A DNA stretch of 62,453 nt from a candidate division WOR-1 bacterium RIFOXYB2_FULL_36_35 (lineage in GTDB: Bacteria > Margulisbacteria > WOR-1 > XYC2-FULL-46-14 > XYC2-FULL-37-10), in the NCBI GenBank assembly GCA_001771505.1, contig MEUA01000033.1, forward strand, positions 1-62,453. Reading direction: 5' to 3'. The notes beneath the pieces were generated by a model, which had not been told where the DNA came from, did not search any database, and saw only the letters and a program-made list of their open reading frames with translations. Below, one piece after another: positions 1 to 62,453 of this stretch (positions are counted from its first letter, which is position 1; every line of letters begins with the position of its first letter). The position numbers and the translations under genes were made by a program.

Positions 1-1599
1 TTGTCCCTTCATTACCTCTCCGGTACTGCCGTTTAAAGAGACCCAGTCTCCTTCTTTAATAACAGTTCCGCCAACTTCAAATTGTTTTTCTTTGTAGTTG
101 ATATTTATCGCGCCGCAGCCTGCGACGCAGCATTTTCCCATGCCTCGGGCAACTACAGCCGCATGAGAAGTCATACCGCCGCGCGCGGTCAATATTCCTT
201 GCGCTGCATCCATTCCGCCGATATCTTCAGGGGAAGTTTCAATCCTTATAAGAATGACTTTCTTCCCGTCTTTTGCCAGTGCTTCGGCTTCATCGGCGTG
301 AAAAATTGCCTGTCCTGTTGCGGCTCCGGGGGAGGCGGGAAGTCCTTTTGCAATAACTTCTTTTTTTGCTTTTGGGTCAAACATGGGGTGAAGAAGTTGG
401 TCTAACTGGTCGGGAGAAATTCTCATAAGCGCTGTTTTTTGATCAATCAATTTTTCTTGCACCATGTCTACCGCAATTTTAAGGGCGGCGGCGGCTGTTC
501 TTTTTCCTGTTCTTGTCTGAAGCATCCAAAGTTTCCCTTTTTGGATTGTAAACTCAATATCCTGCATTTCTTTATAATGCTTTTCAAGTTTTTTGTAGAT
601 AGCTTCAAGAGTTTTATATGGCGTTGGCATTACATCTTCCAATGTTTTTTGGTCAGCGGAAGATTTTGTCGATTTGTTTATCGGTTGGGGAGTTCTGATC
701 CCCGCGACAACGTCTTCTCCCTGCGCGTTAATCAAATATTCTCCGTAAAATTTTCTTTCTCCTGTTGCGGGATTTCTTGTAAAGGCAACTCCGGTTCCGG
801 AATCGTCGCCCATATTTCCAAAAACCATTGCCTGCACATTAACAGCTGTTCCCCAATCATGAGGAATCTTGTTGATATTTCTGTATTTTATAGCCCTATC
901 TCCCATCCATGAGCCAAATACCGCTTCAACTGCTCCCCAAAGCTGTTTCCATGGGTCTTCAGGGAAATTAATTCCTTTTCTTTCTTTGATGGCTGATTTA
1001 AAACGTTTTACTAATTCTTTTAAATCTTCTGTCGCAAGCTCAAGATCGAGCTTTACGCCTTTTTCTTCTTTTACTTTATCCATTATCTCTTCGAAAGGAT
1101 CGATATCTGTTTTTGTTTGAGGCTTAAGACCAAGAACGACATCTCCATACATTTGGACAAACCTTCTGTAAGAATCCCAAGCAAACCTTTCATTCCCAGA
1201 CATTTCAACTAATCCTAAAACGGTTTCGTCGTTTAACCCTAGGTTTAAAACAGTATCCATCATTCCAGGCATCGATATTCTTGCGCCGGAACGGACAGAA
1301 ACAAGGAGAGGATTTTTCTTGTCTCCAAATTTCGCTCCCATTGTAGCTTCAATATGCTTAATCCCTTCTTTTATTTGGGCATCAAGCTCTTTTGGATATT
1401 TGCGGTTCATTTTATAATAAACCGTGCACATCTCTGTGGTAATTGTAAATCCTGCCGGCACTGGGATTCCAAGTGATCCCATTTCTGCAAGATTTGCCCC
1501 TTTACCACCGAGGAGGTTTTTCATTTTTGCGTCACCGTCTGTCTTCTTCCCGCCGAACCTATAAATATACTTTGTGTTCTTTCCCGATTTCTTTGCCAT
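1..1599 (-). CDS. ppdK: pyruvate, phosphate dikinase (3' end outside window)
   Basis: Interconverts pyruvate + ATP + Pi and PEP + AMP + PPi in the cytoplasm. The 533 codons seen cover the N-terminal ATP-grasp nucleotide-binding region (early [10 protein letters not shown] and [19 protein letters not shown] motifs) and the phosphohistidine swivel domain. In that domain [16 protein letters not shown] places the phosphorylated His at about residue 479. The C-terminal PEP/pyruvate-binding TIM barrel (about 350 residues) lies beyond position 1, so this entry is cut by the window and is not a pseudogene. The ATG at 1597-1599 is preceded by an AAGGAG site about 9 nt away. The gene is transcribed away from tRNA-Ala. 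Family assignment is secure. Confidence 0.97.
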
Positions 1600-1768
1600 T
1601 TTTACTACATCTCCTTTTATACATCAATACTAATTAACTTTTACCAGAAGCGCTCCTTTCTTAATATATTATTAAAATAAATTTTGATTATAATTCTCTG
1701 CCGATAAAATACAAGTTTATCATGAAGGAAAGCTTAGTTTCAAGAGAAGCGCTGGAAGTTAAGTGTGA

Positions 1769-1852
1769 GTAGTTAGTATTTAGCTCTAAGTAATTTGTAA
1801 TTAGCAATTGTAATTTGTATTTGGTTTTTACAAATTACAAAATACTAACTAC
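1769..1852. repeat. long imperfect inverted repeat
   Basis: Between ppdK and tRNA-Ala, GTAGTTAGTATTT (1769-1781) is matched by AAATACTAACTAC (1840-1852). Between the arms are further self-complementary runs around TTTGTAATT/AATTACAAA. The sequence is almost pure A+T. It could fold as one long hairpin, but there is no clear terminator tract. The same kind of words (acaaaccaca, actaactac) recur in the mutL linker near 24620-24690, so it may be a relic of a small dispersed repeat. Confidence 0.6.
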
Positions 1853-1865
1853 AAACCACAAAAAC

Positions 1866-1938
1866 TGGAGCCGAGGGGGATTGAACCCCTGACCTCTTGA
1901 CTGCCAGTCAAGCGTTCTCCCAGCTGAACTACGGCCCC
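1866..1938 (-). tRNA. tRNA-Ala (anticodon GGC)
   Basis: Read on the minus strand, the 73-nt sequence folds as a full cloverleaf. The acceptor is GGGGCCG/CGGCTCC with discriminator A. The D-arm pairs GTTC/GAAC, the anticodon stem CTTGA/TCAAG encloses the loop CTGGCAG (anticodon GGC), and the T-arm is AGGGG-TTCAATC-CCCCT. The G3:U70 wobble pair, the alanine identity element, is present. CCA is not encoded. It lies alone between ppdK and rsfS. Confidence 0.97.
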
Positions 1939-1980
1939 GTATAACCTAAAACCATTAACAGATGACTTATAACAAAATCA

Positions 1981-2331
1981 TTAATGGTATATAATAGCTT
2001 TCTTTCCCCACAATTCTTCAAGATTATAGTAACTTCGTTCTTTTTCAAGCATTATGTGGACAATGACCTCTCCTAAATCAAAGATTATCCATCCTGACTT
2101 TGTACTCCCTTCCCATAAAAAATCCTTAATCCCTGCTTTTTTTAGTTGGGATTCTATCTCTCTTGCAATGGCTTTAACATGTGGATCTGCATCCCCCGAT
2201 ACCACAATCATATAATCGGTCATTCGATCCAGAAAACTTAAATCCAGGGTGATTGGATTTATTGCTTTTTTATCTTCAGCCCACTTTATTATAAGTGATA
2301 AAAGCTTTTCAGTCGATATGTTTTTTGACAT
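1981..2331 (-). CDS. rsfS: ribosomal silencing factor RsfS
   Basis: A 116-residue protein of the RsfS/Iojap/DUF143 family, which binds ribosomal protein L14 and blocks subunit joining when nutrients are scarce. Recognised by full-length family features: the N-terminal helix, the SFLDRMTDYMIVVSGDADPH stretch, and the diagnostic C-terminal W-E-G-xx-SGWIIFDLGEVIVHIM and YYNLEELWG. Length is normal. It follows the LCP gene by 26 nt on the same strand. The order yqeK, LCP, rsfS is common, so the three probably share a transcript. Confidence 0.96.
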   Translation of the reverse strand: MSKNISTEKLLSLIIKWAEDKKAINPITLDLSFLDRMTDYMIVVSGDADPHVKAIAREIESQLKKAGIKDFLWEGSTKSGWIIFDLGEVIVHIMLEKERSYYNLEELWGKKAIIYH

Positions 2332-2357
2332 ATTTTTTGTGCAAGTTTATTATAAAC

Positions 2358-3338
2358 TTATAATAAAAATTCCTCTACAGATTCTTTGATTTTTTCGGGG
2401 AATGGTTCCATGTAATATATTCCGTTTATTATATCATCATAACCTGGAAGCGATGTCATCTTTATTTCGCCGTAGTCATAAATTTTTCTCATGTTAAGAG
2501 CTAATCCCATAATTTGTTTTGTAGAAAGATTTGTGTCAAGACAACTGAAAAGTTTTAATATCAGTTGTGGAGATTTCATAAAGTTTTGCTTGCTTGTAAG
2601 TTGTTTGGCAAACGATCTTACAAATTCTTGCTGTCTTTTAATCCTTTGTAGGTCTCCGCCGTCTGATCTGTACCTAAGATACAAAACAGCATCTTTCCCT
2701 GAAAGTTTTTGTAGCCCCGGTTTTAAATCTACAAAAAGATTTTGTGAATGGTCAACATAGTACATTCTTTTCTCAACGTTTATTTCAACCCCGCCTATTT
2801 CATCTATTATTGTTTTTAAACCCGGGAAATTAATTGCTATATAAAAAGGAATCTTTACATTTAAAAATTGTTCTACAGTTGATTTTGCAAGGGAGACCCC
2901 TCCATATGCAAAAGCGTGGTTTATTTTGTCGTTCCCTCTTGCGGGAATATTTACTCTTAGGTCTCTTGGTATGGAAATTATTCCTATTTTGTTTTTTGAC
3001 GGGTCAATATTTACTACCATCATTGTATCGGATCTTTTAGCGTAGCCTTCCTGATCAATCCCCAAAATTAAAATGTTTGTTTTTCCGAGAAGTTTTTCTC
3101 CGGGCATTAAAGTTAACATGGTTTCAAAAAGCATAAATTTTGAAAATAGTGCGACACCCAAACCGAGGAGGGACGATAAAAAAACGACCAAGAATATTAA
3201 AACCCCTATAAAAATTTTTCTTAAAATATCCTTGTGTTTTTTTGGGGTGTTGGGATTAGATTTTTTATCAAAAGTTTCTTCTTTTTTGTATATTTTTTTT
3301 ATAAGATCAAACCCAGGATCATTATTTTTTTCATTCAT
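2358..3338 (-). CDS. LytR-CpsA-Psr (LCP) family protein
   Basis: 326 residues: a cytoplasmic N-terminus, one transmembrane segment at about residues 40-65, then an extracytoplasmic LCP domain. NILILGIDQ, the RSDTMMVVNIDP motif and the ISIPRDLRVNIP motif carry the conserved Asp and Arg residues that bind the pyrophosphate of a polyprenyl carrier. LCP enzymes move glycopolymers from undecaprenyl-PP carriers onto the cell wall. The substrate here cannot be told. The start overlaps the yqeK end by 8 bp, implying translational coupling. Confidence 0.93.
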   Translation of the reverse strand: MNEKNNDPGFDLIKKIYKKEETFDKKSNPNTPKKHKDILRKIFIGVLIFLVVFLSSLLGLGVALFSKFMLFETMLTLMPGEKLLGKTNILILGIDQEGYAKRSDTMMVVNIDPSKNKIGIISIPRDLRVNIPARGNDKINHAFAYGGVSLAKSTVEQFLNVKIPFYIAINFPGLKTIIDEIGGVEINVEKRMYYVDHSQNLFVDLKPGLQKLSGKDAVLYLRYRSDGGDLQRIKRQQEFVRSFAKQLTSKQNFMKSPQLILKLFSCLDTNLSTKQIMGLALNMRKIYDYGEIKMTSLPGYDDIINGIYYMEPFPEKIKESVEEFLL

Positions 3339-3897
3339 TTGTTTTCAAATAATAATTGCGAGTTTTTACAGTTTCGCAGGCAATTGGAAGTTTTTGAAGG
3401 AGAAGATCTCTTATCATTGAGCTTGTGCATTTAAATATTGCTTTATCCATATTTTTGAAGGATAACTCTCTGATTGCTTCTATCCCTTTGTATTTTCTTT
3501 CTGGTTCTGTATGATCGGCCAAGTATATAATCTTTTCAAGAAGGGACATCTTTTTTGATCCTACAGTATGTTTTTTAATGGCCAGTAAAATTGACTTCTT
3601 TTGTACGCCAAATTTCTTTCTTGATAAAACAAAACTTAAATTTGCATGAATTGTGCCAGGATGAGCTTTTTCTTCTGAATTTATCGGAATCTTTAACTTT
3701 TTTGCTTCTGTAAGTATTTTTTCTTTTGAGACATATTTCCCGCAATCGTGCAAAAGGCCCGCAATAGATGCGTCCTCTACATTTGCTTTGTGTATTTTTG
3801 CCAGCTTAATAGCGGTTTTTTGGACTCTTACGGAATGAGCAAAACGGAGCGGAGAAAGCCATTTTTTTAATTTTTTTTTAATCTTTTCTTCATCCAT
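3331..3897 (-). CDS. yqeK: YqeK-family HD-domain hydrolase
   Basis: 188 residues with the HD-superfamily metal-binding pattern: H in RFAHSVRVQKTA, HD in GLLHDCGKYVSKE, then HPGTIHA and an Asp in YLADHTEPER. YqeK proteins are symmetrical Ap4A hydrolases. The gene usually lies beside nadD and rsfS. nadD is absent here, but the LCP gene and rsfS follow directly. The start overlaps the preceding RRM gene by 8 bp and the end overlaps the LCP start by 8 bp, so all four appear to form one operon. Confidence 0.92.
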   Translation of the reverse strand: MDEEKIKKKLKKWLSPLRFAHSVRVQKTAIKLAKIHKANVEDASIAGLLHDCGKYVSKEKILTEAKKLKIPINSEEKAHPGTIHANLSFVLSRKKFGVQKKSILLAIKKHTVGSKKMSLLEKIIYLADHTEPERKYKGIEAIRELSFKNMDKAIFKCTSSMIRDLLLQKLPIACETVKTRNYYLKTNE

Positions 3898-4147
3898 TTT
3901 TTTCTTTTCTTTTAGCTTCGTTAATATTGATTGTTCTTCCTCCTAAAGTAGCTCCATTTAAATTTGTCATGATTTTTTCGGCATGCTCATCATTTACCTC
4001 AACAAAACCATATCCTTTAGATCTGCCGGTCTCTTTTTCTTTTATTATGCGTGCGGCAATAACTGGCGCATGTGGTTCGATAAAAGAGCTCAACTCTTCT
4101 TCATTTGTTTTCCACGGCAAGTTGCCGAAATATAGCGTTTTTGCCAT
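3890..4147 (-). CDS. RNA-binding protein with a single RRM domain
   Basis: 85 residues, nearly all one RNA-recognition motif. RNP2 is LYFGNL at residues 5-10 and RNP1 is SKGYGFVEV at about 43-52. This is the usual size of the small bacterial/cyanobacterial RRM proteins that bind single-stranded RNA, often in cold or stress responses. The C-terminus is short and basic. It is the first gene of the minus-strand operon with yqeK, LCP and rsfS. The upstream sequence GGCAGGTGAAAAA acts as a plausible ribosome-binding site. No specific RNA target can be inferred. Confidence 0.93.
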   Translation of the reverse strand: MAKTLYFGNLPWKTNEEELSSFIEPHAPVIAARIIKEKETGRSKGYGFVEVNDEHAEKIMTNLNGATLGGRTININEAKRKEKNG

Positions 4148-4276
4148 TTTTTCACCTGCCTCTCTTTTTTAAATAATAAGACTTGGAGCCACGGTTAAAA
4201 CAATAATTTTCTTTCAATTTAGAACTTTTAAATGATAACGTATGCCGCAATGCTTTGTCAAGAATTTGGAATAACT

Positions 4277-4314
4277 GAACCCCGATTTCCTAATCGGGGT
4301 GAATAATCGGGGCT
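4277..4314. repeat. AACCCCGATT palindromic element
   Basis: A copy of the dispersed palindrome: AACCCCGATT, short spacer, AATCGGGGT, followed by the extra half-site GAATAATCGGGG. It sits in the gap between the divergent RRM gene and aroE. Confidence 0.85.
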
Positions 4315-4347
4315 AATACTTTTCTTTCTACAATCTCATATAAATGA

Positions 4348-4353
4348 TATAAT
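4348..4353 (+). promoter_or_regulatory. -10 box of aroE (leaderless)
   Basis: A perfect TATAAT lies 8 nt before the aroE ATG, and no Shine-Dalgarno is present. A start site about 7 nt after the box would fall on or next to the ATG. No good -35 is visible at 17 nt. Confidence 0.6.
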
Positions 4354-4361
4354 TATTGCCA

Positions 4362-5204
4362 ATGAAAAAAACAGGATTAATAGGATATCCTTTAGGGCAT
4401 AGTATCTCTCCTGCAATGCACAATGCTGCTTTTAAAGCTTTGGGAATAGATGCTGAGTATTCTCTTTACGAAGTTCGTCCTGAGGAATTAGGAGATGAAG
4501 TTGATGATTTCAGAGGGAATGATTATCTGGGTTTTAACGTTACTGTTCCTTATAAATGTGATTTAATGAGATATGTTGATGATGTTACTAAATTGGCCGA
4601 TCTTATAGGGGCCATAAATACTGTTGTAAATCGTGATGACAAACTCATAGGTTATAATACAGATGGGCCTGCTTTTATTCAATCTTTGAATGAAGACGGA
4701 AATTTTGATCCAAAAGATAAAATTGCTGTTGTGTTGGGTGCTGGTGGAGCTGGGCGGGCAGTCTCTGTCATGCTTGCCGAATCTAAAGCTAAAAAAATAA
4801 TTATTTCTGATGTTATTTCTGAAAAAGCTGAGGAGCTTGCAGGTTATATTAACGCTGAGTTGCATTGCAAATGTAAATTTATCCCTATTGACGGGATAGG
4901 AGGGATAATAAAAGAGGCTCAGCTTTTAGTAAATTCGTCTCCGATTGGAATGTATCCAAAAGTTGAAGAGATCCCTCTCCCTTACGATTGCGAATTGCAT
5001 TCCCATTTAGTTGTATATGATCTTGTTTACAATCCAAGAGAGTCACGGCTTCTTAAAAAAGCTAAAGAGGCTGGCGCAAAAGCTATTTCAGGGCTTGGAA
5101 TGTTGGTTAGACAAGGCGCGCTTGCTTTTTCTATATTTACTGACGAAGAACCCCCCATTGAAATTATGTGGGAAGCTGCTGAAAAAGCCTTGATAAACCG
5201 ATAA
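4362..5204 (+). CDS. aroE: shikimate dehydrogenase
   Basis: Reduces 3-dehydroshikimate with NADPH in the chorismate pathway. 280 residues, the normal length. The substrate motif GYPLGHSISPAMHN is at residues 7-20, the catalytic Lys/Asp region is FNVTVPYKCDLM, NTDGPAF follows, and the Rossmann loop is GAGGAGRAV. The C-terminal GLGMLVRQGALAF is also typical. The ATG at 4362 is preferred to an upstream in-frame TTG at 4356 because it starts at the usual MKKTGLIGYP and lies just after a TATAAT box. It precedes pilus-type genes, whose upstream end has been disturbed by ORF6N sequences. Confidence 0.96.
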   Translation: MKKTGLIGYPLGHSISPAMHNAAFKALGIDAEYSLYEVRPEELGDEVDDFRGNDYLGFNVTVPYKCDLMRYVDDVTKLADLIGAINTVVNRDDKLIGYNTDGPAFIQSLNEDGNFDPKDKIAVVLGAGGAGRAVSVMLAESKAKKIIISDVISEKAEELAGYINAELHCKCKFIPIDGIGGIIKEAQLLVNSSPIGMYPKVEEIPLPYDCELHSHLVVYDLVYNPRESRLLKKAKEAGAKAISGLGMLVRQGALAFSIFTDEEPPIEIMWEAAEKALINR

Positions 5205-5257
5205 TCTCCTTCTCTTTTTTGAAATCTGTCCCTTTTTCACCTTGATTATTCATACTC

Positions 5258-5340
5258 GAGTAATGTTTGACAATTTGTTGGTTATTGATTCTGACGTGAA
5301 CCCCGATTCTCCTAATCGGGGTGAATAATCGGGGTTCACG
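5258..5340. repeat. composite palindromic element with conserved arm
   Basis: GAACCCCGATT...AATCGGGGTGAATAATCGGGGTTCAC at 5295-5340 is preceded by an arm (about 5258-5295, reading GTAATGTTTGACAATTTG...). The reverse complement of that arm occurs inside the element at 10078-10153. Together with 5341-5470, where I see no gene, this fills the space between aroE and the ORF6N remnant. Confidence 0.75.
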
Positions 5341-5470
5341 GGGCGTGTTGCGAAATTAGGCTTAGCCTTTGTAAAAACAAGTTAGTTCTGACGATTTTTT
5401 AAACATTTTTGACGAATACCCGCCTTGTAATACCAAATAATTCCTTGGTATGAAAATTGCTAGTAAATAT

Positions 5471-5565
5471 TTGAAGTCACAAATTGCGACCTCAAGTTGG
5501 AGCAGGAGAAGAATCTTATGGCGTCGCCTGAAAAGCCAAAAACAAAAATAGGATTTATAAAATGA
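5471..5565 (+). pseudogene. remnant of an ORF6N gene
   Basis: About 95 bp matches the downstream ORF6N genes but with most of the gene missing. Positions 5471-5495 are a two-mismatch copy of the 25-bp palindrome inside the intact gene (5802-5826). About 25 nt later the sequence resumes at the conserved 3' end (tail residues MASPEKPKTKIGFIK) and runs into the next ATG exactly as at the 6113 junction. A deletion between repeated segments is the simplest explanation. Confidence 0.75.
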
Positions 5566-6116
5566 AAAATTTAATACCCGTGGAAAGAATAGAAAACAAA
5601 ATTTATTTAATAAGAAATCAAAAAGTAATATTTGATTTCGATTTGGCAGAATTCTATGAAGTTCCTACTAAAAGATTAAATGAACAGGTTAAGCGAAACT
5701 TGGACAGATTCCCCGATGATTTTATGTTTCAACTTACTGAAGATGAGTGTGCGGTCTTATTATCTTCGGCGTTTGTTGTAAGTGATAAAGAAAGGGATAA
5801 ATTGAGGTCGCAATTTGCGACCTCAAAAAAAGGAGGAAGACGATATTTGCCATATGCCTTTACTGAACAGGGAATTGCAATGCTCTCTTCAGTATTGAAA
5901 AGTAAAAGAGCAGTCCAGATGAATATATTCATAATGAGAGCTTTTGTGAAATTAAGGGAAGTTTTAGCCACGCATAAAGACCTTGTCCAGAAGTTTAAAA
6001 AACTTGAGATGAGAATAGGTAAGCACGATAGAGAGATAATAATTATATTTGACGCAATCAGAAAGCTTATGGCGCCGTCTGAAAAGCCAAAAACAAAAAT
6101 AGGATTTATAAAATGA
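5562..6116 (+). CDS. ORF6N-domain protein (KilA-N-type DNA-binding domain)
   Basis: 184 residues. The N-terminal ORF6N domain (about residues 8-100) begins with RIENKIYLIRNQKVIFDFDLAEFYEVPTKRLNEQV, interrupted here only by my reading of motifs, and contains FPDDFMFQLT and GGRRYLPYAFTEQGIAMLSSVL. A coiled coil and the family-typical tail PSEKPKTKIGF follow. ORF6N domains occur in phage antirepressor-like and accessory chromosomal proteins and probably bind DNA. No phage genes are next to it. Codons 81-89 lie on a 25-bp DNA palindrome (5802-5826). The stop overlaps the next ATG by 4 bp. Confidence 0.9.
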   Translation: MKNLIPVERIENKIYLIRNQKVIFDFDLAEFYEVPTKRLNEQVKRNLDRFPDDFMFQLTEDECAVLLSSAFVVSDKERDKLRSQFATSKKGGRRYLPYAFTEQGIAMLSSVLKSKRAVQMNIFIMRAFVKLREVLATHKDLVQKFKKLEMRIGKHDREIIIIFDAIRKLMAPSEKPKTKIGFIK

Positions 6117-7054
6117 AAAATTTAATACCTGTGGAAAGAATAGAAAACAAAATTTATTTAATAAGAGGACAGAGGGTTATGTTGGATAAAGACATTGCTA
6201 ATCTTTATGGAATTAAAACTTTTGTTCTCAATCAAGCAGTAAAAAGAAATTTAAAAAGATTCCCTTCTGACTTTATGTTTAAATTAGGCAAGATTGAGGC
6301 AGAATGGCTGGTATCACAAAATGTGATACCACACAAAAAATATTTTGGCGGACATTTGCCGTATGTTTTTTCAGAAAACGGAGTTGCAATGCTTTCTTCT
6401 GTTTTAAAGAGTGAAAAGGCTGTTGAAGTAAATATTCAAATAATGAGGACATTCACAAAATTAAGAAATATATTGTCCGAAAGCAAGGAGCTATCCACAA
6501 AACTTGAAAAATTAGAAGAAAGGATTAATTCTCATGACAAAGAGATAGTAGTTATCTTTGAAGCAATCAGAAGACTTATGGCGCTGCCTGAAAAGCCAAA
6601 AACAAAAATAGGATTTATAAGCCCCACATCAAAATTCTTTGATAGTGAGGGCAAAAGAATAAAACTTAAATTAATCATCTTGATTTTATTATTTCCGTTT
6701 TTTCTTTCAGCCTGCAATCCTTCCGATTCGCAGGTTGATGACAAAGAGAAAAAGAGAGAGGCTCTTAACCAGGAAAATGAGATAGTTGTTGATCAACCGT
6801 CAGAAGAGACTGTTTCTCAAAAACCGGTGTTTTTGTATTCTAAACAGATGGGGAATATTATCTCTTTAAAGAGCGAGCCAGTTGAAACACTTCTCGGGTT
6901 TGCCCGTGTTGCTGGGGTTATATACGGCACTCCCTCCAGGGCTCTCATCGAAATAGGTGGTAAGGGGGCTTTGGTCGCTAGGGGGGAAGATATTGGCCCG
7001 TATAAGGTTGAAAGAATTTCTGAAAAGGAGGTTATTTTATGTTTGGGGAAATAA
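6113..7054 (+). CDS. ORF6N domain fused to a PilP-like lipoprotein domain
   Basis: 313 residues made of two unrelated parts. Residues 1-163 are a second ORF6N protein, complete to its normal tail (RRLMALPEKPKTKIGFI). Instead of a stop the frame continues: residues 178-201 are a lipoprotein signal sequence (KLKLIILILLFPFFLSAC, lipobox Cys at 201), then a charged linker and a small C-terminal beta domain of PilP type. The secretin gene starts inside its 3' end, as expected for a pilP-pilQ pair. An internal ATG at 6578 could make the lipoprotein alone with a long n-region. The fusion looks like an ORF6N array that landed on the start of the lipoprotein gene. PilP identity rests on size, lipobox and neighbour. 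Confidence 0.8.
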   Translation: MKNLIPVERIENKIYLIRGQRVMLDKDIANLYGIKTFVLNQAVKRNLKRFPSDFMFKLGKIEAEWLVSQNVIPHKKYFGGHLPYVFSENGVAMLSSVLKSEKAVEVNIQIMRTFTKLRNILSESKELSTKLEKLEERINSHDKEIVVIFEAIRRLMALPEKPKTKIGFISPTSKFFDSEGKRIKLKLIILILLFPFFLSACNPSDSQVDDKEKKREALNQENEIVVDQPSEETVSQKPVFLYSKQMGNIISLKSEPVETLLGFARVAGVIYGTPSRALIEIGGKGALVARGEDIGPYKVERISEKEVILCLGK

Positions 7055-8214
7055 AAGATCACAATGGGGCTGCGATTAATTACATCTTTACCTTAATAAC
7101 CTCCTTCTTTATAATTATTTTTTTGTTGATGGGGAATTGTTTTGCGGAAGATATAATTAGAAAAATTGATTTTGATAATGCTAATGTTTTGGATGTTGTA
7201 GGAGCGCTTGCTCTTCAGGCAGGATTGGATATTGTTCTTCCATCAGATCCATCCTCGCAGAAAAAGGTAACTCTTCATCTAAGAAATGTTAATCCTTCTG
7301 AAGCAATAGATTATATTTTAAAGACAAACGGATTTACTTGTGAAAAGAAAGGAAATTCAATACTTGTATCAACCCTCCCTCAAGATTTGTCACAAACAGG
7401 ATATGAACGGGTTTACGGGGCTATTGAATTAAAATACCTATCTGCTGATAAAGTTTCTACCATCTTAAACAAGATACTTCCCAATCTCTCTGTTATCGTG
7501 GGGGGGATGTCTAATCGTTTAATAGTAGGAGGGAAGGAGAGCGAGGTTTCTGATGCAAAAAGACTTATCCAGAAAATAGATCTCCCTGTTCCCCAGATAT
7601 TGCTTGAAGGGCAGGTTGTAGAGATATCGAAAAGCGATTCCGTACGAATGGGGGTTGATTACAATAATGGAATTTTTAGATTTATAAATGAAGATTGTGA
7701 GGATATAAGGAGTACAATTAACGCTTTAATATCAAAAGGTGAAGCCCATGTTGTAGCTTCTCCTCGAATTGCGACACTTGATAACTGTGAGGCTGTAATA
7801 AATATAGGGAGCCGAATCCCTTATGCTGTACCGGTCTCTTCGACCTCTACCTCTACTCAATGGACGATAGAATATATAGATGCGGGAGTAAAACTTAAAA
7901 TTACCCCTCAGCTTGGAAAAGATTCCCAAATTGTAATGACTCTTGCGCCTGAGGTCTCTTCAATCTCTGAGTGGAGGACTACCCCGGCAGGAGAATTTCC
8001 TGTAATTTCGACGCGCAACGCATCTGCGACACTCAAAACCAAAAATGGGGAGATGATTGTTGTTGGCGGGCTCGATTCAGAAACAGAAAGGACAAATGTT
8101 GCAAAAGTTCCTATTTTGGGTCAAATACCAATTTTGGGATTATTGTTTCAAAACAAAACAGTTGAGAAAGCAAAGACAGAGATTGTGTTTATGATAACAC
8201 CGTATGTGATTTAG
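7039..8214 (+). CDS. pilQ: PilQ/GspD-family secretin
   Basis: 391 residues. An N-terminal hydrophobic signal (about residues 14-36) precedes a short STN/N0-like domain (VLDVVGALALQAGLDIVLPS), an N1 domain around 115-175, and the secretin beta-barrel domain at about 200-391 (ASPRIATLDN, VVGGLDSE, PILGQIPILGLLFQ). Secretins form the outer-membrane pore for type IV pili or type II secretion. It is short for PilQ, with no AMIN domains. GGAGG ends 8 nt before the ATG, and the gene overlaps the preceding lipoprotein frame by 16 bp. PilQ is chosen over GspD because of the lipoprotein partner and the prepilin cluster at 39.3-41 kb. Confidence 0.9.
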   Translation: MFGEIKDHNGAAINYIFTLITSFFIIIFLLMGNCFAEDIIRKIDFDNANVLDVVGALALQAGLDIVLPSDPSSQKKVTLHLRNVNPSEAIDYILKTNGFTCEKKGNSILVSTLPQDLSQTGYERVYGAIELKYLSADKVSTILNKILPNLSVIVGGMSNRLIVGGKESEVSDAKRLIQKIDLPVPQILLEGQVVEISKSDSVRMGVDYNNGIFRFINEDCEDIRSTINALISKGEAHVVASPRIATLDNCEAVINIGSRIPYAVPVSSTSTSTQWTIEYIDAGVKLKITPQLGKDSQIVMTLAPEVSSISEWRTTPAGEFPVISTRNASATLKTKNGEMIVVGGLDSETERTNVAKVPILGQIPILGLLFQNKTVEKAKTEIVFMITPYVI

Positions 8215-8281
8215 GTTTGTATGTCGCAAATTTTTATCAAGAGCCTGATAGCCTTAAACTGCTTGCGATATTCGCGTTCTT

Positions 8282-8309
8282 CACCCCGATTATCCTAATC
8301 GGGGTTCAT
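8282..8309. repeat. AACCCCGATTAT palindrome
   Basis: CACCCCGATTAT, CC, TAATCGGGGTTCA between the convergent ends of pilQ and hisB. Confidence 0.85.
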
Positions 8310-8327
8310 AAGGCATAGAGATGTTTT

Positions 8328-8954
8328 TTACAAAACACCTTTAGTTGAAGGGATCCCCTTTTTCCGCGGATTGATCTTACATGCATTGGAGAGGGCTACT
8401 CCAAATGCCTTGAAAAGCGATTCAATTTTATGGTGTGTATTTTTCCCGCGAATAAGGTCGATATGCAGGGAAATCCCGGCCTTATAAACAAACGATTCGA
8501 AAAATTCGCGGAGCATTTCAGGATCTAAAACAAGGTTGATATTCTTTTTTTTGAATTTTGCGAGCAATATTTCCGGCTCAAACTTAACTTTATAGGTTAA
8601 ATGTGGCCTGCCGCTTATGTCAATTGCCGCTTTGATATCAGACAGCGATTCGTCCATAGGGATTATCGCGTGCCCGTATCTCTCAATCTGTTTTTTATTG
8701 CCAAGCGCTTTGGCGAAAGCCTCTCCGAGGCAAATCCCAGTATCTTCAAAGAGATGATGTATGTCTACATCTATATCTCCTGTCGCTTTGAGAGCTATGT
8801 CAAAAAGGCCGTGTTTGGCAAAGAGGGTAAACATGTGAGAGAGAAAGGGGATAGGGTAATCGATTTTACTTTTGCCGGTTCCGTCAATCGTAAGTTTTAG
8901 GCTGATATCGGTTTCTTTGGTTTTTCGTTTTATTGTAGCGGATCGTTTTTTCAT
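8328..8954 (-). CDS. hisB: imidazoleglycerol-phosphate dehydratase
   Basis: Catalyses the sixth step of histidine synthesis, IGP to imidazole-acetol phosphate, with Mn2+. 208 residues. The metal-binding motifs HHLFEDTGICLGEA and, near the C-terminus, NTHHKIESLFKAFGVAL are both intact, as are SHMFTLFAKHGLFD and the early TKETDI. It is the monofunctional form without the phosphatase domain. No other his gene is in the window. It starts 2 nt after the stop of the upstream nuclease gene, so it may depend on that gene's promoter. Confidence 0.97.
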   Translation of the reverse strand: MKKRSATIKRKTKETDISLKLTIDGTGKSKIDYPIPFLSHMFTLFAKHGLFDIALKATGDIDVDIHHLFEDTGICLGEAFAKALGNKKQIERYGHAIIPMDESLSDIKAAIDISGRPHLTYKVKFEPEILLAKFKKKNINLVLDPEMLREFFESFVYKAGISLHIDLIRGKNTHHKIESLFKAFGVALSNACKINPRKKGIPSTKGVL

Positions 8955-8956
8955 GA

Positions 8957-10006
8957 TTACCCCTTTTTACTTATATTTATTTCTTGAGAAACCATTTGTT
9001 TTACGGCTCTTTCGAGCAATTGTTTATTTGGCAATGATAATTTGTATTTTGAAGCAAATAGTTTATTTGAGATGCCACCTAAAGCAAATTCTACAAGCAC
9101 ATGATCTTTTTCCGCACCTAAAACTATGCCTATTGGTTCGTTGTCATCTTTTGCCATCTCTTCTTTATTGAAGTAATTTAGATATAAATTCATTTGTCCT
9201 ATATCTTGGTGTGTTACATTTCCAACTTTTAGGTCTATCAATACAAAACATTTTAATATTCGATGATAAAACACAAGGTCTACATAAAAATGTTTATTGG
9301 CTAAAGATATTCTAAATTGTCTGGCGACAAAAGAAAAGCCTTGTCCTAATTCGAGAAGAAAATTCTGCATGTTATCTATTATTTTTTCTTCAAGTTCTTT
9401 TTCTGAAAACTTATAATCTTGAGGGAGACCTAGAAACTCCAGTACATAAGGATCTTTTACTATGTCTTCTGCTTTTTCTATCTCTTGTCCTTTTTGTGCG
9501 AGCTTTAGTACTCCTTTTTTATCCTTACTAAGAGCTAGTCTTTCAAACAGCATTGAGTTTATCTGACGGTCAAGCTCTCTTGTGCTCCATTTTTGGATAA
9601 TACATTCTTTTTCATAAAAAGAACGAGCTAACACATCACTTACTGAAATTAATGATACAATATGCGTCCAAGACAAAAATCCAGGCATTGACTGGATTTT
9701 TGGATATGCAAGATAAAATCTTCTAAAATTAAATACATTAGATCTGCTAAAACCTTTGCCATGATTTTTTCTTAAATCGTAGGATATTTTATCTAATAAT
9801 TGTGAGCCATAATCTGCTTTTTCGTTGGTTTTTTGCTCATAAGTTACGATATGCTCTCCTATTTCCCAATAAGTTTTTACTAAAAAAGTATTTATTTGAC
9901 GGAAAACATGACTTCTGGCTCTTTTTAAGAGAGAGTCTATTGAATTTAATAAGGTTTTATAGGGTTTTTCTTTTATTTTTTTAGTAATTAATAATCGTTT
10001 TTTCAT
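8957..10006 (-). CDS. YhcG/DUF1016-family PD-(D/E)xK nuclease
   Basis: 349 residues. The N-terminal DUF1016 domain (about 15-165) has YWEIGEHIV, YGSQLLDKISYDL and the FSRSNVFNFRRFY motif. The C-terminal nuclease domain (about 180-330) has the PD-(D/E)xK core: an Asp in YVDLVFYHR and DLK in CFVLIDLKVG, followed by GQMNLYLNYF. Such proteins are mobile, often found near restriction and defence genes, and proposed to be nucleases. No partner restriction or methylase gene is present. It is 2 nt upstream of hisB, suggesting accessory DNA inserted in front of hisB. Confidence 0.9.
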   Translation of the reverse strand: MKKRLLITKKIKEKPYKTLLNSIDSLLKRARSHVFRQINTFLVKTYWEIGEHIVTYEQKTNEKADYGSQLLDKISYDLRKNHGKGFSRSNVFNFRRFYLAYPKIQSMPGFLSWTHIVSLISVSDVLARSFYEKECIIQKWSTRELDRQINSMLFERLALSKDKKGVLKLAQKGQEIEKAEDIVKDPYVLEFLGLPQDYKFSEKELEEKIIDNMQNFLLELGQGFSFVARQFRISLANKHFYVDLVFYHRILKCFVLIDLKVGNVTHQDIGQMNLYLNYFNKEEMAKDDNEPIGIVLGAEKDHVLVEFALGGISNKLFASKYKLSLPNKQLLERAVKQMVSQEINISKKG

Positions 10007-10077
10007 ATTATATTAAGGTTCAAGGCTTCGATGTGTTGAGGGATCAAGAAAATCAAAAAATGAAAACTCGAAACCTT

Positions 10078-10153
10078 TACCCCGATTATTCACCCCAGAA
10101 TCAATAACTAACAAATTGTCAAACATTACTTACGGGGTGAATAATCGGGGTTT
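10078..10153. repeat. composite palindromic element, inverted relative to 5258-5340
   Basis: ACCCCGATTATTCACCCC and GGGGTGAATAATCGGGGT form perfect outer arms of about 18 bp. The roughly 38-nt interior reverse-complements the arm at 5258-5295. It lies in the 240-nt gap between divergent genes. Confidence 0.8.
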
Positions 10154-10248
10154 ATATAATTTTATCATTAAGTTGAGGGGAAAAATAGCTGAAATTTTTG
10201 TGGAGGTGGAAGGATAAAGGATAAAGAATAAAAAAGGAGATGGATATA

Positions 10249-10920
10249 ATGACATTAGTACGAGCAGGAGGGGCTACAGCAGGGAGAGTTTCGGGTTATG
10301 CATCAGTGCTTGGTATTCTTTATAGAGGGCGCTATGAAAGCATAAAAATTTCTAGTCGAAATATTACTCCGAAATTATGGTGTGGAGAGTATAAAACAGG
10401 GGTAAAAGCCCAAACACTTTTACTTGAAACAAGAAGTATATTGGCTTTAAGTAGAAATGTTTCAGATTATAATATTTTGTCTTGTCTTTATAAAGAACGT
10501 TTTTCCAGTAATGATAGAAACTTTCTTAGGGATTACTTTCAAACTTGTCCTCGTCCCTGGTTGAGAGTGTTTTATAGTGATGATTATTCCAGACATTTAA
10601 GTGTGGAACCTCATGCTCATCAAAGGGGTCGGTTTGTTGTTGACCTGCTTGCATTTTTTATAAGCAACGGGATTAATGTCACATCTTTACATGATAGAGA
10701 AAAAATAAAACTTCTTAAAGCTGTTTCAGACGCAGAAATTACGAATGTGGTTTATGATAAGGCTACATGTGAGCATGCTGTAAAAAGAGATTCTTATGGA
10801 AGTTTCTCAGCTACTGTGGCAGAGCTGTATGGAGAAAAAATAAATACTTATTTAAGCAAGCTTGTTGCTGATATGAACCGTGTTTTGAATGGTTCGGGGC
10901 ATATAGTTTTGACGGATTAG
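10249..10920 (+). CDS. hypothetical protein
   Basis: 223 residues and not recognised. No signal peptide or transmembrane segment is seen. The N-terminus is Gly/Ala-rich (VRAGGATAGRVSGYASVLG), and the rest is mixed with several Cys and His (CEYKT-like, HAHQRGRFVVDLL, KATCEHAVKRD) but no metal pattern I can name. An AAAGGAG site ends directly before an ATG at 10240, so the ATG at 10249, about 9 nt after the site, is the better start. It is a single gene flanked by palindromic repeats on both sides, which suggests an accessory gene. Confidence 0.75.
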   Translation: MTLVRAGGATAGRVSGYASVLGILYRGRYESIKISSRNITPKLWCGEYKTGVKAQTLLLETRSILALSRNVSDYNILSCLYKERFSSNDRNFLRDYFQTCPRPWLRVFYSDDYSRHLSVEPHAHQRGRFVVDLLAFFISNGINVTSLHDREKIKLLKAVSDAEITNVVYDKATCEHAVKRDSYGSFSATVAELYGEKINTYLSKLVADMNRVLNGSGHIVLTD

Positions 10921-10929
10921 GCTACAACT

Positions 10930-10956
10930 TTACCCCGATTATGATAATTGGGGTTT
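10930..10956. repeat. AACCCCAATTA palindrome overlapping a gene end
   Basis: TACCCCGATTAT, GA, TAATTGGGGTTTA. The minus-strand gene ending at 10939 takes its last five codons (KPQLS) and its stop from this element. Confidence 0.8.
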
Positions 10957-11433
10957 ATTTAAATATTTTTCAGCTTTGTCTGACAATTTAATGCCGTTGT
11001 TCTTGAAATATTGCAGGACTTTTTTTAGGTTCTCGACATTTAGTAAATTAGCGGAAAAAGAAAATGGGGAATCGGCGAAATTAAATCTTATATTTTTTAT
11101 TCCAATTAATTCATAACAGTCGATGCTCTCTATCTGATCAAGGTTTTTTTTGTGTTTAAGGATAACCCTGTATTCTATTTTGTCGGGAAATATTTTTAAA
11201 AAAGGATTGAAAGTGTTGCGCGCTATTGCCCAATAAGGGATATCTTTAATTCCGGTATAAGCTCCAATTATAGGAATCTGCAGCCCTTCCGGAGATAAAT
11301 TTTCTATAGGCTGAATTTGAACTAAAGCCGGTTTAAATATTTTTTTGTATAACAGAAACAAAATCAAAGGGACTGTAATTAAATTGAATATAAAAACTAT
11401 TATTACAATAATGGTAATGTCTATATTTTCCAT
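10939..11433 (-). CDS. hypothetical membrane-anchored protein
   Basis: 164 residues. One N-terminal membrane segment (about 6-29, TIIVIIVFIFNLITVPLILFLL) is followed by a soluble domain of about 130 residues that I do not recognise. It contains a KIEYRVILKHKKNLDQIESID stretch, reminiscent of a PH-like strand pattern, and this is only an impression. The last residues and stop codon lie in a palindromic repeat, so the original C-terminus may have been different. It starts 12 nt after the ruvB stop with an AAGGAGC site and is probably cotranscribed with ruvB. Confidence 0.75.
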   Translation of the reverse strand: MENIDITIIVIIVFIFNLITVPLILFLLYKKIFKPALVQIQPIENLSPEGLQIPIIGAYTGIKDIPYWAIARNTFNPFLKIFPDKIEYRVILKHKKNLDQIESIDCYELIGIKNIRFNFADSPFSFSANLLNVENLKKVLQYFKNNGIKLSDKAEKYLNKPQLS

Positions 11434-11444
11434 AAAAAGCTCCT

Positions 11445-12473
11445 TTAAAATAATTTTTCCGCAGTAAAAAGCTCTTTTTTCGCAACAAGACCTAAATGCT
11501 CATATGCTAGGGCTGTGGCAACTCTGCCCCTTGGAGTTCTGTTAATAAAACCTATCTGCATTAAGTACGGTTCGTAAATGTCTTCTATTGTATCTGTCTC
11601 CTCGGCTATTGAGGCGGCAAGGGTTGAAACTCCGACTGGCCCCCCTTCATATTTTTCTATAATTGTTTGCAAAAGTTTTCTATCTATACTGTCTAGCCCC
11701 AGATTGTCTATTCCAAGACTGTCTAGGGCCTCATGAGCAATATTTATCGTTATTATTCCGTCCGCCTTAACCTGCGCAAAGTCACGGACGCGGCGCAACA
11801 GCCTATTTGCGATGCGAGGAGTTCCTCTAGCCCTCCTTGCAATCTCTTTTGCGCCATCAGGTTGTATTTGGATTTCCAAAACCTTTGCCGCGCGCATAAT
11901 TATCTTTTCAAGTTCTGATGACTTGTAAAATTCAAGTCTTCCTAACATTCCAAACCTGTCACGAAGAGGAGAGGATAAAAGTCCAGCTCTTGTTGTAGCC
12001 CCAATCAGAGTAAATTTTGGAAGTTCAAGTCGTATGCTCCTTGCGCTTGGGCCTTTACCAATGACAATATCAAGTGCAAAATCTTCCATAGCCGGATACA
12101 AGACTTCCTCCACAACCTTGTTTAATCTGTGGATTTCATCTATAAATAAGATATCAAATTCTTTAAGATTGGTTAAAATCGCAGCCAGGTCTCCTGCGCG
12201 CTCAATCGCAGGCCCTGATGTCACTTTGATTTCAACTCCCATCTCTTGCGAGATGATATGGGCGAGTGTTGTTTTCCCAAGCCCCGGCGGGCCATAAAAT
12301 AGAGTATGCTCCAAATGCTCACCCCTGTTTTTAGCTGCCGAAATTGCGATTGTGAGGTTTTCTTTAAGCTTCTTTTGTCCGATAAAAGAATCGAGCCTTT
12401 TGGGACGGATTGAGCTTTTGTCTAAGTCTTCTTCTCTTTTATCTAAAGATACAATTCTTGCTTCTTCAGTCAT
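11445..12473 (-). CDS. ruvB: Holliday junction branch migration helicase RuvB
   Basis: 342 residues, full length. The AAA+ domain has Walker A GPPGLGKT, Walker B IDEIHRLN, sensor [15 protein letters not shown] and the [16 protein letters not shown] region with the arginine residues. A winged helix ends in [13 protein letters not shown], which binds DNA. It drives branch migration with RuvA during recombinational repair. ruvA and ruvC are not in the window. The start overlaps the lytic transglycosylase stop by 8 bp, an uncommon pairing that implies one transcript. Confidence 0.98.
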
Positions 12474-14601
12474 AAATCCTCTTGTATTGATAATAGCTTC
12501 CCATTACTTTTTGGACATAATAGCGTGTTTCACGGATAGGTATTTTTTGCACAAATTCGTCAATGTCTAACTTTCCCATATCTCCGCCATACCATTCATT
12601 TATCCATTTTTTTACCCTCGCAGGGCCACCATTATATCCTGCCAAAGCCAAAGAGAGATTTCCATCAAATCGTTTAATTAAGTTTGACAAATAATAGGTT
12701 CCCATTTCTATATTAAGTCCCGTTTCATACATTTTTCCTCGAGAAAAAGGGCTTATTTCAAGCTGTTTTGCAATTATATTCCCTGTTGAAGGAATTATTT
12801 GCATAAGTCCATGGGCCCTGGAACTTGACAATGCTTTTGGGTTAAATCTGCTCTCTTCTCTTATCACAGCAAGGGTAAGATATGGGTCTACACCATACTT
12901 GTTTGATGATGCTACCACTTTTTCCCAAAAACCTTTTGGATATGCGATTTGCCAAATATCTTCGGACAAACTGTCAGCATTTCCAGCCAAAATGGCGTTT
13001 GAAACTCTTTTTTCCACATATTTCAAAGGGGTTGAAACCTCCCCTGATTTTTGCATTATTTTTGCAAGACTGTATTGTGCCGACTCTTTTTCAAGCCCGT
13101 CCGTGTGAGATAAAATATATTTTGCCTCTTGTGCCGCAAACTTTGTAAGTCCAGCGTCTATCAGCATTTTGTATCTTTGTATGGAATCGGAGATCTCCTT
13201 CTCACCCAAAAGATGATTATTCCTTTCCTGCCAGTTGTCCATAATTTCTGTAAGTTCGTCTTCTTCGATATCTTCATCGGTTAAAATTTTCTCTTTCCCG
13301 TTTTTCTCTTTATTAAATGAAGATTCAGGGGATTTGTATCCAAGTTCGGTTAATTTTTCTTTTGCTCTGTACGCCTGGTATGTATGATCAAACCTTTGTG
13401 CCAGATAGTAATAAATTCCCGCAGCGTCTTTTGGGTGACCGAGTTTTTCTGCCAACTTTCCCCACCAGAACAAACATTGTGGAGTTTCACTCCCTACAGG
13501 ATGATTTTTTGCCTGGGAATAAACCAGGTAGGATTTTTCATAGTCTCCCATTTCGTAATAAATATGTCCTGCCCTCAAAATCGCGCCGTCAACATAATAA
13601 CTGTTTGGATGATTTATAATCAGTTTTAAATAATAATCTAGAGCAGACTTTGGACTGTCATATTTTTCGCAATACATGCCAAGGTAATATAATGATCTGT
13701 CTTTATACTTGCTGTTTGGATAGTTATCAATTGATTTTTTGAGCAGGCTTATCGCTTTGGCATATTCTCTTTTTTGACCGTATTTCCTTCCAAGTTTGTA
13801 CAGTTGCCATGCTTGTGAGGAGTCTAGGATATCCGGATAATATTGTTCCGTGGAAGAGACGATTTTGTCTGATGTACTTTCTATCTCTCCAAGTTTTATT
13901 AGAGCTTTTTTAGTGTAAGCATGTTTTGGGTAGTCTTTTGCAAGTCTGCTAAAAAGCTTTGCGGCGCTTTCATAATCTTTCTGCTTATAAAAAGACATCC
14001 CTTTTAAATAAAGTTCTTCCGGAGAAGCTTTGAAGTTTAAATTTTTGTCTTTTTCCGAAAGAGTTTTCATCTCTTCGCGAGCCAATTTTGCCGAATAACT
14101 TAGAGGATAGTAAAGGTCCGCGCTATTAAAAGCGGCATAAGCGTTTTGCCAATCTTTTTTTCCCTTAAAAATTTCTCCCCTTATAAAAAACATCCTGCTA
14201 CCCCATGAGCCATTGGGAAACAAATCGATGTAATTTTTTGTCTGGGTTAACGCATAATCGTCCCTATTCCCTTTAAAGTAACTCTCTGCAAGATAGTAGT
14301 TTGCGTCTTCAAAAAGAAGGCTCTCTTTGTATTTTTGAATAAAATCGGCAAATTCAAAAGCGGCACTATCATATTCTTTATTCTGGTAATATGCCTGCGC
14401 TAGGCCAAAGAGGGAATAAGGTTTTAAGGGAGCAAAAGATTCTTCAGTGCTGGTTTCCGCCTTAAAGAAGAAATATAAAGCCTCCTTTGGATTCTCTTTA
14501 TTTAAAAGCTCAAACCCTTGCGCCAGGTCTTGTTCTGTCTGCGCTTCTGCGATCAAGGTTAAACAAAAAAGAAGCATTAAAACGGAGATAAAAAACTTCA
14601 T
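12466..14601 (-). CDS. slt: soluble lytic transglycosylase with TPR repeats
   Basis: 711 residues. Signal peptide (about 1-20, cleaved near AEA), then about 500 residues of tetratricopeptide-like repeats ([59 protein letters not shown]). The C-terminal GH23 domain (about 560-700) has the catalytic Glu in [12 protein letters not shown], then [12 protein letters not shown] and [11 protein letters not shown]. It cleaves peptidoglycan glycan strands in the periplasm, making 1,6-anhydro ends. A minus-strand TTAAAAT box lies about 10 nt upstream of the ATG, so it may be nearly leaderless. It is first in the operon with ruvB. Confidence 0.95.
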
Positions 14602-14614
14602 TGGATTTAAAATT

Positions 14615-14644
14615 TTAACACATTTGGAAGAGATATGCTAGAAT
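14615..14644 (+). promoter_or_regulatory. promoter of galT (leaderless)
   Basis: TTAACA (14615-14620), 18 nt, TAGAAT (14639-14644). The ATG is 6 nt further on and there is no Shine-Dalgarno. Confidence 0.65.
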
Positions 14645-14650
14645 ATTCCT

Positions 14651-15658
14651 ATGCCGGAACTCAGACAAAATCCAGCAACAAAAGAGTGGGTTATAATTGC
14701 GACCGAGCGGGCCAGACGCCCCGAAGATTTTCCCCAAAAACCGCCTGAAACAGAAACTCCCGGGCAGATAGAAAAATGTCCATTTTGTGAAGGACATGAG
14801 GGTGAGACACCCCCTGAAATATTTGCTTATCGTGCGTATGGAACAGCTCCAAATTCTCCTGGCTGGTGGATTAGGGTTATTCCGAATAAATTTGCGGCTC
14901 TTGTTCGTGATGGTTTACCCAAAAGAGAAAAAATAGATCATTTTTTCCGTCGTATGGATGGGGTCGGTGACCACGAAGTTTTGATCGAGCATCCGAAACA
15001 CGATTTTACAATTGCTACAATGGAGCAGAAACAGGTTGAAGAGGTTTTTTTGGTTTATCGTGAAAGATATTTGGCTTTGTGCAAAGATCCAAAATTTGAG
15101 CTCGTAATGATATTTAAAAACCATGGACAGGCAGCGGGGACATCTGTCAGACATCCACATTCGCAGATTATAGCAAGTCCTGTAACTCCCCAGCATTTGC
15201 GCCACAAACTTGAAGAGGCGATGAGGTTTTTTGACGACAACGGCGAATGTGTTTACTGTATGATGATCCAAAAAGAACTTGCAGCCAAAGAGCGGATGGT
15301 TTTAGAGACGGACAATTTTGTTGCCTTTGAGCCTTTTGCGTCACGTTCTCCCTTTGAGACTTTAATAATTCCTAAAAAACACAGTTCTTCCTTTCAGTTT
15401 ATAACCGCAGATGAAACAAAAGAACTGGCATATATTGCAAAGACAATCCTTTCCACACTTTATAAGTCACTAAAAGATCCCGATTATAATTATGTGATTC
15501 ATTCTTCTCCGTGCCACGAGAAGGAGCTTGAATACTATCATTGGCATATTCAAATTTTGCCGAGGATTACGGCGCTTGCCGGATTTGAACTCGGATCCGG
15601 TATTTATATAAATACTGTTATACCGGAAAAAGCTGCGGAATTTTTGCGGAATGCATAA
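14651..15658 (+). CDS. galT: galactose-1-phosphate uridylyltransferase
   Basis: Exchanges UMP between UDP-glucose and galactose-1-phosphate (Leloir pathway). 335 residues. The catalytic HPHSQI motif is at about residue 171, where the second His is uridylylated. Zinc ligands are CPFCEGHE near residue 45. HWHIQILPR lies near the C-terminus and the opening PELRQNPATKEWVIIATERARRP is typical. Some bacterial members act on other hexose-1-phosphates (GalT-like ADP-glucose phosphorylases), so exact substrate is open. galK and galE are not nearby. Confidence 0.93.
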   Translation: MPELRQNPATKEWVIIATERARRPEDFPQKPPETETPGQIEKCPFCEGHEGETPPEIFAYRAYGTAPNSPGWWIRVIPNKFAALVRDGLPKREKIDHFFRRMDGVGDHEVLIEHPKHDFTIATMEQKQVEEVFLVYRERYLALCKDPKFELVMIFKNHGQAAGTSVRHPHSQIIASPVTPQHLRHKLEEAMRFFDDNGECVYCMMIQKELAAKERMVLETDNFVAFEPFASRSPFETLIIPKKHSSSFQFITADETKELAYIAKTILSTLYKSLKDPDYNYVIHSSPCHEKELEYYHWHIQILPRITALAGFELGSGIYINTVIPEKAAEFLRNA

Positions 15659-15701
15659 AGACTAAAATGCCCATAAAGGTTTAGTATCCTTAGGAAAGAA
15701 A

Positions 15702-16220
15702 ATGAACAACTACCTGATTATTTTAGGGCTAGGGATGTGTTTGGGCTTAGTAGGCTTCTACTTAGCATATAAATTCTTATCTAAAAAAAATTCTCTTTCA
15801 CAGATAGATTACAACTCTAAAGAAGCCGAATCTTTCCTTGAAAAGAGAGGATTTCAAATTATAGAAAAAGGGAGACAATCGTCTGTTGTAATTTATGTGG
15901 ACGGCAAGGGACATTTGGGGAGTGAGAGAGCTGATTTTATAGTTGAAAGAGAGAGAAAGCGTTATGTTGTAAAGGTCGTAAATGAAATAGGAATTGATCC
16001 TGTGGAATCTGCTATGCGTAGGAAGTTGGTTGAGTTTTCAAAGCTTTTTCCCGGCCTTGAAATTTTGTTTTTAGATTTAAATGCTGGAGAACTTCATGAA
16101 ATAAAATTCAAATTCCCAAAATCTGAAAAAGAGATTTTGTTTATGGTTTTCGTGGGGGTATTTATTATTGCTGTTATTAGCGTTATTGTTGTATTATTAA
16201 TACAGATGGGATTGTTTTGA
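15702..16220 (+). CDS. hypothetical protein with two membrane segments and an endonuclease-like core
   Basis: 172 residues: a membrane segment at about 3-25, a soluble domain at 38-140, and a second membrane segment at 146-171. The soluble part (AESFLEKRGFQIIEKG... SERADFIVERERKRYVVKVVNE) has the strand pattern of YraN/PD-(D/E)xK-like proteins: an Asp in ADFIV and a Lys two residues beyond a hydrophobic strand in VVKVV. The acidic residue before that Lys is missing, so it may be a non-catalytic relative. It is 4 nt upstream of nadK and probably cotranscribed. Function unknown. Confidence 0.8.
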   Translation: MNNYLIILGLGMCLGLVGFYLAYKFLSKKNSLSQIDYNSKEAESFLEKRGFQIIEKGRQSSVVIYVDGKGHLGSERADFIVERERKRYVVKVVNEIGIDPVESAMRRKLVEFSKLFPGLEILFLDLNAGELHEIKFKFPKSEKEILFMVFVGVFIIAVISVIVVLLIQMGLF

Positions 16221-16224
16221 TTTT

Positions 16225-17007
16225 ATGAAAAAAGTGAGTATTGTTTATAAAAAAGAAGATAAATTAATTGCGGGAACTGCGAAGCAGCTTGCACGAGAGC
16301 TTCCTTCTGTGTTTCAATTTGTTGCTGACCCCAAAAAGGCCGATTTTATAATAACTTTAGGCGGTGATGGAACTGTTTTACGCGCGGCTCATATTATTTC
16401 AGGGCAAAATATTCCATTGTTAGCAGTTCATTTGGGAGGGCTTGGTCTTTTAACTTCGTCTTCCTTGGAAGAACTTCCTTGTGCGTTGGAAAGTATTAAA
16501 AATAAAAAATATCAGATAGATTCTAGATTAATGTTAAGGGTTCAAGTTGTTAGAAAAAATAAAATCTTTAAAGAGCTTGTCGCTTTAAATGATGCTGTTG
16601 TTTGCAAAAATGATATTGCGCGCATTATAAAACTTAAGGCTTTTCTGGGTGAGGAAAAGTTGGGTGATTATGCTGCAGATGGAGTTATCGCTTCCACTCC
16701 GACAGGGTCAACAGCTTACAACTTTGCGGTTAATGGTCCGATTTTGCCCATTCATTCGAAGTCTTATATTTTATCGCCTATTTGTCCCCACAGAGCGACT
16801 GATCGTTCAATTGTTCTGGAAGATGACATTACAATTAAAATTGTAAAAGGAAAAGATGTTTTGTTGACTGTTGATGGGCAGCAGACTTTATCATTAACTT
16901 CCGATGATGTTGTCAAAATTGGTGTTTCCAAAGAAAAAACAAGTTTTATCCGTTTTAAAAAGTATGATATTTGGCAGCTTTTACGTGATAAGTTGGGGTG
17001 GGGTTAA
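16225..17007 (+). CDS. nadK: NAD kinase
   Basis: Phosphorylates NAD to NADP. 260 residues. The catalytic GGDGTVLRAAH is at about residues 49-59, followed by HLGGLGLLTSSSLEEL (NAD-binding loop), ALNDAVVCKND, and the TPTGSTAYNFAVNGPIL and SPICPH motifs, all in the usual order. Length is normal for small bacterial NadK. It follows the membrane protein gene by 4 nt. The 3' end overlaps the convergent gene at 17004 by 4 bp. Confidence 0.97.
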   Translation: MKKVSIVYKKEDKLIAGTAKQLARELPSVFQFVADPKKADFIITLGGDGTVLRAAHIISGQNIPLLAVHLGGLGLLTSSSLEELPCALESIKNKKYQIDSRLMLRVQVVRKNKIFKELVALNDAVVCKNDIARIIKLKAFLGEEKLGDYAADGVIASTPTGSTAYNFAVNGPILPIHSKSYILSPICPHRATDRSIVLEDDITIKIVKGKDVLLTVDGQQTLSLTSDDVVKIGVSKEKTSFIRFKKYDIWQLLRDKLGWG

Positions 17008-17516
17008 GTTGGTTGCCCATAATGGAGGTTTCCTCCAAAACAAAATAAGGGAGGGGTAGGTGTTGGAGGCGGAGGTTCTTCTTTGGGGAGTTGCGGTTCA
17101 GCTAAAAGAGGTTTAGCAAAAGGTGTTTCTACTTCTACGGATTTGATTACGATGCCCCAATTGGATTTTTTAGGGCTTATGCCATCTATTCTATCTGCTA
17201 ATGCTTTAAGTAATCTTCCTATTTCTAGATCATTTGCTTTGCAAGTCAACCTTAACGTTATCGTCCTTTTTCTTTTTGGTTTGGCAGGGGTTATTGATTC
17301 TATTTCTCCAAAGGATTTAATGTTATCAAAAATAGATGCTAAAGCCTCTTTCATGGGGAGTTCTTCTGATCTTGATTTTATTATCAAGCTTATAGTTCTT
17401 GTTGGGAGATCTTTTTCTACGCGTTTGAATCTTAGTTGAGGGCTGACAGGTTTTGCTTTAGCCCTTAAAGAGATAGAATGTGCTCCTACTTGCGGCTCAT
17501 AGGGAGTAAATATCAT
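17004..17516 (-). CDS. hypothetical protein, proline-rich C-terminus
   Basis: 170 residues if the ATG at 17516 is used, 4 nt after the upstream stop. A TTG at 17540 would add 8 residues and overlap that gene. The middle carries basic-hydrophobic strands (RTISLIIKSRS, KRTITLRLTCKAND) in two similar halves, which could be a duplicated small alpha/beta domain. The C-terminus is a Pro-rich tail (KEEPPPPTPTPPLF). No family recognised. It is the third gene of a small minus-strand cluster (17969 to 17004). Confidence 0.65.
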   Translation of the reverse strand: MIFTPYEPQVGAHSISLRAKAKPVSPQLRFKRVEKDLPTRTISLIIKSRSEELPMKEALASIFDNIKSFGEIESITPAKPKRKRTITLRLTCKANDLEIGRLLKALADRIDGISPKKSNWGIVIKSVEVETPFAKPLLAEPQLPKEEPPPPTPTPPLFCFGGNLHYGQPT

Positions 17517-17520
17517 AAAC

Positions 17521-17730
17521 TTAGTTTTTATTCCTGACAATTAAATCGCTTACAACATCTAAATTGAGTATTTCAGCAAAGTAGACTGGCATTGATATGT
17601 TTGGAGCTCCTGTAATTGGGAATGTTGGGAATAAAACAATCTTTCCGAATTTGACCTTTGTTAGTTGTTGAACATAATCTGTGATTAGGTGATTACTGAT
17701 ATACATTATGGCTTTTGATTGATTTTCCAT
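17521..17730 (-). CDS. hypothetical small protein
   Basis: 69 residues from the ATG at 17730, which lies about 9 nt after GAGAGG. An ATG at 17739 abuts that site and is less likely. The protein is hydrophobic but has no clear membrane helix (KIVLFPTFPITGAPNISMPVYFAEIL). No family recognised. It is the middle gene of the three-gene cluster. Confidence 0.6.
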   Translation of the reverse strand: MENQSKAIMYISNHLITDYVQQLTKVKFGKIVLFPTFPITGAPNISMPVYFAEILNLDVVSDLIVRNKN

Positions 17731-17750
17731 TTTTATCATCCTCTCTTTTG

Positions 17751-17969
17751 CTAAACAGCTCTGTTGATTTGTTTTCCTGTTTCTATTGGGCTTGCTTCAA
17801 ATTTTTTTGATAGGATGTCTACAAATTTTCCGGGAGCATCTGCCGTGCTTTTGTTAAATGCTTTAACGCCAAAAATTGCTTGTGCAAATGTCTCTGTTTT
17901 CCCTTTTCTGCGTAAGGTGCAAATATCTTTGGCTTCGCTAGGGTTGTTTTGATTTGTTGTTACTGCCAT
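17751..17969 (-). CDS. hypothetical small protein
   Basis: 72 residues with a good GGAGC ribosome-binding site upstream of the ATG. It is basic and polar, with ICTLRRKGKTETFAQAIFGVKAFNKS near the middle. No family recognised. It is the first gene of the three-gene cluster of unknown genes between nadK and cutA. All three being small, unrecognised and tightly spaced suggests a single accessory unit. Confidence 0.6.
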   Translation of the reverse strand: MAVTTNQNNPSEAKDICTLRRKGKTETFAQAIFGVKAFNKSTADAPGKFVDILSKKFEASPIETGKQINRAV

Positions 17970-18073
17970 TTTTTGCTCCTTTCACATATATATCGAAATT
18001 TTTTTTCATAAATTTCAGCTTAATTTATGATGAAAAATATTTCTGTGGTAAACTTTTTAAAACGTTGCTACAA

Positions 18074-18103
18074 TTAACCCCGATTATCCTAATCGGGGTT
18101 AAA
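18074..18103. repeat. AACCCCGATTAT palindrome
   Basis: ATTAACCCCGATTAT, CC, TAATCGGGGTTAAAAT, one of the best-preserved copies. It sits 33 nt upstream of cutA. Confidence 0.9.
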
Positions 18104-18135
18104 ATTATAAGAGAATTCTCTTGGGGGAATTTTAT

Positions 18136-18453
18136 ATGACACATTATATACAAGTATTAACAACTGTCAAGCATAGGAAAGAGGGAAGAAAAATAGGGAG
18201 AAAACTTGTTAATGACAAACTTGCTGCATGCGTTCAGATTTTAGGCCCGATTTCGAGTATATACGAATGGAAAAGTAAACTGGAAGAGACAAAAGAGTGG
18301 ATATGTGTAATCAAGACGAGGGGAGATCTGTATCAAAAAGTCGAAGCAGCTATAAAAGAGATGCATTCTTATGAGATGCCTGAGATTATAGCAATGCCGA
18401 TAACCTGCGGAAGCAAGGATTATTTTGATTGGGCAGATAAGTCAACCCTCTAA
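18136..18453 (+). CDS. cutA: divalent-cation tolerance protein CutA
   Basis: 105 residues, a trimeric small cytosolic protein linked to copper tolerance. Typical motifs are VLTTVKHRKEGRKIGRKLVNDKLAACVQI, read here in two halves, the SIYEWKSKLEETKEW segment and HSYEMPEIIAMPI. The ATG at 18136 is chosen over the TTG at 18121, and GGGGGAA lies about 7 nt upstream. A palindromic repeat lies just before it. It is a single gene that converges on fic. Confidence 0.94.
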   Translation: MTHYIQVLTTVKHRKEGRKIGRKLVNDKLAACVQILGPISSIYEWKSKLEETKEWICVIKTRGDLYQKVEAAIKEMHSYEMPEIIAMPITCGSKDYFDWADKSTL

Positions 18454-18476
18454 TTTGTGTGTCTAAAATTCAATCA

Positions 18477-19517
18477 TTAGGGTATTGGATGTTTGATTTT
18501 ATAATAAGTATTCTTTCCTTTGCCAAACTTTGCAATAAGCTCCATTTTTATGAGTTTGGCAAAATCTATATTGCGTGATGCTTTTGATCTTTTTGTTGCT
18601 TTAGAATATTCTTTATTTGTGATACTTCCGTTTTCTTCTATATAGTTTAATAGTTTTATTAAGTGTTCTGGCAGCTTTATATCAGGAGTTTTTATCGCTA
18701 TTTCCAACTCTTTGCCAACCCTTAAAAGCTCATCTATTATCCCGTCTGTAAAATATTCAAGCCATTCCGTAAAATCTATTTTGTCTTTTATGTCATAGTA
18801 ATTGCCAAAAACGCCTACTTTTTCAAAATATTTTGAAACATTTTTATTGTAATAATTTTCAAAGCTGAATAAATTAAAAGTGTTAAGCCCCATATCTGCG
18901 AGAAGGGCTTTTGTAGCAAGCCTCGATGTCCTGCCATTCCCATCTATAAATGGATGAATTATTACAAATTGCTTGTGAAATATGCCGGCAAGAATTAAAG
19001 GATCAATAAAGCCTCTGTTTTTTGATACAAATAAAATTAAACCATTTATAAGTTTTCTTACATCTTGCTGATCCGGAGGGAGATATATTGGCCGCTTGAG
19101 CCTTGGATCATTTACAAAAACAGGCTCAACCCTTAGCCTGCCGCATCTGTGTTTTTCAATTAAGCCGATAGTTATTTCTTTTTGGATGCTAAGGATGAGC
19201 TTTAAATTAAAAACCGCGTTTTTTCTTGTAAGCTCCTCATTTAGTTTTTCAAGGGCATTATTATAATTTAAAACTTCTTTTTCACTGTCTCTTATATTCT
19301 TGGGGACAGATTTTAATATTTTTTTAACTTCCGTCAAGGGGAGTGGATTTCCCTCAATACTTGTTGAGGAATAAGAGGATATTTCACGCGCGCTTCTTTC
19401 CATTTGAACCAAAACTAATTTTGAAGGCTTTTTAAGATTTGCAGTTGCCGTAAGGCAGGCAATCTTTTTTATGTTGGCCAGCAATTTTTGCGTAATACTA
19501 TATTTCGGCTTAAACAT
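18477..19517 (-). CDS. Fic family protein
   Basis: 346 residues. The N-terminal Fic_N-type segment has SSTSIEGNPL, the S/TxxxE(G/N) inhibitory helix that blocks ATP until released. The core motif is HPFIDGNGRTSR (HPFxDGNGRxxR, residues about 193-204) with the catalytic His, and a C-terminal winged helix (NKEYSKATKRSKASRNID) follows. Active Fic enzymes usually AMPylate target proteins, and the target here is unknown. The 32 nt between the rlmD stop and this ATG consist of an 11-bp repeat in three copies. Confidence 0.94.
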   Translation of the reverse strand: MFKPKYSITQKLLANIKKIACLTATANLKKPSKLVLVQMERSAREISSYSSTSIEGNPLPLTEVKKILKSVPKNIRDSEKEVLNYNNALEKLNEELTRKNAVFNLKLILSIQKEITIGLIEKHRCGRLRVEPVFVNDPRLKRPIYLPPDQQDVRKLINGLILFVSKNRGFIDPLILAGIFHKQFVIIHPFIDGNGRTSRLATKALLADMGLNTFNLFSFENYYNKNVSKYFEKVGVFGNYYDIKDKIDFTEWLEYFTDGIIDELLRVGKELEIAIKTPDIKLPEHLIKLLNYIEENGSITNKEYSKATKRSKASRNIDFAKLIKMELIAKFGKGKNTYYKIKHPIP

Positions 19518-19548
19518 TAGACGAATATTAGACGAATATTAGACGAAT
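19516..19548. repeat. tandem repeat, 3 x ATTAGACGAAT
   Basis: Three perfect copies of an 11-bp unit exactly fill the rlmD-fic gap. On the minus strand each unit contains TCTAAT, and the A and T of the fic ATG belong to the last unit. Confidence 0.95.
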
Positions 19549-19549
19549 G

Positions 19550-20806
19550 TCAAGGGGCTGAATTTCTCAGCAAAACCACATTCTCAATGTGCGGCGTATG
19601 GGGGAACATGTCGATCGGCTGAGTTTTTTCGATATGATATCCACCTTCTGAAAGCAGATTAATATCTTCTCTCTGAGTGTAAGGATTGCAGGAGACATAA
19701 ACTATCTCTTTTGGTTTTGCTTCGACAATCTTTTGTAGTACTTTTTTGTGAATGCCTGGCCTTGGAGGATCTAAAATTATCTTGTCGGATTTTAAATCGA
19801 GGCTTTTTATAATATCTTCAATCCTCCCTGCTATTGCAGAGAAATTCTCTATATCGTTTAGTTTTGCATTTTCCAAAGAGAGCTTTGCTGCCGCCTCATT
19901 TTCTTCTATTCCTGCAACCTCTTTTGCTTTATCGGCCAGAGAAAGACCGATGCTTCCTGTCCCTGAATATAGATCAAAAACTTTTTCATCTCCTTTTAAA
20001 TTTGCAAATTCTATTATTATTTGAATTAGCTTTTCCGCCTGTCTTGTGTTGGTTTGAAAGAATGATTGGACTGGAATTTTAAACTTTATTCCGTTTAATG
20101 ATTCCAAAAGATAGTCCTGTCCGATGCTTTTTTGTATTTCACCATAAGACCTGTCGGCAGGGGAGAGGTTGTGGCTCCATGTGATGCCTTGTATGATATC
20201 TTTTAATTCTTCCCACAATTCTTCAAGAGGAAATTCACCCTTATCAGAAGTTAAAATGTTAATGACGGTATTTTTTATATTTTTCCCTTCACGGATAACA
20301 ACGTGCCTCATTATTCCTTCGGGATAGCTTTTTAAATCTCTTGATTTTACAAATTTTCTCAAGCGGTTTACAATTTCATTGCTCTCTTCAGATAGAAGCC
20401 AGCATTTTTCTATGTCTAAAGTTTTGTTTTTATCATCTTTTAGTCCGATTAAAAAATCAGGACCGAATGCAAAGTCCATCCTGTTCCTGTAGAAAAATTC
20501 TTGGGGGGCGGGGATTATAGGTTCGCAAAAACCAAAAAGTCCTTTTATTTTGGCTTCTTTTATTTTAAGCTGTTCATCATATCTCATCTGTTGCCAAGCG
20601 CAACCCCCGCATTCTCCTGCATATTTACATGGGGCTTTATGGCGAAGAGGAGATTCCTTGACGACTTTTTCTATTCTGCCAAGCTTTTTTCTTTTGCTTA
20701 CAATATAGCCTTCTATCGTATCTCCGGGGTAAGCAAAACGGAAGATTATTCCTTCATGGCTTACTCCTCCCCCTTTTTTATCAATATCTATTATTTCAAA
20801 CTGCAT
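19550..20806 (-). CDS. rlmD: 23S rRNA (uracil-5-)-methyltransferase, RlmD/RlmCD type
   Basis: 418 residues. N-terminal TRAM domain (1-55), then a 4Fe-4S cluster site CKYAGECGGCAWQQM with a fourth Cys in IEKCWLL. The SAM-binding motif is FDLYSGTGSIGL, followed by DPPRPGIHKKV, and the catalytic Cys lies in YVSCNPYTQ. It methylates C5 of a uracil in 23S rRNA; whether U747, U1939 or both cannot be told. The ATG is 6 nt downstream of a minus-strand TATAAT shared with ybgC, so it is probably leaderless. Confidence 0.93.
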   Translation of the reverse strand: MQFEIIDIDKKGGGVSHEGIIFRFAYPGDTIEGYIVSKRKKLGRIEKVVKESPLRHKAPCKYAGECGGCAWQQMRYDEQLKIKEAKIKGLFGFCEPIIPAPQEFFYRNRMDFAFGPDFLIGLKDDKNKTLDIEKCWLLSEESNEIVNRLRKFVKSRDLKSYPEGIMRHVVIREGKNIKNTVINILTSDKGEFPLEELWEELKDIIQGITWSHNLSPADRSYGEIQKSIGQDYLLESLNGIKFKIPVQSFFQTNTRQAEKLIQIIIEFANLKGDEKVFDLYSGTGSIGLSLADKAKEVAGIEENEAAAKLSLENAKLNDIENFSAIAGRIEDIIKSLDLKSDKIILDPPRPGIHKKVLQKIVEAKPKEIVYVSCNPYTQREDINLLSEGGYHIEKTQPIDMFPHTPHIENVVLLRNSAP

Positions 20807-20812
20807 AATTTC

Positions 20813-20822
20813 ATTATATAAT
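20813..20822. promoter_or_regulatory. overlapping divergent -10 boxes of rlmD and ybgC
   Basis: The palindrome ATTATATAAT gives TATAAT on the plus strand at 20817-20822 (7 nt before the ybgC ATG) and TATAAT on the minus strand at 20813-20818 (6 nt before the rlmD ATG). Neither gene has a Shine-Dalgarno. Confidence 0.7.
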
Positions 20823-20829
20823 GTAGAGC

Positions 20830-21237
20830 ATGAAACACCAAATGACTGTAAGAATTGTTTATAAAGATACAGACGCGGGTGGGGTTGTCTATTACGCTAA
20901 TTATTTGGGATTTTTTGAACAGGGGAGGACAGAGTATATTCGCAACCTCGGGTTTTCCCTTAAGGAATATGAGCAGAGAGGAACCTTGTTTGCAGTCGAG
21001 CATGTGGATTGCAATTATAATTCGCCGGCTTTTTATGATGACGAAATTGTAATTGAAACGGAAGTTGAAAAGACAACTGGAGCAAGAATTGTATTTTTGC
21101 AGAAATGTTTTAGGGGAAATCAGCTACTTGTTACCGCGAGGACTACTTTATTTGCGATGGACGTAAAAAATCTAAGGCCAATGAGAATTCCACAGGAGTT
21201 TTTGGATAAGATTGATGGCGTTTACGGTAAGGGATGA
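20830..21237 (+). CDS. ybgC: YbgC-type acyl-CoA thioesterase (hot-dog fold)
   Basis: 135 residues. The family signature is YKDTDAGGVVYYANYLGFFEQGRTEYI, read here in two halves, with the catalytic Asp in DTDAGG. It is a hot-dog thioesterase that hydrolyses short acyl-CoA and, in proteobacteria, sits beside tolQRA. The tol genes are not here. It is divergent from rlmD with an intergenic gap of 23 nt. Confidence 0.93.
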   Translation: MKHQMTVRIVYKDTDAGGVVYYANYLGFFEQGRTEYIRNLGFSLKEYEQRGTLFAVEHVDCNYNSPAFYDDEIVIETEVEKTTGARIVFLQKCFRGNQLLVTARTTLFAMDVKNLRPMRIPQEFLDKIDGVYGKG

Positions 21238-21351
21238 ACCCTATATTTTACAGATGTTTTCCATTGTTTTATTTTTTGTGTAAATTTGAGATAGGGCCTT
21301 CAGGAGAATTTCGTGATGTAGATTTTTAAGAAAATTCGAAACTAATCCCTC

Positions 21352-22377
21352 CTACACATTGAATCTAAAACTCAAAATATCCCCGTCTTCGACTAAATAA
21401 TCTCTCCCTTTAAGATGAAATTTGCCGAGCTCTTTTAGCTTTGTTTCAGAGCCTGCTTCTGTAAGATCGTTGTATTTAAACATTTCGGCTTTTACGAACC
21501 CCTTTTGAATATCTGTATGAATAGCGGCCCCTGCCTCCGGCGCCAAAGCCCCGCGCCTTACCGTCCATGCCCGCACTTCATCTTCTCCTACAGTGAAGTA
21601 AGAAATAAGTCCAAGTCCTTCATATGTTAACCTATTCATTTTGTTTACAGCTGGCTCATCAATCCCAAGCTCTTTCATAAATTCCTGTTGATCGCTTTCA
21701 GGAAGATCGGCAATTTCTTTTTCGATTACGACACTTAATGGAATTGCGGGGATATTAAAAGATGATGTTATTTCTTTGCAAAGAGCATCATCTTTGATTT
21801 TATCTTCGGAAACATTTAGCGCTATAAAAATCGGTTTTAAGGTATAAAACTGATAAGTTTTTAAAAGTTTCATTTCTTCTTCTGACCAGTTAAGGGTTTT
21901 TATATGTTTTTCCTCATCAAGAAGCTTTTTGCATTTGTCCATAAGCTCTTTTTCTTTTTCTCTAGTTGTTGCGAATTTAGTTGACTTATCTTTTGCCATA
22001 GTCTCAATCCTTTTTTCCGCTAGAACAAGATCGGCAATTAAAAGATCTGCCAAAAAGTTTGGAATCTCGTTTTTTGCCGATACCTCTTTTACGACAAAGC
22101 ATATCTCGTCGGCATTTTTCAGATTGTCCATTATAAGTTTTTTTGTGGGACCTTCCATGTCAAGGTTGGGGAGTAGCAGGTATTCAATTTTTACATAAGT
22201 TGTCTTTTTGGGGTTGTACATTTGAACAAGTTTGGTAATTCTCGGATCTTTAACATTACATGCTCCAATATGGGGCTCAAGCGGTTTTTCAGTGATTTGA
22301 GGGAGGCTGATTCCCGTTATTAAACTAAAAAGCTCTTCTTTTCCTGACTGCGAATTTCCGATTATTGCGGTTTTCAT
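21352..22377 (-). CDS. divergent YchF-like (Obg-family) GTPase
   Basis: 341 residues. The C-terminal YchF/DUF933 TGS-like domain is clear (YEGLGLISYFTVGEDEVRAW, HTDIQKGFVKAEMFKY, GRDYLVEDGDILSFRFN). The N-terminal G domain is degenerate. The P-loop reads GNSQSGKEE, with Glu in place of the Ser/Thr that binds Mg2+, and the usual YchF segment after it is shortened. LNVSE matches the YchF NxxE base-recognition motif. A coiled insert follows (about 110-185). It may bind nucleotide weakly or not at all and should not be equated with canonical YchF. Confidence 0.85.
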   Translation of the reverse strand: MKTAIIGNSQSGKEELFSLITGISLPQITEKPLEPHIGACNVKDPRITKLVQMYNPKKTTYVKIEYLLLPNLDMEGPTKKLIMDNLKNADEICFVVKEVSAKNEIPNFLADLLIADLVLAEKRIETMAKDKSTKFATTREKEKELMDKCKKLLDEEKHIKTLNWSEEEMKLLKTYQFYTLKPIFIALNVSEDKIKDDALCKEITSSFNIPAIPLSVVIEKEIADLPESDQQEFMKELGIDEPAVNKMNRLTYEGLGLISYFTVGEDEVRAWTVRRGALAPEAGAAIHTDIQKGFVKAEMFKYNDLTEAGSETKLKELGKFHLKGRDYLVEDGDILSFRFNV

Positions 22378-22459
22378 TTGTTAAATTACTTTTTTTCTAT
22401 GTTTTCCATCTTTCTAATTCTACCATAAAATAAGTTGTAATAGATGATTTTTTTGATCG

Positions 22460-22589
22460 GATAGTGTCAAGAATGTTGTGTAAATTCTATTTATGTCATT
22501 CCTGCGGAAGCAGGAATCTATGTTTTACTAGAGAAATGGATTCTGACTTTCGTCAGAATGACAATTTACACAACTATTTATACACCATC
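22460..22589. mobile_element. IS256-like MITE, 130 bp, with 8-bp target duplication
   Basis: The ends GATAGTGTCAAGAATGTTGT and (reverse complement) GATGGTGTATAAATAGTTGT continue to match through GTAAATT, an inverted repeat of about 27 bp resembling IS256-family ends. TTTGATCG flanks both sides perfectly (22452-22459 and 22590-22597). The interior holds two hairpins (CATTCCTGCGGAAGCAGGAATC and ATTCTGAC...GTCAGAAT, spoken as arms). No coding capacity. Confidence 0.85.
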
Positions 22590-22665
22590 TTTGATCGGTT
22601 TTTGGCGGCGTTGAGGTGAGACAAAGAAACTTTCTTGGTGGGGGTGAATAATCCGAGTGTAGGAA

Positions 22666-23535
22666 CTAATCTATCGGATGAAATTTTAATGTTACCGCGC
22701 CTTCCATTTTACTGTTGAATTCGTCAAACAGGAGTTCAATTAGTTCTCGAGTAGTTTTTTTAGGTATTAAGCAGGCGAATTCGGAACTTATAAAGCTTGC
22801 GGTTGTAACTGTGATTTTTTGTGAAAGCGCTTTCGTGAATTGTAATCCTTCTTCTGTTGTAACTTCTGTGGCGCCGAAAGAAGAGACGATTTTAAAATTT
22901 GTTTTAATGTTAGGAGAAGTCTCTTCTGTTTTTAATTTTGTTAGAGTTTCAATGTCATCTGGAGATGGAAACGCAAGATGATATCTTCCAAAAAAGAGGA
23001 AAAAGCTTGAGAGCATTTTTTCTTTTATTAATAAGTCAAACATAGCATTTGCAATTTGTTGGGGGGTTGTTGGTTTTGGGGTATAAACTCCACTTACAAT
23101 AATGGGTTGTTTTTTCAGCATCCTTACGGCCAAGCTAGTTGCATCACTAAAGAGTGTAGATGAGGGATGTATATGATAGAAGGTTATTTCTAAAGTTTCC
23201 AGTCGTTGGGCAGGAATAAGATAGACAGTTGCATTTTTATTCCCCTTTTTTGCTGATACATGATACCAGTTGCCTCTATGGTCAAAAAACCATCCTGCCT
23301 CTTTGTTGGGCAGTAATAGCGGTGATTTGCATAACAAGTGTAAATCACTTTCCCCTTCTTTCTGGGAACGATTTAAGACATATGGTGTGTTTGCCACAAA
23401 TAATCTTTGAGCTGAAGTAGCTCTAAACAAAAAATCCCCAGGAGTTGAATTTCTGTTTCCTGGAACATCAGGAAAAGATCTTTTCACAAACTTGTGGAGT
23501 TCTTCATAAGATTTTTTACCTAATATTATTTGCAT
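22666..23535 (-). CDS. hypothetical protein with HxHP and SPDD motifs
   Basis: 289 residues, not recognised. No signal peptide or membrane segment. It contains EITFYHIHPSSTL at about residue 133 and, some 70 residues later, FPSPDDIETL followed by KIVSSFGATEV. HxHP and SxxD are the metal-binding elements of JAMM/MPN proteases, but in that family they lie about 10 residues apart. An insert or an unrelated fold are both possible. A Trp/His-rich stretch (GWFFDHRGNWYHVS) precedes. It is a single gene between a MITE and mutL. Confidence 0.8.
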   Translation of the reverse strand: MQIILGKKSYEELHKFVKRSFPDVPGNRNSTPGDFLFRATSAQRLFVANTPYVLNRSQKEGESDLHLLCKSPLLLPNKEAGWFFDHRGNWYHVSAKKGNKNATVYLIPAQRLETLEITFYHIHPSSTLFSDATSLAVRMLKKQPIIVSGVYTPKPTTPQQIANAMFDLLIKEKMLSSFFLFFGRYHLAFPSPDDIETLTKLKTEETSPNIKTNFKIVSSFGATEVTTEEGLQFTKALSQKITVTTASFISSEFACLIPKKTTRELIELLFDEFNSKMEGAVTLKFHPID

Positions 23536-23655
23536 GATATTTTAACCATATCTCCTTGGATTCTATGACATCCCGATCGGATCGGGACAAATAACAATAC
23601 AGGGAAATCAACATTGATTACCATATAGTTTTTTATCGTTAAAAATCCTTTTGAA

Positions 23656-23683
23656 TTGCAAGTTTTTTTATAATTGCTAGAAT
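23656..23683 (+). promoter_or_regulatory. promoter of mutL (leaderless)
   Basis: TTGCAA (23656-23661), 16 nt, TAGAAT (23678-23683). The ATG follows 6 nt later with no ribosome-binding site. Confidence 0.65.
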
Positions 23684-23689
23684 TGTCAT

Positions 23690-25351
23690 ATGAACAACAA
23701 GATACAGATTCTTTCCTCAGATTTGATAAACAAGATTGCTGCTGGCGAAGTAATTGAACGCCCCTCATCTGTCGTAAAAGAGCTTATTGAAAACTCAATA
23801 GATGCGGGAGCAACAAAAATTGAAATAGAAATTCAGGAATTTGGCAAAAAACTCATTAGAGTAACAGATAATGGAGCAGGGATGACAGAGAAGGAGATTG
23901 AACTTGCTCTACAAAGGCATTCTACAAGTAAGATCTCATCATCAGATGATCTTTTTAATATCAAAACCTTGGGCTTCCGAGGAGAGGCTCTCCCTTCCAT
24001 TGACAGTGTTTCTCATTTTGCGATTGAACAAAATCCAAACGGCAAGGGATTAACTGCGATTGTAAAGGATCTTTTTTATAATACTCCTGTAAGGCTTAAA
24101 TTTTTAAAAAGTAAATATACGGAAATGAACCATATTCAAACTGTGGTCTCCAATTTTATTTTGGGGAATCCGTCTGTTTCTTTTAAGTTGATCTCGGATG
24201 GAAAGGAACTCCTTTCATCTATTGGAAATGGAAAGCTTCTTGACGCTATTTATACGGTTTTCGGTCTTTCTATTGCCCAAGAGTTGTTGGCTGTTTACCT
24301 TTCCCATGCCGAAAGCTTTGGGGTAAATGGCTATGTTTCAAAGCCGACAATAAGCCGTTTAGACAGGAATTTTGAGGTTTTTTTTGTAAATGGAAGAATA
24401 GTGAAGAATTTTACAATTTCAAAAGCGTTAGAAAATGCTTACAGCAACTTGATCCCTGGGAATCGTTATCCCATTGCTGTTTTATTTATGACTCTCCCTC
24501 TAAATGAAGTTGATGTAAATGTCCACCCGACAAAAAGAGAGGTTAAATTTTTAAAGACAAAAGAAGTTTCTGATAAGGTCAATTTAGCAGTTCAAAAAGC
24601 TTTGTCTTGTTATCCTGTGACGACTACAGACCACAGACTACAAACCACAGGATATGGATTACAGGCCACAGACTACGGACTACAGACTTTACAGGGAGAT
24701 GGGTGGCGACCAAAGATTGCGGACATGTTGTTTGACGTGCAAAGTGGAAATCCCGAGTTTGTGGTATCAGATATCCAGATGTTGATCCCTTTATATCAAC
24801 ATCTTAATACTTATCTGATTTGTACTGACGGAGAAGAGCTTGTGATCCTTGACCAGCATGCTGCTCATGAGAGGATACTTTTTGATAATCTGAATAAAAT
24901 TCATGAAGGGGAGACAGTTGTTTCTCAAGATTTGTTAATTCCGGAAACCTATGAATTTAATGCCTTGGATGCTTCTGTCTTCGAGGAAAATCTTGGGATA
25001 TTAAAACAATTGGGATTTCAAATAGAATGTTTTGGAAAAAATACTTATATTATTCGGTCAATCCCTGCTGTTTTGAGCAATATAAACTCCAAAGAACTTT
25101 TTACGGACTTAATTTCAGAATTTAAGACCGGCGAGCATAAAACTCAACCTGAAAAACAACGTGATCGCTTAAACAAAATAATGGCTTGCCGAGGAGCCAT
25201 TAAGGCCGGGGATAAATTAAACCAAGAGGAGATAAACAGACTGATAAAAGATCTTTATAAAACAGAAAATCCTCTTACCTGTCCCCATGGCAGACCTACG
25301 ATAGTTAGGATCACAAAAGATGATTTAGAGAAAATGTTTGGGAGAAAGTAA
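23690..25351 (+). CDS. mutL: DNA mismatch repair endonuclease MutL
   Basis: 553 residues. GHKL ATPase domain: AAGEVIERPSSVVKELIENS, read as two motifs, then DNGAGM, TLGFRGEAL and VDVNVHPTKREV. The C-terminal domain has DQHAAHERILFD, ACRGAIKAGD and CPHGRPT, the metal-binding set of the nicking type of MutL, found in bacteria without MutH. The linker (about 305-330) is a near-repeat HRLQTTGYGLQATDYGLQT encoded by reiterated acagactac-type DNA, probably a repeat inserted in a tolerant region. mutS is not in the window. Single gene. Confidence 0.97.
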   Translation: MNNKIQILSSDLINKIAAGEVIERPSSVVKELIENSIDAGATKIEIEIQEFGKKLIRVTDNGAGMTEKEIELALQRHSTSKISSSDDLFNIKTLGFRGEALPSIDSVSHFAIEQNPNGKGLTAIVKDLFYNTPVRLKFLKSKYTEMNHIQTVVSNFILGNPSVSFKLISDGKELLSSIGNGKLLDAIYTVFGLSIAQELLAVYLSHAESFGVNGYVSKPTISRLDRNFEVFFVNGRIVKNFTISKALENAYSNLIPGNRYPIAVLFMTLPLNEVDVNVHPTKREVKFLKTKEVSDKVNLAVQKALSCYPVTTTDHRLQTTGYGLQATDYGLQTLQGDGWRPKIADMLFDVQSGNPEFVVSDIQMLIPLYQHLNTYLICTDGEELVILDQHAAHERILFDNLNKIHEGETVVSQDLLIPETYEFNALDASVFEENLGILKQLGFQIECFGKNTYIIRSIPAVLSNINSKELFTDLISEFKTGEHKTQPEKQRDRLNKIMACRGAIKAGDKLNQEEINRLIKDLYKTENPLTCPHGRPTIVRITKDDLEKMFGRK

Positions 25352-25384
25352 TTGTTCTTTTATGCTATAATTTTTCAATATACT

Positions 25385-25490
25385 GTTAACCCCGATTATT
25401 CACCCCGATTAGGAAATCGGGGTTTATACTTGGGAAAATTTTCAACACTCTGCTAGAATTCTGTTCGTCTATGAATAATCGGGGTTAAAC
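25385..25490. repeat. composite palindromic element
   Basis: AACCCCGATTATTCACCCCGATT at the left (given as overlapping halves) and GAATAATCGGGGTTAAAC at the right flank an interior (about 25428-25471, including TCAACACTCTGCTAGAATTC) that recurs inverted at 38126-38256. Confidence 0.8.
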
Positions 25491-25554
25491 GAGATTATGA
25501 AAAGAATCTAAAGCTTCATTTGATAATCTAGTGATACCAACACAATTTTCTGCT

Positions 25555-25560
25555 AAAATA
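25555..25560 (+). promoter_or_regulatory. -10 box of the MNT/HEPN operon (leaderless)
   Basis: TAAAAT 5 nt before the ATG of the nucleotidyltransferase gene, with no Shine-Dalgarno. The -35 is not clear. Confidence 0.5.
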
Positions 25561-25565
25561 AACAT

Positions 25566-25940
25566 ATGGTTAACCCAGCTTCAGAAAAAATCTTGTCGGA
25601 TGTTAAAGTGATTGTTTTGCGCGTTATTTTAAACTACCTGCCACAAAAAAATGTTTTTATCTTTCTTTTTGGCTCTCAAGTAAGCAAAGAGGAATTTAGC
25701 GCGTCAGACATAGATGTTGGACTACTTTGTGATGATAAGGTTGACAATAGTATTCTTGTTAAAATAAAAGATGAAATAGCGGAAAAGGTTAGGACTCTTA
25801 GACATATTGATCTAATTGACTTTAATACAGTTAATGATAAGCTCTTTTTAGAAAGTGCTTTGAGGAGGATAATAATATGGCACGAAACACCGAAATCGAA
25901 AATATATTTGGACAATTTGAAAAAGCGTTTGGGCGTCTGA
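25566..25940 (+). CDS. MNT-type minimal nucleotidyltransferase
   Basis: 124 residues. The nucleotidyltransferase core is FLFGSQVSKEEFSASDIDVG: GS, then the paired aspartates D-I-D, with a third acidic position in HIDLIDF. Minimal nucleotidyltransferases of this size pair with HEPN proteins as toxin-antitoxin modules, where the MNT protein AMPylates the HEPN partner and silences it. The HEPN gene starts 64 bp before this stop and carries its own GGAGG inside this frame. Confidence 0.92.
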   Translation: MVNPASEKILSDVKVIVLRVILNYLPQKNVFIFLFGSQVSKEEFSASDIDVGLLCDDKVDNSILVKIKDEIAEKVRTLRHIDLIDFNTVNDKLFLESALRRIIIWHETPKSKIYLDNLKKRLGV

Positions 25941-26284
25941 CGGAACTTACGCAAACAGCTGAAAAGTCGGAAGTTAAACGTGACGCTACCATAAAAAGAT
26001 TTGAATTTACTTATGAACTTTTATGGAAGATGTTTAAAAGAATCGCGACTGTTGAAAAACTCGAAGCTTTTAGCCCTAAAAGTTCTTTTCAAGCGGCTTT
26101 TCAACTTGGATTAATCGAGAACGAGCAGTTGTTTTTGGATATTATTGACGCTCGCAATAAAACTTCTCATGTGTATTCAGAGCTGAATGCTAATGAGATA
26201 TATGATTTTATTCAAGATCATGCGGTTAATGCCTTCAAACAAGTAGCAGCTAAGATTAAAGAAAAATATATCATTGAAATTTGA
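25877..26284 (+). CDS. HEPN-domain protein (HI0074/nucleotidyltransferase substrate-binding type)
   Basis: 135 residues, all-helical. It contains KRFEFTYELLWKMFKR and the HEPN active-site motif RNKTSH (Rx4H) in DARNKTSHVYSE. HEPN proteins with this motif are RNases in many toxin-antitoxin pairs. A GGAGG lies 10 nt before the ATG. The long overlap with the MNT gene implies coupled expression. The next gene, an MFS transporter, starts 10 nt downstream. Confidence 0.92.
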   Translation: MARNTEIENIFGQFEKAFGRLTELTQTAEKSEVKRDATIKRFEFTYELLWKMFKRIATVEKLEAFSPKSSFQAAFQLGLIENEQLFLDIIDARNKTSHVYSELNANEIYDFIQDHAVNAFKQVAAKIKEKYIIEI

Positions 26285-26294
26285 CGCTTTTCTT

Positions 26295-27482
26295 ATGGAC
26301 AATAAAGAAACTAAAAAAAATGTTTTCTGGCTTGCGATGACCAGCCTTTTTACTGATATTTCTTCTGAAATGATAATGTCTCTTTTGCCGTTGTTTTTAA
26401 CCGTCCTTGGAGCTTCGCGTGCTGTGGTGGGGCTGATCGAAGGGATTTCCGAAACTACTGCCAGCTTGTTTAAGATAATCTCCGGATGGCTTTCTGATAA
26501 ATTGGGAGCTCGTAAAGGGTTAGTCGTTTTTGGATACGCATTATCAACTGTTTTTAAGCCTTTCATTGCTCTTGCAAATGTTTGGCATCAGGTTTTATTC
26601 GTCAGATTTATTGATAGAGTCGGGAAAGGGGTCCGCAATGCTCCTCGCGATGCCTTGATTGCCGATTCTGTAGAAGAGCATGAAAGAGGAAAATCTTTTG
26701 GCTTTCAGCGTGGAATGGATACTTTTGGCGCTGTTATCGGAACGTTCCTGGCGTCAGCATTGCTATTTTTGCTTGGAAAATATACCCATTTAGATGTTTT
26801 ACATCAATACAGGACAATCTTTTGGCTTTCTATAATTCCGGGAATTTTGGGCGTTTTGTCTGTTTTGTTTATGGTTAAAGAAGTAAAAAAACAGACTGAT
26901 GATAAAGAAATCTCTTTAATTTCATGGAAATCATTTGATTTGAGTTTTAAGACTTTTATATTTGTATCTGCGATTTTTGAATTCTCTAATTTTAGTTATG
27001 CGATTTTTATTCTTCGCGCTTCAAGTTTAGGCGTTATTGTTACCCTAATACCAATTATTTATCTTATGTACAATCTCGTTTACGGATTCCTTTCGCAACC
27101 GCTTGGGGCTTTGGCTGATAAGATTGGCAAGAAAACAGTTCTTTTTTGCGGATATGCTCTTTCTGCCATTATGTGTCTGGGTTTTGCTCTTGCGAGCAAC
27201 CCTCTACATGCATGGATGCTTTTTGCGATATACGGAATTGTCAGCGCTATAACAAACACAACCCCAAGAGCGATGCTGGCAGATTTTGTTTCTCCCAAAT
27301 TGCGCGGTTCAGCTTATGGCGCTTATTATATGGCGATAGGGTTGGTTGCTCTTCCAACATCCGCAATCGCAGGCCTTTTGTGGGACAATTTTGGGGCCGT
27401 CATTGCTTTTTCTTACGGAGCCGTATTGGCTCTTTCTGCCGCGATTCTTGTTCTTGTTTTTATTCCATCAAAAAATTCTTAG
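26295..27482 (+). CDS. major facilitator superfamily transporter
   Basis: 395 residues with about 12 hydrophobic segments. The first loop carries GWLSDKLGARKGL (MFS motif A, GxLaDrxGrkxxl), and a second copy, GALADKIGKKTVLF, lies after helix 8. RFIDRVGKGVRNAPRDALIADS is typical of the MFS group that includes putative drug-resistance exporters. The ATG at 26295 is preferred to the TTG at 26274, which overlaps the HEPN stop. It appears to be the last gene of the MNT-HEPN transcript. Substrate unknown. Confidence 0.93.
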   Translation: MDNKETKKNVFWLAMTSLFTDISSEMIMSLLPLFLTVLGASRAVVGLIEGISETTASLFKIISGWLSDKLGARKGLVVFGYALSTVFKPFIALANVWHQVLFVRFIDRVGKGVRNAPRDALIADSVEEHERGKSFGFQRGMDTFGAVIGTFLASALLFLLGKYTHLDVLHQYRTIFWLSIIPGILGVLSVLFMVKEVKKQTDDKEISLISWKSFDLSFKTFIFVSAIFEFSNFSYAIFILRASSLGVIVTLIPIIYLMYNLVYGFLSQPLGALADKIGKKTVLFCGYALSAIMCLGFALASNPLHAWMLFAIYGIVSAITNTTPRAMLADFVSPKLRGSAYGAYYMAIGLVALPTSAIAGLLWDNFGAVIAFSYGAVLALSAAILVLVFIPSKNS

Positions 27483-27506
27483 TGAAGAATTCTTCTTAAA
27501 TTATGT

Positions 27507-27512
27507 TAAAAT
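27507..27512 (+). promoter_or_regulatory. -10 box of carA (leaderless)
   Basis: TAAAAT 9 nt before the carA ATG. No Shine-Dalgarno and a weak -35. Confidence 0.5.
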
Positions 27513-27521
27513 AGTATTGTT

Positions 27522-28613
27522 ATGAAAGCTGTTTTAGCCCTAGAAGATGGATCTATATTTGAAGGAAAATCCTTTGGAGCTTACGGTGAGAGCGCCGGGG
27601 AAGTAGTTTTTAATACTTCTATGACAGGCTATCAGGAGATATTGACCGACCCTTCTTATAAAGGCCAGATTGTTACGATGACTTATCCTCTTATAGGAAA
27701 TTATGGAGTAAATGATGAAGATGTCGAATCGGAAAAACCTCATCTTGCGGGATTTGTTGTTTTGGAAAAGAGCGAAATTGCCAGCAATTGGCGATCCCAA
27801 ATGACACTTGATGATTTTCTGAAAAAACATAAGGTTGTTGGAATTGAAGGGGTCGACACCAGAGCTTTGACTTTGCATATTAGAAACGCAGGCGCGATGA
27901 AAGGGATAATATCGACAACCGATCTTGACTCGAAAAGTTTGGTGAAAAAAGCAAATGAGTATGAAGGCCTTTTAGGTATTGATCTTGTTAAAGAGGTGAC
28001 CTGTAAAAAAGTTTATGAATGGAATAAAGAGGGGAAATATAAAGTTGTTCTTATTGATTGCGGGGCGAAGCGCAACATAATGCGCGAACTTGCCTCCCGC
28101 GGCTGTCAGGTTACGGTTGTCCCTGCGAAAACATCCGCGGATGAAATTCTTTCCATGAATCCTCATGGGATTATGCTTTCTAACGGGCCAGGGGATCCTT
28201 CTGCTGTTACTTATGTCATAGAGACTGTAAAAAGTTTAATTGGGAAGGTTCCTATCTTTGGGATATGTCTGGGCCATCAGATGCTTGGTCAGGCTCTTGG
28301 AGGAAAGACTTATAAATTAAAGTTTGGCCACAGGGGGGCCAATCACCCTGTAAAAAATTTACAGACAAAAAAAATCGAGATAACATGCCAGAATCACGGT
28401 TTTTGTGTTGATATAGATAGTTTAAGCAAGGATGAAGTTGAATTAACGCATATTAATTTAAACGATGATACATCAGAGGGATTAAAACATAAAAAATATC
28501 CTGTTTTTTCGGTTCAGCATCATCCGGAAGCCTCTGCGGGGCCTCATGACAGCAGATATCTTTTTGATGATTTTATAAGATTAATGGCCAATGAAGAATT
28601 AAAAATGCATTAG
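27522..28613 (+). CDS. carA: carbamoyl-phosphate synthase small (glutamine) subunit
   Basis: 363 residues. The N-terminal domain begins ALEDGSIFEGKSFGA and has FNTSMTGYQEILTDPSY. A class I glutamine amidotransferase domain follows, with SNGPGDPS, the nucleophile in GICLGHQMLG and the His-Glu of QHHPEASAGPHD. It delivers ammonia to CarB for pyrimidine and arginine synthesis. It is followed 46 nt later by carB, which is only half-length. Confidence 0.97.
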   Translation: MKAVLALEDGSIFEGKSFGAYGESAGEVVFNTSMTGYQEILTDPSYKGQIVTMTYPLIGNYGVNDEDVESEKPHLAGFVVLEKSEIASNWRSQMTLDDFLKKHKVVGIEGVDTRALTLHIRNAGAMKGIISTTDLDSKSLVKKANEYEGLLGIDLVKEVTCKKVYEWNKEGKYKVVLIDCGAKRNIMRELASRGCQVTVVPAKTSADEILSMNPHGIMLSNGPGDPSAVTYVIETVKSLIGKVPIFGICLGHQMLGQALGGKTYKLKFGHRGANHPVKNLQTKKIEITCQNHGFCVDIDSLSKDEVELTHINLNDDTSEGLKHKKYPVFSVQHHPEASAGPHDSRYLFDDFIRLMANEELKMH

Positions 28614-28659
28614 GCATTTTTAAGTAAGTCATTTTTTATTGTTTTTGTGGAGGAATTTT

Positions 28660-30294
28660 GTGCCAAGAAGAACAGATATAAAAAGTATTTTGATTATAGG
28701 TTCTGGGCCGATAGTAATAGGTCAGGCTTGTGAGTTTGATTATTCAGGGGTTCAAGCCTGCAAAGTTTTAAAATCTGAAGGATTTAAAGTTATTCTTGTA
28801 AACAGTAATCCGGCAACAATTATGACCGATCCTGATCTTGCCGATAGAACTTATATAGAACCTATTACTCCTGAAATTGTTGAAAAGATTATTGAAAAAG
28901 AGAGACCTGATGCCATTTTACCTACGCTTGGAGGGCAGACCGCTCTTAATATTGCCATCGCTGTTTATGAAAACGGTGTTTTGGATAAGTATAAAGTTAA
29001 AATGATTGGAGCAACTCCTGAAGCTATAAAAAAAGCGGAAGAGAGAGAGCTTTTCAAAGCTGCAATGGAAAAAATAGGCCTGGATTTGCCTAGAAGTAAT
29101 TTTGCCCACAACCTGGATGAAGTTGAAAAAATTGCCGAAGAGATAGGTTTTCCTCTTATTATTAGGCCAAGTTTTACGCTTGGAGGTACTGGGGGAGGCG
29201 TTGCTTATAACATAGATGAATTAAAAGAAATTGCTGGAAGAGGGCTTGAAGCTAGTATGACCAGTGAAATTTTAATTGAAGAATCTATAATTGGCTGGAA
29301 AGAGTATGAACTCGAAGTAATGAGGGATTTAAATGATAATGTAGTTATTATCTGCTCAATAGAAAACTTTGATCCTATGGGAGTTCATACGGGAGATAGT
29401 ATAACTGTAGCTCCCGCTCAAACTTTGACTGACAAAGAATATCAGCATATGAGAGATGCTTCTATTTCTGTTATTCGTGAAATAGGGGTTGAAACGGGTG
29501 GTTCTAATATTCAATTCGCGATAAATCCTCAGGATGGGAGGATGGTTATCATAGAAATGAACCCTCGGGTTTCGCGTTCATCCGCGCTTGCTTCCAAGGC
29601 GACCGGTTTTCCGATTGCGAAAATAGCCGCAAAGTTGGCGATCGGATATACTTTAGATGAGATTCCAAATGATATTACAAAAAAGACTCCGGCCTGTTTT
29701 GAACCAACAATTGATTACTGTGTTGTAAAAATTCCAAGGTTTACTTTTGAAAAATTTCCTGGAGCCTCTTTTGTTTTAACGACTGCGATGAAATCTGTTG
29801 GTGAGGCCATGTCTATAGGCAGAACCTTTAAGGAATCTTTGCAAAAAGGGTTGAGATCTCTGGAAATTAAAGTTCATGGGTTGGAGGATATAGAATGTAA
29901 TTTGGATAAGGAGGGGATTTTCAACATTTTAAAGGTTCCTTCTCCTGACAGGATTTTTCATTTGAAACAAGCTTTTAAATTGGGAATGACAACTGATGAA
30001 ATTTTTAACGTATCAAAAATAGACAGATGGTTTTTGACTAATATTAAAGAGATAGTTGATTTTGAAAAAAAACTCGAAGGATATAAAGACAAAAAAATTT
30101 CTGCAACTATTTTGCGTGTCGCGAAGCAATTTGGATTTTCCGATATTCAGCTTGCAAAGCTTTGGGATTTGAAAGAGGAAGAGATCAGAAAGCTTAGAAA
30201 TGAATTGAATATCTCTCCTGAGTTTAAACAGGTGGATACTTGTGCTGCCGAGTTTGAAGCGTATACTCCATATTATTATTCATCGTATAGTTAG
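28660..30294 (+). CDS. carB: carbamoyl-phosphate synthase large subunit, N-terminal half only
   Basis: 544 residues against about 1070 normally. Present: the carboxyphosphate ATP-grasp domain ([49 protein letters not shown]) and the oligomerisation domain up to [19 protein letters not shown]. Missing: the second ATP-grasp (carbamate) domain and the MGS allosteric domain. The stop falls at the natural domain boundary, 2 nt before a degenerate palindrome and 33 nt before a MITE. It may be one part of a split carB, as in Aquifex and Methanocaldococcus, or a truncation. The GTG at 28660, 6 nt after GGAGG, is chosen over the TTG at 28639. Confidence 0.93.
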
Positions 30295-30295
30295 T

Positions 30296-30322
30296 TTGTC
30301 CCGGTTATCATAATGGGGTTCA
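30296..30322. repeat. degenerate palindromic element
   Basis: GTCCCGGTTATCATAATGGGGTTCAA, cited as halves GTCCCGGTTATCA and TAATGGGGTTCAA, directly after the carB stop. From 30433 to 30582 I see no gene; GTTTCGAAAC is the only short palindrome there. Confidence 0.6.
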
Positions 30323-30327
30323 ATCTT

Positions 30328-30427
30328 GGGTCTGTTGCGTAATGGTCATTCCCGTGCCGTAAACAAGATGGATCCCCTCTTTCGCGGGGATGACAAATTG
30401 CAAAAACTATCATTAGGCAACAAGCCC
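30328..30427. mobile_element. GGGACTGTTGC-family MITE, 100 bp, without internal palindrome
   Basis: Ends GGGTCTGTTGC and GCAACAAGCCC, flanked by the 5-bp duplication ATCTT (30323-30327 and 30428-30432). The interior includes a GGATCCCC...GGGGATGACAA hairpin. Unlike its two relatives, AAACAA runs straight into GATGGATCC, so the site that holds the palindrome elsewhere is empty here. Confidence 0.85.
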
Positions 30428-30582
30428 ATCTTGCTCAACAGTCTCATATGTGTTTTTGACCGCTATATTTTTTTATGAAAAATTTTATAATTTTCACTAA
30501 AAGAGCGTGAAATTTTTAATATTTTGTTTCGAAACTTAATTGGTTTATTTCAACTATATTATTAAAATGGAGGAGTTGACCA

Positions 30583-31458
30583 ATGGCTGATATTAATTTT
30601 GGTTCTGTTAGGATTGTAGGGTTTGGAAATACTTTAAAAAAGACATTAGTTTTTCCATCTGAGGGGGGTGTTAATCGAAAGACTCTTCAATTGGGACAGG
30701 AGGGAGCTAGAGAAATTTTAACAAGACCTTCAACTTATCAATCTTTGGGGGTGTTGTTGGAGGTTATGGATGAAAATAACTGGAGAGAGATACCCACAAA
30801 GAGAGAGGCTGCAACTCTTGAACACTTTTCACTTTTCAGGGATGAGCCGTATGTATCTTTTTGGAAAAATGGGGGAATTGAAATTGATAGTCTTTCGGTT
30901 GATACAATTAGAGCCAATTGGAAACCTAATGGTGATAAAGAACTAAGAGAAGTAATCCCTGCTATCGAAGAGGCGCGGTTTTCTTCCCTTCCAGCTTTTT
31001 TTCGTGTCTCTTTTTCATTGAGTGAAGTATGTCAAATAGCGGGGCTTAAAATCAAAGAAGAATTTTCGATAAGCGTTGATTCTTTTGCGAGAGCGTTAAC
31101 AGCTTTTGATGAAACAGCATTTGCATCAGATTCTTTAGCACATCGTTTTGCTAATAACCTTTTTAGTGAATTGCAACTACAACCTGAAGCTTCAATTAAA
31201 AAAGACCTTATGACAGCAATGAAAGATGATGCGTATGCAAATGCGATGAAGCTTTTTAATGCCGTTTCCAAGATTGATCAAAATATTGATAGGGTTAAAT
31301 TAATAAGAGGCTTACTTTCTGAGGAACAAGGAGAAAATGATTTTGGGTTAGCCTTAAAATATGCCATAGGTGTAGGCAACAGCAGAACAGCTTATTTCTT
31401 GTCTTTTTATTATAGGCAAGCAAAACAGCCTTTGGACGGCAAAACTTACAAAAGCTGA
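30583..31458 (+). CDS. hypothetical protein
   Basis: 291 residues, not recognised. The ATG has a strong GGAGGAG site about 9 nt upstream. No signal peptide or membrane segment. The N-terminal half is beta-rich (FGSVRIVGFGNTLKKTLVF) and the C-terminal half is helical (AMKDDAYANAMKLFNAVSK, GLALKYAIGVGNSRTAYFLS), possibly with one TPR-like hairpin. It is a single gene after a MITE and ends 0 nt from the convergent coaBC stop, which fits an accessory gene. No function is proposed. Confidence 0.8.
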   Translation: MADINFGSVRIVGFGNTLKKTLVFPSEGGVNRKTLQLGQEGAREILTRPSTYQSLGVLLEVMDENNWREIPTKREAATLEHFSLFRDEPYVSFWKNGGIEIDSLSVDTIRANWKPNGDKELREVIPAIEEARFSSLPAFFRVSFSLSEVCQIAGLKIKEEFSISVDSFARALTAFDETAFASDSLAHRFANNLFSELQLQPEASIKKDLMTAMKDDAYANAMKLFNAVSKIDQNIDRVKLIRGLLSEEQGENDFGLALKYAIGVGNSRTAYFLSFYYRQAKQPLDGKTYKS

Positions 31459-32658
31459 TTAGATGGTAAAAATCCTATCTAATATCCTGTGAGCTAAATC
31501 TTCTTTTTTAGCTTTGCAAAAATGCTCAATTCTGCCGTTTTTGTTGATGATGCTTATCTCTGAAAGATCTTCACCGAAAGCTGTGGGTTCGTTGGCAATT
31601 ATCATATCAAGGTTTTTCTTTGAGAGTTTTTCTTTTGCATTTTCTATAACATTGTCACTTTCTAGAGCAAAACCGACAAGATAAGTTCCGTTTTTGTTTT
31701 TCCCTAGCTCTGCCAGAATATCTTTTGTTTTTTTGAGTTCAAGGGAAAATTCATCTTCACTCTTTTTTAATTTTTGGAAGAATTGTATTTTAGGTTGGTA
31801 ATCTGCTACTGCGGCTGCCATTATAATTACATTGCTGTTGTTTTTATGTTTTATTACCTCTTCAAGCATCTCCTGGCTGGATGTTACTGTTATTAACGTT
31901 ACATTTTGCGGTGGGGCTTGTAATGCGTTTGCAGATATTAAAGTAACTTCCGCGCCTCGGCCTGCCGCGGCAGAGGCTATAGCATAACCCATTTTTCCCG
32001 AAGATCTGTTCCCAATAAATCTTACAGGGTCGATAGACTCTTGTGTTCCGCCGGCAGTTACCAGAACCCTTTTTCCTTTAAGATCTTTTCCGTAAGTCTC
32101 TTTGTTCTCTGTTTGCGTTAAAAGCTCAAGAACTTTTTCAACTATTTCTTTTGGTTCAGACATTCTTCCCATTCCCTCATCCCCGCAAGCCAAAAAACCT
32201 TTTTGAGGACCGCAGAAGTGATAGCCGATTGCTTTTAATTTTGAGCAATTTTCCTGAACTATCGGATTTTCCCACATTCTTGAATTCATAGCAGGGGCAA
32301 TTACTTTAGGACATAGCGCGGACATGACAATTGTTGATAACGCATCATCTGCTATCCCCTGAGCTGTTTTCCCTATTATGTTTGCAGTTGCAGGGGCAAT
32401 TAAAACAAGGTCGGCTTTTTTGGATAGTGCGATATGCGGAACTTTCGACATAAATTCAGCCTCATCAAATAAAGTTGTAACAACCGGATTTTTTGAGATG
32501 GTTCTAAAGGTTAAAGGAGATACAAACTTTTTTGCGGATTCTGTCATCACAACCCAAATATCTGCTTCTAATTTTTTCAGGCTTGAAACTATTTCTACCG
32601 TTTTGTATGCTGCAATGCCTCCCGCGACCCCGATTATAAATGTTTTACCTTTAAACAT
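31459..32658 (-). CDS. coaBC: phosphopantothenoylcysteine decarboxylase / phosphopantothenate-cysteine ligase
   Basis: 399 residues, the usual bifunctional CoA-pathway enzyme. CoaC flavoprotein part (1-180): GVAGGIAAYK, the catalytic His in VPHIALSKKADL, and the PAMNSRMW substrate-recognition motif. CoaB ligase part (200-399): VTAGGTQESIDPVRFIGNRSSGKMG, cited as consecutive motifs, and AAAVADYQP. It is the last gene of gmk-rpoZ-coaBC, a common order. panC at 41 kb supplies an earlier step of the same pathway. Confidence 0.97.
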   Translation of the reverse strand: MFKGKTFIIGVAGGIAAYKTVEIVSSLKKLEADIWVVMTESAKKFVSPLTFRTISKNPVVTTLFDEAEFMSKVPHIALSKKADLVLIAPATANIIGKTAQGIADDALSTIVMSALCPKVIAPAMNSRMWENPIVQENCSKLKAIGYHFCGPQKGFLACGDEGMGRMSEPKEIVEKVLELLTQTENKETYGKDLKGKRVLVTAGGTQESIDPVRFIGNRSSGKMGYAIASAAAGRGAEVTLISANALQAPPQNVTLITVTSSQEMLEEVIKHKNNSNVIIMAAAVADYQPKIQFFQKLKKSEDEFSLELKKTKDILAELGKNKNGTYLVGFALESDNVIENAKEKLSKKNLDMIIANEPTAFGEDLSEISIINKNGRIEHFCKAKKEDLAHRILDRIFTI

Positions 32659-32670
32659 AAAAAGTTTTTG

Positions 32671-32991
32671 TTATTTCTTTTCTTTTTTGGGAGGATTCTT
32701 TTTGTTTGTTTTTGCAAGCTTTGATAAAATAGATGTCTCTTCTTTTTCTTCTAATAATTTTATCTCTAAAGGCTTCTTTGATTCTGCTGTAATAAGTTTT
32801 ATTTTTATCTTATCCCTTGCAATCTCTCTTATAGCTGTAATTATTGGATTTGTAGGATCAAAATCATTTACATAGGGTAGCGATCCTTCTGAGATTTGTT
32901 TTGCCCTTGCTGACACGGCATTGCTTAATAAAAACTTGTTTTTTGCTTTTTGAAGTAACACATCAATTGTCTCTTTGTTTTCTTTTGTCAA
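32671..32991 (-). CDS. rpoZ: RNA polymerase omega subunit
   Basis: 106 residues. The N-terminal two-thirds shows the omega pattern: KNKFLLSNAVSARAKQISEG, then NPIITAIREIARDKI, equivalent to the conserved PVTIAIREIAEGKI region. The C-terminus is a Lys-rich tail (KTNKKNPPKKEKK). Omega stabilises beta-prime in core RNA polymerase. Its position between gmk and coaBC supports the call, since sequence conservation alone is modest. Confidence 0.9.
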   Translation of the reverse strand: MTKENKETIDVLLQKAKNKFLLSNAVSARAKQISEGSLPYVNDFDPTNPIITAIREIARDKIKIKLITAESKKPLEIKLLEEKEETSILSKLAKTNKKNPPKKEKK

Positions 32992-33036
32992 TTTACAAAC
33001 ACCTTCTTTTTAAAATTTTAATGCTAAAACCTGTGC

Positions 33037-33648
33037 CTAATTTAATAAAACTCTCTCTTTTTCAACATTTATTATAGCTTTAATTTTTTGGGCTGCCGAA
33101 TCTATTTTGTCGTTGACAACTATGTAATCGTATTTTTCCATCACCTGTAATTCTGCTATTGCCGCTCTTAAACGATAATTTACCACTTCTGCTTTTTCTG
33201 TTTTACGCCTTTTAAGTCTAAAGGCCAAAATATCTACAGACGGAGGGATCAAAAAGATAAACACCCCTGCGCATTTTAGCTTGCCTTGTGTTATATGTTC
33301 TTTTATGCTTGCCGCCCCCTGTACGTCTACCTCGGCTACAACTATATTGTTTTTCTCGACCTCTTCTTTAACATATTGTATGGGAGTTCCGTAGTAATAT
33401 TTGTGAACTTGAGCCCATTCTAAAAAACTGCCATTCTTTGCTTGTTTGAAGAACTCCTCTTCGCTCAAGAAATGATAATCAGTCTTGTTCTTTTCCATGG
33501 GTCTTGGAGGTCTTGTTGTTGCGGATATCGACATTTTTAATTCAGGAAATATCTCAAATAACCGCCTGACAACCGTTGACTTTCCCACCCCCGAAGGGCC
33601 TGAGATTACAACCAGAAAACCACGACGTGTTCCTTTTTTTTTGGGCAT
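33037..33648 (-). CDS. gmk: guanylate kinase
   Basis: 203 residues. Phosphorylates GMP/dGMP to the diphosphate. Walker A GPSGVGKST, GMP-binding SISATTRPPRPMEKNKTDYHFLSEEEF (quoted in part: ATTRPPRP and DYHFLS), EVDVQGA and FLIPPS. The ATG at 33648 is chosen, and an in-frame ATG at 33690 would add 14 unrelated residues. A minus-strand TATAAT is present about 13 nt upstream. It is the first gene of gmk-rpoZ-coaBC. Confidence 0.97.
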   Translation of the reverse strand: MPKKKGTRRGFLVVISGPSGVGKSTVVRRLFEIFPELKMSISATTRPPRPMEKNKTDYHFLSEEEFFKQAKNGSFLEWAQVHKYYYGTPIQYVKEEVEKNNIVVAEVDVQGAASIKEHITQGKLKCAGVFIFLIPPSVDILAFRLKRRKTEKAEVVNYRLRAAIAELQVMEKYDYIVVNDKIDSAAQKIKAIINVEKERVLLN

Positions 33649-33748
33649 AAAGCAAAAATATATTATATCAAAAATAGTTGCTTTTTGCAAACAGCTTGAT
33701 GCTTGGATTTTGGTGTTGGCATATAGGGAAAAAAGGCAGCTTGATTTT

Positions 33749-33777
33749 TACCCTGATTATAATAACCGGGGTTCATC
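33749..33777. repeat. palindromic element (degenerate)
   Basis: TACCCTGATTATAATAACCGGGGTT, cited as arms CCCTGATTAT and ATAACCGGGG, between divergent gmk and the lipoprotein gene. Confidence 0.75.
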
Positions 33778-33824
33778 GTTTTAAATGCAAGAATTTATAT
33801 TTTTATTACGATTAAATAAGTAAT

Positions 33825-34553
33825 ATGAATAAATATTTTATTGTTTTACTTGGCGTCATTTCTTTTTCTTTTTTAGTTGGGTGTGGCAGGGTGGCCGAAG
33901 TTATTAGCGGTTTAGCAGATGATACTGCTCAAGAGTATGCGATGCAAAGCTCCAGCATGTCTCAAGATATTTATGCTTCTGTCGCGGAATGGGCAAATAG
34001 CGGAGAAATTTCCGGGCTTAATTTGTCTGATATTAACATGATAGTTATTGTGACTCCGGAAACATCTGGATGGTATCATATTACGGGAACAAATATAAAT
34101 TCGTCAATAGATTTACATGTCAAACTTGCAATGCTTCCAAATCTTCAAGCTTCTAACCTAACAAAGACTGTTTATTTGTATGGAACATATACTTATATAG
34201 GGAGCAATTCGACTATTGTTCAAACTTACGGAGATTCAGTGAATAATTTTACTGCAGAAACAATGTGGTCTTTGGCGACTTCCACATTGCAACAGATATC
34301 GTTAGATGGGCAGATTCGTACTAACGTAATTGGCGCAGCCGGAAATACAACTGTAATGAGTCTCACCGTTTCGTCGTTGTCATTGCCATTGACCGAAACA
34401 ACAAATTATCCCATAGGGGCAATAACTGTAAATACATCTTATGACAATGAGATTCAACCAGCGATAGTTCTTACATTTAATGGAACCTCTACAGTCTCTT
34501 TCCAATATGATACGACAATCAGAACCTTTACAATAAAAGGCGTTTCTATATAG
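33825..34553 (+). CDS. hypothetical lipoprotein
   Basis: 242 residues. Lipoprotein signal peptide with lipobox LVGC (Cys at residue 20: FSFLVGCGRVAEV). The mature part is Ser/Thr-rich and apparently beta-structured. No family recognised. Likely anchored to the outer or inner membrane. Its stop codon TAG is split across the left boundary of a MITE: the TA is the end of the ATATA target duplication and the G is the first base of the element. At the right boundary the uninterrupted site would read ATA TAA, so the insertion swapped one stop for another. Confidence 0.85.
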   Translation: MNKYFIVLLGVISFSFLVGCGRVAEVISGLADDTAQEYAMQSSSMSQDIYASVAEWANSGEISGLNLSDINMIVIVTPETSGWYHITGTNINSSIDLHVKLAMLPNLQASNLTKTVYLYGTYTYIGSNSTIVQTYGDSVNNFTAETMWSLATSTLQQISLDGQIRTNVIGAAGNTTVMSLTVSSLSLPLTETTNYPIGAITVNTSYDNEIQPAIVLTFNGTSTVSFQYDTTIRTFTIKGVSI

Positions 34554-34697
34554 GGACTGTTGCGTAATGGTCATTCCCGTGAAAATGGTAATCTATTTTT
34601 CACAAAACAACCCCGATTATAATAATCGGGGTTAAGATGGATCCCCGCTTTTGCGGGGATGGCAAATTGCAAAAACTATCATTATGCAACCAGTCCC
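34553..34697. mobile_element. GGGACTGTTGC-family MITE, 145 bp, carrying the palindrome
   Basis: Ends GGGACTGTTGC and GCAACCAGTCCC, with 5-bp duplication ATATA (34548-34552 and 34698-34702). The interior carries the AACCCCGATTAT palindrome at about 34609-34634, preceded by ACAAAACAA and followed by GATGGATCC. Confidence 0.9.
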
Positions 34698-34737
34698 ATA
34701 TAACATATCCATTCTTTCAACTATGAATAATTGATGT

Positions 34738-34743
34738 TATAAT
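34738..34743 (+). promoter_or_regulatory. -10 box of thrS (leaderless)
   Basis: TATAAT 8 nt before the thrS ATG. There is no Shine-Dalgarno and no room for a T-box leader; the -35 position reads only TTTCAA at 17 nt. Confidence 0.6.
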
Positions 34744-34751
34744 TTCCTTAT

Positions 34752-36467
34752 ATGGATTTGGATATTTTAAGGCATTCTACTTCTCACATTATGGCTGCTG
34801 CGGTAAAAGAGCTGTATCCCCATGCCCTGCTTGGTATAGGGCCTTCTATAGAAGAAGGATTTTATTATGACTTTGATATTCCTGGAATTACACTTTCTGA
34901 GGAAGATTTAGCCAAGATTGAAAGTAAAATGAGAGAGATTATTAAAAAAAACCTCCCATTTTCAAGATCTGAAATGTGCAAAAGCGAAGCTGTAAAATTT
35001 TTTGAAGATAGAGGAGAGAAGTACAAGGTTGAACTTATAAAAGAGATTCCTGACGAAAAAGTTTCTATTTACACCACCGGGGATTTTGTCGATTTATGTA
35101 AAGGGCCTCATGTAAAATATACAAAAGCGGCAAAAGCTTTTAAGCTTTTACATACAGCCGGCGCTTATTGGAAGGGATTAGAAACCAATCCCATGCTTCA
35201 GAGAATTTATGGGACTGCCTTTAACACCAAAGAAGAGCTAGAGACACATCTTAAAAGACTGGAAGAGGCGGCAAAAAGAGACCATCGAAAGCTTGGAAAA
35301 GAGCTTGATTTGTTTAGCATTTATCATGAAGAGGCCGGGGCTGGCCTTGTTTATTATCATCCTAAGGGCGCAATGCTCCGTTTTCTTATTGAAGATTTTC
35401 TTAGGAAGGAACATTTAAAACGTGGTTATCAATTTGTTGTTATTCCCCATATTGCCAAAATAAATCTATGGGATACGTCCGGACATAGTGGCTATTATAA
35501 AGAAAATATGTATTTTATGGAAATTGATAAACAAAAATATGTCTTAAAGCCGATGAACTGTCCGGGGCATATTTTAATATATAAGTCAAAGCTTCATAGC
35601 TATAGGGATCTCCCCATAAAATTTTTCGAGCTTGGAACTGTTTATCGTTATGAGAGATCAGGGGTTTTGCATGGATTGCTTAGGGTTAGGGGGTTTACGC
35701 AAGATGACGCGCATATTTTTACCACTCCAGAAAAACTTGAAAATGATATTTTGGATGTAATAAACTTTGCATTTCAGATGCTGAAGACTTTTGGTTTTGA
35801 ATATGAGGTTTTTTTATCTACCAGGCCTGACAAATATGTCGGCTCCGATGAGAATTGGGAGATGGCGACAAAAGCTTTGAAATTGGCTATGGAAAAGAAG
35901 GAAATTGACTACAAGGTGGATGCCGGTGCAGGCGTTTTTTATGGTCCAAAAATTGATGTTAAAATGAAAGATGCTATAGGCCGACTATGGCAAGGGCCTA
36001 CCATTCAAGTCGATTTTAATCTTCCGGAGAGGTTTGATTTGCATTATATGGCAGAAGATGGGAGTAGAAAGCGGCCTGTCATGATACATAGAGTTGTTTT
36101 GGGTAGCATGGAGAGGTTTTTGGGCGCTCTTATAGAACATTATGCGGGTGCGTTCCCTTTGTGGATAGCTCCTGTTCAAGCTACTATTTTGCCTATAGCT
36201 GATAGGCATGTTGAGTATGCGGAAGAGATAAAAGAGCGTTTGCTGGAACAAGGTTTTAGAGTTGATATTGATATTAGCCGTGAAAAGATCGGGCTTAAAA
36301 TCCGTGAAGCGCAATTGCAAAAAATCCCTTATATGATTATCCTGGGGGATAAGGAAATTGAAGCTAAAAAACTTGCTGTCAGAGCAAAAACAGAAGGGGA
36401 TATAGGATTGTTTTCTTTAGATGATTTTATAAATAAAGTTAAAGTTGAGATAGACAATCGCGCTTAA
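34752..36467 (+). CDS. thrS: threonyl-tRNA synthetase lacking the TGS domain
   Basis: 571 residues, about 65 fewer than usual. It starts directly at the editing domain (HSTSHIMAAAVKELYP, the HxxxH site, then DFVDLCKGPHV). The class II catalytic core has the zinc Cys in MNCPGHILIYKS, GTVYRYERSGVLHGLLRVRGFTQDDAHIF (split motifs) and MIHRVVLGSMERFLGALIEH, followed by the anticodon-binding domain. The N-terminal TGS domain is absent. No alternative upstream start exists, because the -10 box is 8 nt away. Such short forms occur naturally in some lineages. Confidence 0.97.
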   Translation: MDLDILRHSTSHIMAAAVKELYPHALLGIGPSIEEGFYYDFDIPGITLSEEDLAKIESKMREIIKKNLPFSRSEMCKSEAVKFFEDRGEKYKVELIKEIPDEKVSIYTTGDFVDLCKGPHVKYTKAAKAFKLLHTAGAYWKGLETNPMLQRIYGTAFNTKEELETHLKRLEEAAKRDHRKLGKELDLFSIYHEEAGAGLVYYHPKGAMLRFLIEDFLRKEHLKRGYQFVVIPHIAKINLWDTSGHSGYYKENMYFMEIDKQKYVLKPMNCPGHILIYKSKLHSYRDLPIKFFELGTVYRYERSGVLHGLLRVRGFTQDDAHIFTTPEKLENDILDVINFAFQMLKTFGFEYEVFLSTRPDKYVGSDENWEMATKALKLAMEKKEIDYKVDAGAGVFYGPKIDVKMKDAIGRLWQGPTIQVDFNLPERFDLHYMAEDGSRKRPVMIHRVVLGSMERFLGALIEHYAGAFPLWIAPVQATILPIADRHVEYAEEIKERLLEQGFRVDIDISREKIGLKIREAQLQKIPYMIILGDKEIEAKKLAVRAKTEGDIGLFSLDDFINKVKVEIDNRA

Positions 36468-36479
36468 ATAAGATATAAT
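36451..36479 (+). promoter_or_regulatory. promoter of infC-rpmI-rplT
   Basis: TAGACA (36451-36456), 17 nt, TATAAT (36474-36479), overlapping the 3' end of thrS. It gives a leader of about 105 nt before infC, long enough for autoregulatory structure. Confidence 0.7.
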
Positions 36480-36590
36480 ACAAAGGATTAACTGAAAAAT
36501 TATTTTATTCCTTGATTGATGATAAAAAAATGTAAATGTCGAGGCGAAGGCTTGTTTTTTTATTTTCATGAAATTTATGGAGGTTAGGGC

Positions 36591-37097
36591 ATCTTAAGGA
36601 ATTACTATGTAAATGAAGGTATTCGTGTTCCAGAAGTACGTCTTATTGATGATGAGGGGGGACAATTAGGGGTGATGCGGACTTCTGAAGCATTAGGATT
36701 AGCAAAAGAAAAAGAGTTAGATTTAATTCTTATCTCTTCTGGGGCAAAGCCTCCGGTAGCAAAAATTGGAGATTTTGGTAAATTTAAATATAAACAGACA
36801 AAGCATGCTAAGGAATCTAGAAAATCCCAAAAAGCTTCTGTTTTAAAAGAGGTTAAACTTTCTGCCAAAATTGGCGAGCATGATTTAACTGTCAGGGTTA
36901 ATAGATCTCGTGAGTTTCTTGAAAAAGGGCATAAAGTTAAGGTTAGCCTGTATTTTAAGGGTAGAGAAGTGACCCATAAGGAAATAGGAGAAAGGGTTGT
37001 TCAGAAATTAGTTGACAGAGTGGTTGATTTTGGTGTTCCTGAAGGGAAATATAAGATGGAAGGGAGAAGTATGGTACTAATTATAGTACCTAAATAA
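36591..37097 (+). CDS. infC: translation initiation factor IF-3 with AUC start
   Basis: 168 residues when read from the ATC at 36591. It keeps 30S subunits free and checks the initiator tRNA and start codon. The opening MLRNYYVNEGIRVPEVRLID matches the conserved IF-3 N-terminus. An in-frame GTG at 36672 would delete this part. GGAGG lies 7 nt before the ATC, and an in-frame TAG lies just upstream, so no ATG start is possible. Later motifs are GDFGKFKYKQTKHAKESRKSQK (in parts) and KVKVSLYFKGRE. Non-AUG starts on infC let IF-3 repress its own translation. Confidence 0.95.
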   Translation: MLRNYYVNEGIRVPEVRLIDDEGGQLGVMRTSEALGLAKEKELDLILISSGAKPPVAKIGDFGKFKYKQTKHAKESRKSQKASVLKEVKLSAKIGEHDLTVRVNRSREFLEKGHKVKVSLYFKGREVTHKEIGERVVQKLVDRVVDFGVPEGKYKMEGRSMVLIIVPK

Positions 37098-37103
37098 TTT
37101 TAA

Positions 37104-37307
37104 ATGCCTAAACGGAAAACAAGAAAAGCGGCGGTGAAAAGATTTAAAATTACAGCAACGGGTAAAGTTATGAGACGTGGCGCTAAAACACGTCATCTTT
37201 TGGAAGGCAGATCTCCGGCCCAAAAGAGACGTTATAAAAGAGACAGGGAGATAAGTAAGACTGATTATGAAAGAATAAAGGTGATGATTCCTTATGGTAA
37301 GAGTTAA
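37104..37307 (+). CDS. rpmI: 50S ribosomal protein L35
   Basis: 67 residues, very basic. Typical start [20 protein letters not shown] and later [15 protein letters not shown]. It follows infC by 6 nt and overlaps rplT by 14 bp, the standard infC-rpmI-rplT order. Confidence 0.98.
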
Positions 37308-37641
37308 AAGAGGGAATGTAGCGCGCAGAAAGCGCAAAAAGGTTTTAAAAAGAGCCAAGGGGTTTAGGGGGTCTTTAAAAAGGCTATATAGAGTTGCTGC
37401 AAAAGTGGCTGTAATGAAAGCTTTGAGATACTCAACTATTGCACGTAAAGATCGAAAGGGTGATTTTAGACGGCTTTGGATTATTAGGATTAATGCAGCG
37501 TTAAGACTATTAGGTCTTTCTTATAGCAAATTTATATCAGGGTTAAAAAAGAAAAATATTTTATTAGACCGCAAAATGCTTGCAGAGCTTGCAGTCTCTG
37601 ATTCCAAAGCATTTGAAAAAGTTGTGGAAACTATAAGATGA
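37294..37641 (+). CDS. rplT: 50S ribosomal protein L20
   Basis: 115 residues. Begins [20 protein letters not shown] and contains [14 protein letters not shown] and [13 protein letters not shown]. It is an early assembly protein of the 50S subunit and, in several bacteria, an autogenous repressor of this operon. The stop overlaps the following ATG as ATGA. Confidence 0.98.
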
Positions 37642-38129
37642 TTCAAATGTCTGTTGGTGGACTGGGTTTTGATCCACGCAACTTATCTCCGGTTGTCTTA
37701 CTTCGTGATTTAGAAGAATTTAATTTCCTTCCTATTTGGATAGGTGTTTTTGAGGCCGCAAGTATTGCTACTGTTCTTCAGGGGATTACTCCTCCTCGTC
37801 CTATGACTCATGACCTTTTTAAGAGTGTAATAGAGGGTCTAAACGCTAAAATAGACAGAATTGTGATTAATGATGTAAAAGAGGGGACATTTTTTTCAAA
37901 AATAGAATTAATAGCGGCAGATAAAAATAGAGTTGCAATTGATGCGCGACCTTCGGATGCAATTGCGTTGTCTTTGCGTGCGGATGTTCCTATTTTTGTC
38001 GCTGAAAATGTTATGATGCAGGCAAAGTTGGTTAATTCCGAAAAAGACGCGGAAGAGACTCAAAAATTTAAAGAGTTTATTAATAATTTAAAACCCGAAG
38101 ATTTTACTAAGTATTTTAAAAAGGATTAA
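37638..38129 (+). CDS. bifunctional nuclease (BFN/DUF151) family protein
   Basis: 163 residues. BFN domain with [27 protein letters not shown], and [20 protein letters not shown], all diagnostic. Members are described as acid nucleases with RNase and DNase activity in plants, while bacterial roles are unclear. Translationally coupled to rplT through a 4-bp overlap. The stop codon TAA is the first part of a palindromic repeat (AACCCCG follows), so the original C-terminus may have been altered. Confidence 0.93.
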
Positions 38130-38256
38130 CCCCGATTATTCATACTACGAGTAAACCCCGATTATTTATAGACGAACAGAATTCTAGCAGAGTGTTGGAA
38201 ATTTTCCCAGGTATGAACCCCGATTAGGAAATCGGGGTGAATAATCGAGGCTAAAA
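38126..38256. repeat. composite palindromic element
   Basis: Several AACCCCGATTA half-sites surround an interior at about 38168-38211 (GACGAACAGAATTCTAGCAG...) that is the reverse complement of the interior of 25385-25490. It fills the space between convergent BFN and the SMR-like gene. Confidence 0.8.
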
Positions 38257-38288
38257 GTGACTGCCAATGCGTATCTTTTTGTTGAATT

Positions 38289-38648
38289 TTAACTTCTGGA
38301 GATAAGGAAAACTCCGAAACATATTATAAATATGCCAAGCCACCTAATAAAGCTCACACTCTCTTTAAATAAAATCATTGAAAGAAAAGCTACCGCTACA
38401 TATGCCAGGGAGACCATGGGATATGCAAACGAAAGATTCATCCTGGATAAAACAGCCAGCCAGAATATTGAGGATAGACCAAAAAGAGCAAAACCTGTAA
38501 AGACCCAGGGATTAGACAACATTGGCGCTATTTTTGACAAAATTTGTGTAACCTGGAAAGAACCAAATTCATTCATCCCATGTTTCATGCTTAATTGGGC
38601 TATGACTGCAAGCGAGATAGAGACCATAATTAATAATATGTTGGTCAT
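38289..38648 (-). CDS. small four-helix EamA/SMR-type transporter or flippase
   Basis: 119 residues with four hydrophobic segments, about 1-22, 47-67, 72-92 and 97-117 (AVIAQLSMKHGMNEF; GLSSIFWLAVLSRMNLSFAYP; FKESVSFIRWLGIFIICFGVF). The size matches EmrE or the ArnE/ArnF half-flippases. It overlaps by 4 bp the glycosyltransferase gene upstream, an arrangement in which such proteins often move polyprenyl-linked sugars. I infer a lipid-linked sugar carrier role, but drug efflux cannot be excluded. Confidence 0.85.
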   Translation of the reverse strand: MTNILLIMVSISLAVIAQLSMKHGMNEFGSFQVTQILSKIAPMLSNPWVFTGFALFGLSSIFWLAVLSRMNLSFAYPMVSLAYVAVAFLSMILFKESVSFIRWLGIFIICFGVFLISRS

Positions 38649-39337
38649 TTTTTACTCCTTTTGTTTTTGTACTTTGAAATAAATTGATCTTTGCAAAGAA
38701 GAATAATTTGTCCTAAAAATTCAAGATAAATTTTTATTCCCATTTTGCTTTTACTGCCGCTTCTGTTTGCAAATATTATCGGAATCTCTTTTGCTTTTTC
38801 ATATTTACCTTTTGCCAGAATTTCCAAGCAAATTTTATAGCCTATGGGATTTAACTCTACTCCCTGGATAACGCTTCTTTTGAGCATGAAAAATCCTGAA
38901 GTTACATCTTTTATGTCGGTTATAAATTTTGCCGGCCATCTGGCTATATCAGAAATTAACCTTTGTATGAAATTCTCTTCTCTTTGGCCCCCTCCTTTAA
39001 TGAGACGACTGCCAATAACAAAGTCAGCTTCTTTGTTTTGTATGGTACTTAACATTTGAGAAAGAATTTCAGGGGGATGTGATAGATCTGCATCCATTAC
39101 ACAAAGTATATCTCCATTTGCTATTTTAAATCCATCAATAACGGCGGAAGCTAGTCCTGTTCTTGTCGGCCTTATAAGTGTTAATAACCCTAGGTTTTGG
39201 GCGAATTGCGCAGTTCCATCGGGTGAATTATCGTCTACTATTATTATTTCGTTGTTTGGAGCCGAAATTTTAATCCTGTTTATTAGTTCCGGTAAATTTT
39301 GTTTTTCGTTATACGTAGGAATTATAATGGAAAGCAT
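38645..39337 (-). CDS. GT2 glycosyltransferase, dolichol-phosphate mannosyltransferase-like
   Basis: 230 residues. GT-A fold with SIIIPTYNEKQNLPELI, VDDNSPDGT, VMDADLSHPPE (DxD-type site) and GSRLIKGGGQREEN. It lacks the C-terminal membrane helices of larger DPM1 homologues. It probably transfers a sugar from a nucleotide donor to a polyprenyl phosphate. It starts 0 nt after the stop of the PilX-like gene and overlaps the flippase-like gene, so it appears to be part of the pilin operon. Confidence 0.93.
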   Translation of the reverse strand: MLSIIIPTYNEKQNLPELINRIKISAPNNEIIIVDDNSPDGTAQFAQNLGLLTLIRPTRTGLASAVIDGFKIANGDILCVMDADLSHPPEILSQMLSTIQNKEADFVIGSRLIKGGGQREENFIQRLISDIARWPAKFITDIKDVTSGFFMLKRSVIQGVELNPIGYKICLEILAKGKYEKAKEIPIIFANRSGSKSKMGIKIYLEFLGQIILLCKDQFISKYKNKRSKK

Positions 39338-39736
39338 TTATTCAAGTTCCTCAAAAAAATTATTTTGCAGTTTTATTATAGCACAAGACTTACCATGATA
39401 TCCTATTCCGTAAAGGATAGGCGTATTATATTCTTTTACGATTTTTAATGTATAACCATCTTTTGGAGATTTTGTAAGCCCTTTTGCTGTGGTTTTTAGC
39501 CAATTTATTAAGTCTCCCTGATGATTTAAGTCTGTATACCAAAAGGGATTGTCATGTAATTGTTTTTTTCCAAGCTCTATTGCAGCTTCAGCAAGATAAA
39601 AGGAATAAGTATATTCTTTTTGAGCGTGCAGAGACGCAGTTGTTGAAAATATTATACTTGCCAACCCTGTTCCTAAAGCCAATAGTAAGCTTGTAATTAA
39701 TATTGTGTATATTAAAGCTATTCCGTTTTTGTTCAT
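39338..39736 (-). CDS. PilX-like minor pilin
   Basis: 132 residues. N-terminus MNKNGIALIYTILITSLLLALGTGLASII (quoted in pieces: NKNGIALIYTIL, LLLALGTGLAS) has a Gly before a hydrophobic helix, but Glu5 of typical pilins is absent. YSFYLAEAAIELGKKQL is the PilX/GspK-like pattern AExA. Probably a minor pilin or a tip complex subunit. Fourth in the cluster. A palindromic element separates it from the preceding pilin gene. Confidence 0.8.
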   Translation of the reverse strand: MNKNGIALIYTILITSLLLALGTGLASIIFSTTASLHAQKEYTYSFYLAEAAIELGKKQLHDNPFWYTDLNHQGDLINWLKTTAKGLTKSPKDGYTLKIVKEYNTPILYGIGYHGKSCAIIKLQNNFFEELE

Positions 39737-39793
39737 TTTTTTAGTTACAACCGCTTAGCAACGTTTTCCTTTTTTAATCTGTGCACGTCTCTT

Positions 39794-39833
39794 TCCCCGA
39801 TTATTCACCTAGATTATGATAATCGGGGTTTAA
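39794..39833. repeat. palindromic element with nested half-site
   Basis: CCCCGATTATTCACCTAGATTATGATAATCGGGG, cited by its ends CCCCGATTAT and ATAATCGGGG. The minus-strand prepilin gene ends in its edge (stop at 39830-39832). Confidence 0.8.
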
Positions 39834-40240
39834 TTTCTGCAAAAAACCTCAGTTGTTACGCCGTCTACAGAAAACGCTAAAAGCTTAGGGGCTAACAACT
39901 TAAACTCTAAAATTTTTATTTCTCCTTCATCAGTTAAATACGCGGTATAGCTGTCTTTTCGCCTGCGAACCTTTTTGTCTTTAATATCGTATGAAATGGT
40001 TGATCCTTTTTGTGCTAACACAGCAGTGTTATAAGCTACTGAAATATTTGAAGAGAGCCTGCAATCTTTAGTTATTTCCCTTGCAACAATTTGTATTGTT
40101 TGTATTGAGCTTGTTTTTTCTGATACTAAACGAAATGATCTAATATGGGAAGAAAGAATTGTTGTCCCTGCCATGAGGAGAATTGAAAAAAGCGATATTG
40201 CTATTATTGTTTCAAGTAAAGTAAATCCTCTTTTTTTCAT
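39830..40240 (-). CDS. prepilin-type protein
   Basis: 136 residues. Class III leader MKKRG|FTLLETIIAISLFSILL with Glu at position 5 of the mature protein, processed by a PilD-type peptidase. The rest is a small globular pseudopilin/PilW-like domain. The start overlaps the preceding stop by 1 bp. The TAA stop lies at the border of a palindromic repeat. Confidence 0.9.
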   Translation of the reverse strand: MKKRGFTLLETIIAISLFSILLMAGTTILSSHIRSFRLVSEKTSSIQTIQIVAREITKDCRLSSNISVAYNTAVLAQKGSTISYDIKDKKVRRRKDSYTAYLTDEGEIKILEFKLLAPKLLAFSVDGVTTEVFCRN

Positions 40241-40584
40241 TAATATTTTGACCTCATTGTATAAATTTCCATAGGAGGTTTGTTCTTTTTCCAGTTATAT
40301 GAGAACTTTAGTTGGATTAAATCTTGATAAATATATATGACTTCCACCTTGCCTTTTTTATTGTCAAAGTCATAAGGGTTGATTTTGGAAAAATTTTTAG
40401 ATCGTATTTCTTCTGCTTGTGATTTAACAACATTCAGGGCTGTTAAGAATTCCTGGTCACTACCCGTAAGTTTAGCGCTTCTTGAAAAAAGGAGAGAAAA
40501 GGAGCCTGCAATTAATGTAAGAATCAACGCGGATAGCAAAAGTTCTATTAAGGTAAAGCCGTGAAGGCTTGTTTTATTTCTCAT
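40240..40584 (-). CDS. prepilin-type protein
   Basis: 114 residues. The leader has MRNKTSLHG|FTLIELLLSALILTL, a longer positively charged leader than its neighbours, with Glu5. The globular part is short (SQAEEIRSKNFSKINPYDF is typical of PilV/GspI-like minor pilins). It overlaps the previous gene by 4 bp and the next by 1 bp. Confidence 0.9.
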   Translation of the reverse strand: MRNKTSLHGFTLIELLLSALILTLIAGSFSLLFSRSAKLTGSDQEFLTALNVVKSQAEEIRSKNFSKINPYDFDNKKGKVEVIYIYQDLIQLKFSYNWKKNKPPMEIYTMRSKY

Positions 40585-40973
40585 TCAACCCTGATTCTCC
40601 CTATTGCTGATACAATGATTTTTATGGACTGATTTTTTGACTCCAAAATAATTGTTCCGAAATATCCTGGCTGAGGGTTTCCAGAGGATGAAAACCGGAT
40701 TGTTTTTGGGTTTTTTATATTTATTAAGGAGGGTAAATGTTTTTTTTTGTTGTTAATTATGTAATAATCTTTTTCAAAAATAGTGTCGCAGGATTCTTTT
40801 TGGCTTATCGCGTTTTGTTGACATAACCGCAGATCAGAAACTATAGTTTTTGTAATAGCTTTAAATTCCGCCTTAGTTTCGAAATTTCCAAAATTAATAG
40901 AGACAAAAGCAAAAAAAATCCCTATTATTGAAATTACAATGATTAGTTCTAAAAGTGAATAGCCTTTTTTCAT
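40581..40973 (-). CDS. prepilin-type protein, GspH/FimT-like
   Basis: 130 residues. Leader MKKG|YSLLELIIVISIIGIFF with Glu5. The globular domain ends in SSGNPQPGYFGTIILES, a GspH/FimT pattern (ssG...pGti.l). First of the four pilin-like genes. The upstream gap to panC is 42 nt and contains a palindromic repeat, so the pilin promoter must be close or the operon is read through from panC. Confidence 0.9.
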   Translation of the reverse strand: MKKGYSLLELIIVISIIGIFFAFVSINFGNFETKAEFKAITKTIVSDLRLCQQNAISQKESCDTIFEKDYYIINNKKKHLPSLINIKNPKTIRFSSSGNPQPGYFGTIILESKNQSIKIIVSAIGRIRVE

Positions 40974-40988
40974 TTTTTTTTAGAGCAG

Positions 40989-41014
40989 TTAACCCCGAGA
41001 ATCATAATCGGGGC
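40989..41014. repeat. AACCCCGAGAAT palindrome (degenerate)
   Basis: AACCCCGAGAATCATAATCGGGGC, cited as halves AACCCCGAGAAT and ATAATCGGGG, between panC and the first prepilin gene. Confidence 0.75.
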
Positions 41015-41015
41015 A

Positions 41016-41867
41016 TTACTTTGGCGTTACTATCATGCTGTCGATTAATCTTGTTTTTCCGATTCTTCCTGCTATGGCAATGAGAACTTTTTCTTTTCCT
41101 ATCTCTTTTACTTCTTCCAATGTTTCAGGGTTGACAATGTTTATATAATCTACCCTTACAATTGCCTCAAACCCTATTAACCGACCCAAGCCTACTATTA
41201 TTTTCCTGCAGTCTGTTTCTCCTCCCTCAATGTCTTTCTTTGCCCTAATTAGCGCTTTATATAATACGGTTGCTGATTTTCTCTCTTTTTCTGAAAGATA
41301 CTGGTTCCTGGAGCTCATTGCCAAACCATCATATTCTCTTACAGTAGGGCATGTTGCTATTTCAATGGGATAATTTAAATCTCGGGTAATCTTTTTTATT
41401 ATTAATTGCTGTTGGTAGTCTTTCTCCCCGAAAATTGCGTAGTCTGGTCTTACAATATTAAACAACTTGGTTACAATTGTCGTAACTCCTTTAAAATGGC
41501 CAAACCTGAATTTCCCGCACAACCTTCGGCTTAATGTCCCTTCTTCTACCCAGGTATCAAATCCGGAAGAATATAAATCTTTTTCTGATGGAGCAAAAAT
41601 AATTATAGGGTCAAAAAGCTTGAGGGCTTTTTGATCTTTTAATAAATTTTTTGGATATTTTTTTAAATCTTCGGTTGGCGCAAATTGGGTAGGATTTATA
41701 AATATAGAGACAATAACGATATTTGCTTTTTCTTTTGCGGATTCTACAAGGGATAAATGCCCTTCGTGAAGAGCCCCCATTGTTGGCACAAGCGCCAATG
41801 TCTGCCCTCTCGCTTTTGCGCGATTGGAAAAAGCTGACATCTCTTTAGCTTTTTTGATCGTTTTCAC
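41016..41867 (-). CDS. panC: pantoate-beta-alanine ligase
   Basis: 283 residues from the GTG at 41867. It makes pantothenate from pantoate and beta-alanine with ATP. Motifs: LVPTMGALHEGHLSLV, FINPTQFAPTEDL, FGEKDYQQQLII and AMSSRNQYLSEKER. The GTG overlaps the upstream micro-ORF stop as GTGA and starts at the usual distance before VPTMG. A TTG ten codons earlier would be in a coding overlap. No other pantothenate gene is nearby apart from coaBC at 31 kb. Confidence 0.95.
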   Translation of the reverse strand: MKTIKKAKEMSAFSNRAKARGQTLALVPTMGALHEGHLSLVESAKEKANIVIVSIFINPTQFAPTEDLKKYPKNLLKDQKALKLFDPIIIFAPSEKDLYSSGFDTWVEEGTLSRRLCGKFRFGHFKGVTTIVTKLFNIVRPDYAIFGEKDYQQQLIIKKITRDLNYPIEIATCPTVREYDGLAMSSRNQYLSEKERKSATVLYKALIRAKKDIEGGETDCRKIIVGLGRLIGFEAIVRVDYINIVNPETLEEVKEIGKEKVLIAIAGRIGKTRLIDSMIVTPK

Positions 41868-41962
41868 TGAATTATCCAGCCGCGAGCTAATATCCAAAGT
41901 AAAATCGCCAAAGCAAAAGACAAAATTTTTAACGTCCAGTTTTTTGTAAAAAATTCTTTCAT
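41864..41962 (-). CDS. 32-residue single-helix membrane micropeptide (YbbR-like N-terminus)
   Basis: A short frame starts 14 nt after the topA stop and ends in a 4-bp GTGA overlap with panC. The peptide is MKEFFTKNWTLKILSFALAI and then LLWILARGWIIQ, a basic start followed by one membrane helix. The NWTLKILSFALAILLW pattern resembles the first helix of YbbR/CdaR proteins, which normally continue into extracellular domains. No Shine-Dalgarno is visible. Coupling to panC argues for translation. It could be a decayed ybbR start or a genuine small protein. Confidence 0.5.
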   Translation of the reverse strand: MKEFFTKNWTLKILSFALAILLWILARGWIIQ

Positions 41963-41975
41963 TTTTTTATAAACT

Positions 41976-44066
41976 TTATTTTGTTGTTTCTGTGTTTTCT
42001 TCCGGTTGTTTGTCTTCTTTGAAGTCGCATTCTTTGTTGCTGCATTTTATGTATATTTTACTCTTTGTAAATTTTTCTACAAGTGGTTTTCCGCATTTAG
42101 GGCAATATTCTCCAGTCGGTTTATCCCAAAAAGCTTCTTTGCATGTTGGATATTTGCTGCAAGAATAAAAGATTTTTCCTTTTCTTGTTCTTCTGACCAG
42201 TATTTCTCCGTCACAACCTTCCCTTGGACATTTTATGTTTAAGCTTTGAACTATTGCTTTTGTGTATTTGCAATCCGGGAACCCCAAGCAAGCTTTAAAT
42301 TTACCGTATCTACCTGTTTTTATGACTAGAGCTTTTCCACAGGTGGGGCATTTTTCATCTGTGGGAATATCCTGATTAAGTTTCTTCATCTTTTCGCCTG
42401 CAATTTTTAAATTTTTTTCAAAAGGCCCGTAAAATTCTTTAAGAATTGAGACATAATCCATTTTGCCGGTTAGTATGTCATCTAATTCGTCTTCCATATG
42501 CGCCGTAAACTGGTAGTCCATAATTTCCGGAAAAAATTCATCAAGAAGTTTTGTAATTGTTTGTCCAAGTTCGGTAGGGAAAAAAGTTCTTTGTTCTCTT
42601 AATACATACCCTCTTGTTTCTATTGTATGTAGCGTTGGCGCATATGTTGAAGGACGTCCGATTCCCCTTGCTTCCAATTCTTTGATAAGTGAAGCTTCGT
42701 TAAATCGCGGAGGTGGTTCCGTGAAATGTTGTTTTGGCTCGATTTTTTCCAGATTCAATATGTCTCCGATTAAAAGATCAGGCAGAATTATCCTTTCCTC
42801 CTGTTCCTCTTTTTCCTCTTTTTCTTCCATCGATTCAAAATATAGTTGTATAAAACCCGCAAATTTGATTACGGATCCTGTTGCTCTGAAGATATGTTCT
42901 CCGGCGCTTATATCTATTGTCGTTCTATCCATTATTGCGGGATTCATCTGACATGCGACAAACCTGTTCCATATAAGAGTATAAAGTTTTAATTGGTCTT
43001 CCGTTAAAGTCTCTTTGATTGTGTTTGGTATATTTGCAATGACTGTTGGGCGTATGGCCTCATGTGCATCCTGCGCTGATTTTTTTGTTTTGAAAAACCT
43101 AGGTTTGTCTGGCATAAAATTGGGGCCGAAGGTTGAATCGATGTAATTTCTGACAGCATCAATTGCTTCTTTTGCAATACGAACAGAGTCTGTTCGCATA
43201 TAGGTTATATGTCCTTCTTCATAGAGTTGCTGTGCGATGGACATTGTTTTTCCTGCGGAAAAACCCAGCTTTCTTGCGGCATCCTGCTGAAGCGTAGATG
43301 TGATAAATGGAGGGGATGGGTTTCTTTTTTGTTCTTTTTTCTGGATATCTTTGACTATAAACTGGCTGTTCTTAGATTCGGATGTTATTTTTTGCGCGGA
43401 ATTTTCATCAGGAATGATCTCTTTTGAAAAATATTTGGCTTGAAAAAAGCGACGATTCGAATCTTCACCTTTGTCGGAATTTAAAGAGGCTTCAATGCTC
43501 CAATATTCTTGAGGTTTGAATGCTTTGATCTCATTTTCCCGCTCACAAATTAATTTTACGGCAATTGATTGAACGCGGCCTGCCGACAATCCTCTTCTTA
43601 CTTTTTTCCATAAAAGAGGAGAGAGTTTATATCCGACAAGTCTGTCTAAAACACGTCTTGCCTGCTGAGCGTCAACTCGTCTTATATCTATTTTTCTTGG
43701 ATGTTTTACCGCGTTTGTTACCGCTTCTTTTGTAATTTCATTAAACTCTATTCTCTTGATTTTGCTGTCGGAGTCAAGTAAAAATTTAAGATGCCAGGCA
43801 ATTGCTTCTCCTTCACGGTCCGGATCTGGCGCAAGGTAAATTACAGCAACCTTTTCTGCCGCGGTTTTAAGGGTTTTTAATATTTTCCCTTTTCCTTTTA
43901 TGGGAATATACGTGGGTTCAAAGTTGTTCTCAATATTTACCCCAAGTTTGCTTTTTGGGAGATCTCTAACATGACCTGCGCAAGCCAATACTTTAAAATC
44001 TTTACCCAAGAATTTCTCCAAAGTCTTTGCTTTTGCAGGTGATTCAACGATTACAAGGCTTTTCAT
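41976..44066 (-). CDS. topA: DNA topoisomerase I
   Basis: 696 residues. Relaxes negative supercoils. Toprim domain: VESPAKAKTLEKFLG and APDPDREGEAIAWHL. The active-site Tyr is in GHITYMRTDS. LEARGIGRPSTYAPT is the conserved central motif. Three C-terminal zinc ribbons (CPTCGK...CLGFPDCKY; CPREGCDGE...CSKYPTCKE; CPKCGK...CSNKECDF) make up residues about 575-680. It is followed by a micro-ORF and panC. A minus-strand TATATATAATG at the start suggests a very short leader. Confidence 0.98.
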   Translation of the reverse strand: MKSLVIVESPAKAKTLEKFLGKDFKVLACAGHVRDLPKSKLGVNIENNFEPTYIPIKGKGKILKTLKTAAEKVAVIYLAPDPDREGEAIAWHLKFLLDSDSKIKRIEFNEITKEAVTNAVKHPRKIDIRRVDAQQARRVLDRLVGYKLSPLLWKKVRRGLSAGRVQSIAVKLICERENEIKAFKPQEYWSIEASLNSDKGEDSNRRFFQAKYFSKEIIPDENSAQKITSESKNSQFIVKDIQKKEQKRNPSPPFITSTLQQDAARKLGFSAGKTMSIAQQLYEEGHITYMRTDSVRIAKEAIDAVRNYIDSTFGPNFMPDKPRFFKTKKSAQDAHEAIRPTVIANIPNTIKETLTEDQLKLYTLIWNRFVACQMNPAIMDRTTIDISAGEHIFRATGSVIKFAGFIQLYFESMEEKEEKEEQEERIILPDLLIGDILNLEKIEPKQHFTEPPPRFNEASLIKELEARGIGRPSTYAPTLHTIETRGYVLREQRTFFPTELGQTITKLLDEFFPEIMDYQFTAHMEDELDDILTGKMDYVSILKEFYGPFEKNLKIAGEKMKKLNQDIPTDEKCPTCGKALVIKTGRYGKFKACLGFPDCKYTKAIVQSLNIKCPREGCDGEILVRRTRKGKIFYSCSKYPTCKEAFWDKPTGEYCPKCGKPLVEKFTKSKIYIKCSNKECDFKEDKQPEENTETTK

Positions 44067-44153
44067 TATATATAGATGGTAACATGCTCTCTTTTAATCT
44101 GTCAAATTTTAAATAAATTCATAAAAAAATGATTTGCCTGTTTCCAAGAGGGA

Positions 44154-44182
44154 GTAACAACCTCCTCTTTTGGTGCTATAAT
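44154..44182 (+). promoter_or_regulatory. promoter of rlmN (leaderless)
   Basis: GTAACA (44154-44159), 17 nt, TATAAT (44177-44182). The GTG start is 7 nt later with no Shine-Dalgarno. Confidence 0.65.
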
Positions 44183-44189
44183 TGTTAAT

Positions 44190-45218
44190 GTGAAGAAAAT
44201 TGATATTAAAAGTTGTACTCTTTCTGAATTGGAAAAGACATTAAATCTTCCAAAGTTCCGTTCGAAACAGATTTTTCATTGGTTGCATCAAAAGCATGTT
44301 ACTTCATTTAATGAGATGACAAATATTTCTTTTGAGCTTCGAAATGAGCTTGAAAACAGATTTTATATTTATACTCCTAAAATTAAGAAAACCATAAAAT
44401 CTAAAGACGGCACCATAAAATATCTTTTGGAGCTTGAAGATTGTGAACATATAGAGTGTGTTGTTCTTAGGGATAGAAAAGGGCGTCAATCAGTTTGCGT
44501 TTCCAGCCAAGTTGGCTGCGCGCTAGGATGCCATTTTTGCGCTACCGCGAAAATGGGGTTTACGAGAAACCTTTCCGTCTCTGAAATATTGTCCCAAGTC
44601 TATCTGATTGCCGCTCAAAATTGCAAACCCCACAACCATAAGACCATAAATAATATAGTATTCATGGGGATGGGTGAACCGTTTTTGAACTATGACAATG
44701 TTTTGAAGGCAATTAAAATCCTTAATTTCAGTGAAGGGATAAATATTGGAGCCCGCAAAATTACCATCTCTACCTGCGGATTTGTCGATGGAATTAGAAA
44801 ACTTGCCGAAGAGGAGATTCAGGTTAGATTGGCGGTATCATTAAATGCTGCTGTCGATAAAATTCGTTCATTATTGATGCCTATAAATAATACTTACCCT
44901 TTAAGGAAATTGAGAGAGGCTATTTTGTTTTATCAGAAAAAAACAGGACGGCGAGTTACATTGGAATATATTTTACTCGATTGTGTTAATGACTATCTTG
45001 AAGATTTGGAATCTTTAGCAGATTTCTGCAGGGGGTTAAACGTTAATGTAAACCTTGTCCCCTACAACTTTTTAAAAGGGACGTTTAAAGGATCTCCAAA
45101 GAAGATTGTTGAAGTTTTTATCAATGAGTTAAGCAAGCGGGGAATAGAGGTTGTTGAACGTATAAGTAGAGGGGGGGATATAGAAGCGGGGTGTGGGCAG
45201 CTTGCCTTCAGAGCGTAG
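44190..45218 (+). CDS. rlmN: 23S rRNA (adenine-2503-C2)-methyltransferase RlmN
   Basis: 342 residues. Radical-SAM enzyme that methylates A2503 of 23S rRNA and A37 of some tRNAs. The CxxxCxxC cluster is in CALGCHFCATAKMGF, the start of a TIM barrel. FMGMGEPFLNYDNV and STCGFVDGI follow, and the C-terminal Cys of the methylation cycle is in EAGCGQLAF. The N-terminal helical domain (1-90) is intact. Starts with GTG. Confidence 0.97.
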   Translation: MKKIDIKSCTLSELEKTLNLPKFRSKQIFHWLHQKHVTSFNEMTNISFELRNELENRFYIYTPKIKKTIKSKDGTIKYLLELEDCEHIECVVLRDRKGRQSVCVSSQVGCALGCHFCATAKMGFTRNLSVSEILSQVYLIAAQNCKPHNHKTINNIVFMGMGEPFLNYDNVLKAIKILNFSEGINIGARKITISTCGFVDGIRKLAEEEIQVRLAVSLNAAVDKIRSLLMPINNTYPLRKLREAILFYQKKTGRRVTLEYILLDCVNDYLEDLESLADFCRGLNVNVNLVPYNFLKGTFKGSPKKIVEVFINELSKRGIEVVERISRGGDIEAGCGQLAFRA

Positions 45219-45235
45219 GAGTTTACCCCGATTAT

Positions 45236-45380
45236 GAGACTGTTGCATAATGGTCATTCCCGTGAAAACGGGAATCTATTTCTCAGAAAACAACCCCGAT
45301 TATAATAATCGGGGTTAAGATGGATCCCCCGCTTTTGCGGGGATGACAAATTGCAAAAACTATTATTACACAACAAGCCC
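45236..45380. mobile_element. GGGACTGTTGC-family MITE, 145 bp, carrying the palindrome
   Basis: Ends GAGACTGTTGC and (T)TGCACAACAAGCCC-like right arm, flanked by ATTAT (45231-45235 and 45381-45385). Interior palindrome at about 45292-45317. Very similar to the 34553 copy. A half palindrome (TACCCCGATTAT) sits at its left border. Confidence 0.9.
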
Positions 45381-45410
45381 ATTATTTGCATTTTTATCTT
45401 CTCTGATTTT

Positions 45411-45440
45411 ACGACAAAATTGTCTAAAATATGATACAAT
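45411..45440 (+). promoter_or_regulatory. promoter of the NifA-like regulator (leaderless)
   Basis: ACGACA (45411-45416), 18 nt, TACAAT (45435-45440). The ATG is 9 nt further, with no Shine-Dalgarno. No sigma-54 -24/-12 box is seen here. Confidence 0.5.
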
Positions 45441-45449
45441 ATTGTAGCT

Positions 45450-46967
45450 ATGGTTATAAGCAAAATAAAAGGAAAAATTTTGATTAATATAAGCAATGCT
45501 TTGTCTTCTTCGTTAAATCTTGAAGAGACGTTAGGGTCTATTTTTAGAGTGTTGTCCGAGACTCTTGAAATGGAAAGAGGGACGATTACACTTGTTGATC
45601 CTATAACCAATGAATTAAAGATAGAAGTTGCTCATGGTTTAACTAAAGAAGAAAAAGAGCGGGGGAGATATAAGATTGGAGAAGGGGTTACAGGGAAGGT
45701 TGTAGAAACGGGGGCGCCTATGGTTGTGACAGATGCTAAATCAAATCCTCTTTTTTTGAACAAAACGAAAGCCAGGAAGGGGCTTGAGGATAAAAATTTT
45801 ACATTTTTGTGTGTTCCCATTAAAGTTAGCAATAAAGTTATAGGAGCTTTGTCTGTTGACCGTCTTTTCGAAAAAGATGTTTCTTACGAAGAGGATCTTA
45901 ATCTTTTGACGATTATTGCTTCGATGGTGGGACAGGCTGTCAAAGTGCGTGAACTTGCAGAAAAGGATAAACAGGCAGTTGTTTCGGAAAATGTAATGTT
46001 AAGAAGGGAACTTAAGGGGAAATATAAATTTGACAACATAATTTACAGCTCTTCTGTTATGCATAAGCTTTTGGAAGGGGCCATGCAGGTTGCGGAAAGC
46101 AACGCGAATGTGCTGATAAACGGTGAATCCGGAACCGGAAAAGAATTAATAGCTTCTGCTATACACTATAATAGCGCAAGAGTAAACAAACCTTTTGTTA
46201 AAGTTGCGTGCGCGGCGCTTCCCGAAAGTTTATTGGAATCGGAGCTTTTTGGCTATGAAAGGGGCGCTTTTACAGGAGCGCTTGACCGTAAAATAGGCCG
46301 ATTTGAGCTGGCGGATCAGGGGACGATTTTTCTTGATGAAATAGGCGATCTGACCCCTGCTACGCAGGTTAAACTTTTAAGAGTGCTTCAAGAGAGGGAG
46401 TTTGAACGGCTTGGAGGGACAGAGACAATAAAAATAAATGTTAGGGTTATTTGCGCGACCCATAGAGATTTGGATAAAATGGTAAGAGAAGATAAATTTC
46501 GTGAAGATTTATATTATAGAATAAATGTTTTTTCCCTTGTTATCCCTCCTTTACGTGATAGAAAGGAAGATATATCTCTTCTTGTTGAACACTTTATAAA
46601 AAAATATTCGAAAGGCAATAATAAAAAACTAAAAGGGATAAGCAAGGCCGCGCTTAATATTTTAATGAACCATAATTGGCAGGGAAATGTTCGTGAGCTT
46701 GAAAATGTTGTAGAGAGGGCTGTTGTTTTGTGTAAAAAAGATTTAATTACACCGCAGGAACTTCCGCCGAATCTAGTTTCAAAAGAAAAGCTCAATAATC
46801 TGGAGTCGGGAGGGATAACTCTTCCTGAAATTGTTGAAGCGCTTGAATCTCAAAAGATAAAAGACGCTTTGGAAAAATGTAAGACTCAAAGGAATGCCGC
46901 TAAATTTTTGGGGATTACGGAGAGGATGTTGGGGTATAAAAGACAGAAGTATAAGATTGGTGGTTGA
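45450..46967 (+). CDS. sigma-54-dependent transcriptional activator with GAF domain (NifA-like)
   Basis: 505 residues. A GAF sensor domain (about 15-175; YKIGEGVTGKVVETGAPMVV) is followed by the AAA+ sigma-54 interaction domain: Walker A GESGTGKE at about 222-229, the sigma-54 contact loop GAFTGA at 272-277, Walker B GTIFLDEIGDL and the arginine-bearing FREDLYYRINVF. A Fis-type helix-turn-helix lies at the C-terminus (NAAKFLGITERMLGYKRQKY). The layout matches NifA/FhlA-class activators. No nif genes and no obvious sigma-54 promoter are in the window, so its targets are unknown. Confidence 0.95.
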   Translation: MVISKIKGKILINISNALSSSLNLEETLGSIFRVLSETLEMERGTITLVDPITNELKIEVAHGLTKEEKERGRYKIGEGVTGKVVETGAPMVVTDAKSNPLFLNKTKARKGLEDKNFTFLCVPIKVSNKVIGALSVDRLFEKDVSYEEDLNLLTIIASMVGQAVKVRELAEKDKQAVVSENVMLRRELKGKYKFDNIIYSSSVMHKLLEGAMQVAESNANVLINGESGTGKELIASAIHYNSARVNKPFVKVACAALPESLLESELFGYERGAFTGALDRKIGRFELADQGTIFLDEIGDLTPATQVKLLRVLQEREFERLGGTETIKINVRVICATHRDLDKMVREDKFREDLYYRINVFSLVIPPLRDRKEDISLLVEHFIKKYSKGNNKKLKGISKAALNILMNHNWQGNVRELENVVERAVVLCKKDLITPQELPPNLVSKEKLNNLESGGITLPEIVEALESQKIKDALEKCKTQRNAAKFLGITERMLGYKRQKYKIGG

Positions 46968-46989
46968 TTATTATTTGGAGGTTTATATG

Positions 46990-47028
46990 TCCCAAATTTT
47001 CTCTTTAATTAGAGAAAGGGCATTTGGG
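46990..47028. terminator. hairpin downstream of the sigma-54 activator
   Basis: CCCAAAT (46991-46997) pairs with ATTTGGG (47022-47028), and TTTCTCT with AGAGAAA inside. There is no T-run, so it may be a terminator stabilised by other means or just a repeat. Confidence 0.5.
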
Positions 47029-47038
47029 GTAATTAGCG

Positions 47039-47086
47039 GGGACTGTTGCGAAATATATAATTAGGGTGACATTTTGCAACAGTCCC
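47039..47086. mobile_element. short GGGACTGTTGC-family relic, 48 bp
   Basis: Perfect ends GGGACTGTTGC and GCAACAGTCCC around 26 nt. Flanks TAGCG and TAGTG (4 of 5 identical) fit an ageing 5-bp duplication. Confidence 0.75.
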
Positions 47087-47116
47087 TAGTGATAAAATTA
47101 TGGAGAAACAGCAATT

Positions 47117-48718
47117 ATGAAGCTTGCTTTAGCGCAAATTAATCCGACAGTTGGTGATCTTGACGGGAATACTCGAAAGATTATTGACTATATAAATAAG
47201 GCAGAAAAAGAGAGAGCAGATATTGTTGTATTCCCTGAACTTGCAATTACAGGATATCCGCCGGAAGATCTTCTTTTAAAAGATCAATTTGTCATGGATA
47301 ATTTATCCTGTTTTACAAAAATAAAACAAGCATCGGATAAAATTGCTGTTTATATAGGGTTTGTCGATAAGAAGGGAAAAGATCTTTTTAATGCAGCTGC
47401 TTTTATTGTTGATTGCGAAGTCAAAAAGTTGTACCACAAAATTAATCTTCCAAACTATTCCGTCTTTGATGAGAAGCGATACTTTAAAGACGGGAAAAAC
47501 TATTCTATCGTAAATTATAAAGGGGAAAAAATTGGACTTGGAATTTGTGAAGATATTTGGGTAAAAGATAGTCCTTATCTTGAGGCTTCAAAGGCTGGAG
47601 CCTCGATTATGCTTAATATAAATGCTTCCCCTTATCATCTTGGAAAGATTAAAGAGCGAGAAAAAATTTTAGGGAAATTAGCAAAGAAGACAAAGGCTTA
47701 TATTGTCTATCTTAATATGGTAGGGGGGCAAGACGAGCTTGTCTTTGATGGCGGAAGCATGGTCTTTGGCCCAAAAGGGGAGAAGGTTGCTTCTGCTATC
47801 CAATATAAAGAAGAACTGCTGTTTGTTGATCTCGGGCAAAAGAACAAAACAGCGCCATGGCTTGACCGATCTTCTGAAATATATAATGCTCTTATTTTGG
47901 GGACTTCTGATTATGTCAAAAAGAACGATTTTTCTGATGTTTTAATAGGTTTGTCGGGGGGGATCGATTCCGCATTAACTCTTGTTATCGCCTGTGATGC
48001 TTTAGGAAAAGATAAAGTTCATCCTGTTTTTATGCCTTCGCAATATACGGCGAATCAAAGTTATAAGGATGCCAGAAAACTTTGTGAGAATTTAGGGATT
48101 GAAATGATAGAGATTTCAATAAAAGATCTTTTTAATGTTTACTTAAAAGAACTCGCGCCTCATTTTAAGGGGATGGTTCAGAATATCGCAGAAGAGAATC
48201 TTCAGGCTCGTATTCGCGGCAATTATTTAATGGCGTTATCCAATAAATTTGGTTGGCTTGTTTTGACTACCGGAAATAAATCGGAAATGTCGACAGGCTA
48301 TTGCACGCTTTATGGGGATATGTCAGGAGGATTTTCGGTTTTAAAAGACATTTCAAAGACTTTGGTGTATGAATTGTCTAACTTTCGAAATAGCGCGTGG
48401 AAAGAAAAAGGCTTAATTCCTCAATCTATAATTGATAGACCTCCGACGGCAGAGTTGAAGCCCGATCAAAAAGATCAGGATACCCTTCCTCCTTATGATA
48501 TTTTAGATAAAATTATGCACTCTTATGTGGAAGAGAACAAATGTGGATGGGAGGTTTGTAAGATTCATGGAATAGATAAGAAGATTGTTGATAAAATTGT
48601 AAAAATGATAGATTTTTCTGAGTATAAGAGGCGCCAAACCCCTCCCGGGCCTCGCATAACCCCTCGTGCGTTTGGCAAGGATTGGAGATTGCCGATTACT
48701 AATAGGTATTTCCGTTGA
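47117..48718 (+). CDS. nadE: glutamine-dependent NAD+ synthetase
   Basis: 533 residues, the fused form. The N-terminal nitrilase-type glutaminase has the Glu in VFPELAITGYPPEDLL, the Lys in YHKINLPNYSVFDEKRYF and the Cys in GLGICEDIW. The C-terminal synthetase domain (about 265-533) has SGGIDSALT, the PP-loop of the N-type ATP pyrophosphatases, and TGNKSEMSTGYCTLYGDM. It converts deamido-NAD to NAD. A GGAG site about 11 nt before the ATG is usable. nadK is at 16 kb; no other NAD genes are near. Confidence 0.97.
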   Translation: MKLALAQINPTVGDLDGNTRKIIDYINKAEKERADIVVFPELAITGYPPEDLLLKDQFVMDNLSCFTKIKQASDKIAVYIGFVDKKGKDLFNAAAFIVDCEVKKLYHKINLPNYSVFDEKRYFKDGKNYSIVNYKGEKIGLGICEDIWVKDSPYLEASKAGASIMLNINASPYHLGKIKEREKILGKLAKKTKAYIVYLNMVGGQDELVFDGGSMVFGPKGEKVASAIQYKEELLFVDLGQKNKTAPWLDRSSEIYNALILGTSDYVKKNDFSDVLIGLSGGIDSALTLVIACDALGKDKVHPVFMPSQYTANQSYKDARKLCENLGIEMIEISIKDLFNVYLKELAPHFKGMVQNIAEENLQARIRGNYLMALSNKFGWLVLTTGNKSEMSTGYCTLYGDMSGGFSVLKDISKTLVYELSNFRNSAWKEKGLIPQSIIDRPPTAELKPDQKDQDTLPPYDILDKIMHSYVEENKCGWEVCKIHGIDKKIVDKIVKMIDFSEYKRRQTPPGPRITPRAFGKDWRLPITNRYFR

Positions 48719-48730
48719 GTCTTTGGACGG

Positions 48731-48758
48731 TTAACCTCGATTAGGATAATCGGGGTTA
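48731..48758. repeat. AACCCCGATTA palindrome
   Basis: TTAACCTCGATTAGGATAATCGGGGTTAA, cited by its arms TTAACCTCGATTA and TAATCGGGGTTAA. It forms the stop codon of the convergent coiled-coil gene. Confidence 0.85.
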
Positions 48759-49172
48759 ATGAACAGGAAGGCTTATATGATGGATTAACACTTCTTTGAC
48801 TTCATCAATTTTATTGCTTAAATTTGTTTCAACTCTATCCATTTTTTGATCTAGTCCATCCATTCTTCGATCTAGTCCATCTAGTCTTATTTCAACGCCA
48901 TCGATTCTTTTGGATAGTTTTTGATCAACATCATCTATTTTATTAGTTAATCTTATTTCAACATCATCAATTTTATTATTTAATGCTTTGATTGCGAAGC
49001 TATTTGCTTTTATAGCGAGGCTATTTGATTCAATTTTTTCCATCAATCTATCTTCTGTGTTTTTAAGGTCGCTTTTTGTAACATAGTCCTTTTTAAGTAT
49101 GAGATTGATCTTGGAGTTGATATCTTCCAGTATAATTTCAAAATGTTCTTTTTTTAGTTTTTCTTTCGGCAT
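48756..49172 (-). CDS. coiled-coil protein of unknown function
   Basis: 138 residues, mostly one long heptad-repeat helix (KIDDVEIRLTNKIDDVDQKLS, KRIDGVEIRLDGLDRRMDG, in several near-copies of 7-14 residues). The pattern resembles the t-SNARE-like DUF of many bacterial hypothetical proteins that end in an oligomerising rod. No partner is evident. The TAA stop lies at the edge of a palindromic repeat, so the ending HHISLPVH may not be original. Confidence 0.8.
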   Translation of the reverse strand: MPKEKLKKEHFEIILEDINSKINLILKKDYVTKSDLKNTEDRLMEKIESNSLAIKANSFAIKALNNKIDDVEIRLTNKIDDVDQKLSKRIDGVEIRLDGLDRRMDGLDQKMDRVETNLSNKIDEVKEVLIHHISLPVH

Positions 49173-49231
49173 ATTTTTAGTTTTTTTATTCTATCATAAT
49201 TGCGTAAAATTTTCATTTTTTTAAGTTTGTT

Positions 49232-49257
49232 CACCCCGATTAGGAAATCGGGGTTAG
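49232..49257. repeat. CACCCCGATTAGG palindrome
   Basis: CACCCCGATTAGGAAATCGGGGTTAG, cited by arms CCCCGATT and AATCGGGG. In the gap upstream of the coiled-coil gene. Confidence 0.85.
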
Positions 49258-49308
49258 ATCTATTTGTTAGTTGGCCCCCGACTGGCTAAATGTTGTTTTT
49301 AAACGGGC

Positions 49309-49392
49309 TTATCTTTTTTTTAACGAAAAAACAAGCACAAAATCTAAAACCAAAAAGAAAAACGTTATAATATAGAGAATATAATCTTTCAT
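49309..49392 (-). CDS. 27-residue membrane micropeptide
   Basis: MKDYILYIITFFFLVLDFVL then VFSLKKR: one membrane helix with a basic end (KKR), typical topology of a tiny inner-membrane protein. The start codon lies 16 nt after the stop of the 26-residue frame upstream. AGGGG is present about 12 nt before the ATG. Low confidence because of length, supported by its place as third in a row of similar tiny genes. Confidence 0.45.
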   Translation of the reverse strand: MKDYILYIITFFFLVLDFVLVFSLKKR

Positions 49393-49408
49393 AAAGTTAA
49401 AAACCCCT

Positions 49409-49489
49409 TCATTTTTTTACTAAAAACACCCATAAAAGTACTATAAAAGCTAATATGGCTGCTGCCAAGTAAAAAGTTAAAAGATCCAT
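49409..49489 (-). CDS. 26-residue membrane micropeptide
   Basis: MDLLTFYLAAAILAFIVLLW then VFLVKK, a single hydrophobic helix. GGAG lies 10 nt before the ATG and is part of the stop region of the previous gene (AAAAAAGGAGAATAATAAAT), so initiation is credible. No family recognised. It may be a toxin-like or membrane-complex accessory peptide. Confidence 0.5.
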   Translation of the reverse strand: MDLLTFYLAAAILAFIVLLWVFLVKK

Positions 49490-49494
49490 ATTTA

Positions 49495-49722
49495 TTATTC
49501 TCCTTTTTTTGATAGGTTTACAGCTATTACTAAAAATAATGCTGTCATTATAATTCCCATCAAAAAAGTAAGCCAAGGCACTTTTCCGACGGCACTTGGC
49601 ACAAAAACTCCAACTACTAAGGAAGCAAAGATTAATTTTGCACAATCGAGGAAGAAATCTCCTAAAACCTTAGATTCTTTTTTGTCTAGCATTTGTATAA
49701 ATTCTATATTTTTTTTATGCAT
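49495..49722 (-). CDS. small two-helix membrane protein (DUF6722-like)
   Basis: 75 residues. A charged N-terminal helix is followed by two membrane segments (LIFASLVVGVFVPSAVGKV and WLTFLMGIIMTALFLVIAV) and a basic end (NLSKKGE). This pattern is seen in small phage- or chromosome-encoded membrane proteins with no known role. It is the first of three tiny minus-strand genes and is divergent from the 1089-residue gene. Confidence 0.65.
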   Translation of the reverse strand: MHKKNIEFIQMLDKKESKVLGDFFLDCAKLIFASLVVGVFVPSAVGKVPWLTFLMGIIMTALFLVIAVNLSKKGE

Positions 49723-49823
49723 AATGCAAGTTTTTTAGATTTGATTACGATAATACAAACGAGAGAAAAACTAAGTAGCGCCAGATTGTAAATCGCCTGT
49801 TATTTAGAATTTGGTTATAGAAT

Positions 49824-49860
49824 AGACAAGAATGTTTTGACAGGCTTGTCTTTGTTTTTA
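49824..49860 (+). terminator. terminator-shaped hairpin in the leader of the 1089-residue gene
   Basis: AGACAAG (49824-49830), 14-nt loop, CTTGTCT (49845-49851), then TTTGTTTTTA. GGAGG starts 2 nt after this T-rich tail. Since no plus-strand gene lies upstream, it may act as an attenuator. Confidence 0.65.
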
Positions 49861-49872
49861 TGGAGGTAAATT

Positions 49873-52800
49873 ATGTCAAATCCGTCAGGCCCGATTTCTG
49901 TGAAAATAGATTCTTCAAAAACTTCTTCTATACATGATGGATCTACTCAAGGATTAGTAACAGGGCTTGTTAATCTTGCTAAACTTGGTTTAATTGTCGT
50001 AATTTCAGGCACAGAGATCTCTATAGGATCTGATGGTGTTGATACTCCCGCTGAAAGACAAAAGATTATAAATGCGCTGGAAACGTATTGCAGGGACAAC
50101 AGATTATCAGGTCAAGCTAAAAAAGATTTTTATTCTAAAATTGCGGGTAACTTGAAATTTATTTCAGAAGCACTCAGCAATAATCCTGAAAGCAAATATA
50201 ATCTTGAAGTAGTGCAACGCGCTTTAAAAGATACAAAAATATCGATTGATTATATTGCAAAAGTAGATACAACGAAGGAGGCAGATTCTTTTATTGAAAT
50301 ACTTATTGAAGGAAAAAAATGGACACCTAAGCAATTTGAAAAAACAATTATTGACGCGTTAAATAAAATTGACCTGGGGAGTGGCGCTACGATAGAGTCA
50401 ATAACTTCAAATGATGCATATAAGGCTCTAAAAGATACTGATGTCTCTGGGTTGTGGCAAGGGACAGAAAGAATAATTTATGATGCAAAGAAAAAAGTTG
50501 AAGGGTTGGAGTTAGCAGCAAAAACAAAAGCTGCGCAAGAAGAGATTCAAAAGAAAGAGGCAAAAAAGACCGCTTTTTCTGATCATGTTAAAAATGATCC
50601 GGATTTGACTACTATTAATGAAAGATTAGGATCTGACGGCAAAATAGGGGGGCAAGATTATACCGTGGCAGAGATAAGTGAATATCTTCAGATTTCAGAT
50701 AATAAAACTGTTCTTCGTGACAAAGTTTTGGCCGCTGTAAAGGCAAATCCTTCAATATTAACATCGCTAAATAATCTTGCTCCCCTGGTTTTGGACTCAG
50801 GGGAGGTTTTAGTTGCGTTTAGTGATAAAGGGAAAAACTATGCTTTTGTTATAAAAAAAGAAACGGGTAGTTGGACAGGTTTGCCGGAAGGATATGTTGC
50901 AAAAGATGGAACTGATAGCAAACCAGTCATATATAGATCGGGAAAAACACTTAGCAAAGGGTTAAATCGTATTGCCAGAGCGTTGACTCCTGATTCAAAA
51001 GAAGAAAAATTGTTAGGATCTTATCCAGACCATCGCATTTTAGCTACTGTTGTAATGGGAAGTTCTTCTGGTTCTACGGGTGCTACCGTGGGATTGACTT
51101 CTTCATCTTCTTCATCTGATCCGTCTATCCCTGCCGAATATTTTAGAGATTATTCAAAAAGTGGCAAAACACTTTGGGTATGGAGGGATGTTGATAGAGA
51201 CGAAAAAATTGACAAGGGGGAGGAACAGCATAGTTTAACCGTTTATGTAAGGGGGAGAGATGGAAGCTGGATAAAAATAGAGACCGGATTAAATGATGTA
51301 AACTTTGACCTTTCAGACGCAAAGATGAACGCGGAAGCTTCATCTGTTGAAAGAGATGGCGAGATAGACAGTGGGGAGAGGGATGAGAGGGAGAGGATGA
51401 TTCTTGAGTATGCAGGTTACTACGGAATTTCATACGAAAAGGGATCGGAGGCCTTTGCCAAAGCGACTTCATTCTTTATGGTTTCGCGAAAAGCGTTGCG
51501 TGAGGCAAGGGGCGAAATTGTAGTTAAATCTTCTGAACTTGTAGGATTATCTGCGGAGGATGCACGAAAAAAACTTGAAGCTCTTAAACTCTATCATAAA
51601 GATATAATTGATGTGGTTATAAAATCATGGGATGAGATTAAAGATAGCGCGGATAGAATAGCGGGAAAGATACTCTCTTGTTTTGCCGCCAAAAAGACGG
51701 GGCTTTATGACATATTCGAAATAAATAGAGACGATCTCAAAAATATGATCCCTTATAATAATGAGATATACACTAAAGAGAAATTGCTGGAATATTTGAG
51801 GGGGGGAGAGGTTACAAAGAGTGGGGAGGGGAAGAAGCCGGAAGAGAAAAACGCTATGGATAAGAATATACGTTCTGTTAGAATGGCTTTGGCTCAGCGT
51901 GATTATGATCAGGCTACAGATAACTTAATTAGTATTTTATCACAATTGAGGGAAAATAAATCGGAGAAGGTTTCTATTCCGCTTGGAGATAAAGAGATAC
52001 CTGAGTGTTCATGGCGTTTTGCTTATGGTTATTTTCTTGAACAATTTTTGTATGCAGAAGAGGGCGGTAAAATAGATTTCAGTTCTTTGGCTCCAGAAAG
52101 AAAAACAAAATTAATAGCTGAGTTGGATAGCTATTTAACAGAGCCATCCTCCTTTATTACTTCTGAAGGAAAGACAAATCTGGATTTAGTTAAGCAAAAA
52201 ATTAGGATTGTATTGCTTGTCGCCGGATGGAAAAAAGATGGAAAAGAAGATCCTAGTGCAATTCAGACGTTTATCGATAGACATCTCTCCAGCGTATGGT
52301 CTTTGCCTATCTGGGCAGGACACGAAAAAGAAAGAGGGAGCCTTGCTAAACAGCTTGCAGAGTTTAAGGCGGGGCTTTTTATTTCTAAAAAAGGAGATAA
52401 CTTTGAGGTTGCCAGCGGGTTAAATATAGAGCGGGAGCTTGAAGTAATAGTTGAAAATTGGGGAGAGACATTTGTTGCTTCATTCAAAACTCAGGAGGGT
52501 GATCAACAATCAATGAATACCACTATTGGTCTATCAATATCCACTCAAATTTCTCTTGCTAATGGTAAATTAACAGGCGAAAGTCCGACGCCTCCTTCTC
52601 AGGACGATGCTGTTGCAGCTTATATTGCTCAAGGATTGTATGGCAATGAATCAAGAGGAGCTACAATAAAACAAAAAGATGGAGATAAACTTTTCACTGA
52701 TACAAAAGAGTCGCAAGATGAGAATTATAAGGCGGTTTTTGAGCCTGGGGAGAAGAAACCATCCAAGCCGAAAAAAGGTAATGGAAAGGGCGCTGTAAAA

Positions 52801-53142
52801 GATGGGAAAGACAATAAGAAAGGAAAAACAGGTGCGGAGAAAGCTGGGGAATCACCATCACTTCCTGGTGTTCCACCAACCGAAGAAAAAAAGGAGGAAG
52901 TAGCCAAGGAGGCAGTACCCACAACCATTACGTTGTCGAATAATATTAGTGCAATATGTACTTTGCGTGGGGATAAGATTACCGCGAAAATTGGAAATAA
53001 CGAACGAGTTGTGGCAAAGAAAAAAGGAGATAAATGGGTAAGTGATTTTCATAGATATGGTCTTGGGCTAGGAGAAAATTTTAGAATAGAATTAGAAAAT
53101 GCGATAAACTCACAATTTGGAATTACGATTGACTGGAAGTAG
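49873..53142 (+). CDS. large protein of unknown function with paired EF-hand-like loops
   Basis: 1089 residues, no signal peptide and no membrane segment. GGAGG lies 6 nt before the ATG. The first part is mostly helical and Lys/Glu-rich. DVDRDEKIDKGE (439-450) is an exact EF-hand loop in acidic positions 1, 3, 5, 9 and 12, and SVERDGEIDSGE (491-502) is a second, weaker one. Both would bind Ca2+ if folded. A Ser-rich linker around 395-418 and a charged Lys-Gly-Glu-Pro linker near 955-1020 separate helical regions from a C-terminal domain (about 1020-1089). No family recognised. It is followed by the giant SecA-like gene. Confidence 0.9.
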   Translation: MSNPSGPISVKIDSSKTSSIHDGSTQGLVTGLVNLAKLGLIVVISGTEISIGSDGVDTPAERQKIINALETYCRDNRLSGQAKKDFYSKIAGNLKFISEALSNNPESKYNLEVVQRALKDTKISIDYIAKVDTTKEADSFIEILIEGKKWTPKQFEKTIIDALNKIDLGSGATIESITSNDAYKALKDTDVSGLWQGTERIIYDAKKKVEGLELAAKTKAAQEEIQKKEAKKTAFSDHVKNDPDLTTINERLGSDGKIGGQDYTVAEISEYLQISDNKTVLRDKVLAAVKANPSILTSLNNLAPLVLDSGEVLVAFSDKGKNYAFVIKKETGSWTGLPEGYVAKDGTDSKPVIYRSGKTLSKGLNRIARALTPDSKEEKLLGSYPDHRILATVVMGSSSGSTGATVGLTSSSSSSDPSIPAEYFRDYSKSGKTLWVWRDVDRDEKIDKGEEQHSLTVYVRGRDGSWIKIETGLNDVNFDLSDAKMNAEASSVERDGEIDSGERDERERMILEYAGYYGISYEKGSEAFAKATSFFMVSRKALREARGEIVVKSSELVGLSAEDARKKLEALKLYHKDIIDVVIKSWDEIKDSADRIAGKILSCFAAKKTGLYDIFEINRDDLKNMIPYNNEIYTKEKLLEYLRGGEVTKSGEGKKPEEKNAMDKNIRSVRMALAQRDYDQATDNLISILSQLRENKSEKVSIPLGDKEIPECSWRFAYGYFLEQFLYAEEGGKIDFSSLAPERKTKLIAELDSYLTEPSSFITSEGKTNLDLVKQKIRIVLLVAGWKKDGKEDPSAIQTFIDRHLSSVWSLPIWAGHEKERGSLAKQLAEFKAGLFISKKGDNFEVASGLNIERELEVIVENWGETFVASFKTQEGDQQSMNTTIGLSISTQISLANGKLTGESPTPPSQDDAVAAYIAQGLYGNESRGATIKQKDGDKLFTDTKESQDENYKAVFEPGEKKPSKPKKGNGKGAVKDGKDNKKGKTGAEKAGESPSLPGVPPTEEKKEEVAKEAVPTTITLSNNISAICTLRGDKITAKIGNNERVVAKKKGDKWVSDFHRYGLGLGENFRIELENAINSQFGITIDWK

Positions 53143-53161
53143 ATTGCCAAAGGATAAAGAT

Positions 53162-53177
53162 TAACCCCGATTATCAT
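53162..53177. repeat. half palindrome
   Basis: TAACCCCGATTATCAT, an isolated left arm 20 nt after the 1089-residue gene. The 231-nt gap to the next gene otherwise holds only the hairpin at 53323. Confidence 0.6.
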
Positions 53178-53322
53178 CTAAAAAATCCATTTTTTTGACA
53201 TTTTCGCGCAAGTTTTTAGGCTCTAAAACCGATTATATCAGTGTAGAAACCAGATAAAGAGACCTTTTTTTCGGATTGCCTGTTTCTGAAAATAAAGGGT
53301 AAGATTATTATTTTTTGGGTTT

Positions 53323-53352
53323 AAAGCTCGCAAATTAACAGGCGAGCTTTTT
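53323..53352 (+). terminator. strong hairpin with T-tract in the leader of the giant gene
   Basis: AAAGCTCGC (53323-53331), 10-nt loop, GCGAGCTTT (53342-53350), then TTGTTTTATA. It could terminate the upstream transcript or act as an attenuator. It ends about 12 nt before the GGAG of the giant gene. Confidence 0.75.
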
Positions 53353-53373
53353 GTTTTATAAGCGGAGAAAAAT

Positions 53374-56300
53374 ATGAGCGAAGCCGGAAAAATAGAAGGA
53401 CAACAAGGTGTAGTACAAAAGAGTGTTGACGACACACTTTTAAATCTTGCCAGTTTACTTGTAAATCCTCTATCTGAGTATGGGATAGATCTTTTTTCAA
53501 GGGATGATATTTTAGATGATATAAAACAATTTTTTTCTGGTGAAGGGATAGCAATTACAAAAGCTTCTGTTGAAAACTACATAAAATGGTTAATTGCGAA
53601 TAGAGATAAATTTGAGATTATAAAAAGACTAAAGAATGATTTCGGTGTTGATTTATATGTCAGTAACAATGGAGTAAAATCTCTTAAATCTACGCTAGAA
53701 CAACTTGATCGGTTTCTTTCTAATGTTTTTGGCGATAAAAAACCCTCAAAAGATGATGTTGATATCCTTTTTTCCCGCTATGAAAATTTTCAAAAGGGAT
53801 TGAGAGTCTATTCGTATCTTCCTCCGGCGGAAGAAGCCCCCTCTTCATTGACAGACCAGGATAAGCAATCTATGCGTGAAAGGGCCTCCAGCTTGATTCC
53901 TTTCGGTCTCGATTTTTTTAGCGAATCAGACAGTGATGAAGTTATAATTTCCAGAATTTACGGATTTATGCGGAGCATGGGGGTGGAAGAGGTAGAAAGT
54001 TTTGATAAATTTGTGAGTTTTCTAAAAAATTTAAAGAGTGGAAATGCTGATGAACAGGCAGAGGCATTGAAGCTCCTTTTTCAAGCCAAGGTCGACTCCA
54101 AAGAATCACCTAGTTTTATAACCGCGGCGTGGAAAAAAGGATCGGAGGTTACAAATCTTGAGCTTTTGGGAGAAAAAATATCTCAAGGCTATAATCTTTT
54201 AGTCTTTCAGAAAGAGGACAAGAGCAATGTATACTTTTGGATCTCTTCCGGTGGGGAGATTTCCGCCTTAACGAAAGATGAAAAGGACATTCTTGAGAAG
54301 AGTAGTTTAACCCCTCTTTTGCAGAAAGGGATATTTACAAGAGAAAATGATCCTCTTTCAAGTTATATATCAATTAAAAAGGCCGGATTAGAGACTGTTT
54401 TGGCTTATCAGGCGCTTATAAACGGGGTTAAGCCAGAGACCATAAGAGGATTGCAGACACTAAAGACCGAAGGGCATACCATAAAAGAGATTATGAAGCA
54501 GTTGGAAGAACTCGCGAAAAAGGTCTCTGATTCGGTTGATGTCGCAAACAGGGCAGCGACTCCCGCAAAAGAGGCTATAGAGGCATATCAGAAAGCTAAT
54601 AAAGAATTAAATGAAATTTTTAGCCAGAGGGGAAGAATTGATGGCAGGCAATTTGCAAGCAAACTTGCTGAATCTACCAGAATTAGAAGAGAAGCGCTTG
54701 AGAAAAGGGATAAGGCTATAGAAGCTGAGAACAGGGCAAAAGGAAATCAAAAAGGTTATTTGAAGGAGATAGAAAATCTTTGCGAGAGACTTGGGGTTGA
54801 AAAAGAAGAACTGGAAGACAACAAGCTTTTAGGTTTTTTGCAGGCGCTTGATGATTCGGACAGCTTTGCCGCAGATGTCGATCTTTTATCTGTTGCAAAC
54901 AGGGTTTACGGGCTTGGAAAAAAATCTGGAATTTCTGTTGATGAATCGGGTTCTCTGGTAGCAGTTGTCGACAGAGATGTTTTTGCAGCAATACTCCCTC
55001 AAAAAACTTCAGCCTCTGATAAATTGAAAAAGGCTGAAAGGGATGGGATGAAAGGGGTCTCCCTTTCAAACCCCCAGATATTAAAAGATTTTCCTATAAT
55101 TTTAATAAAGGCGACTCTTTTGGGAGTTGAGGGCGATCCTTATTTGGATAGAGTCGATCTTTCGACAGAAAGACTTTCATCTCAAGAACTTGGGTGTGTT
55201 GCTGATCTTTTTTCTCCGAAATACAGCGTCTCTTCACTTGCCTTTTCTGATGATGAAGGGCTAAATCAGAATCTGGCTGATAACTTAATACAGGAACAGA
55301 TCAGAAATGCTCCGGATGAAAAGACAAAAAAAATCTTTGTAAAGCTTTTAGCCTGTTTAAAGTCAGATGACAAGACCTCTTTTTCCGCGGATGAATTAAA
55401 TTTATTAAGAGATTTTTTAATCGCTTTAATAAAAGACGATAAGGACTCAGATGCTACCCATAACCCCCTATTAGGAAATCGGGGTAAAGAGATATGGACG
55501 ACCCTTTATGATAAGGTTTTTACCGATACGGGTTTTTCTTTCAGGGTGGTTTGTGGCAGAGGGGGGTTGAGCGCCGAAGACAGAGAGAGACTCCTTGTTT
55601 TTACCGAAGATTATCCGACTTTTGAATTTACTACATTTGATCCCGAAGAGAACGACACAATAGAGATTATTAGAGTAAAAAGTATTTTGAGAACTATTGC
55701 TAAACAACTCAGTTTTTATGTGGGAAAAGATAAGGTTGAACTTCCTAAAAGTCTTGATGATGTGAGGGGGGTTATCGGGGGGATTGTGAGCGCGCTTGAT
55801 GGCGTAATGCAGCAGATAAGGGATGCCGGAAAAATTACACAAGAGATTGAATTGCCTCAGGGGGTTGAAGAGCACCTCTGGTCTCTATATGTGTGGGATC
55901 ATTTGGATGAGCCTGTAAGAGAAAGCTATCGAGAAGTTGTAGAAAGATTAAGGGTTTATAAAAATGATTTTGACCAAGCTGTTAAAGAGATAGAAGCAAA
56001 ATCTAAAGAGATAGAAAAAAAATCAGAAGAGCTTGAGGCGGCTGAGAAAAACAATTCGGGCGTTCCAGCCAAAGACAAAGAAAAGCTTAGGAATGAATTA
56101 AAAAGTTTGAAAGATGACTTTAAACAGTTGCAGGATGCCGCAAAAGAGATAAAAAAATTGTTGCAAAAAAAGCAAGATTCTTTAATGGAGATATCCTGGA
56201 AAAACGGTTTGGACGGGAGGATTTCAAGCGAGAATGTTGGGATCATTTTAAGAGAGGCCGCGGAAGACGGAATCTTAGCTCAGCTTATCCCCGCTTTGCC

Positions 56301-59300
56301 GGCCTTGATGGTTGACCAGGATGATATGCGTTTAAACAGTGTTAGAGGGATAGACAGTCTCTCTGAGCTTGAGGCATTTGTTTTGGAGAAAATAGGCGTA
56401 GACGGCTGGGATTCTCTTATAAGGGATCCCGGAGAGAATATAGAAATTTCTATAGCAAAGAAGATTGTTTCTATATTACTTTCTCAGAAATATTTTAATA
56501 AGATAAGACAGGGAAATTCTGTCTTATCCGTTTTTTCTGTTCTCCCCCTTGTAAATACTGCTCGAACAGCGATCATGACGACTGTCGGATTTGCCAGTGT
56601 GGGTGTAGACGGATGGACAGAAGGGAGCGCCCCTAAAGATACGGTAACTTTTCCTCCGTATTTTTATAACACAATACTTTTAAAACAGTTGACGACTTTA
56701 ACTCAGACCCTTCAGGCCGAACCTAATACAAACATTGCCCCATATGTCCACTTATTGTTAATTCAGCTTGGAATTAAAGACCAGTTCTATTTTTACGATC
56801 TGATAATGAGCGACGGGATGGGTAAGGTGACTTTTGAAGAGGTTAAGATGCTTGTTGAAGGACTGGTAAAACAGATAAACGGGTTTTCGCAGAATACGGA
56901 CATATTGAAATTAATAGAGGGAAAACTTCCAGGTTATTTAAGGGACGGACTCTGGAAGGAACTTAGGGGCGCTGATCCTTGGGGGGCTATTTTTAAACCT
57001 GAAGGAGACAGTAAAACAGGGTTTGAACTTTACTTAAGTGATAAATTTGGAGAGAAGGTTTTCGAACTTATTAAACTCTGTTTTTCTATTTTGGAGGCCG
57101 AGTCGGACTTTCTCTCTCCGTCTCTTAAAACGACATCGGGGGGACATATAGGGGCTCAGGAGATAGACAGAAGCCTGAAAAACGGCATTGTCTTCAGGCC
57201 TAACCCTTCACAGGGATTTATTGCCAGATCGATTGATACTGCGGTTGATATATATTCAACTCCTGAGGTTGGTTCTCTAGTGCTTGGAAGCGCTTCAGAA
57301 GTTTTGCGTTCAGGATTGGATGCTACTACGGGATTTATAAGCGGATCGATTGATACTGCGGTTGATATATATTCAACTCCTGAGGTTGGTTCTCTGGCGC
57401 TTGGAAGCGCTTCGGAAGTTTTGGATGCTATCCCATCATTCTGGGATGGTGTAAAGTTTGCCGGGAATTTCTTCTATGGGATGACAGACACAGCTTTGAC
57501 TTTCTGGTCCATGCCTCCTACATTCTTTCAATTAGGAGCCCAGTACACAAAAGATATTGTGGAGGGGATATTGGAAGTTAAGAGGACGGGGGATTGGTCA
57601 AAGCTTCTTGAAGCCGGAAAATCTTATGTCGGATTAGTAGGCGGGGTTATTACATGGATGACTTATCCCGTTGAATATTTTGAAGAGGGGATGCAGATGT
57701 GGAGGGAGGCTAACGCTGCTGAAGAGGAGGGGAATGATGACGAGGCATCTAAATTAAGAGCGAGGGCTTTAGGTTCGTTTTTAGCTATGGCAGGTTTTTC
57801 GCTGCAGGTATTGAGGATGCACCTCTACAGGGTAAATGAGATTCGAAACTTTTTAATGTGCAGACCGACTATGTTGAGGGAGCCAGGCGGTATATTTGCC
57901 TGGCCTCTGCGCGCAACAGAAGAGTTGTTGCTTCGCCCTGCCAGATTCGGAATTGACCTTGCATGGTCGCCGGCCAGGAGGCAGTATGGTGAGGGTTGGT
58001 TCTGGGGGAGTTTGAGGAGTGGTCTTGAGGGTTTTGATTCAGGGATAGAGGGGATTTCTTCTTCAAGGGCAGGAGTTTCCAGATGGTTTGGAGACAAATT
58101 TTCCTTTAACCCTTCCTCTAAAAACAGGACTTCTATGCAATGGTTAGGTGGAGCAAAGACTCTTGTCTGGGATTGGTATTATAAAGATTTTGTAAGTCTT
58201 GAAGCTCAGAGCAGCTATCTCTCTCTTGGAAATAGGTTCTCTGTTTCAGGTTTTAACGCAGGCGAATATATGGAATTGATGCGGATGCTTGATACTGCCA
58301 GTTTAGAGTTGGATGGCTTGAGTATCAAGGATAGGATGAAAAAAGCCAGTTTTATGAAGAGTCATAATATAAAACCTATGGACATATCGTTATCTCAAGG
58401 GACTTTATTGACACTTGAACAGGGGCCGGACGGTAAGTTTGTTTATGTGGATGGGGATCCTCTTGTCTTTGCAAATAGAGATAAAAACTTAAGAAAAAAT
58501 TTACCTAAAACAGTGACTGTGCCGATAGATGGAATTGACGGCGCAACTCAAGAGATGCCTGTAGGGGAAATTAAAGTTGTAGCTGGAAATACCACAGAAA
58601 TTAGAATTTACCGGGGGGCTTTAGAAGTTGAATATGCCTCTCTGATTGTCGGTGAGGATCTTTTAAAAACAGATAGGCCTGTTGATTTTTCAGCTCCTAT
58701 TGGAAGATTAGGGAAAGCTATGGGAAGTATCAGTAGTATTCCTGATCCGGCGCCTCCTGAACCTATATATACACCTGACGAGAGGGTTGAAAAAGTTCGA
58801 AATGTAAGAGAGCGTGTCAAAACTATCGATTTAATTTGGGGAAGATATGACAATAAAGAGATAACAAGGGCTGATTTGGAAGGGGCTATGAGAGAGGGGC
58901 TTAAAACGGTGAGTTTTGAGGGACTTTCATTGGAAGATCAGATTAGATTAATGGACGAAACTGAAGTAGAAATTAAAGGGGGAACATACAAATTGGCTGA
59001 AGTCCGTTTGGCATGGGTAAGGACGCTTTTTAAAGAGATAAAAGGGATAACCTTGAGTACTCCTCAGATTGAAGCTATTTTGTTGATGCATAATCGCATT
59101 TCGGCCCAAATACAGACGGGGCAGGGGAAGACATTTATCCGTTGCGCTCTTGATGTTTTGGATCATGTTTTCGGAAGGAAGCTGTTCTCATTGACACATA
59201 CAGATTTGACTGCGGAGGCTGACTTTAAAAGCAATATTGAAATTTATAGAGCGGCGGGAATGAAAGTTAAATTTGTCCGCCATACTGATGCGGGACTTGC

Positions 59301-62300
59301 TACAACTTTTAGAGATAACGACGTTATCTATACATCTGTAAATGATCTTGCTTTTATAGATCTTAACGGGTTGGTCTCTCCTGAAAAAGTGGTTGATATA
59401 CCGTGGGAAGAAGGACTTTTTAGAGTTGATGAGTTTGACTTTATATATGTTGATGAAGGATTGACCCCATACGTGATGTCGGGTGGTGAGAAAGAGAAGG
59501 CTCAGGTTAAAGCGTGGCGTAAAGCAAATGAGACCGCAAAAAAACTGATAAAACTAAATAAAGCAGGCAGATCTATCTTTAGTATTAGAAACGGGGAAGG
59601 AGCTGTTTTAAATCCTGAGGCTGTATCTCAACGCCTATTTTTGGATGAAAAGGGGAATACTGTTTCCTGGAATGAACTTTCACTTGCTCAACGAAAAAGA
59701 ATCTCTCAGTGCCTCGTTGCCTACAAGATGAAACCTGGCGAAGGGTATGAAATCAACCAGCTTACAAAAGATATTGTCCTTCTGGATGAAAAGACAGGTC
59801 AGGCAAAATACGGTTCGCAATATAGCGACGGACTTCAACAGGCTCTTCAGGCAAAACACGAAGGGAAAATAACGGGAACCCGTATAACCCCTGAAAATTC
59901 TACTATTGCCCAGGTTATGGCAAGGACACTAGTCAGAAGGATAAGAAATATGGTTGCCTCCTCAGGGACGTTGGATCAGATTAGCGCGGTTCTTGATCAG
60001 ATGGGGATAGCTTATGAAAGAGTTCCAACTAATATAGTTACATACAAATGGCAAGCATTAACTCCAGAAGAAAAAGCAAGAGTTGAAGAGGCCGCAAGAA
60101 TGGGAGGTAACGACGCGATCGAAGCTGTTTCAGAGGCAACATTAGAGAAGAATTTAACAGCTATAAAAGAAGAAGTGGAGGCTAAAAGGGGCGAATCTGT
60201 TCAAATTTTTGATAGGACCGAACCTGGGTTCAGAGATGTTCAGATTATAACATCCTCTGATTCCACTGGATCGGCTATTAGCAGAGCAGTTTTACGGCTT
60301 AAGGGAGCGGGGATAATAGCTACTAAGTTTATTCAACATGAGCCTGTAATGAATTTTGTGGCGGAAGTTAGCGCTGGGAAAGCTCCAAACTTAACCTTAA
60401 TCCGTGAGAAAAAAATAGAGACAATCTTTATCCAAATGGAGATGGATCTGGAGAGGGGGAGACCGATTGTTGTCGGAGCTGATAGCCCAAAACTTGCTGA
60501 AGCTATTTATGGCTGCCTTGAAGGTAAATCAAAAAAATATATAAGTGATCCTGAAATATTAAAAAGGATAGAGGCTGTTGCCGCAAGAATAAGAGATGCA
60601 AAAAGAAGCGGGAGCCATTTTGGAAAGGTGAGAGTCGGCCTTTTGGCTCAGGGAGATGAGCACAAGTATCTTGATATTTTTGAGAGGCCTTTGGAGGAGA
60701 ATTTTGACGTCTTAGTCACCACACTTGCGAGACGCGCGACCGATTTTAAATCAGAAAAACCTATAATTTTATATCTTGCCGATCAGGAGGTCGGGAGTTG
60801 GGGACATTGGCAGAAGGTTGGAAGAGTTGGTAGGCAGGGGACCGAAGCCATCTTAAGAATTTTTACATCTCCTGACAGTGGTTTGTATGGCACAAGATTG
60901 TGTAATTTTAATTTTGAGGCGGTAAGCTTTGATACTTCTGTTTTGGGTGAAATTAGAAACAGACTTTCGAACGTAGTTGATAGAGCAGGGAACTCTGTTT
61001 CACTTGCTGGAATAAATGAATTCTCTACTTTTAGGGATGTCTTCCTGCTGTTAAACAATGTTGATATTTCAGAAATCGATGGGTTTGCGGCGTGGTTCTT
61101 TGGAGAGGCGCAGAAGGCTTTTGATCGTGAGCTTATAAATATGTGGAAGAACGGGATAAAAGCAGAGAATCTTCTTCCTCAGGACATTCGCAATCAGCTT
61201 GAAGCTTTGAGGGAGACATTTGGTTCAAACGGAAGAAAACCTGGCAGATCGGAATTTGAGAAGAAGAGTTCAGCTGGAGATGTCTACAGAAGTAAGATTT
61301 TTAACAGTGTAAAGAGACAGTGTGAAACAGTGGTGGAGCAAGAGGTTGAGTTTTTATGGGGAAGGCTTAAAGGAGAGGGGAGTAGTATTATAGATCTTGC
61401 TCATGATAGAGCGACACTTTCAGCTGTCATTCGCACTCTTGCGAAAAAATTTAACGTAAAGATTGTTATCGATCTGCCGACTGCAGAGAACTTTGATTTA
61501 CATGGTTTTGCTTCGAGTCTTGCAAGGGAGATTACTGGCAGACTTTTTGATTATAAGAAGATGCAGCTCAGAAATTTGAGCGGTGTTTTGGGGAACGCCT
61601 ATGTCATGTTTCAGGAAGCGGCATTTGAGGCCGGAGTTGAGCTTGCGGCCAAATATGAATCGAGGAGCAAACTTGTTAAGACCTCTGAAAGCGAAACAGA
61701 TGTAAGGAAGATTTATGAAGCTGAATATAGAGAAAAAATCGATAATCTGCTGGAGAGATTCAGGTCGCAGATAATTGAGGGGACAAAGAAGTTAAGAAAG
61801 ATTGAGTCTGTTCCGGTTGTCGGTAGATATGGAATTGTGCGACACAGGTTTAAAGAAGAGATAAGGGTAGATGTTGGCTCTCTCTTGCATGGAGTTTCCA
61901 CGGCTCCTGAACCTTTAAGGCCGTCTGATCCTTCTCCGGAACCTTCCGAAACAGGAGAGCCTCGTATTGTTGAATCCCGTGCTCCTGAACCTAAAATTAT
62001 TGCGCCTCATGTAAGGGACGCGGCTCCGGCAATAGAAGGATTTAATATTGAAAGAGAGCTTAAAGCTTCAGGTTTATTGAGCGAAGATGCCAGCACGAGG
62101 GATGCTTTTAAAGGGACGACCGAAGAGTTTCAAAGGGCGTTTTTGGACAGAGTTGAAAGACGGGCTTTTAAAATTGAATTTAAAGAATATATCTCTTTTG
62201 CAGGACTTGAAGAGAGTGCGCTAAGAGCGATAGTTGGAAATACGTCCTCCAGATTAGTTTTTTATGGTGGAGTAAATGACTATCATGAACCTGTAATATA

Positions 62301-62453
62301 TTGCGCTGACTTTTCTAGAAGAAATGTCTCTGAGAGTATAATAAATTTGGGGCCTAACGGCTTTGTGCGAAGAGAGGAATTGACACTTCCTACTCCTGTG
62401 CCTTCTCCTACATCTTCTCTTGCGCCTTCTCCTAGACCTCAAATAGTTTTTAC
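53374..62453 (+). CDS. giant protein with embedded SecA-like ATPase core (3' end outside window)
   Basis: At least 3026 codons with no stop. GGAG lies 6 nt before the ATG. No signal peptide. Residues 1-1850 are mostly helical and unrecognised, with a coiled coil at about 855-940 and a Gly/Ala-rich, mildly hydrophobic region at about 1270-1440 that contains a 39-residue tandem duplication. At about 1890-2600 the order and spacing of SecA motifs are seen: TPQIEAILLMHNR, Walker A QTGQGKT (T1915-T1920), YTSVNDLAFIDL, Walker B YVDEGLTPYVMSGG (D2027 E2028), a PPXD-like block LLDEKTGQAKYGSQ/YSDGLQQALQAK (2150-2161) with ITPENST, and motif VI GRVGRQG (2483-2489). Pro/Ser-rich linkers follow (about 2845-2880 and the last 30 residues). 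The ATPase core is clear; the rest and the function are unknown. It is not a replacement SecA, which would be about 850-950 residues. Confidence 0.88.
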   Translation, partial: MSEAGKIEGQQGVVQKSVDDTLLNLASLLVNPLSEYGIDLFSRDDILDDIKQFFSGEGIAITKASVENYIKWLIANRDKFEIIKRLKNDFGVDLYVSNNGVKSLKSTLEQLDRFLSNVFGDKKPSKDDVDILFSRYENFQKGLRVYSYLPPAEEAPSSLTDQDKQSMRERASSLIPFGLDFFSESDSDEVIISRIYGFMRSMGVEEVESFDKFVSFLKNLKSGNADEQAEALKLLFQAKVDSKESPSFITAAWKKGSEVTNLELLGEKISQGYNLLVFQKEDKSNVYFWISSGGEISALTKDEKDILEKSSLTPLLQKGIFTRENDPLSSYISIKKAGLETVLAYQALINGVKPETIRGLQTLKTEGHTIKEIMKQLEELAKKVSDSVDVANRAATPAKEAIEAYQKANKELNEIFSQRGRIDGRQFASKLAESTRIRREALEKRDKAIEAENRAKGNQKGYLKEIENLCERLGVEKEELEDNKLLGFLQALDDSDSFAADVDLLSVANRVYGLGKKSGISVDESGSLVAVVDRDVFAAILPQKTSASDKLKKAERDGMKGVSLSNPQILKDFPIILIKATLLGVEGDPYLDRVDLSTERLSSQELGCVADLFSPKYSVSSLAFSDDEGLNQNLADNLIQEQIRNAPDEKTKKIFVKLLACLKSDDKTSFSADELNLLRDFLIALIKDDKDSDATHNPLLGNRGKEIWTTLYDKVFTDTGFSFRVVCGRGGLSAEDRERLLVFTEDYPTFEFTTFDPEENDTIEIIRVKSILRTIAKQLSFYVGKDKVELPKSLDDVRGVIGGIVSALDGVMQQIRDAGKITQEIELPQGVEEHLWSLYVWDHLDEPVRESYREVVERLRVYKNDFDQAVKEIEAKSKEIEKKSEELEAAEKNNSGVPAKDKEKLRNELKSLKDDFKQLQDAAKEIKKLLQKKQDSLMEISWKNGLDGRISSENVGIILREAAEDGILAQLIPALPALMVDQDDMRLNSVRGIDSLSELEAFVLEKIGVDGWDSLIRDPGENIEISIAKKIVSILLSQKYFNKIRQGNSVLSVFSVLPLVNTARTAIMTTVGFASVGVDGWTEGSAPKDTVTFPPYFYNTILLKQLTTLTQTLQAEPNTNIAPYVHLLLIQLGIKDQFYFYDLIMSDGMGKVTFEEVKMLVEGLVKQINGFSQNTDILKLIEGKLPGYLRDGLWKELRGADPWGAIFKPEGDSKTGFELYLSDKFGEKVFELIKLCFSILEAESDFLSPSLKTTSGGHIGAQEIDRSLKNGIVFRPNPSQGFIARSIDTAVDIYSTPEVGSLVLGSASEVLRSGLDATTGFISGSIDTAVDIYSTPEVGSLALGSASEVLDAIPSFWDGVKFAGNFFYGMTDTALTFWSMPPTFFQLGAQYTKDIVEGILEVKRTGDWSKLLEAGKSYVGLVGGVITWMTYPVEYFEEGMQMWREANAAEEEGNDDEASKLRARALGSFLAMAGFSLQVLRMHLYRVNEIRNFLMCRPTMLREPGGIFAWPLRATEELLLRPARFGIDLAWSPARRQYGEGWFWGSLRSGLEGFDSGIEGISSSRAGVSRWFGDKFSFNPSSKNRTSMQWLGGAKTLVWDWYYKDFVSLEAQSSYLSLGNRFSVSGFNAGEYMELMRMLDTASLELDGLSIKDRMKKASFMKSHNIKPMDISLSQGTLLTLEQGPDGKFVYVDGDPLVFANRDKNLRKNLPKTVTVPIDGIDGATQEMPVGEIKVVAGNTTEIRIYRGALEVEYASLIVGEDLLKTDRPVDFSAPIGRLGKAMGSISSIPDPAPPEPIYTPDERVEKVRNVRERVKTIDLIWGRYDNKEITRADLEGAMREGLKTVSFEGLSLEDQIRLMDETEVEIKGGTYKLAEVRLAWVRTLFKEIKGITLSTPQIEAILLMHNRISAQIQTGQGKTFIRCALDVLDHVFGRKLFSLTHTDLTAEADFKSNIEIYRAAGMKVKFVRHTDAGLATTFRDNDVIYTSVNDLAFIDLNGLVSPEKVVDIPWEEGLFRVDEFDFIYVDEGLTPYVMSGGEKEKAQVKAWRKANETAKKLIKLNKAGRSIFSIRNGEGAVLNPEAVSQRLFLDEKGNTVSWNELSLAQRKRISQCLVAYKMKPGEGYEINQLTKDIVLLDEKTGQAKYGSQYSDGLQQALQAKHEGKITGTRITPENSTIAQVMARTLVRRIRNMVASSGTLDQISAVLDQMGIAYERVPTNIVTYKWQALTPEEKARVEEAARMGGNDAIEAVSEATLEKNLTAIKEEVEAKRGESVQIFDRTEPGFRDVQIITSSDSTGSAISRAVLRLKGAGIIATKFIQHEPVMNFVAEVSAGKAPNLTLIREKKIETIFIQMEMDLERGRPIVVGADSPKLAEAIYGCLEGKSKKYISDPEILKRIEAVAARIRDAKRSGSHFGKVRVGLLAQGDEHKYLDIFERPLEENFDVLVTTLARRATDFKSEKPIILYLADQEVGSWGHWQKVGRVGRQGTEAILRIFTSPDSGLYGTRLCNFNFEAVSFDTSVLGEIRNRLSNVVDRAGNSVSLAGINEFSTFRDVFLLLNNVDISEIDGFAAWFFGEAQKAFDRELINMWKNGIKAENLLPQDIRNQLEALRETFGSNGRKPGRSEFEKKSSAGDVYRSKIFNSVKRQCETVVEQEVEFLWGRLKGEGSSIIDLAHDRATLSAVIRTLAKKFNVKIVIDLPTAENFDLHGFASSLAREITGRLFDYKKMQLRNLSGVLGNAYVMFQEAAFEAGVELAAKYESRSKLVKTSESETDVRKIYEAEYREKIDNLLERFRSQIIEGTKKLRKIESVPVVGRYGIVRHRFKEEIRVDVGSLLHGVSTAPEPLRPSDPSPEPSETGEPRIVESRAPEPKIIAPHVRDAAPAIEGFNIERELKASGLLSEDASTRDAFKGTTEEFQRAFLDRVERRAFKIEFKEYISFAGLEESALRAIVGNTSSRLVFYGGVNDYHEPVIYCADFSRRNVSESIINLGPNGFVRREELTLPTPVPSPTSSLAPSPRPQIVF
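55458..55486 (+). repeat. palindromic element inside the giant reading frame
   Basis: AACCCCCTATTAGGAAATCGGGGTAA, cited by arms AACCCCCTATT and AAATCGGGG, lies in frame and is translated as HNPLLGNRGK at about residues 701-710. Only one base of the left arm differs from the intergenic copies. Confidence 0.85.
57227..57424 (+). repeat. 117-bp tandem duplication within the giant gene
   Basis: GATCGATTGATACTGCGGTT starts at 57227 and again at 57344. About 80 bp of each unit is nearly identical at the DNA level (three differences seen), encoding IDTAVDIYSTPEVGSL...GSASEVL twice, 39 codons apart. Confidence 0.9.

What the first reader, a model, noticed from the sequence alone, without database searches (positions are those of the whole stretch)
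53374..62453. Giant protein with a SecA-type motor embedded in more than 3000 residues
Seen: the reading frame runs at least 3026 codons, and near residues 1890-2600 it contains, in SecA order, Walker A (TGQGKT), Walker B (YVDEGLTPYVMSGG), a PPXD-like block (LLDEKTGQ, SDGLQQALQAK, PENST) and a final GRVGRQG. Known: in SecA the PPXD domain inserted between the two helicase folds contacts preproteins, so having both argues for a SecA descendant rather than a generic helicase. Inference: this may be a self-contained translocation or effector machine, perhaps acting with the 1089-residue neighbour. I know of no named system with this layout.
Basis: partly seen in the sequence, partly recalled or inferred. 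Interest (0 to 1): 0.92.

Follow-up and report, generated by a model that had tools for sequence, protein, structure and literature searches.

The report
Giant protein carrying a SecA motor
An uncultivated bacterium makes, besides its normal SecA, a giant protein with an intact SecA-type protein-pulling engine in its middle; relatives of it recur across this unnamed phylum, and in the bacterium's own order it and a partner gene share a switch-like control region with many unknown proteins that look like substrates of a flagellar-type export machine.

Summary
The frame 53374-62451 (3026 codons, cut off by the contig end) is a real gene: homologues match it along its length. Residues ~1890-2550 are a SecA-derived motor (profile-profile E 2.9e-40; SecA fold, pTM 0.66; all DEAD-motor residues kept; PPXD shortened). 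The genome has a separate ordinary SecA. Giants with this motor (most complete ones 3.9-7.2 kaa) sit in 8 of 9 genomes of the order and at least 9 further genomes of a 74-genome phylum. In the order each follows a partner gene, here the 1089-aa neighbour. Partner and giant carry the same sigma28-like promoter and a leader that can fold as terminator hairpin or anti-terminator; related promoters head clusters of signal-peptide-less unknown proteins, and the genome has a flagellar-type export apparatus with a FliA/WhiG-like sigma next to flhA. A C-terminal module of the giants is also fused to a protein kinase, and one giant lacks the motor: modular, effector-like. Most likely: a sigma28-controlled giant effector that threads polypeptide by SecA mechanics. 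The motor is shown by sequence; export and target are inferred.

The parts
49873..53142 (+). Partner gene, 1089 aa, no known domain, no signal peptide evident
   Evidence: ORF; no Pfam/NCBIfam/PHROG hit; homologous to the genes just upstream of the giants in G006 (48% over 270 aa) and G004 (33% over 149 aa)
53374..62451 (+). Giant protein gene, >=3026 aa, truncated by contig end
   Evidence: homologues along the whole length; relatives' complete frames mostly 3.9-7.2 kaa
54541..57633 (+). N-terminal flank conserved between giants (residues 390-1420), mostly helical or coiled coil, no known domain
   Evidence: alignment A2; found with its profile only in G000, G001, G004, G007; only coiled-coil chance hits in PDB
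58987..59547 (+). SecA NBD1, first part (residues 1872-2058)
   Evidence: Pfam SecA_DEAD 1872-2202; this part alone against canonical SecA profile E 4.8e-16
59116..59133 (+). Walker A TGQGKT (1915-1920)
   Evidence: near-invariant in giants and canonical SecA
59425..59439 (+). Walker B / DEAD box VDEFD (2018-2022)
   Evidence: aligned with SecA VDEVD
59548..59853 (+). Shortened PPXD and its exit (2059-2160)
   Evidence: SecA_PP_bind 2106-2158, 20.8 bits, below cut-off; second half alone E 1.6e-5; above cut-off in relative G042
59962..59970 (+). Motif III SGT (2197-2199)
   Evidence: G358 of alignment A6 invariant
60733..60834 (+). SecA NBD2 motifs V (R2454..D2457) and VI (Q2480..R2484, R2487)
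   Evidence: near-invariant columns; NBD1b+NBD2 E 4.3e-20
61141..61923 (+). Helical region colinear with SecA HSD/HWD (about 2590-2850)
   Evidence: within the profile-profile alignment and the SecA-like AlphaFold model; not significant alone (E 0.049)
49725..49755 (+). sigma28-like promoter of partner: TGCAAGTTTTTT-N-CGATAATA
   Evidence: found independently as repeat D9
49795..49851 (+). Switch-like leader of partner: GCCTGTTA can pair with TGACAGGC, or hairpin AGACAAG/CTTGTCT followed by T-run
   Evidence: cmsearch hit (built into the model)
53207..53237 (+). sigma28-like promoter of giant: CGCAAGTTTTT-N-CCGATTATA
53278..53357 (+). Switch-like leader of giant: GCCTGTT can pair with AACAGGC in the loop of the terminator-like hairpin AAAGCTCGC/GCGAGCTTT, then T-run
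   Evidence: cmsearch hit 73.7 bits (built into the model)

Best explanation
A two-gene locus encodes a partner protein and a giant protein whose centre is a SecA-derived motor with all catalytic motifs, kept apart from the cell's ordinary SecA. Shown by sequence: descent from SecA; intact ATPase motifs; a reduced PPXD; conserved partner linkage in the order; a shared sigma28-like promoter and a leader with two competing folds. Inferred: both proteins are late, sigma28-controlled products made with, and probably exported by, the flagellar-type type III apparatus that the genome encodes. Most likely the giant acts as a modular effector: its scaffold carries a SecA motor that hydrolyses ATP and threads an unfolded polypeptide, its own flank or the partner, across a membrane or out of a complex. 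Who the target is, and whether the protein leaves the cell, is not shown.
For: SecA descent: Pfam/NCBIfam/PDB; profile-profile P 100, E 2.9e-40 over 613 columns onto SecA 123-804 of 938; best 33 PDB fold matches of a giants-only model are all SecA; deeper model pLDDT 74, pTM 0.66, top 36 all SecA, TM 0.66-0.68 to SecY-engaged SecA. ATPase motifs near-invariant over 14 giants and 14 SecAs. Not the housekeeping copy: ordinary SecA at G000:C54. Recurrent family. Partner linkage. Shared promoter/leader in all 9 genomes of the order with varying but complementary hairpin arms. Promoter also heads a syntenic cluster of signal-less unknown proteins in four genomes. fliN-fliP-fliQ-fliR-flhB-flhA then a FliA/WhiG-like sigma in this genome. 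C-terminal module fused to a Ser/Thr kinase behind the same leader. SecA-like domains were reported in Amoebophilus effectors (PMC3482391) and in giant actinobacterial secreted toxins (PMC8195603).
Against: No export was tested. FHIPEP is in 66 of 74 genomes, so presence of the apparatus does not track the giants. Promoter spacing is 17 nt where E. coli sigma28 gives 16 (consensus from memory). The sigma gene scores below the FliA_WhiG cut-off (71.6 vs 189.6). G003 has partner, leader and a 4217-aa giant without a SecA motor. The PPXD, the substrate clamp, is shortened here.
Confidence: 0.5

Rival explanations
1. Accessory secretion motor that stays in the producing cell: a SecA2-like paralogue with huge adaptor flanks that drives export of the partner or of co-regulated proteins through SecYEG or the flagellar-type gate.
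For: SecA architecture; best TM-scores of the model to SecY-engaged SecA; adjacent conserved partner; SecA2 of C. difficile is the closest single solved chain.
Against: Flanks diverge fast and have no known domain; C-terminal module also on a kinase; motor-less giant in G003; partner shows no signal peptide on reading the sequence.
Confidence: 0.25
2. Cytosolic ATP-driven remodeller or helicase-like giant that uses an old SecA core for another purpose, such as RNA, nucleoid or large assembly remodelling.
For: No export shown; few strong transmembrane segments; DEAD core is shared with helicases.
Against: SecA-only features kept: PPXD remnant, LIDEARTPLIISG-type signature, SDGLHQA block; SecA ranks far above helicases in fold searches; export-linked promoter sharing.
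Confidence: 0.15
3. A decaying SecA duplicate embedded in a giant structural or surface protein; the motor has no present function.
For: Giant proteins of unknown role occur in other uncultivated phyla (PMC10066038); motor missing in G003.
Against: Catalytic residues stay near-invariant while flanks diverge; no adhesin domains and few transmembrane segments.
Confidence: 0.07

Closest known systems
SecA / SecA2 preprotein translocase ATPase (Pfam PF07517, PF01043, PF21090)
   Same: NBD1-PPXD-NBD2 order, all DEAD motifs, SecA signature sequences, SecA fold
   Different: 800-aa motor inside >3000 aa; shortened PPXD; insert between NBD1 and NBD2; no significant HSD/HWD match alone; different promoter and partner; a separate ordinary SecA exists
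Giant actinobacterial secreted toxins with SecA-like ATPase domains (PMC8195603)
   Same: Giant protein with an embedded SecA-like ATPase, proposed there to help its own secretion
   Different: Those carry HTH, ART, peptidase, GT4 and MFS domains; no second Pfam family is confidently found here. Not compared by sequence
Amoebophilus effectors with SecA-like helicase-related domains (PMC3482391)
   Same: SecA-like domain used as an effector module
   Different: Different phylum and delivery; no sequence comparison made
Giant ORFs of Omnitrophota (PMC10066038)
   Same: Very long frames in small genomes of uncultivated bacteria, function unknown
   Different: Those reported carry many transmembrane helices or adhesin domains; SecA is not mentioned in that paper
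sigma28 (FliA) flagellar late genes and flagellar-type type III export
   Same: Promoter resembles TAAAGTTT-N11-GCCGATAA (consensus from memory); FliA/WhiG-like sigma next to flhA
   Different: Targets include unknown proteins instead of recognised flagellins; one base longer spacing; added switch-like leader

Membership tests
SecA translocase family (descent) | SecA-type NBD1 with Q motif, Walker A, DExD and motif III | tested here: met
SecA translocase family (descent) | PPXD inserted in NBD1 | tested here: inconclusive
   Shortened; 20.8 bits under the 23.5 cut-off here, second half alone E 1.6e-5; met in relative G042 at 26.8 bits
SecA translocase family (descent) | NBD2 with motifs V and VI | tested here: met
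   PF21090 above cut-off in G041
SecA translocase family (descent) | HSD and HWD after NBD2 | tested here: inconclusive
   colinear in full alignment and in model, E 0.049 alone
SecA translocase family (descent) | SecY binding and preprotein-stimulated ATPase | not testable with these tools
   needs biochemistry
Housekeeping SecA | ~800-900 aa single-copy translocase scoring over the curated SecA equivalog cut-off | tested here: not met
   81 bits vs 814 for NF009538; the real SecA is at C54
SecA2 | curated SecA2 models over cut-off | tested here: not met
   51 bits vs 930 for TIGR03714
Flagellar-type T3SS substrate / effector | co-regulation with the export apparatus | tested here: inconclusive
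   shared sigma28-like promoter; sigma gene next to flhA; sigma dependence not tested
Flagellar-type T3SS substrate / effector | secretion through the apparatus | not testable with these tools
   needs a secretion assay
Polymorphic toxin | recognisable toxin domain and immunity gene | tested here: not met
   no toxin family in the Pfam and NCBIfam scans of the window protein or the Pfam scans of relatives

The most novel reading that the evidence does not exclude
A recurring effector system of an uncultivated phylum in which giant proteins, made under a flagellar sigma factor and a new switch-like leader RNA, leave through a flagellar-type type III apparatus and carry their own SecA motor, so that a secreted protein brings the engine for moving polypeptide in the recipient.
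Probability: 0.25. Interest if true: 0.95.

Novelty: new variant of a known kind. Interest (0 to 1): 0.78.

Why it matters
SecA is known chiefly as the housekeeping pusher of the Sec pathway or its SecA2 copies. Here a SecA core with intact motifs is built into proteins several times its size, beside normal SecA, in many genomes of an unnamed phylum. That would widen what SecA motors are used for and gives a concrete entry point (sigma28-like promoter, leader, partner) to a large set of unknown, possibly exported proteins in bacteria that cannot yet be grown. The leader, with a terminator hairpin and a competing conserved pairing, is a candidate new cis-regulatory RNA (no Rfam match).

Tried and rejected
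Defence system: only coiled-coil chance hits. sigma54 promoter: matches at chance level. Assembly chimera: no composition break. A SecA-like hit at G000:C23 is, by reading its sequence, a RecG-like frame. First AlphaFold run on five giants alone: low confidence (pLDDT 58), used only for its fold ranking. Phylum identity: own SecA does not group with the one Omnitrophota, one Elusimicrobiota, one FCPU426 or one Desantis row; position unresolved near the Melainabacteria and Clostridia rows; Margulisbacteria/Saganbacteria is only a guess.

Full report
Observation. The frame at 53374-62451 is open for 3026 codons and ends only because the contig ends: the window is the whole contig C33 of a 1.95-Mb, 67-contig assembly. 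The last 200 bases overlap no other contig, and neither a relative's C-terminus nor the C-terminal module profile finds the missing piece.

It is SecA. Pfam, NCBIfam and PDB sequence searches give SecA at E 1e-17 to 1e-23. A profile of five giants aligned with ordinary SecAs gives E 2.9e-40 over 613 columns. Tested apart, NBD1 (4.8e-16) and NBD1b plus NBD2 (4.3e-20) stand alone, the second half of the PPXD is weaker (1.6e-5), and the region colinear with HSD/HWD is not significant (0.049). A model from giants only is of low confidence but its 33 best PDB matches are all SecA. A model from 14 giants and 14 SecAs has pLDDT 74 and pTM 0.66, and its 36 best matches are SecA, TM 0.66-0.68 to SecY-engaged forms; that alignment contains true SecAs, so it is supporting and not independent evidence. 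All DEAD-motor residues are near-invariant. An ordinary SecA is encoded elsewhere.

Family. G004 (3927 aa) and G001 match along the length at about 20-60% identity per 100-residue block (lower in the last 200 residues), G007 at about 8-40% and G066 over its fragment. A broadened motor profile finds very long frames with the motor in G002, G005, G006, G008 and, outside the order, in G059, G066, G036, G037, G040, G041, G042, G047 and G050; the longest hold 4390-7197 aa. The motor match in G037 is weak. G010 and G027 have shorter or partial SecA-like frames. Several giants also match each other outside the motor. Pfam finds no second confident family in those scanned. Few strong transmembrane segments were seen by a simple hydropathy scan.

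Partner. A gene lies just upstream of the giants; in the order (window, G003-G008) these genes are linked by homology, and G059 joins through G008. Upstream genes in G037, G040, G042 and G047 showed no match to the partners. The window partner has no known domain. A different gene, downstream of the giant, is conserved in G036, G037, G041, G042, G047 and G050.

Regulation. Upstream of partner and giant lies the same arrangement: TGCAAGTTTT, 17 nt from GCAAG to CGAT, then GCCTGTTA, then a hairpin whose loop carries AACAGG, a T-run, a ribosome site and the start codon. Two folds compete: the terminator-like hairpin and the GCCTGTTA/TAACAGGC pairing. The hairpin arms differ in all ten sequences yet pair. 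The model built on ten of them, sequence only, finds leaders in all nine genomes of the order, also in ones not used to build it (G001, G003), and in G059. No Rfam family matches. The promoter half alone heads a syntenic cluster of unknown proteins without evident signal peptides in G000, G004, G007 and G008. The genome carries fliN, fliP, fliQ, fliR, flhB and flhA closest to flagellar models, followed by a FliA/WhiG-like sigma gene.

Modularity. In G002 the giants' C-terminal module is fused to a Ser/Thr kinase behind the same leader. In G003 the locus holds a homologous partner and a 4217-aa giant without a SecA motor. So the motor is a usual but not obligatory module.

Mechanism. Shown: a SecA-type ATPase with intact motifs in a giant scaffold, with a linked partner under the same control region. 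Inferred from SecA biology: ATP-driven threading of unfolded polypeptide. Inferred from the promoter sharing and the export genes: synthesis and perhaps export with a flagellar-type apparatus. That apparatus is nearly universal in the phylum (66 of 74 genomes), so its presence alone proves nothing. I weigh a modular effector at about 0.5, an accessory motor inside the cell at about 0.25.

Noticed in passing
49725-49871 and 53207-53373; also L028, L023, L025, L134, L154, L156, L137, L160: Conserved leader with a terminator-like hairpin and a competing GCCTGTTA/TAACAGGC pairing; candidate new cis-regulatory RNA with no Rfam match.
   Followed up: partly
L207 (G000:C17:64832-79992), L218, L219, L217: Syntenic cluster of mostly Pfam-less proteins under the same promoter, including 1373-1731-aa proteins with translocator-like hydrophobic stretches by eye.
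   Followed up: partly
L137:8610-12566 (G002:C113): Ser/Thr protein kinase fused to the giants' C-terminal module, behind the same leader.
   Followed up: partly
L210/L211 (G003:C4:99487-112137): Giant of 4217 aa in the same kind of locus without a SecA motor.
   Followed up: partly
L172:1562-4459 (G010:C90), 966 aa: SecA-like protein aligned over NBD1 and NBD2 with the PPXD columns skipped.
   Followed up: no
L029:329-1047 (G004) and L213 (G006:C17:69355-70067): Pairs that read like HEPN/MNT (HepT/MntA-type) genes next to the giant loci; not scanned.
   Followed up: no
L028:11702-15838 (G004) and L156:3618-4928 (G008): AAA_14/DUF4143-type ATPase genes near the giant loci; Pfam-confirmed in G008, read by eye in G004.
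   Followed up: no
window 45292-45318 and 48733-48759: Short palindromic repeat AACCCCGATTATAATAATCGGGGTTAA in intergenic DNA (D8).
   Followed up: no
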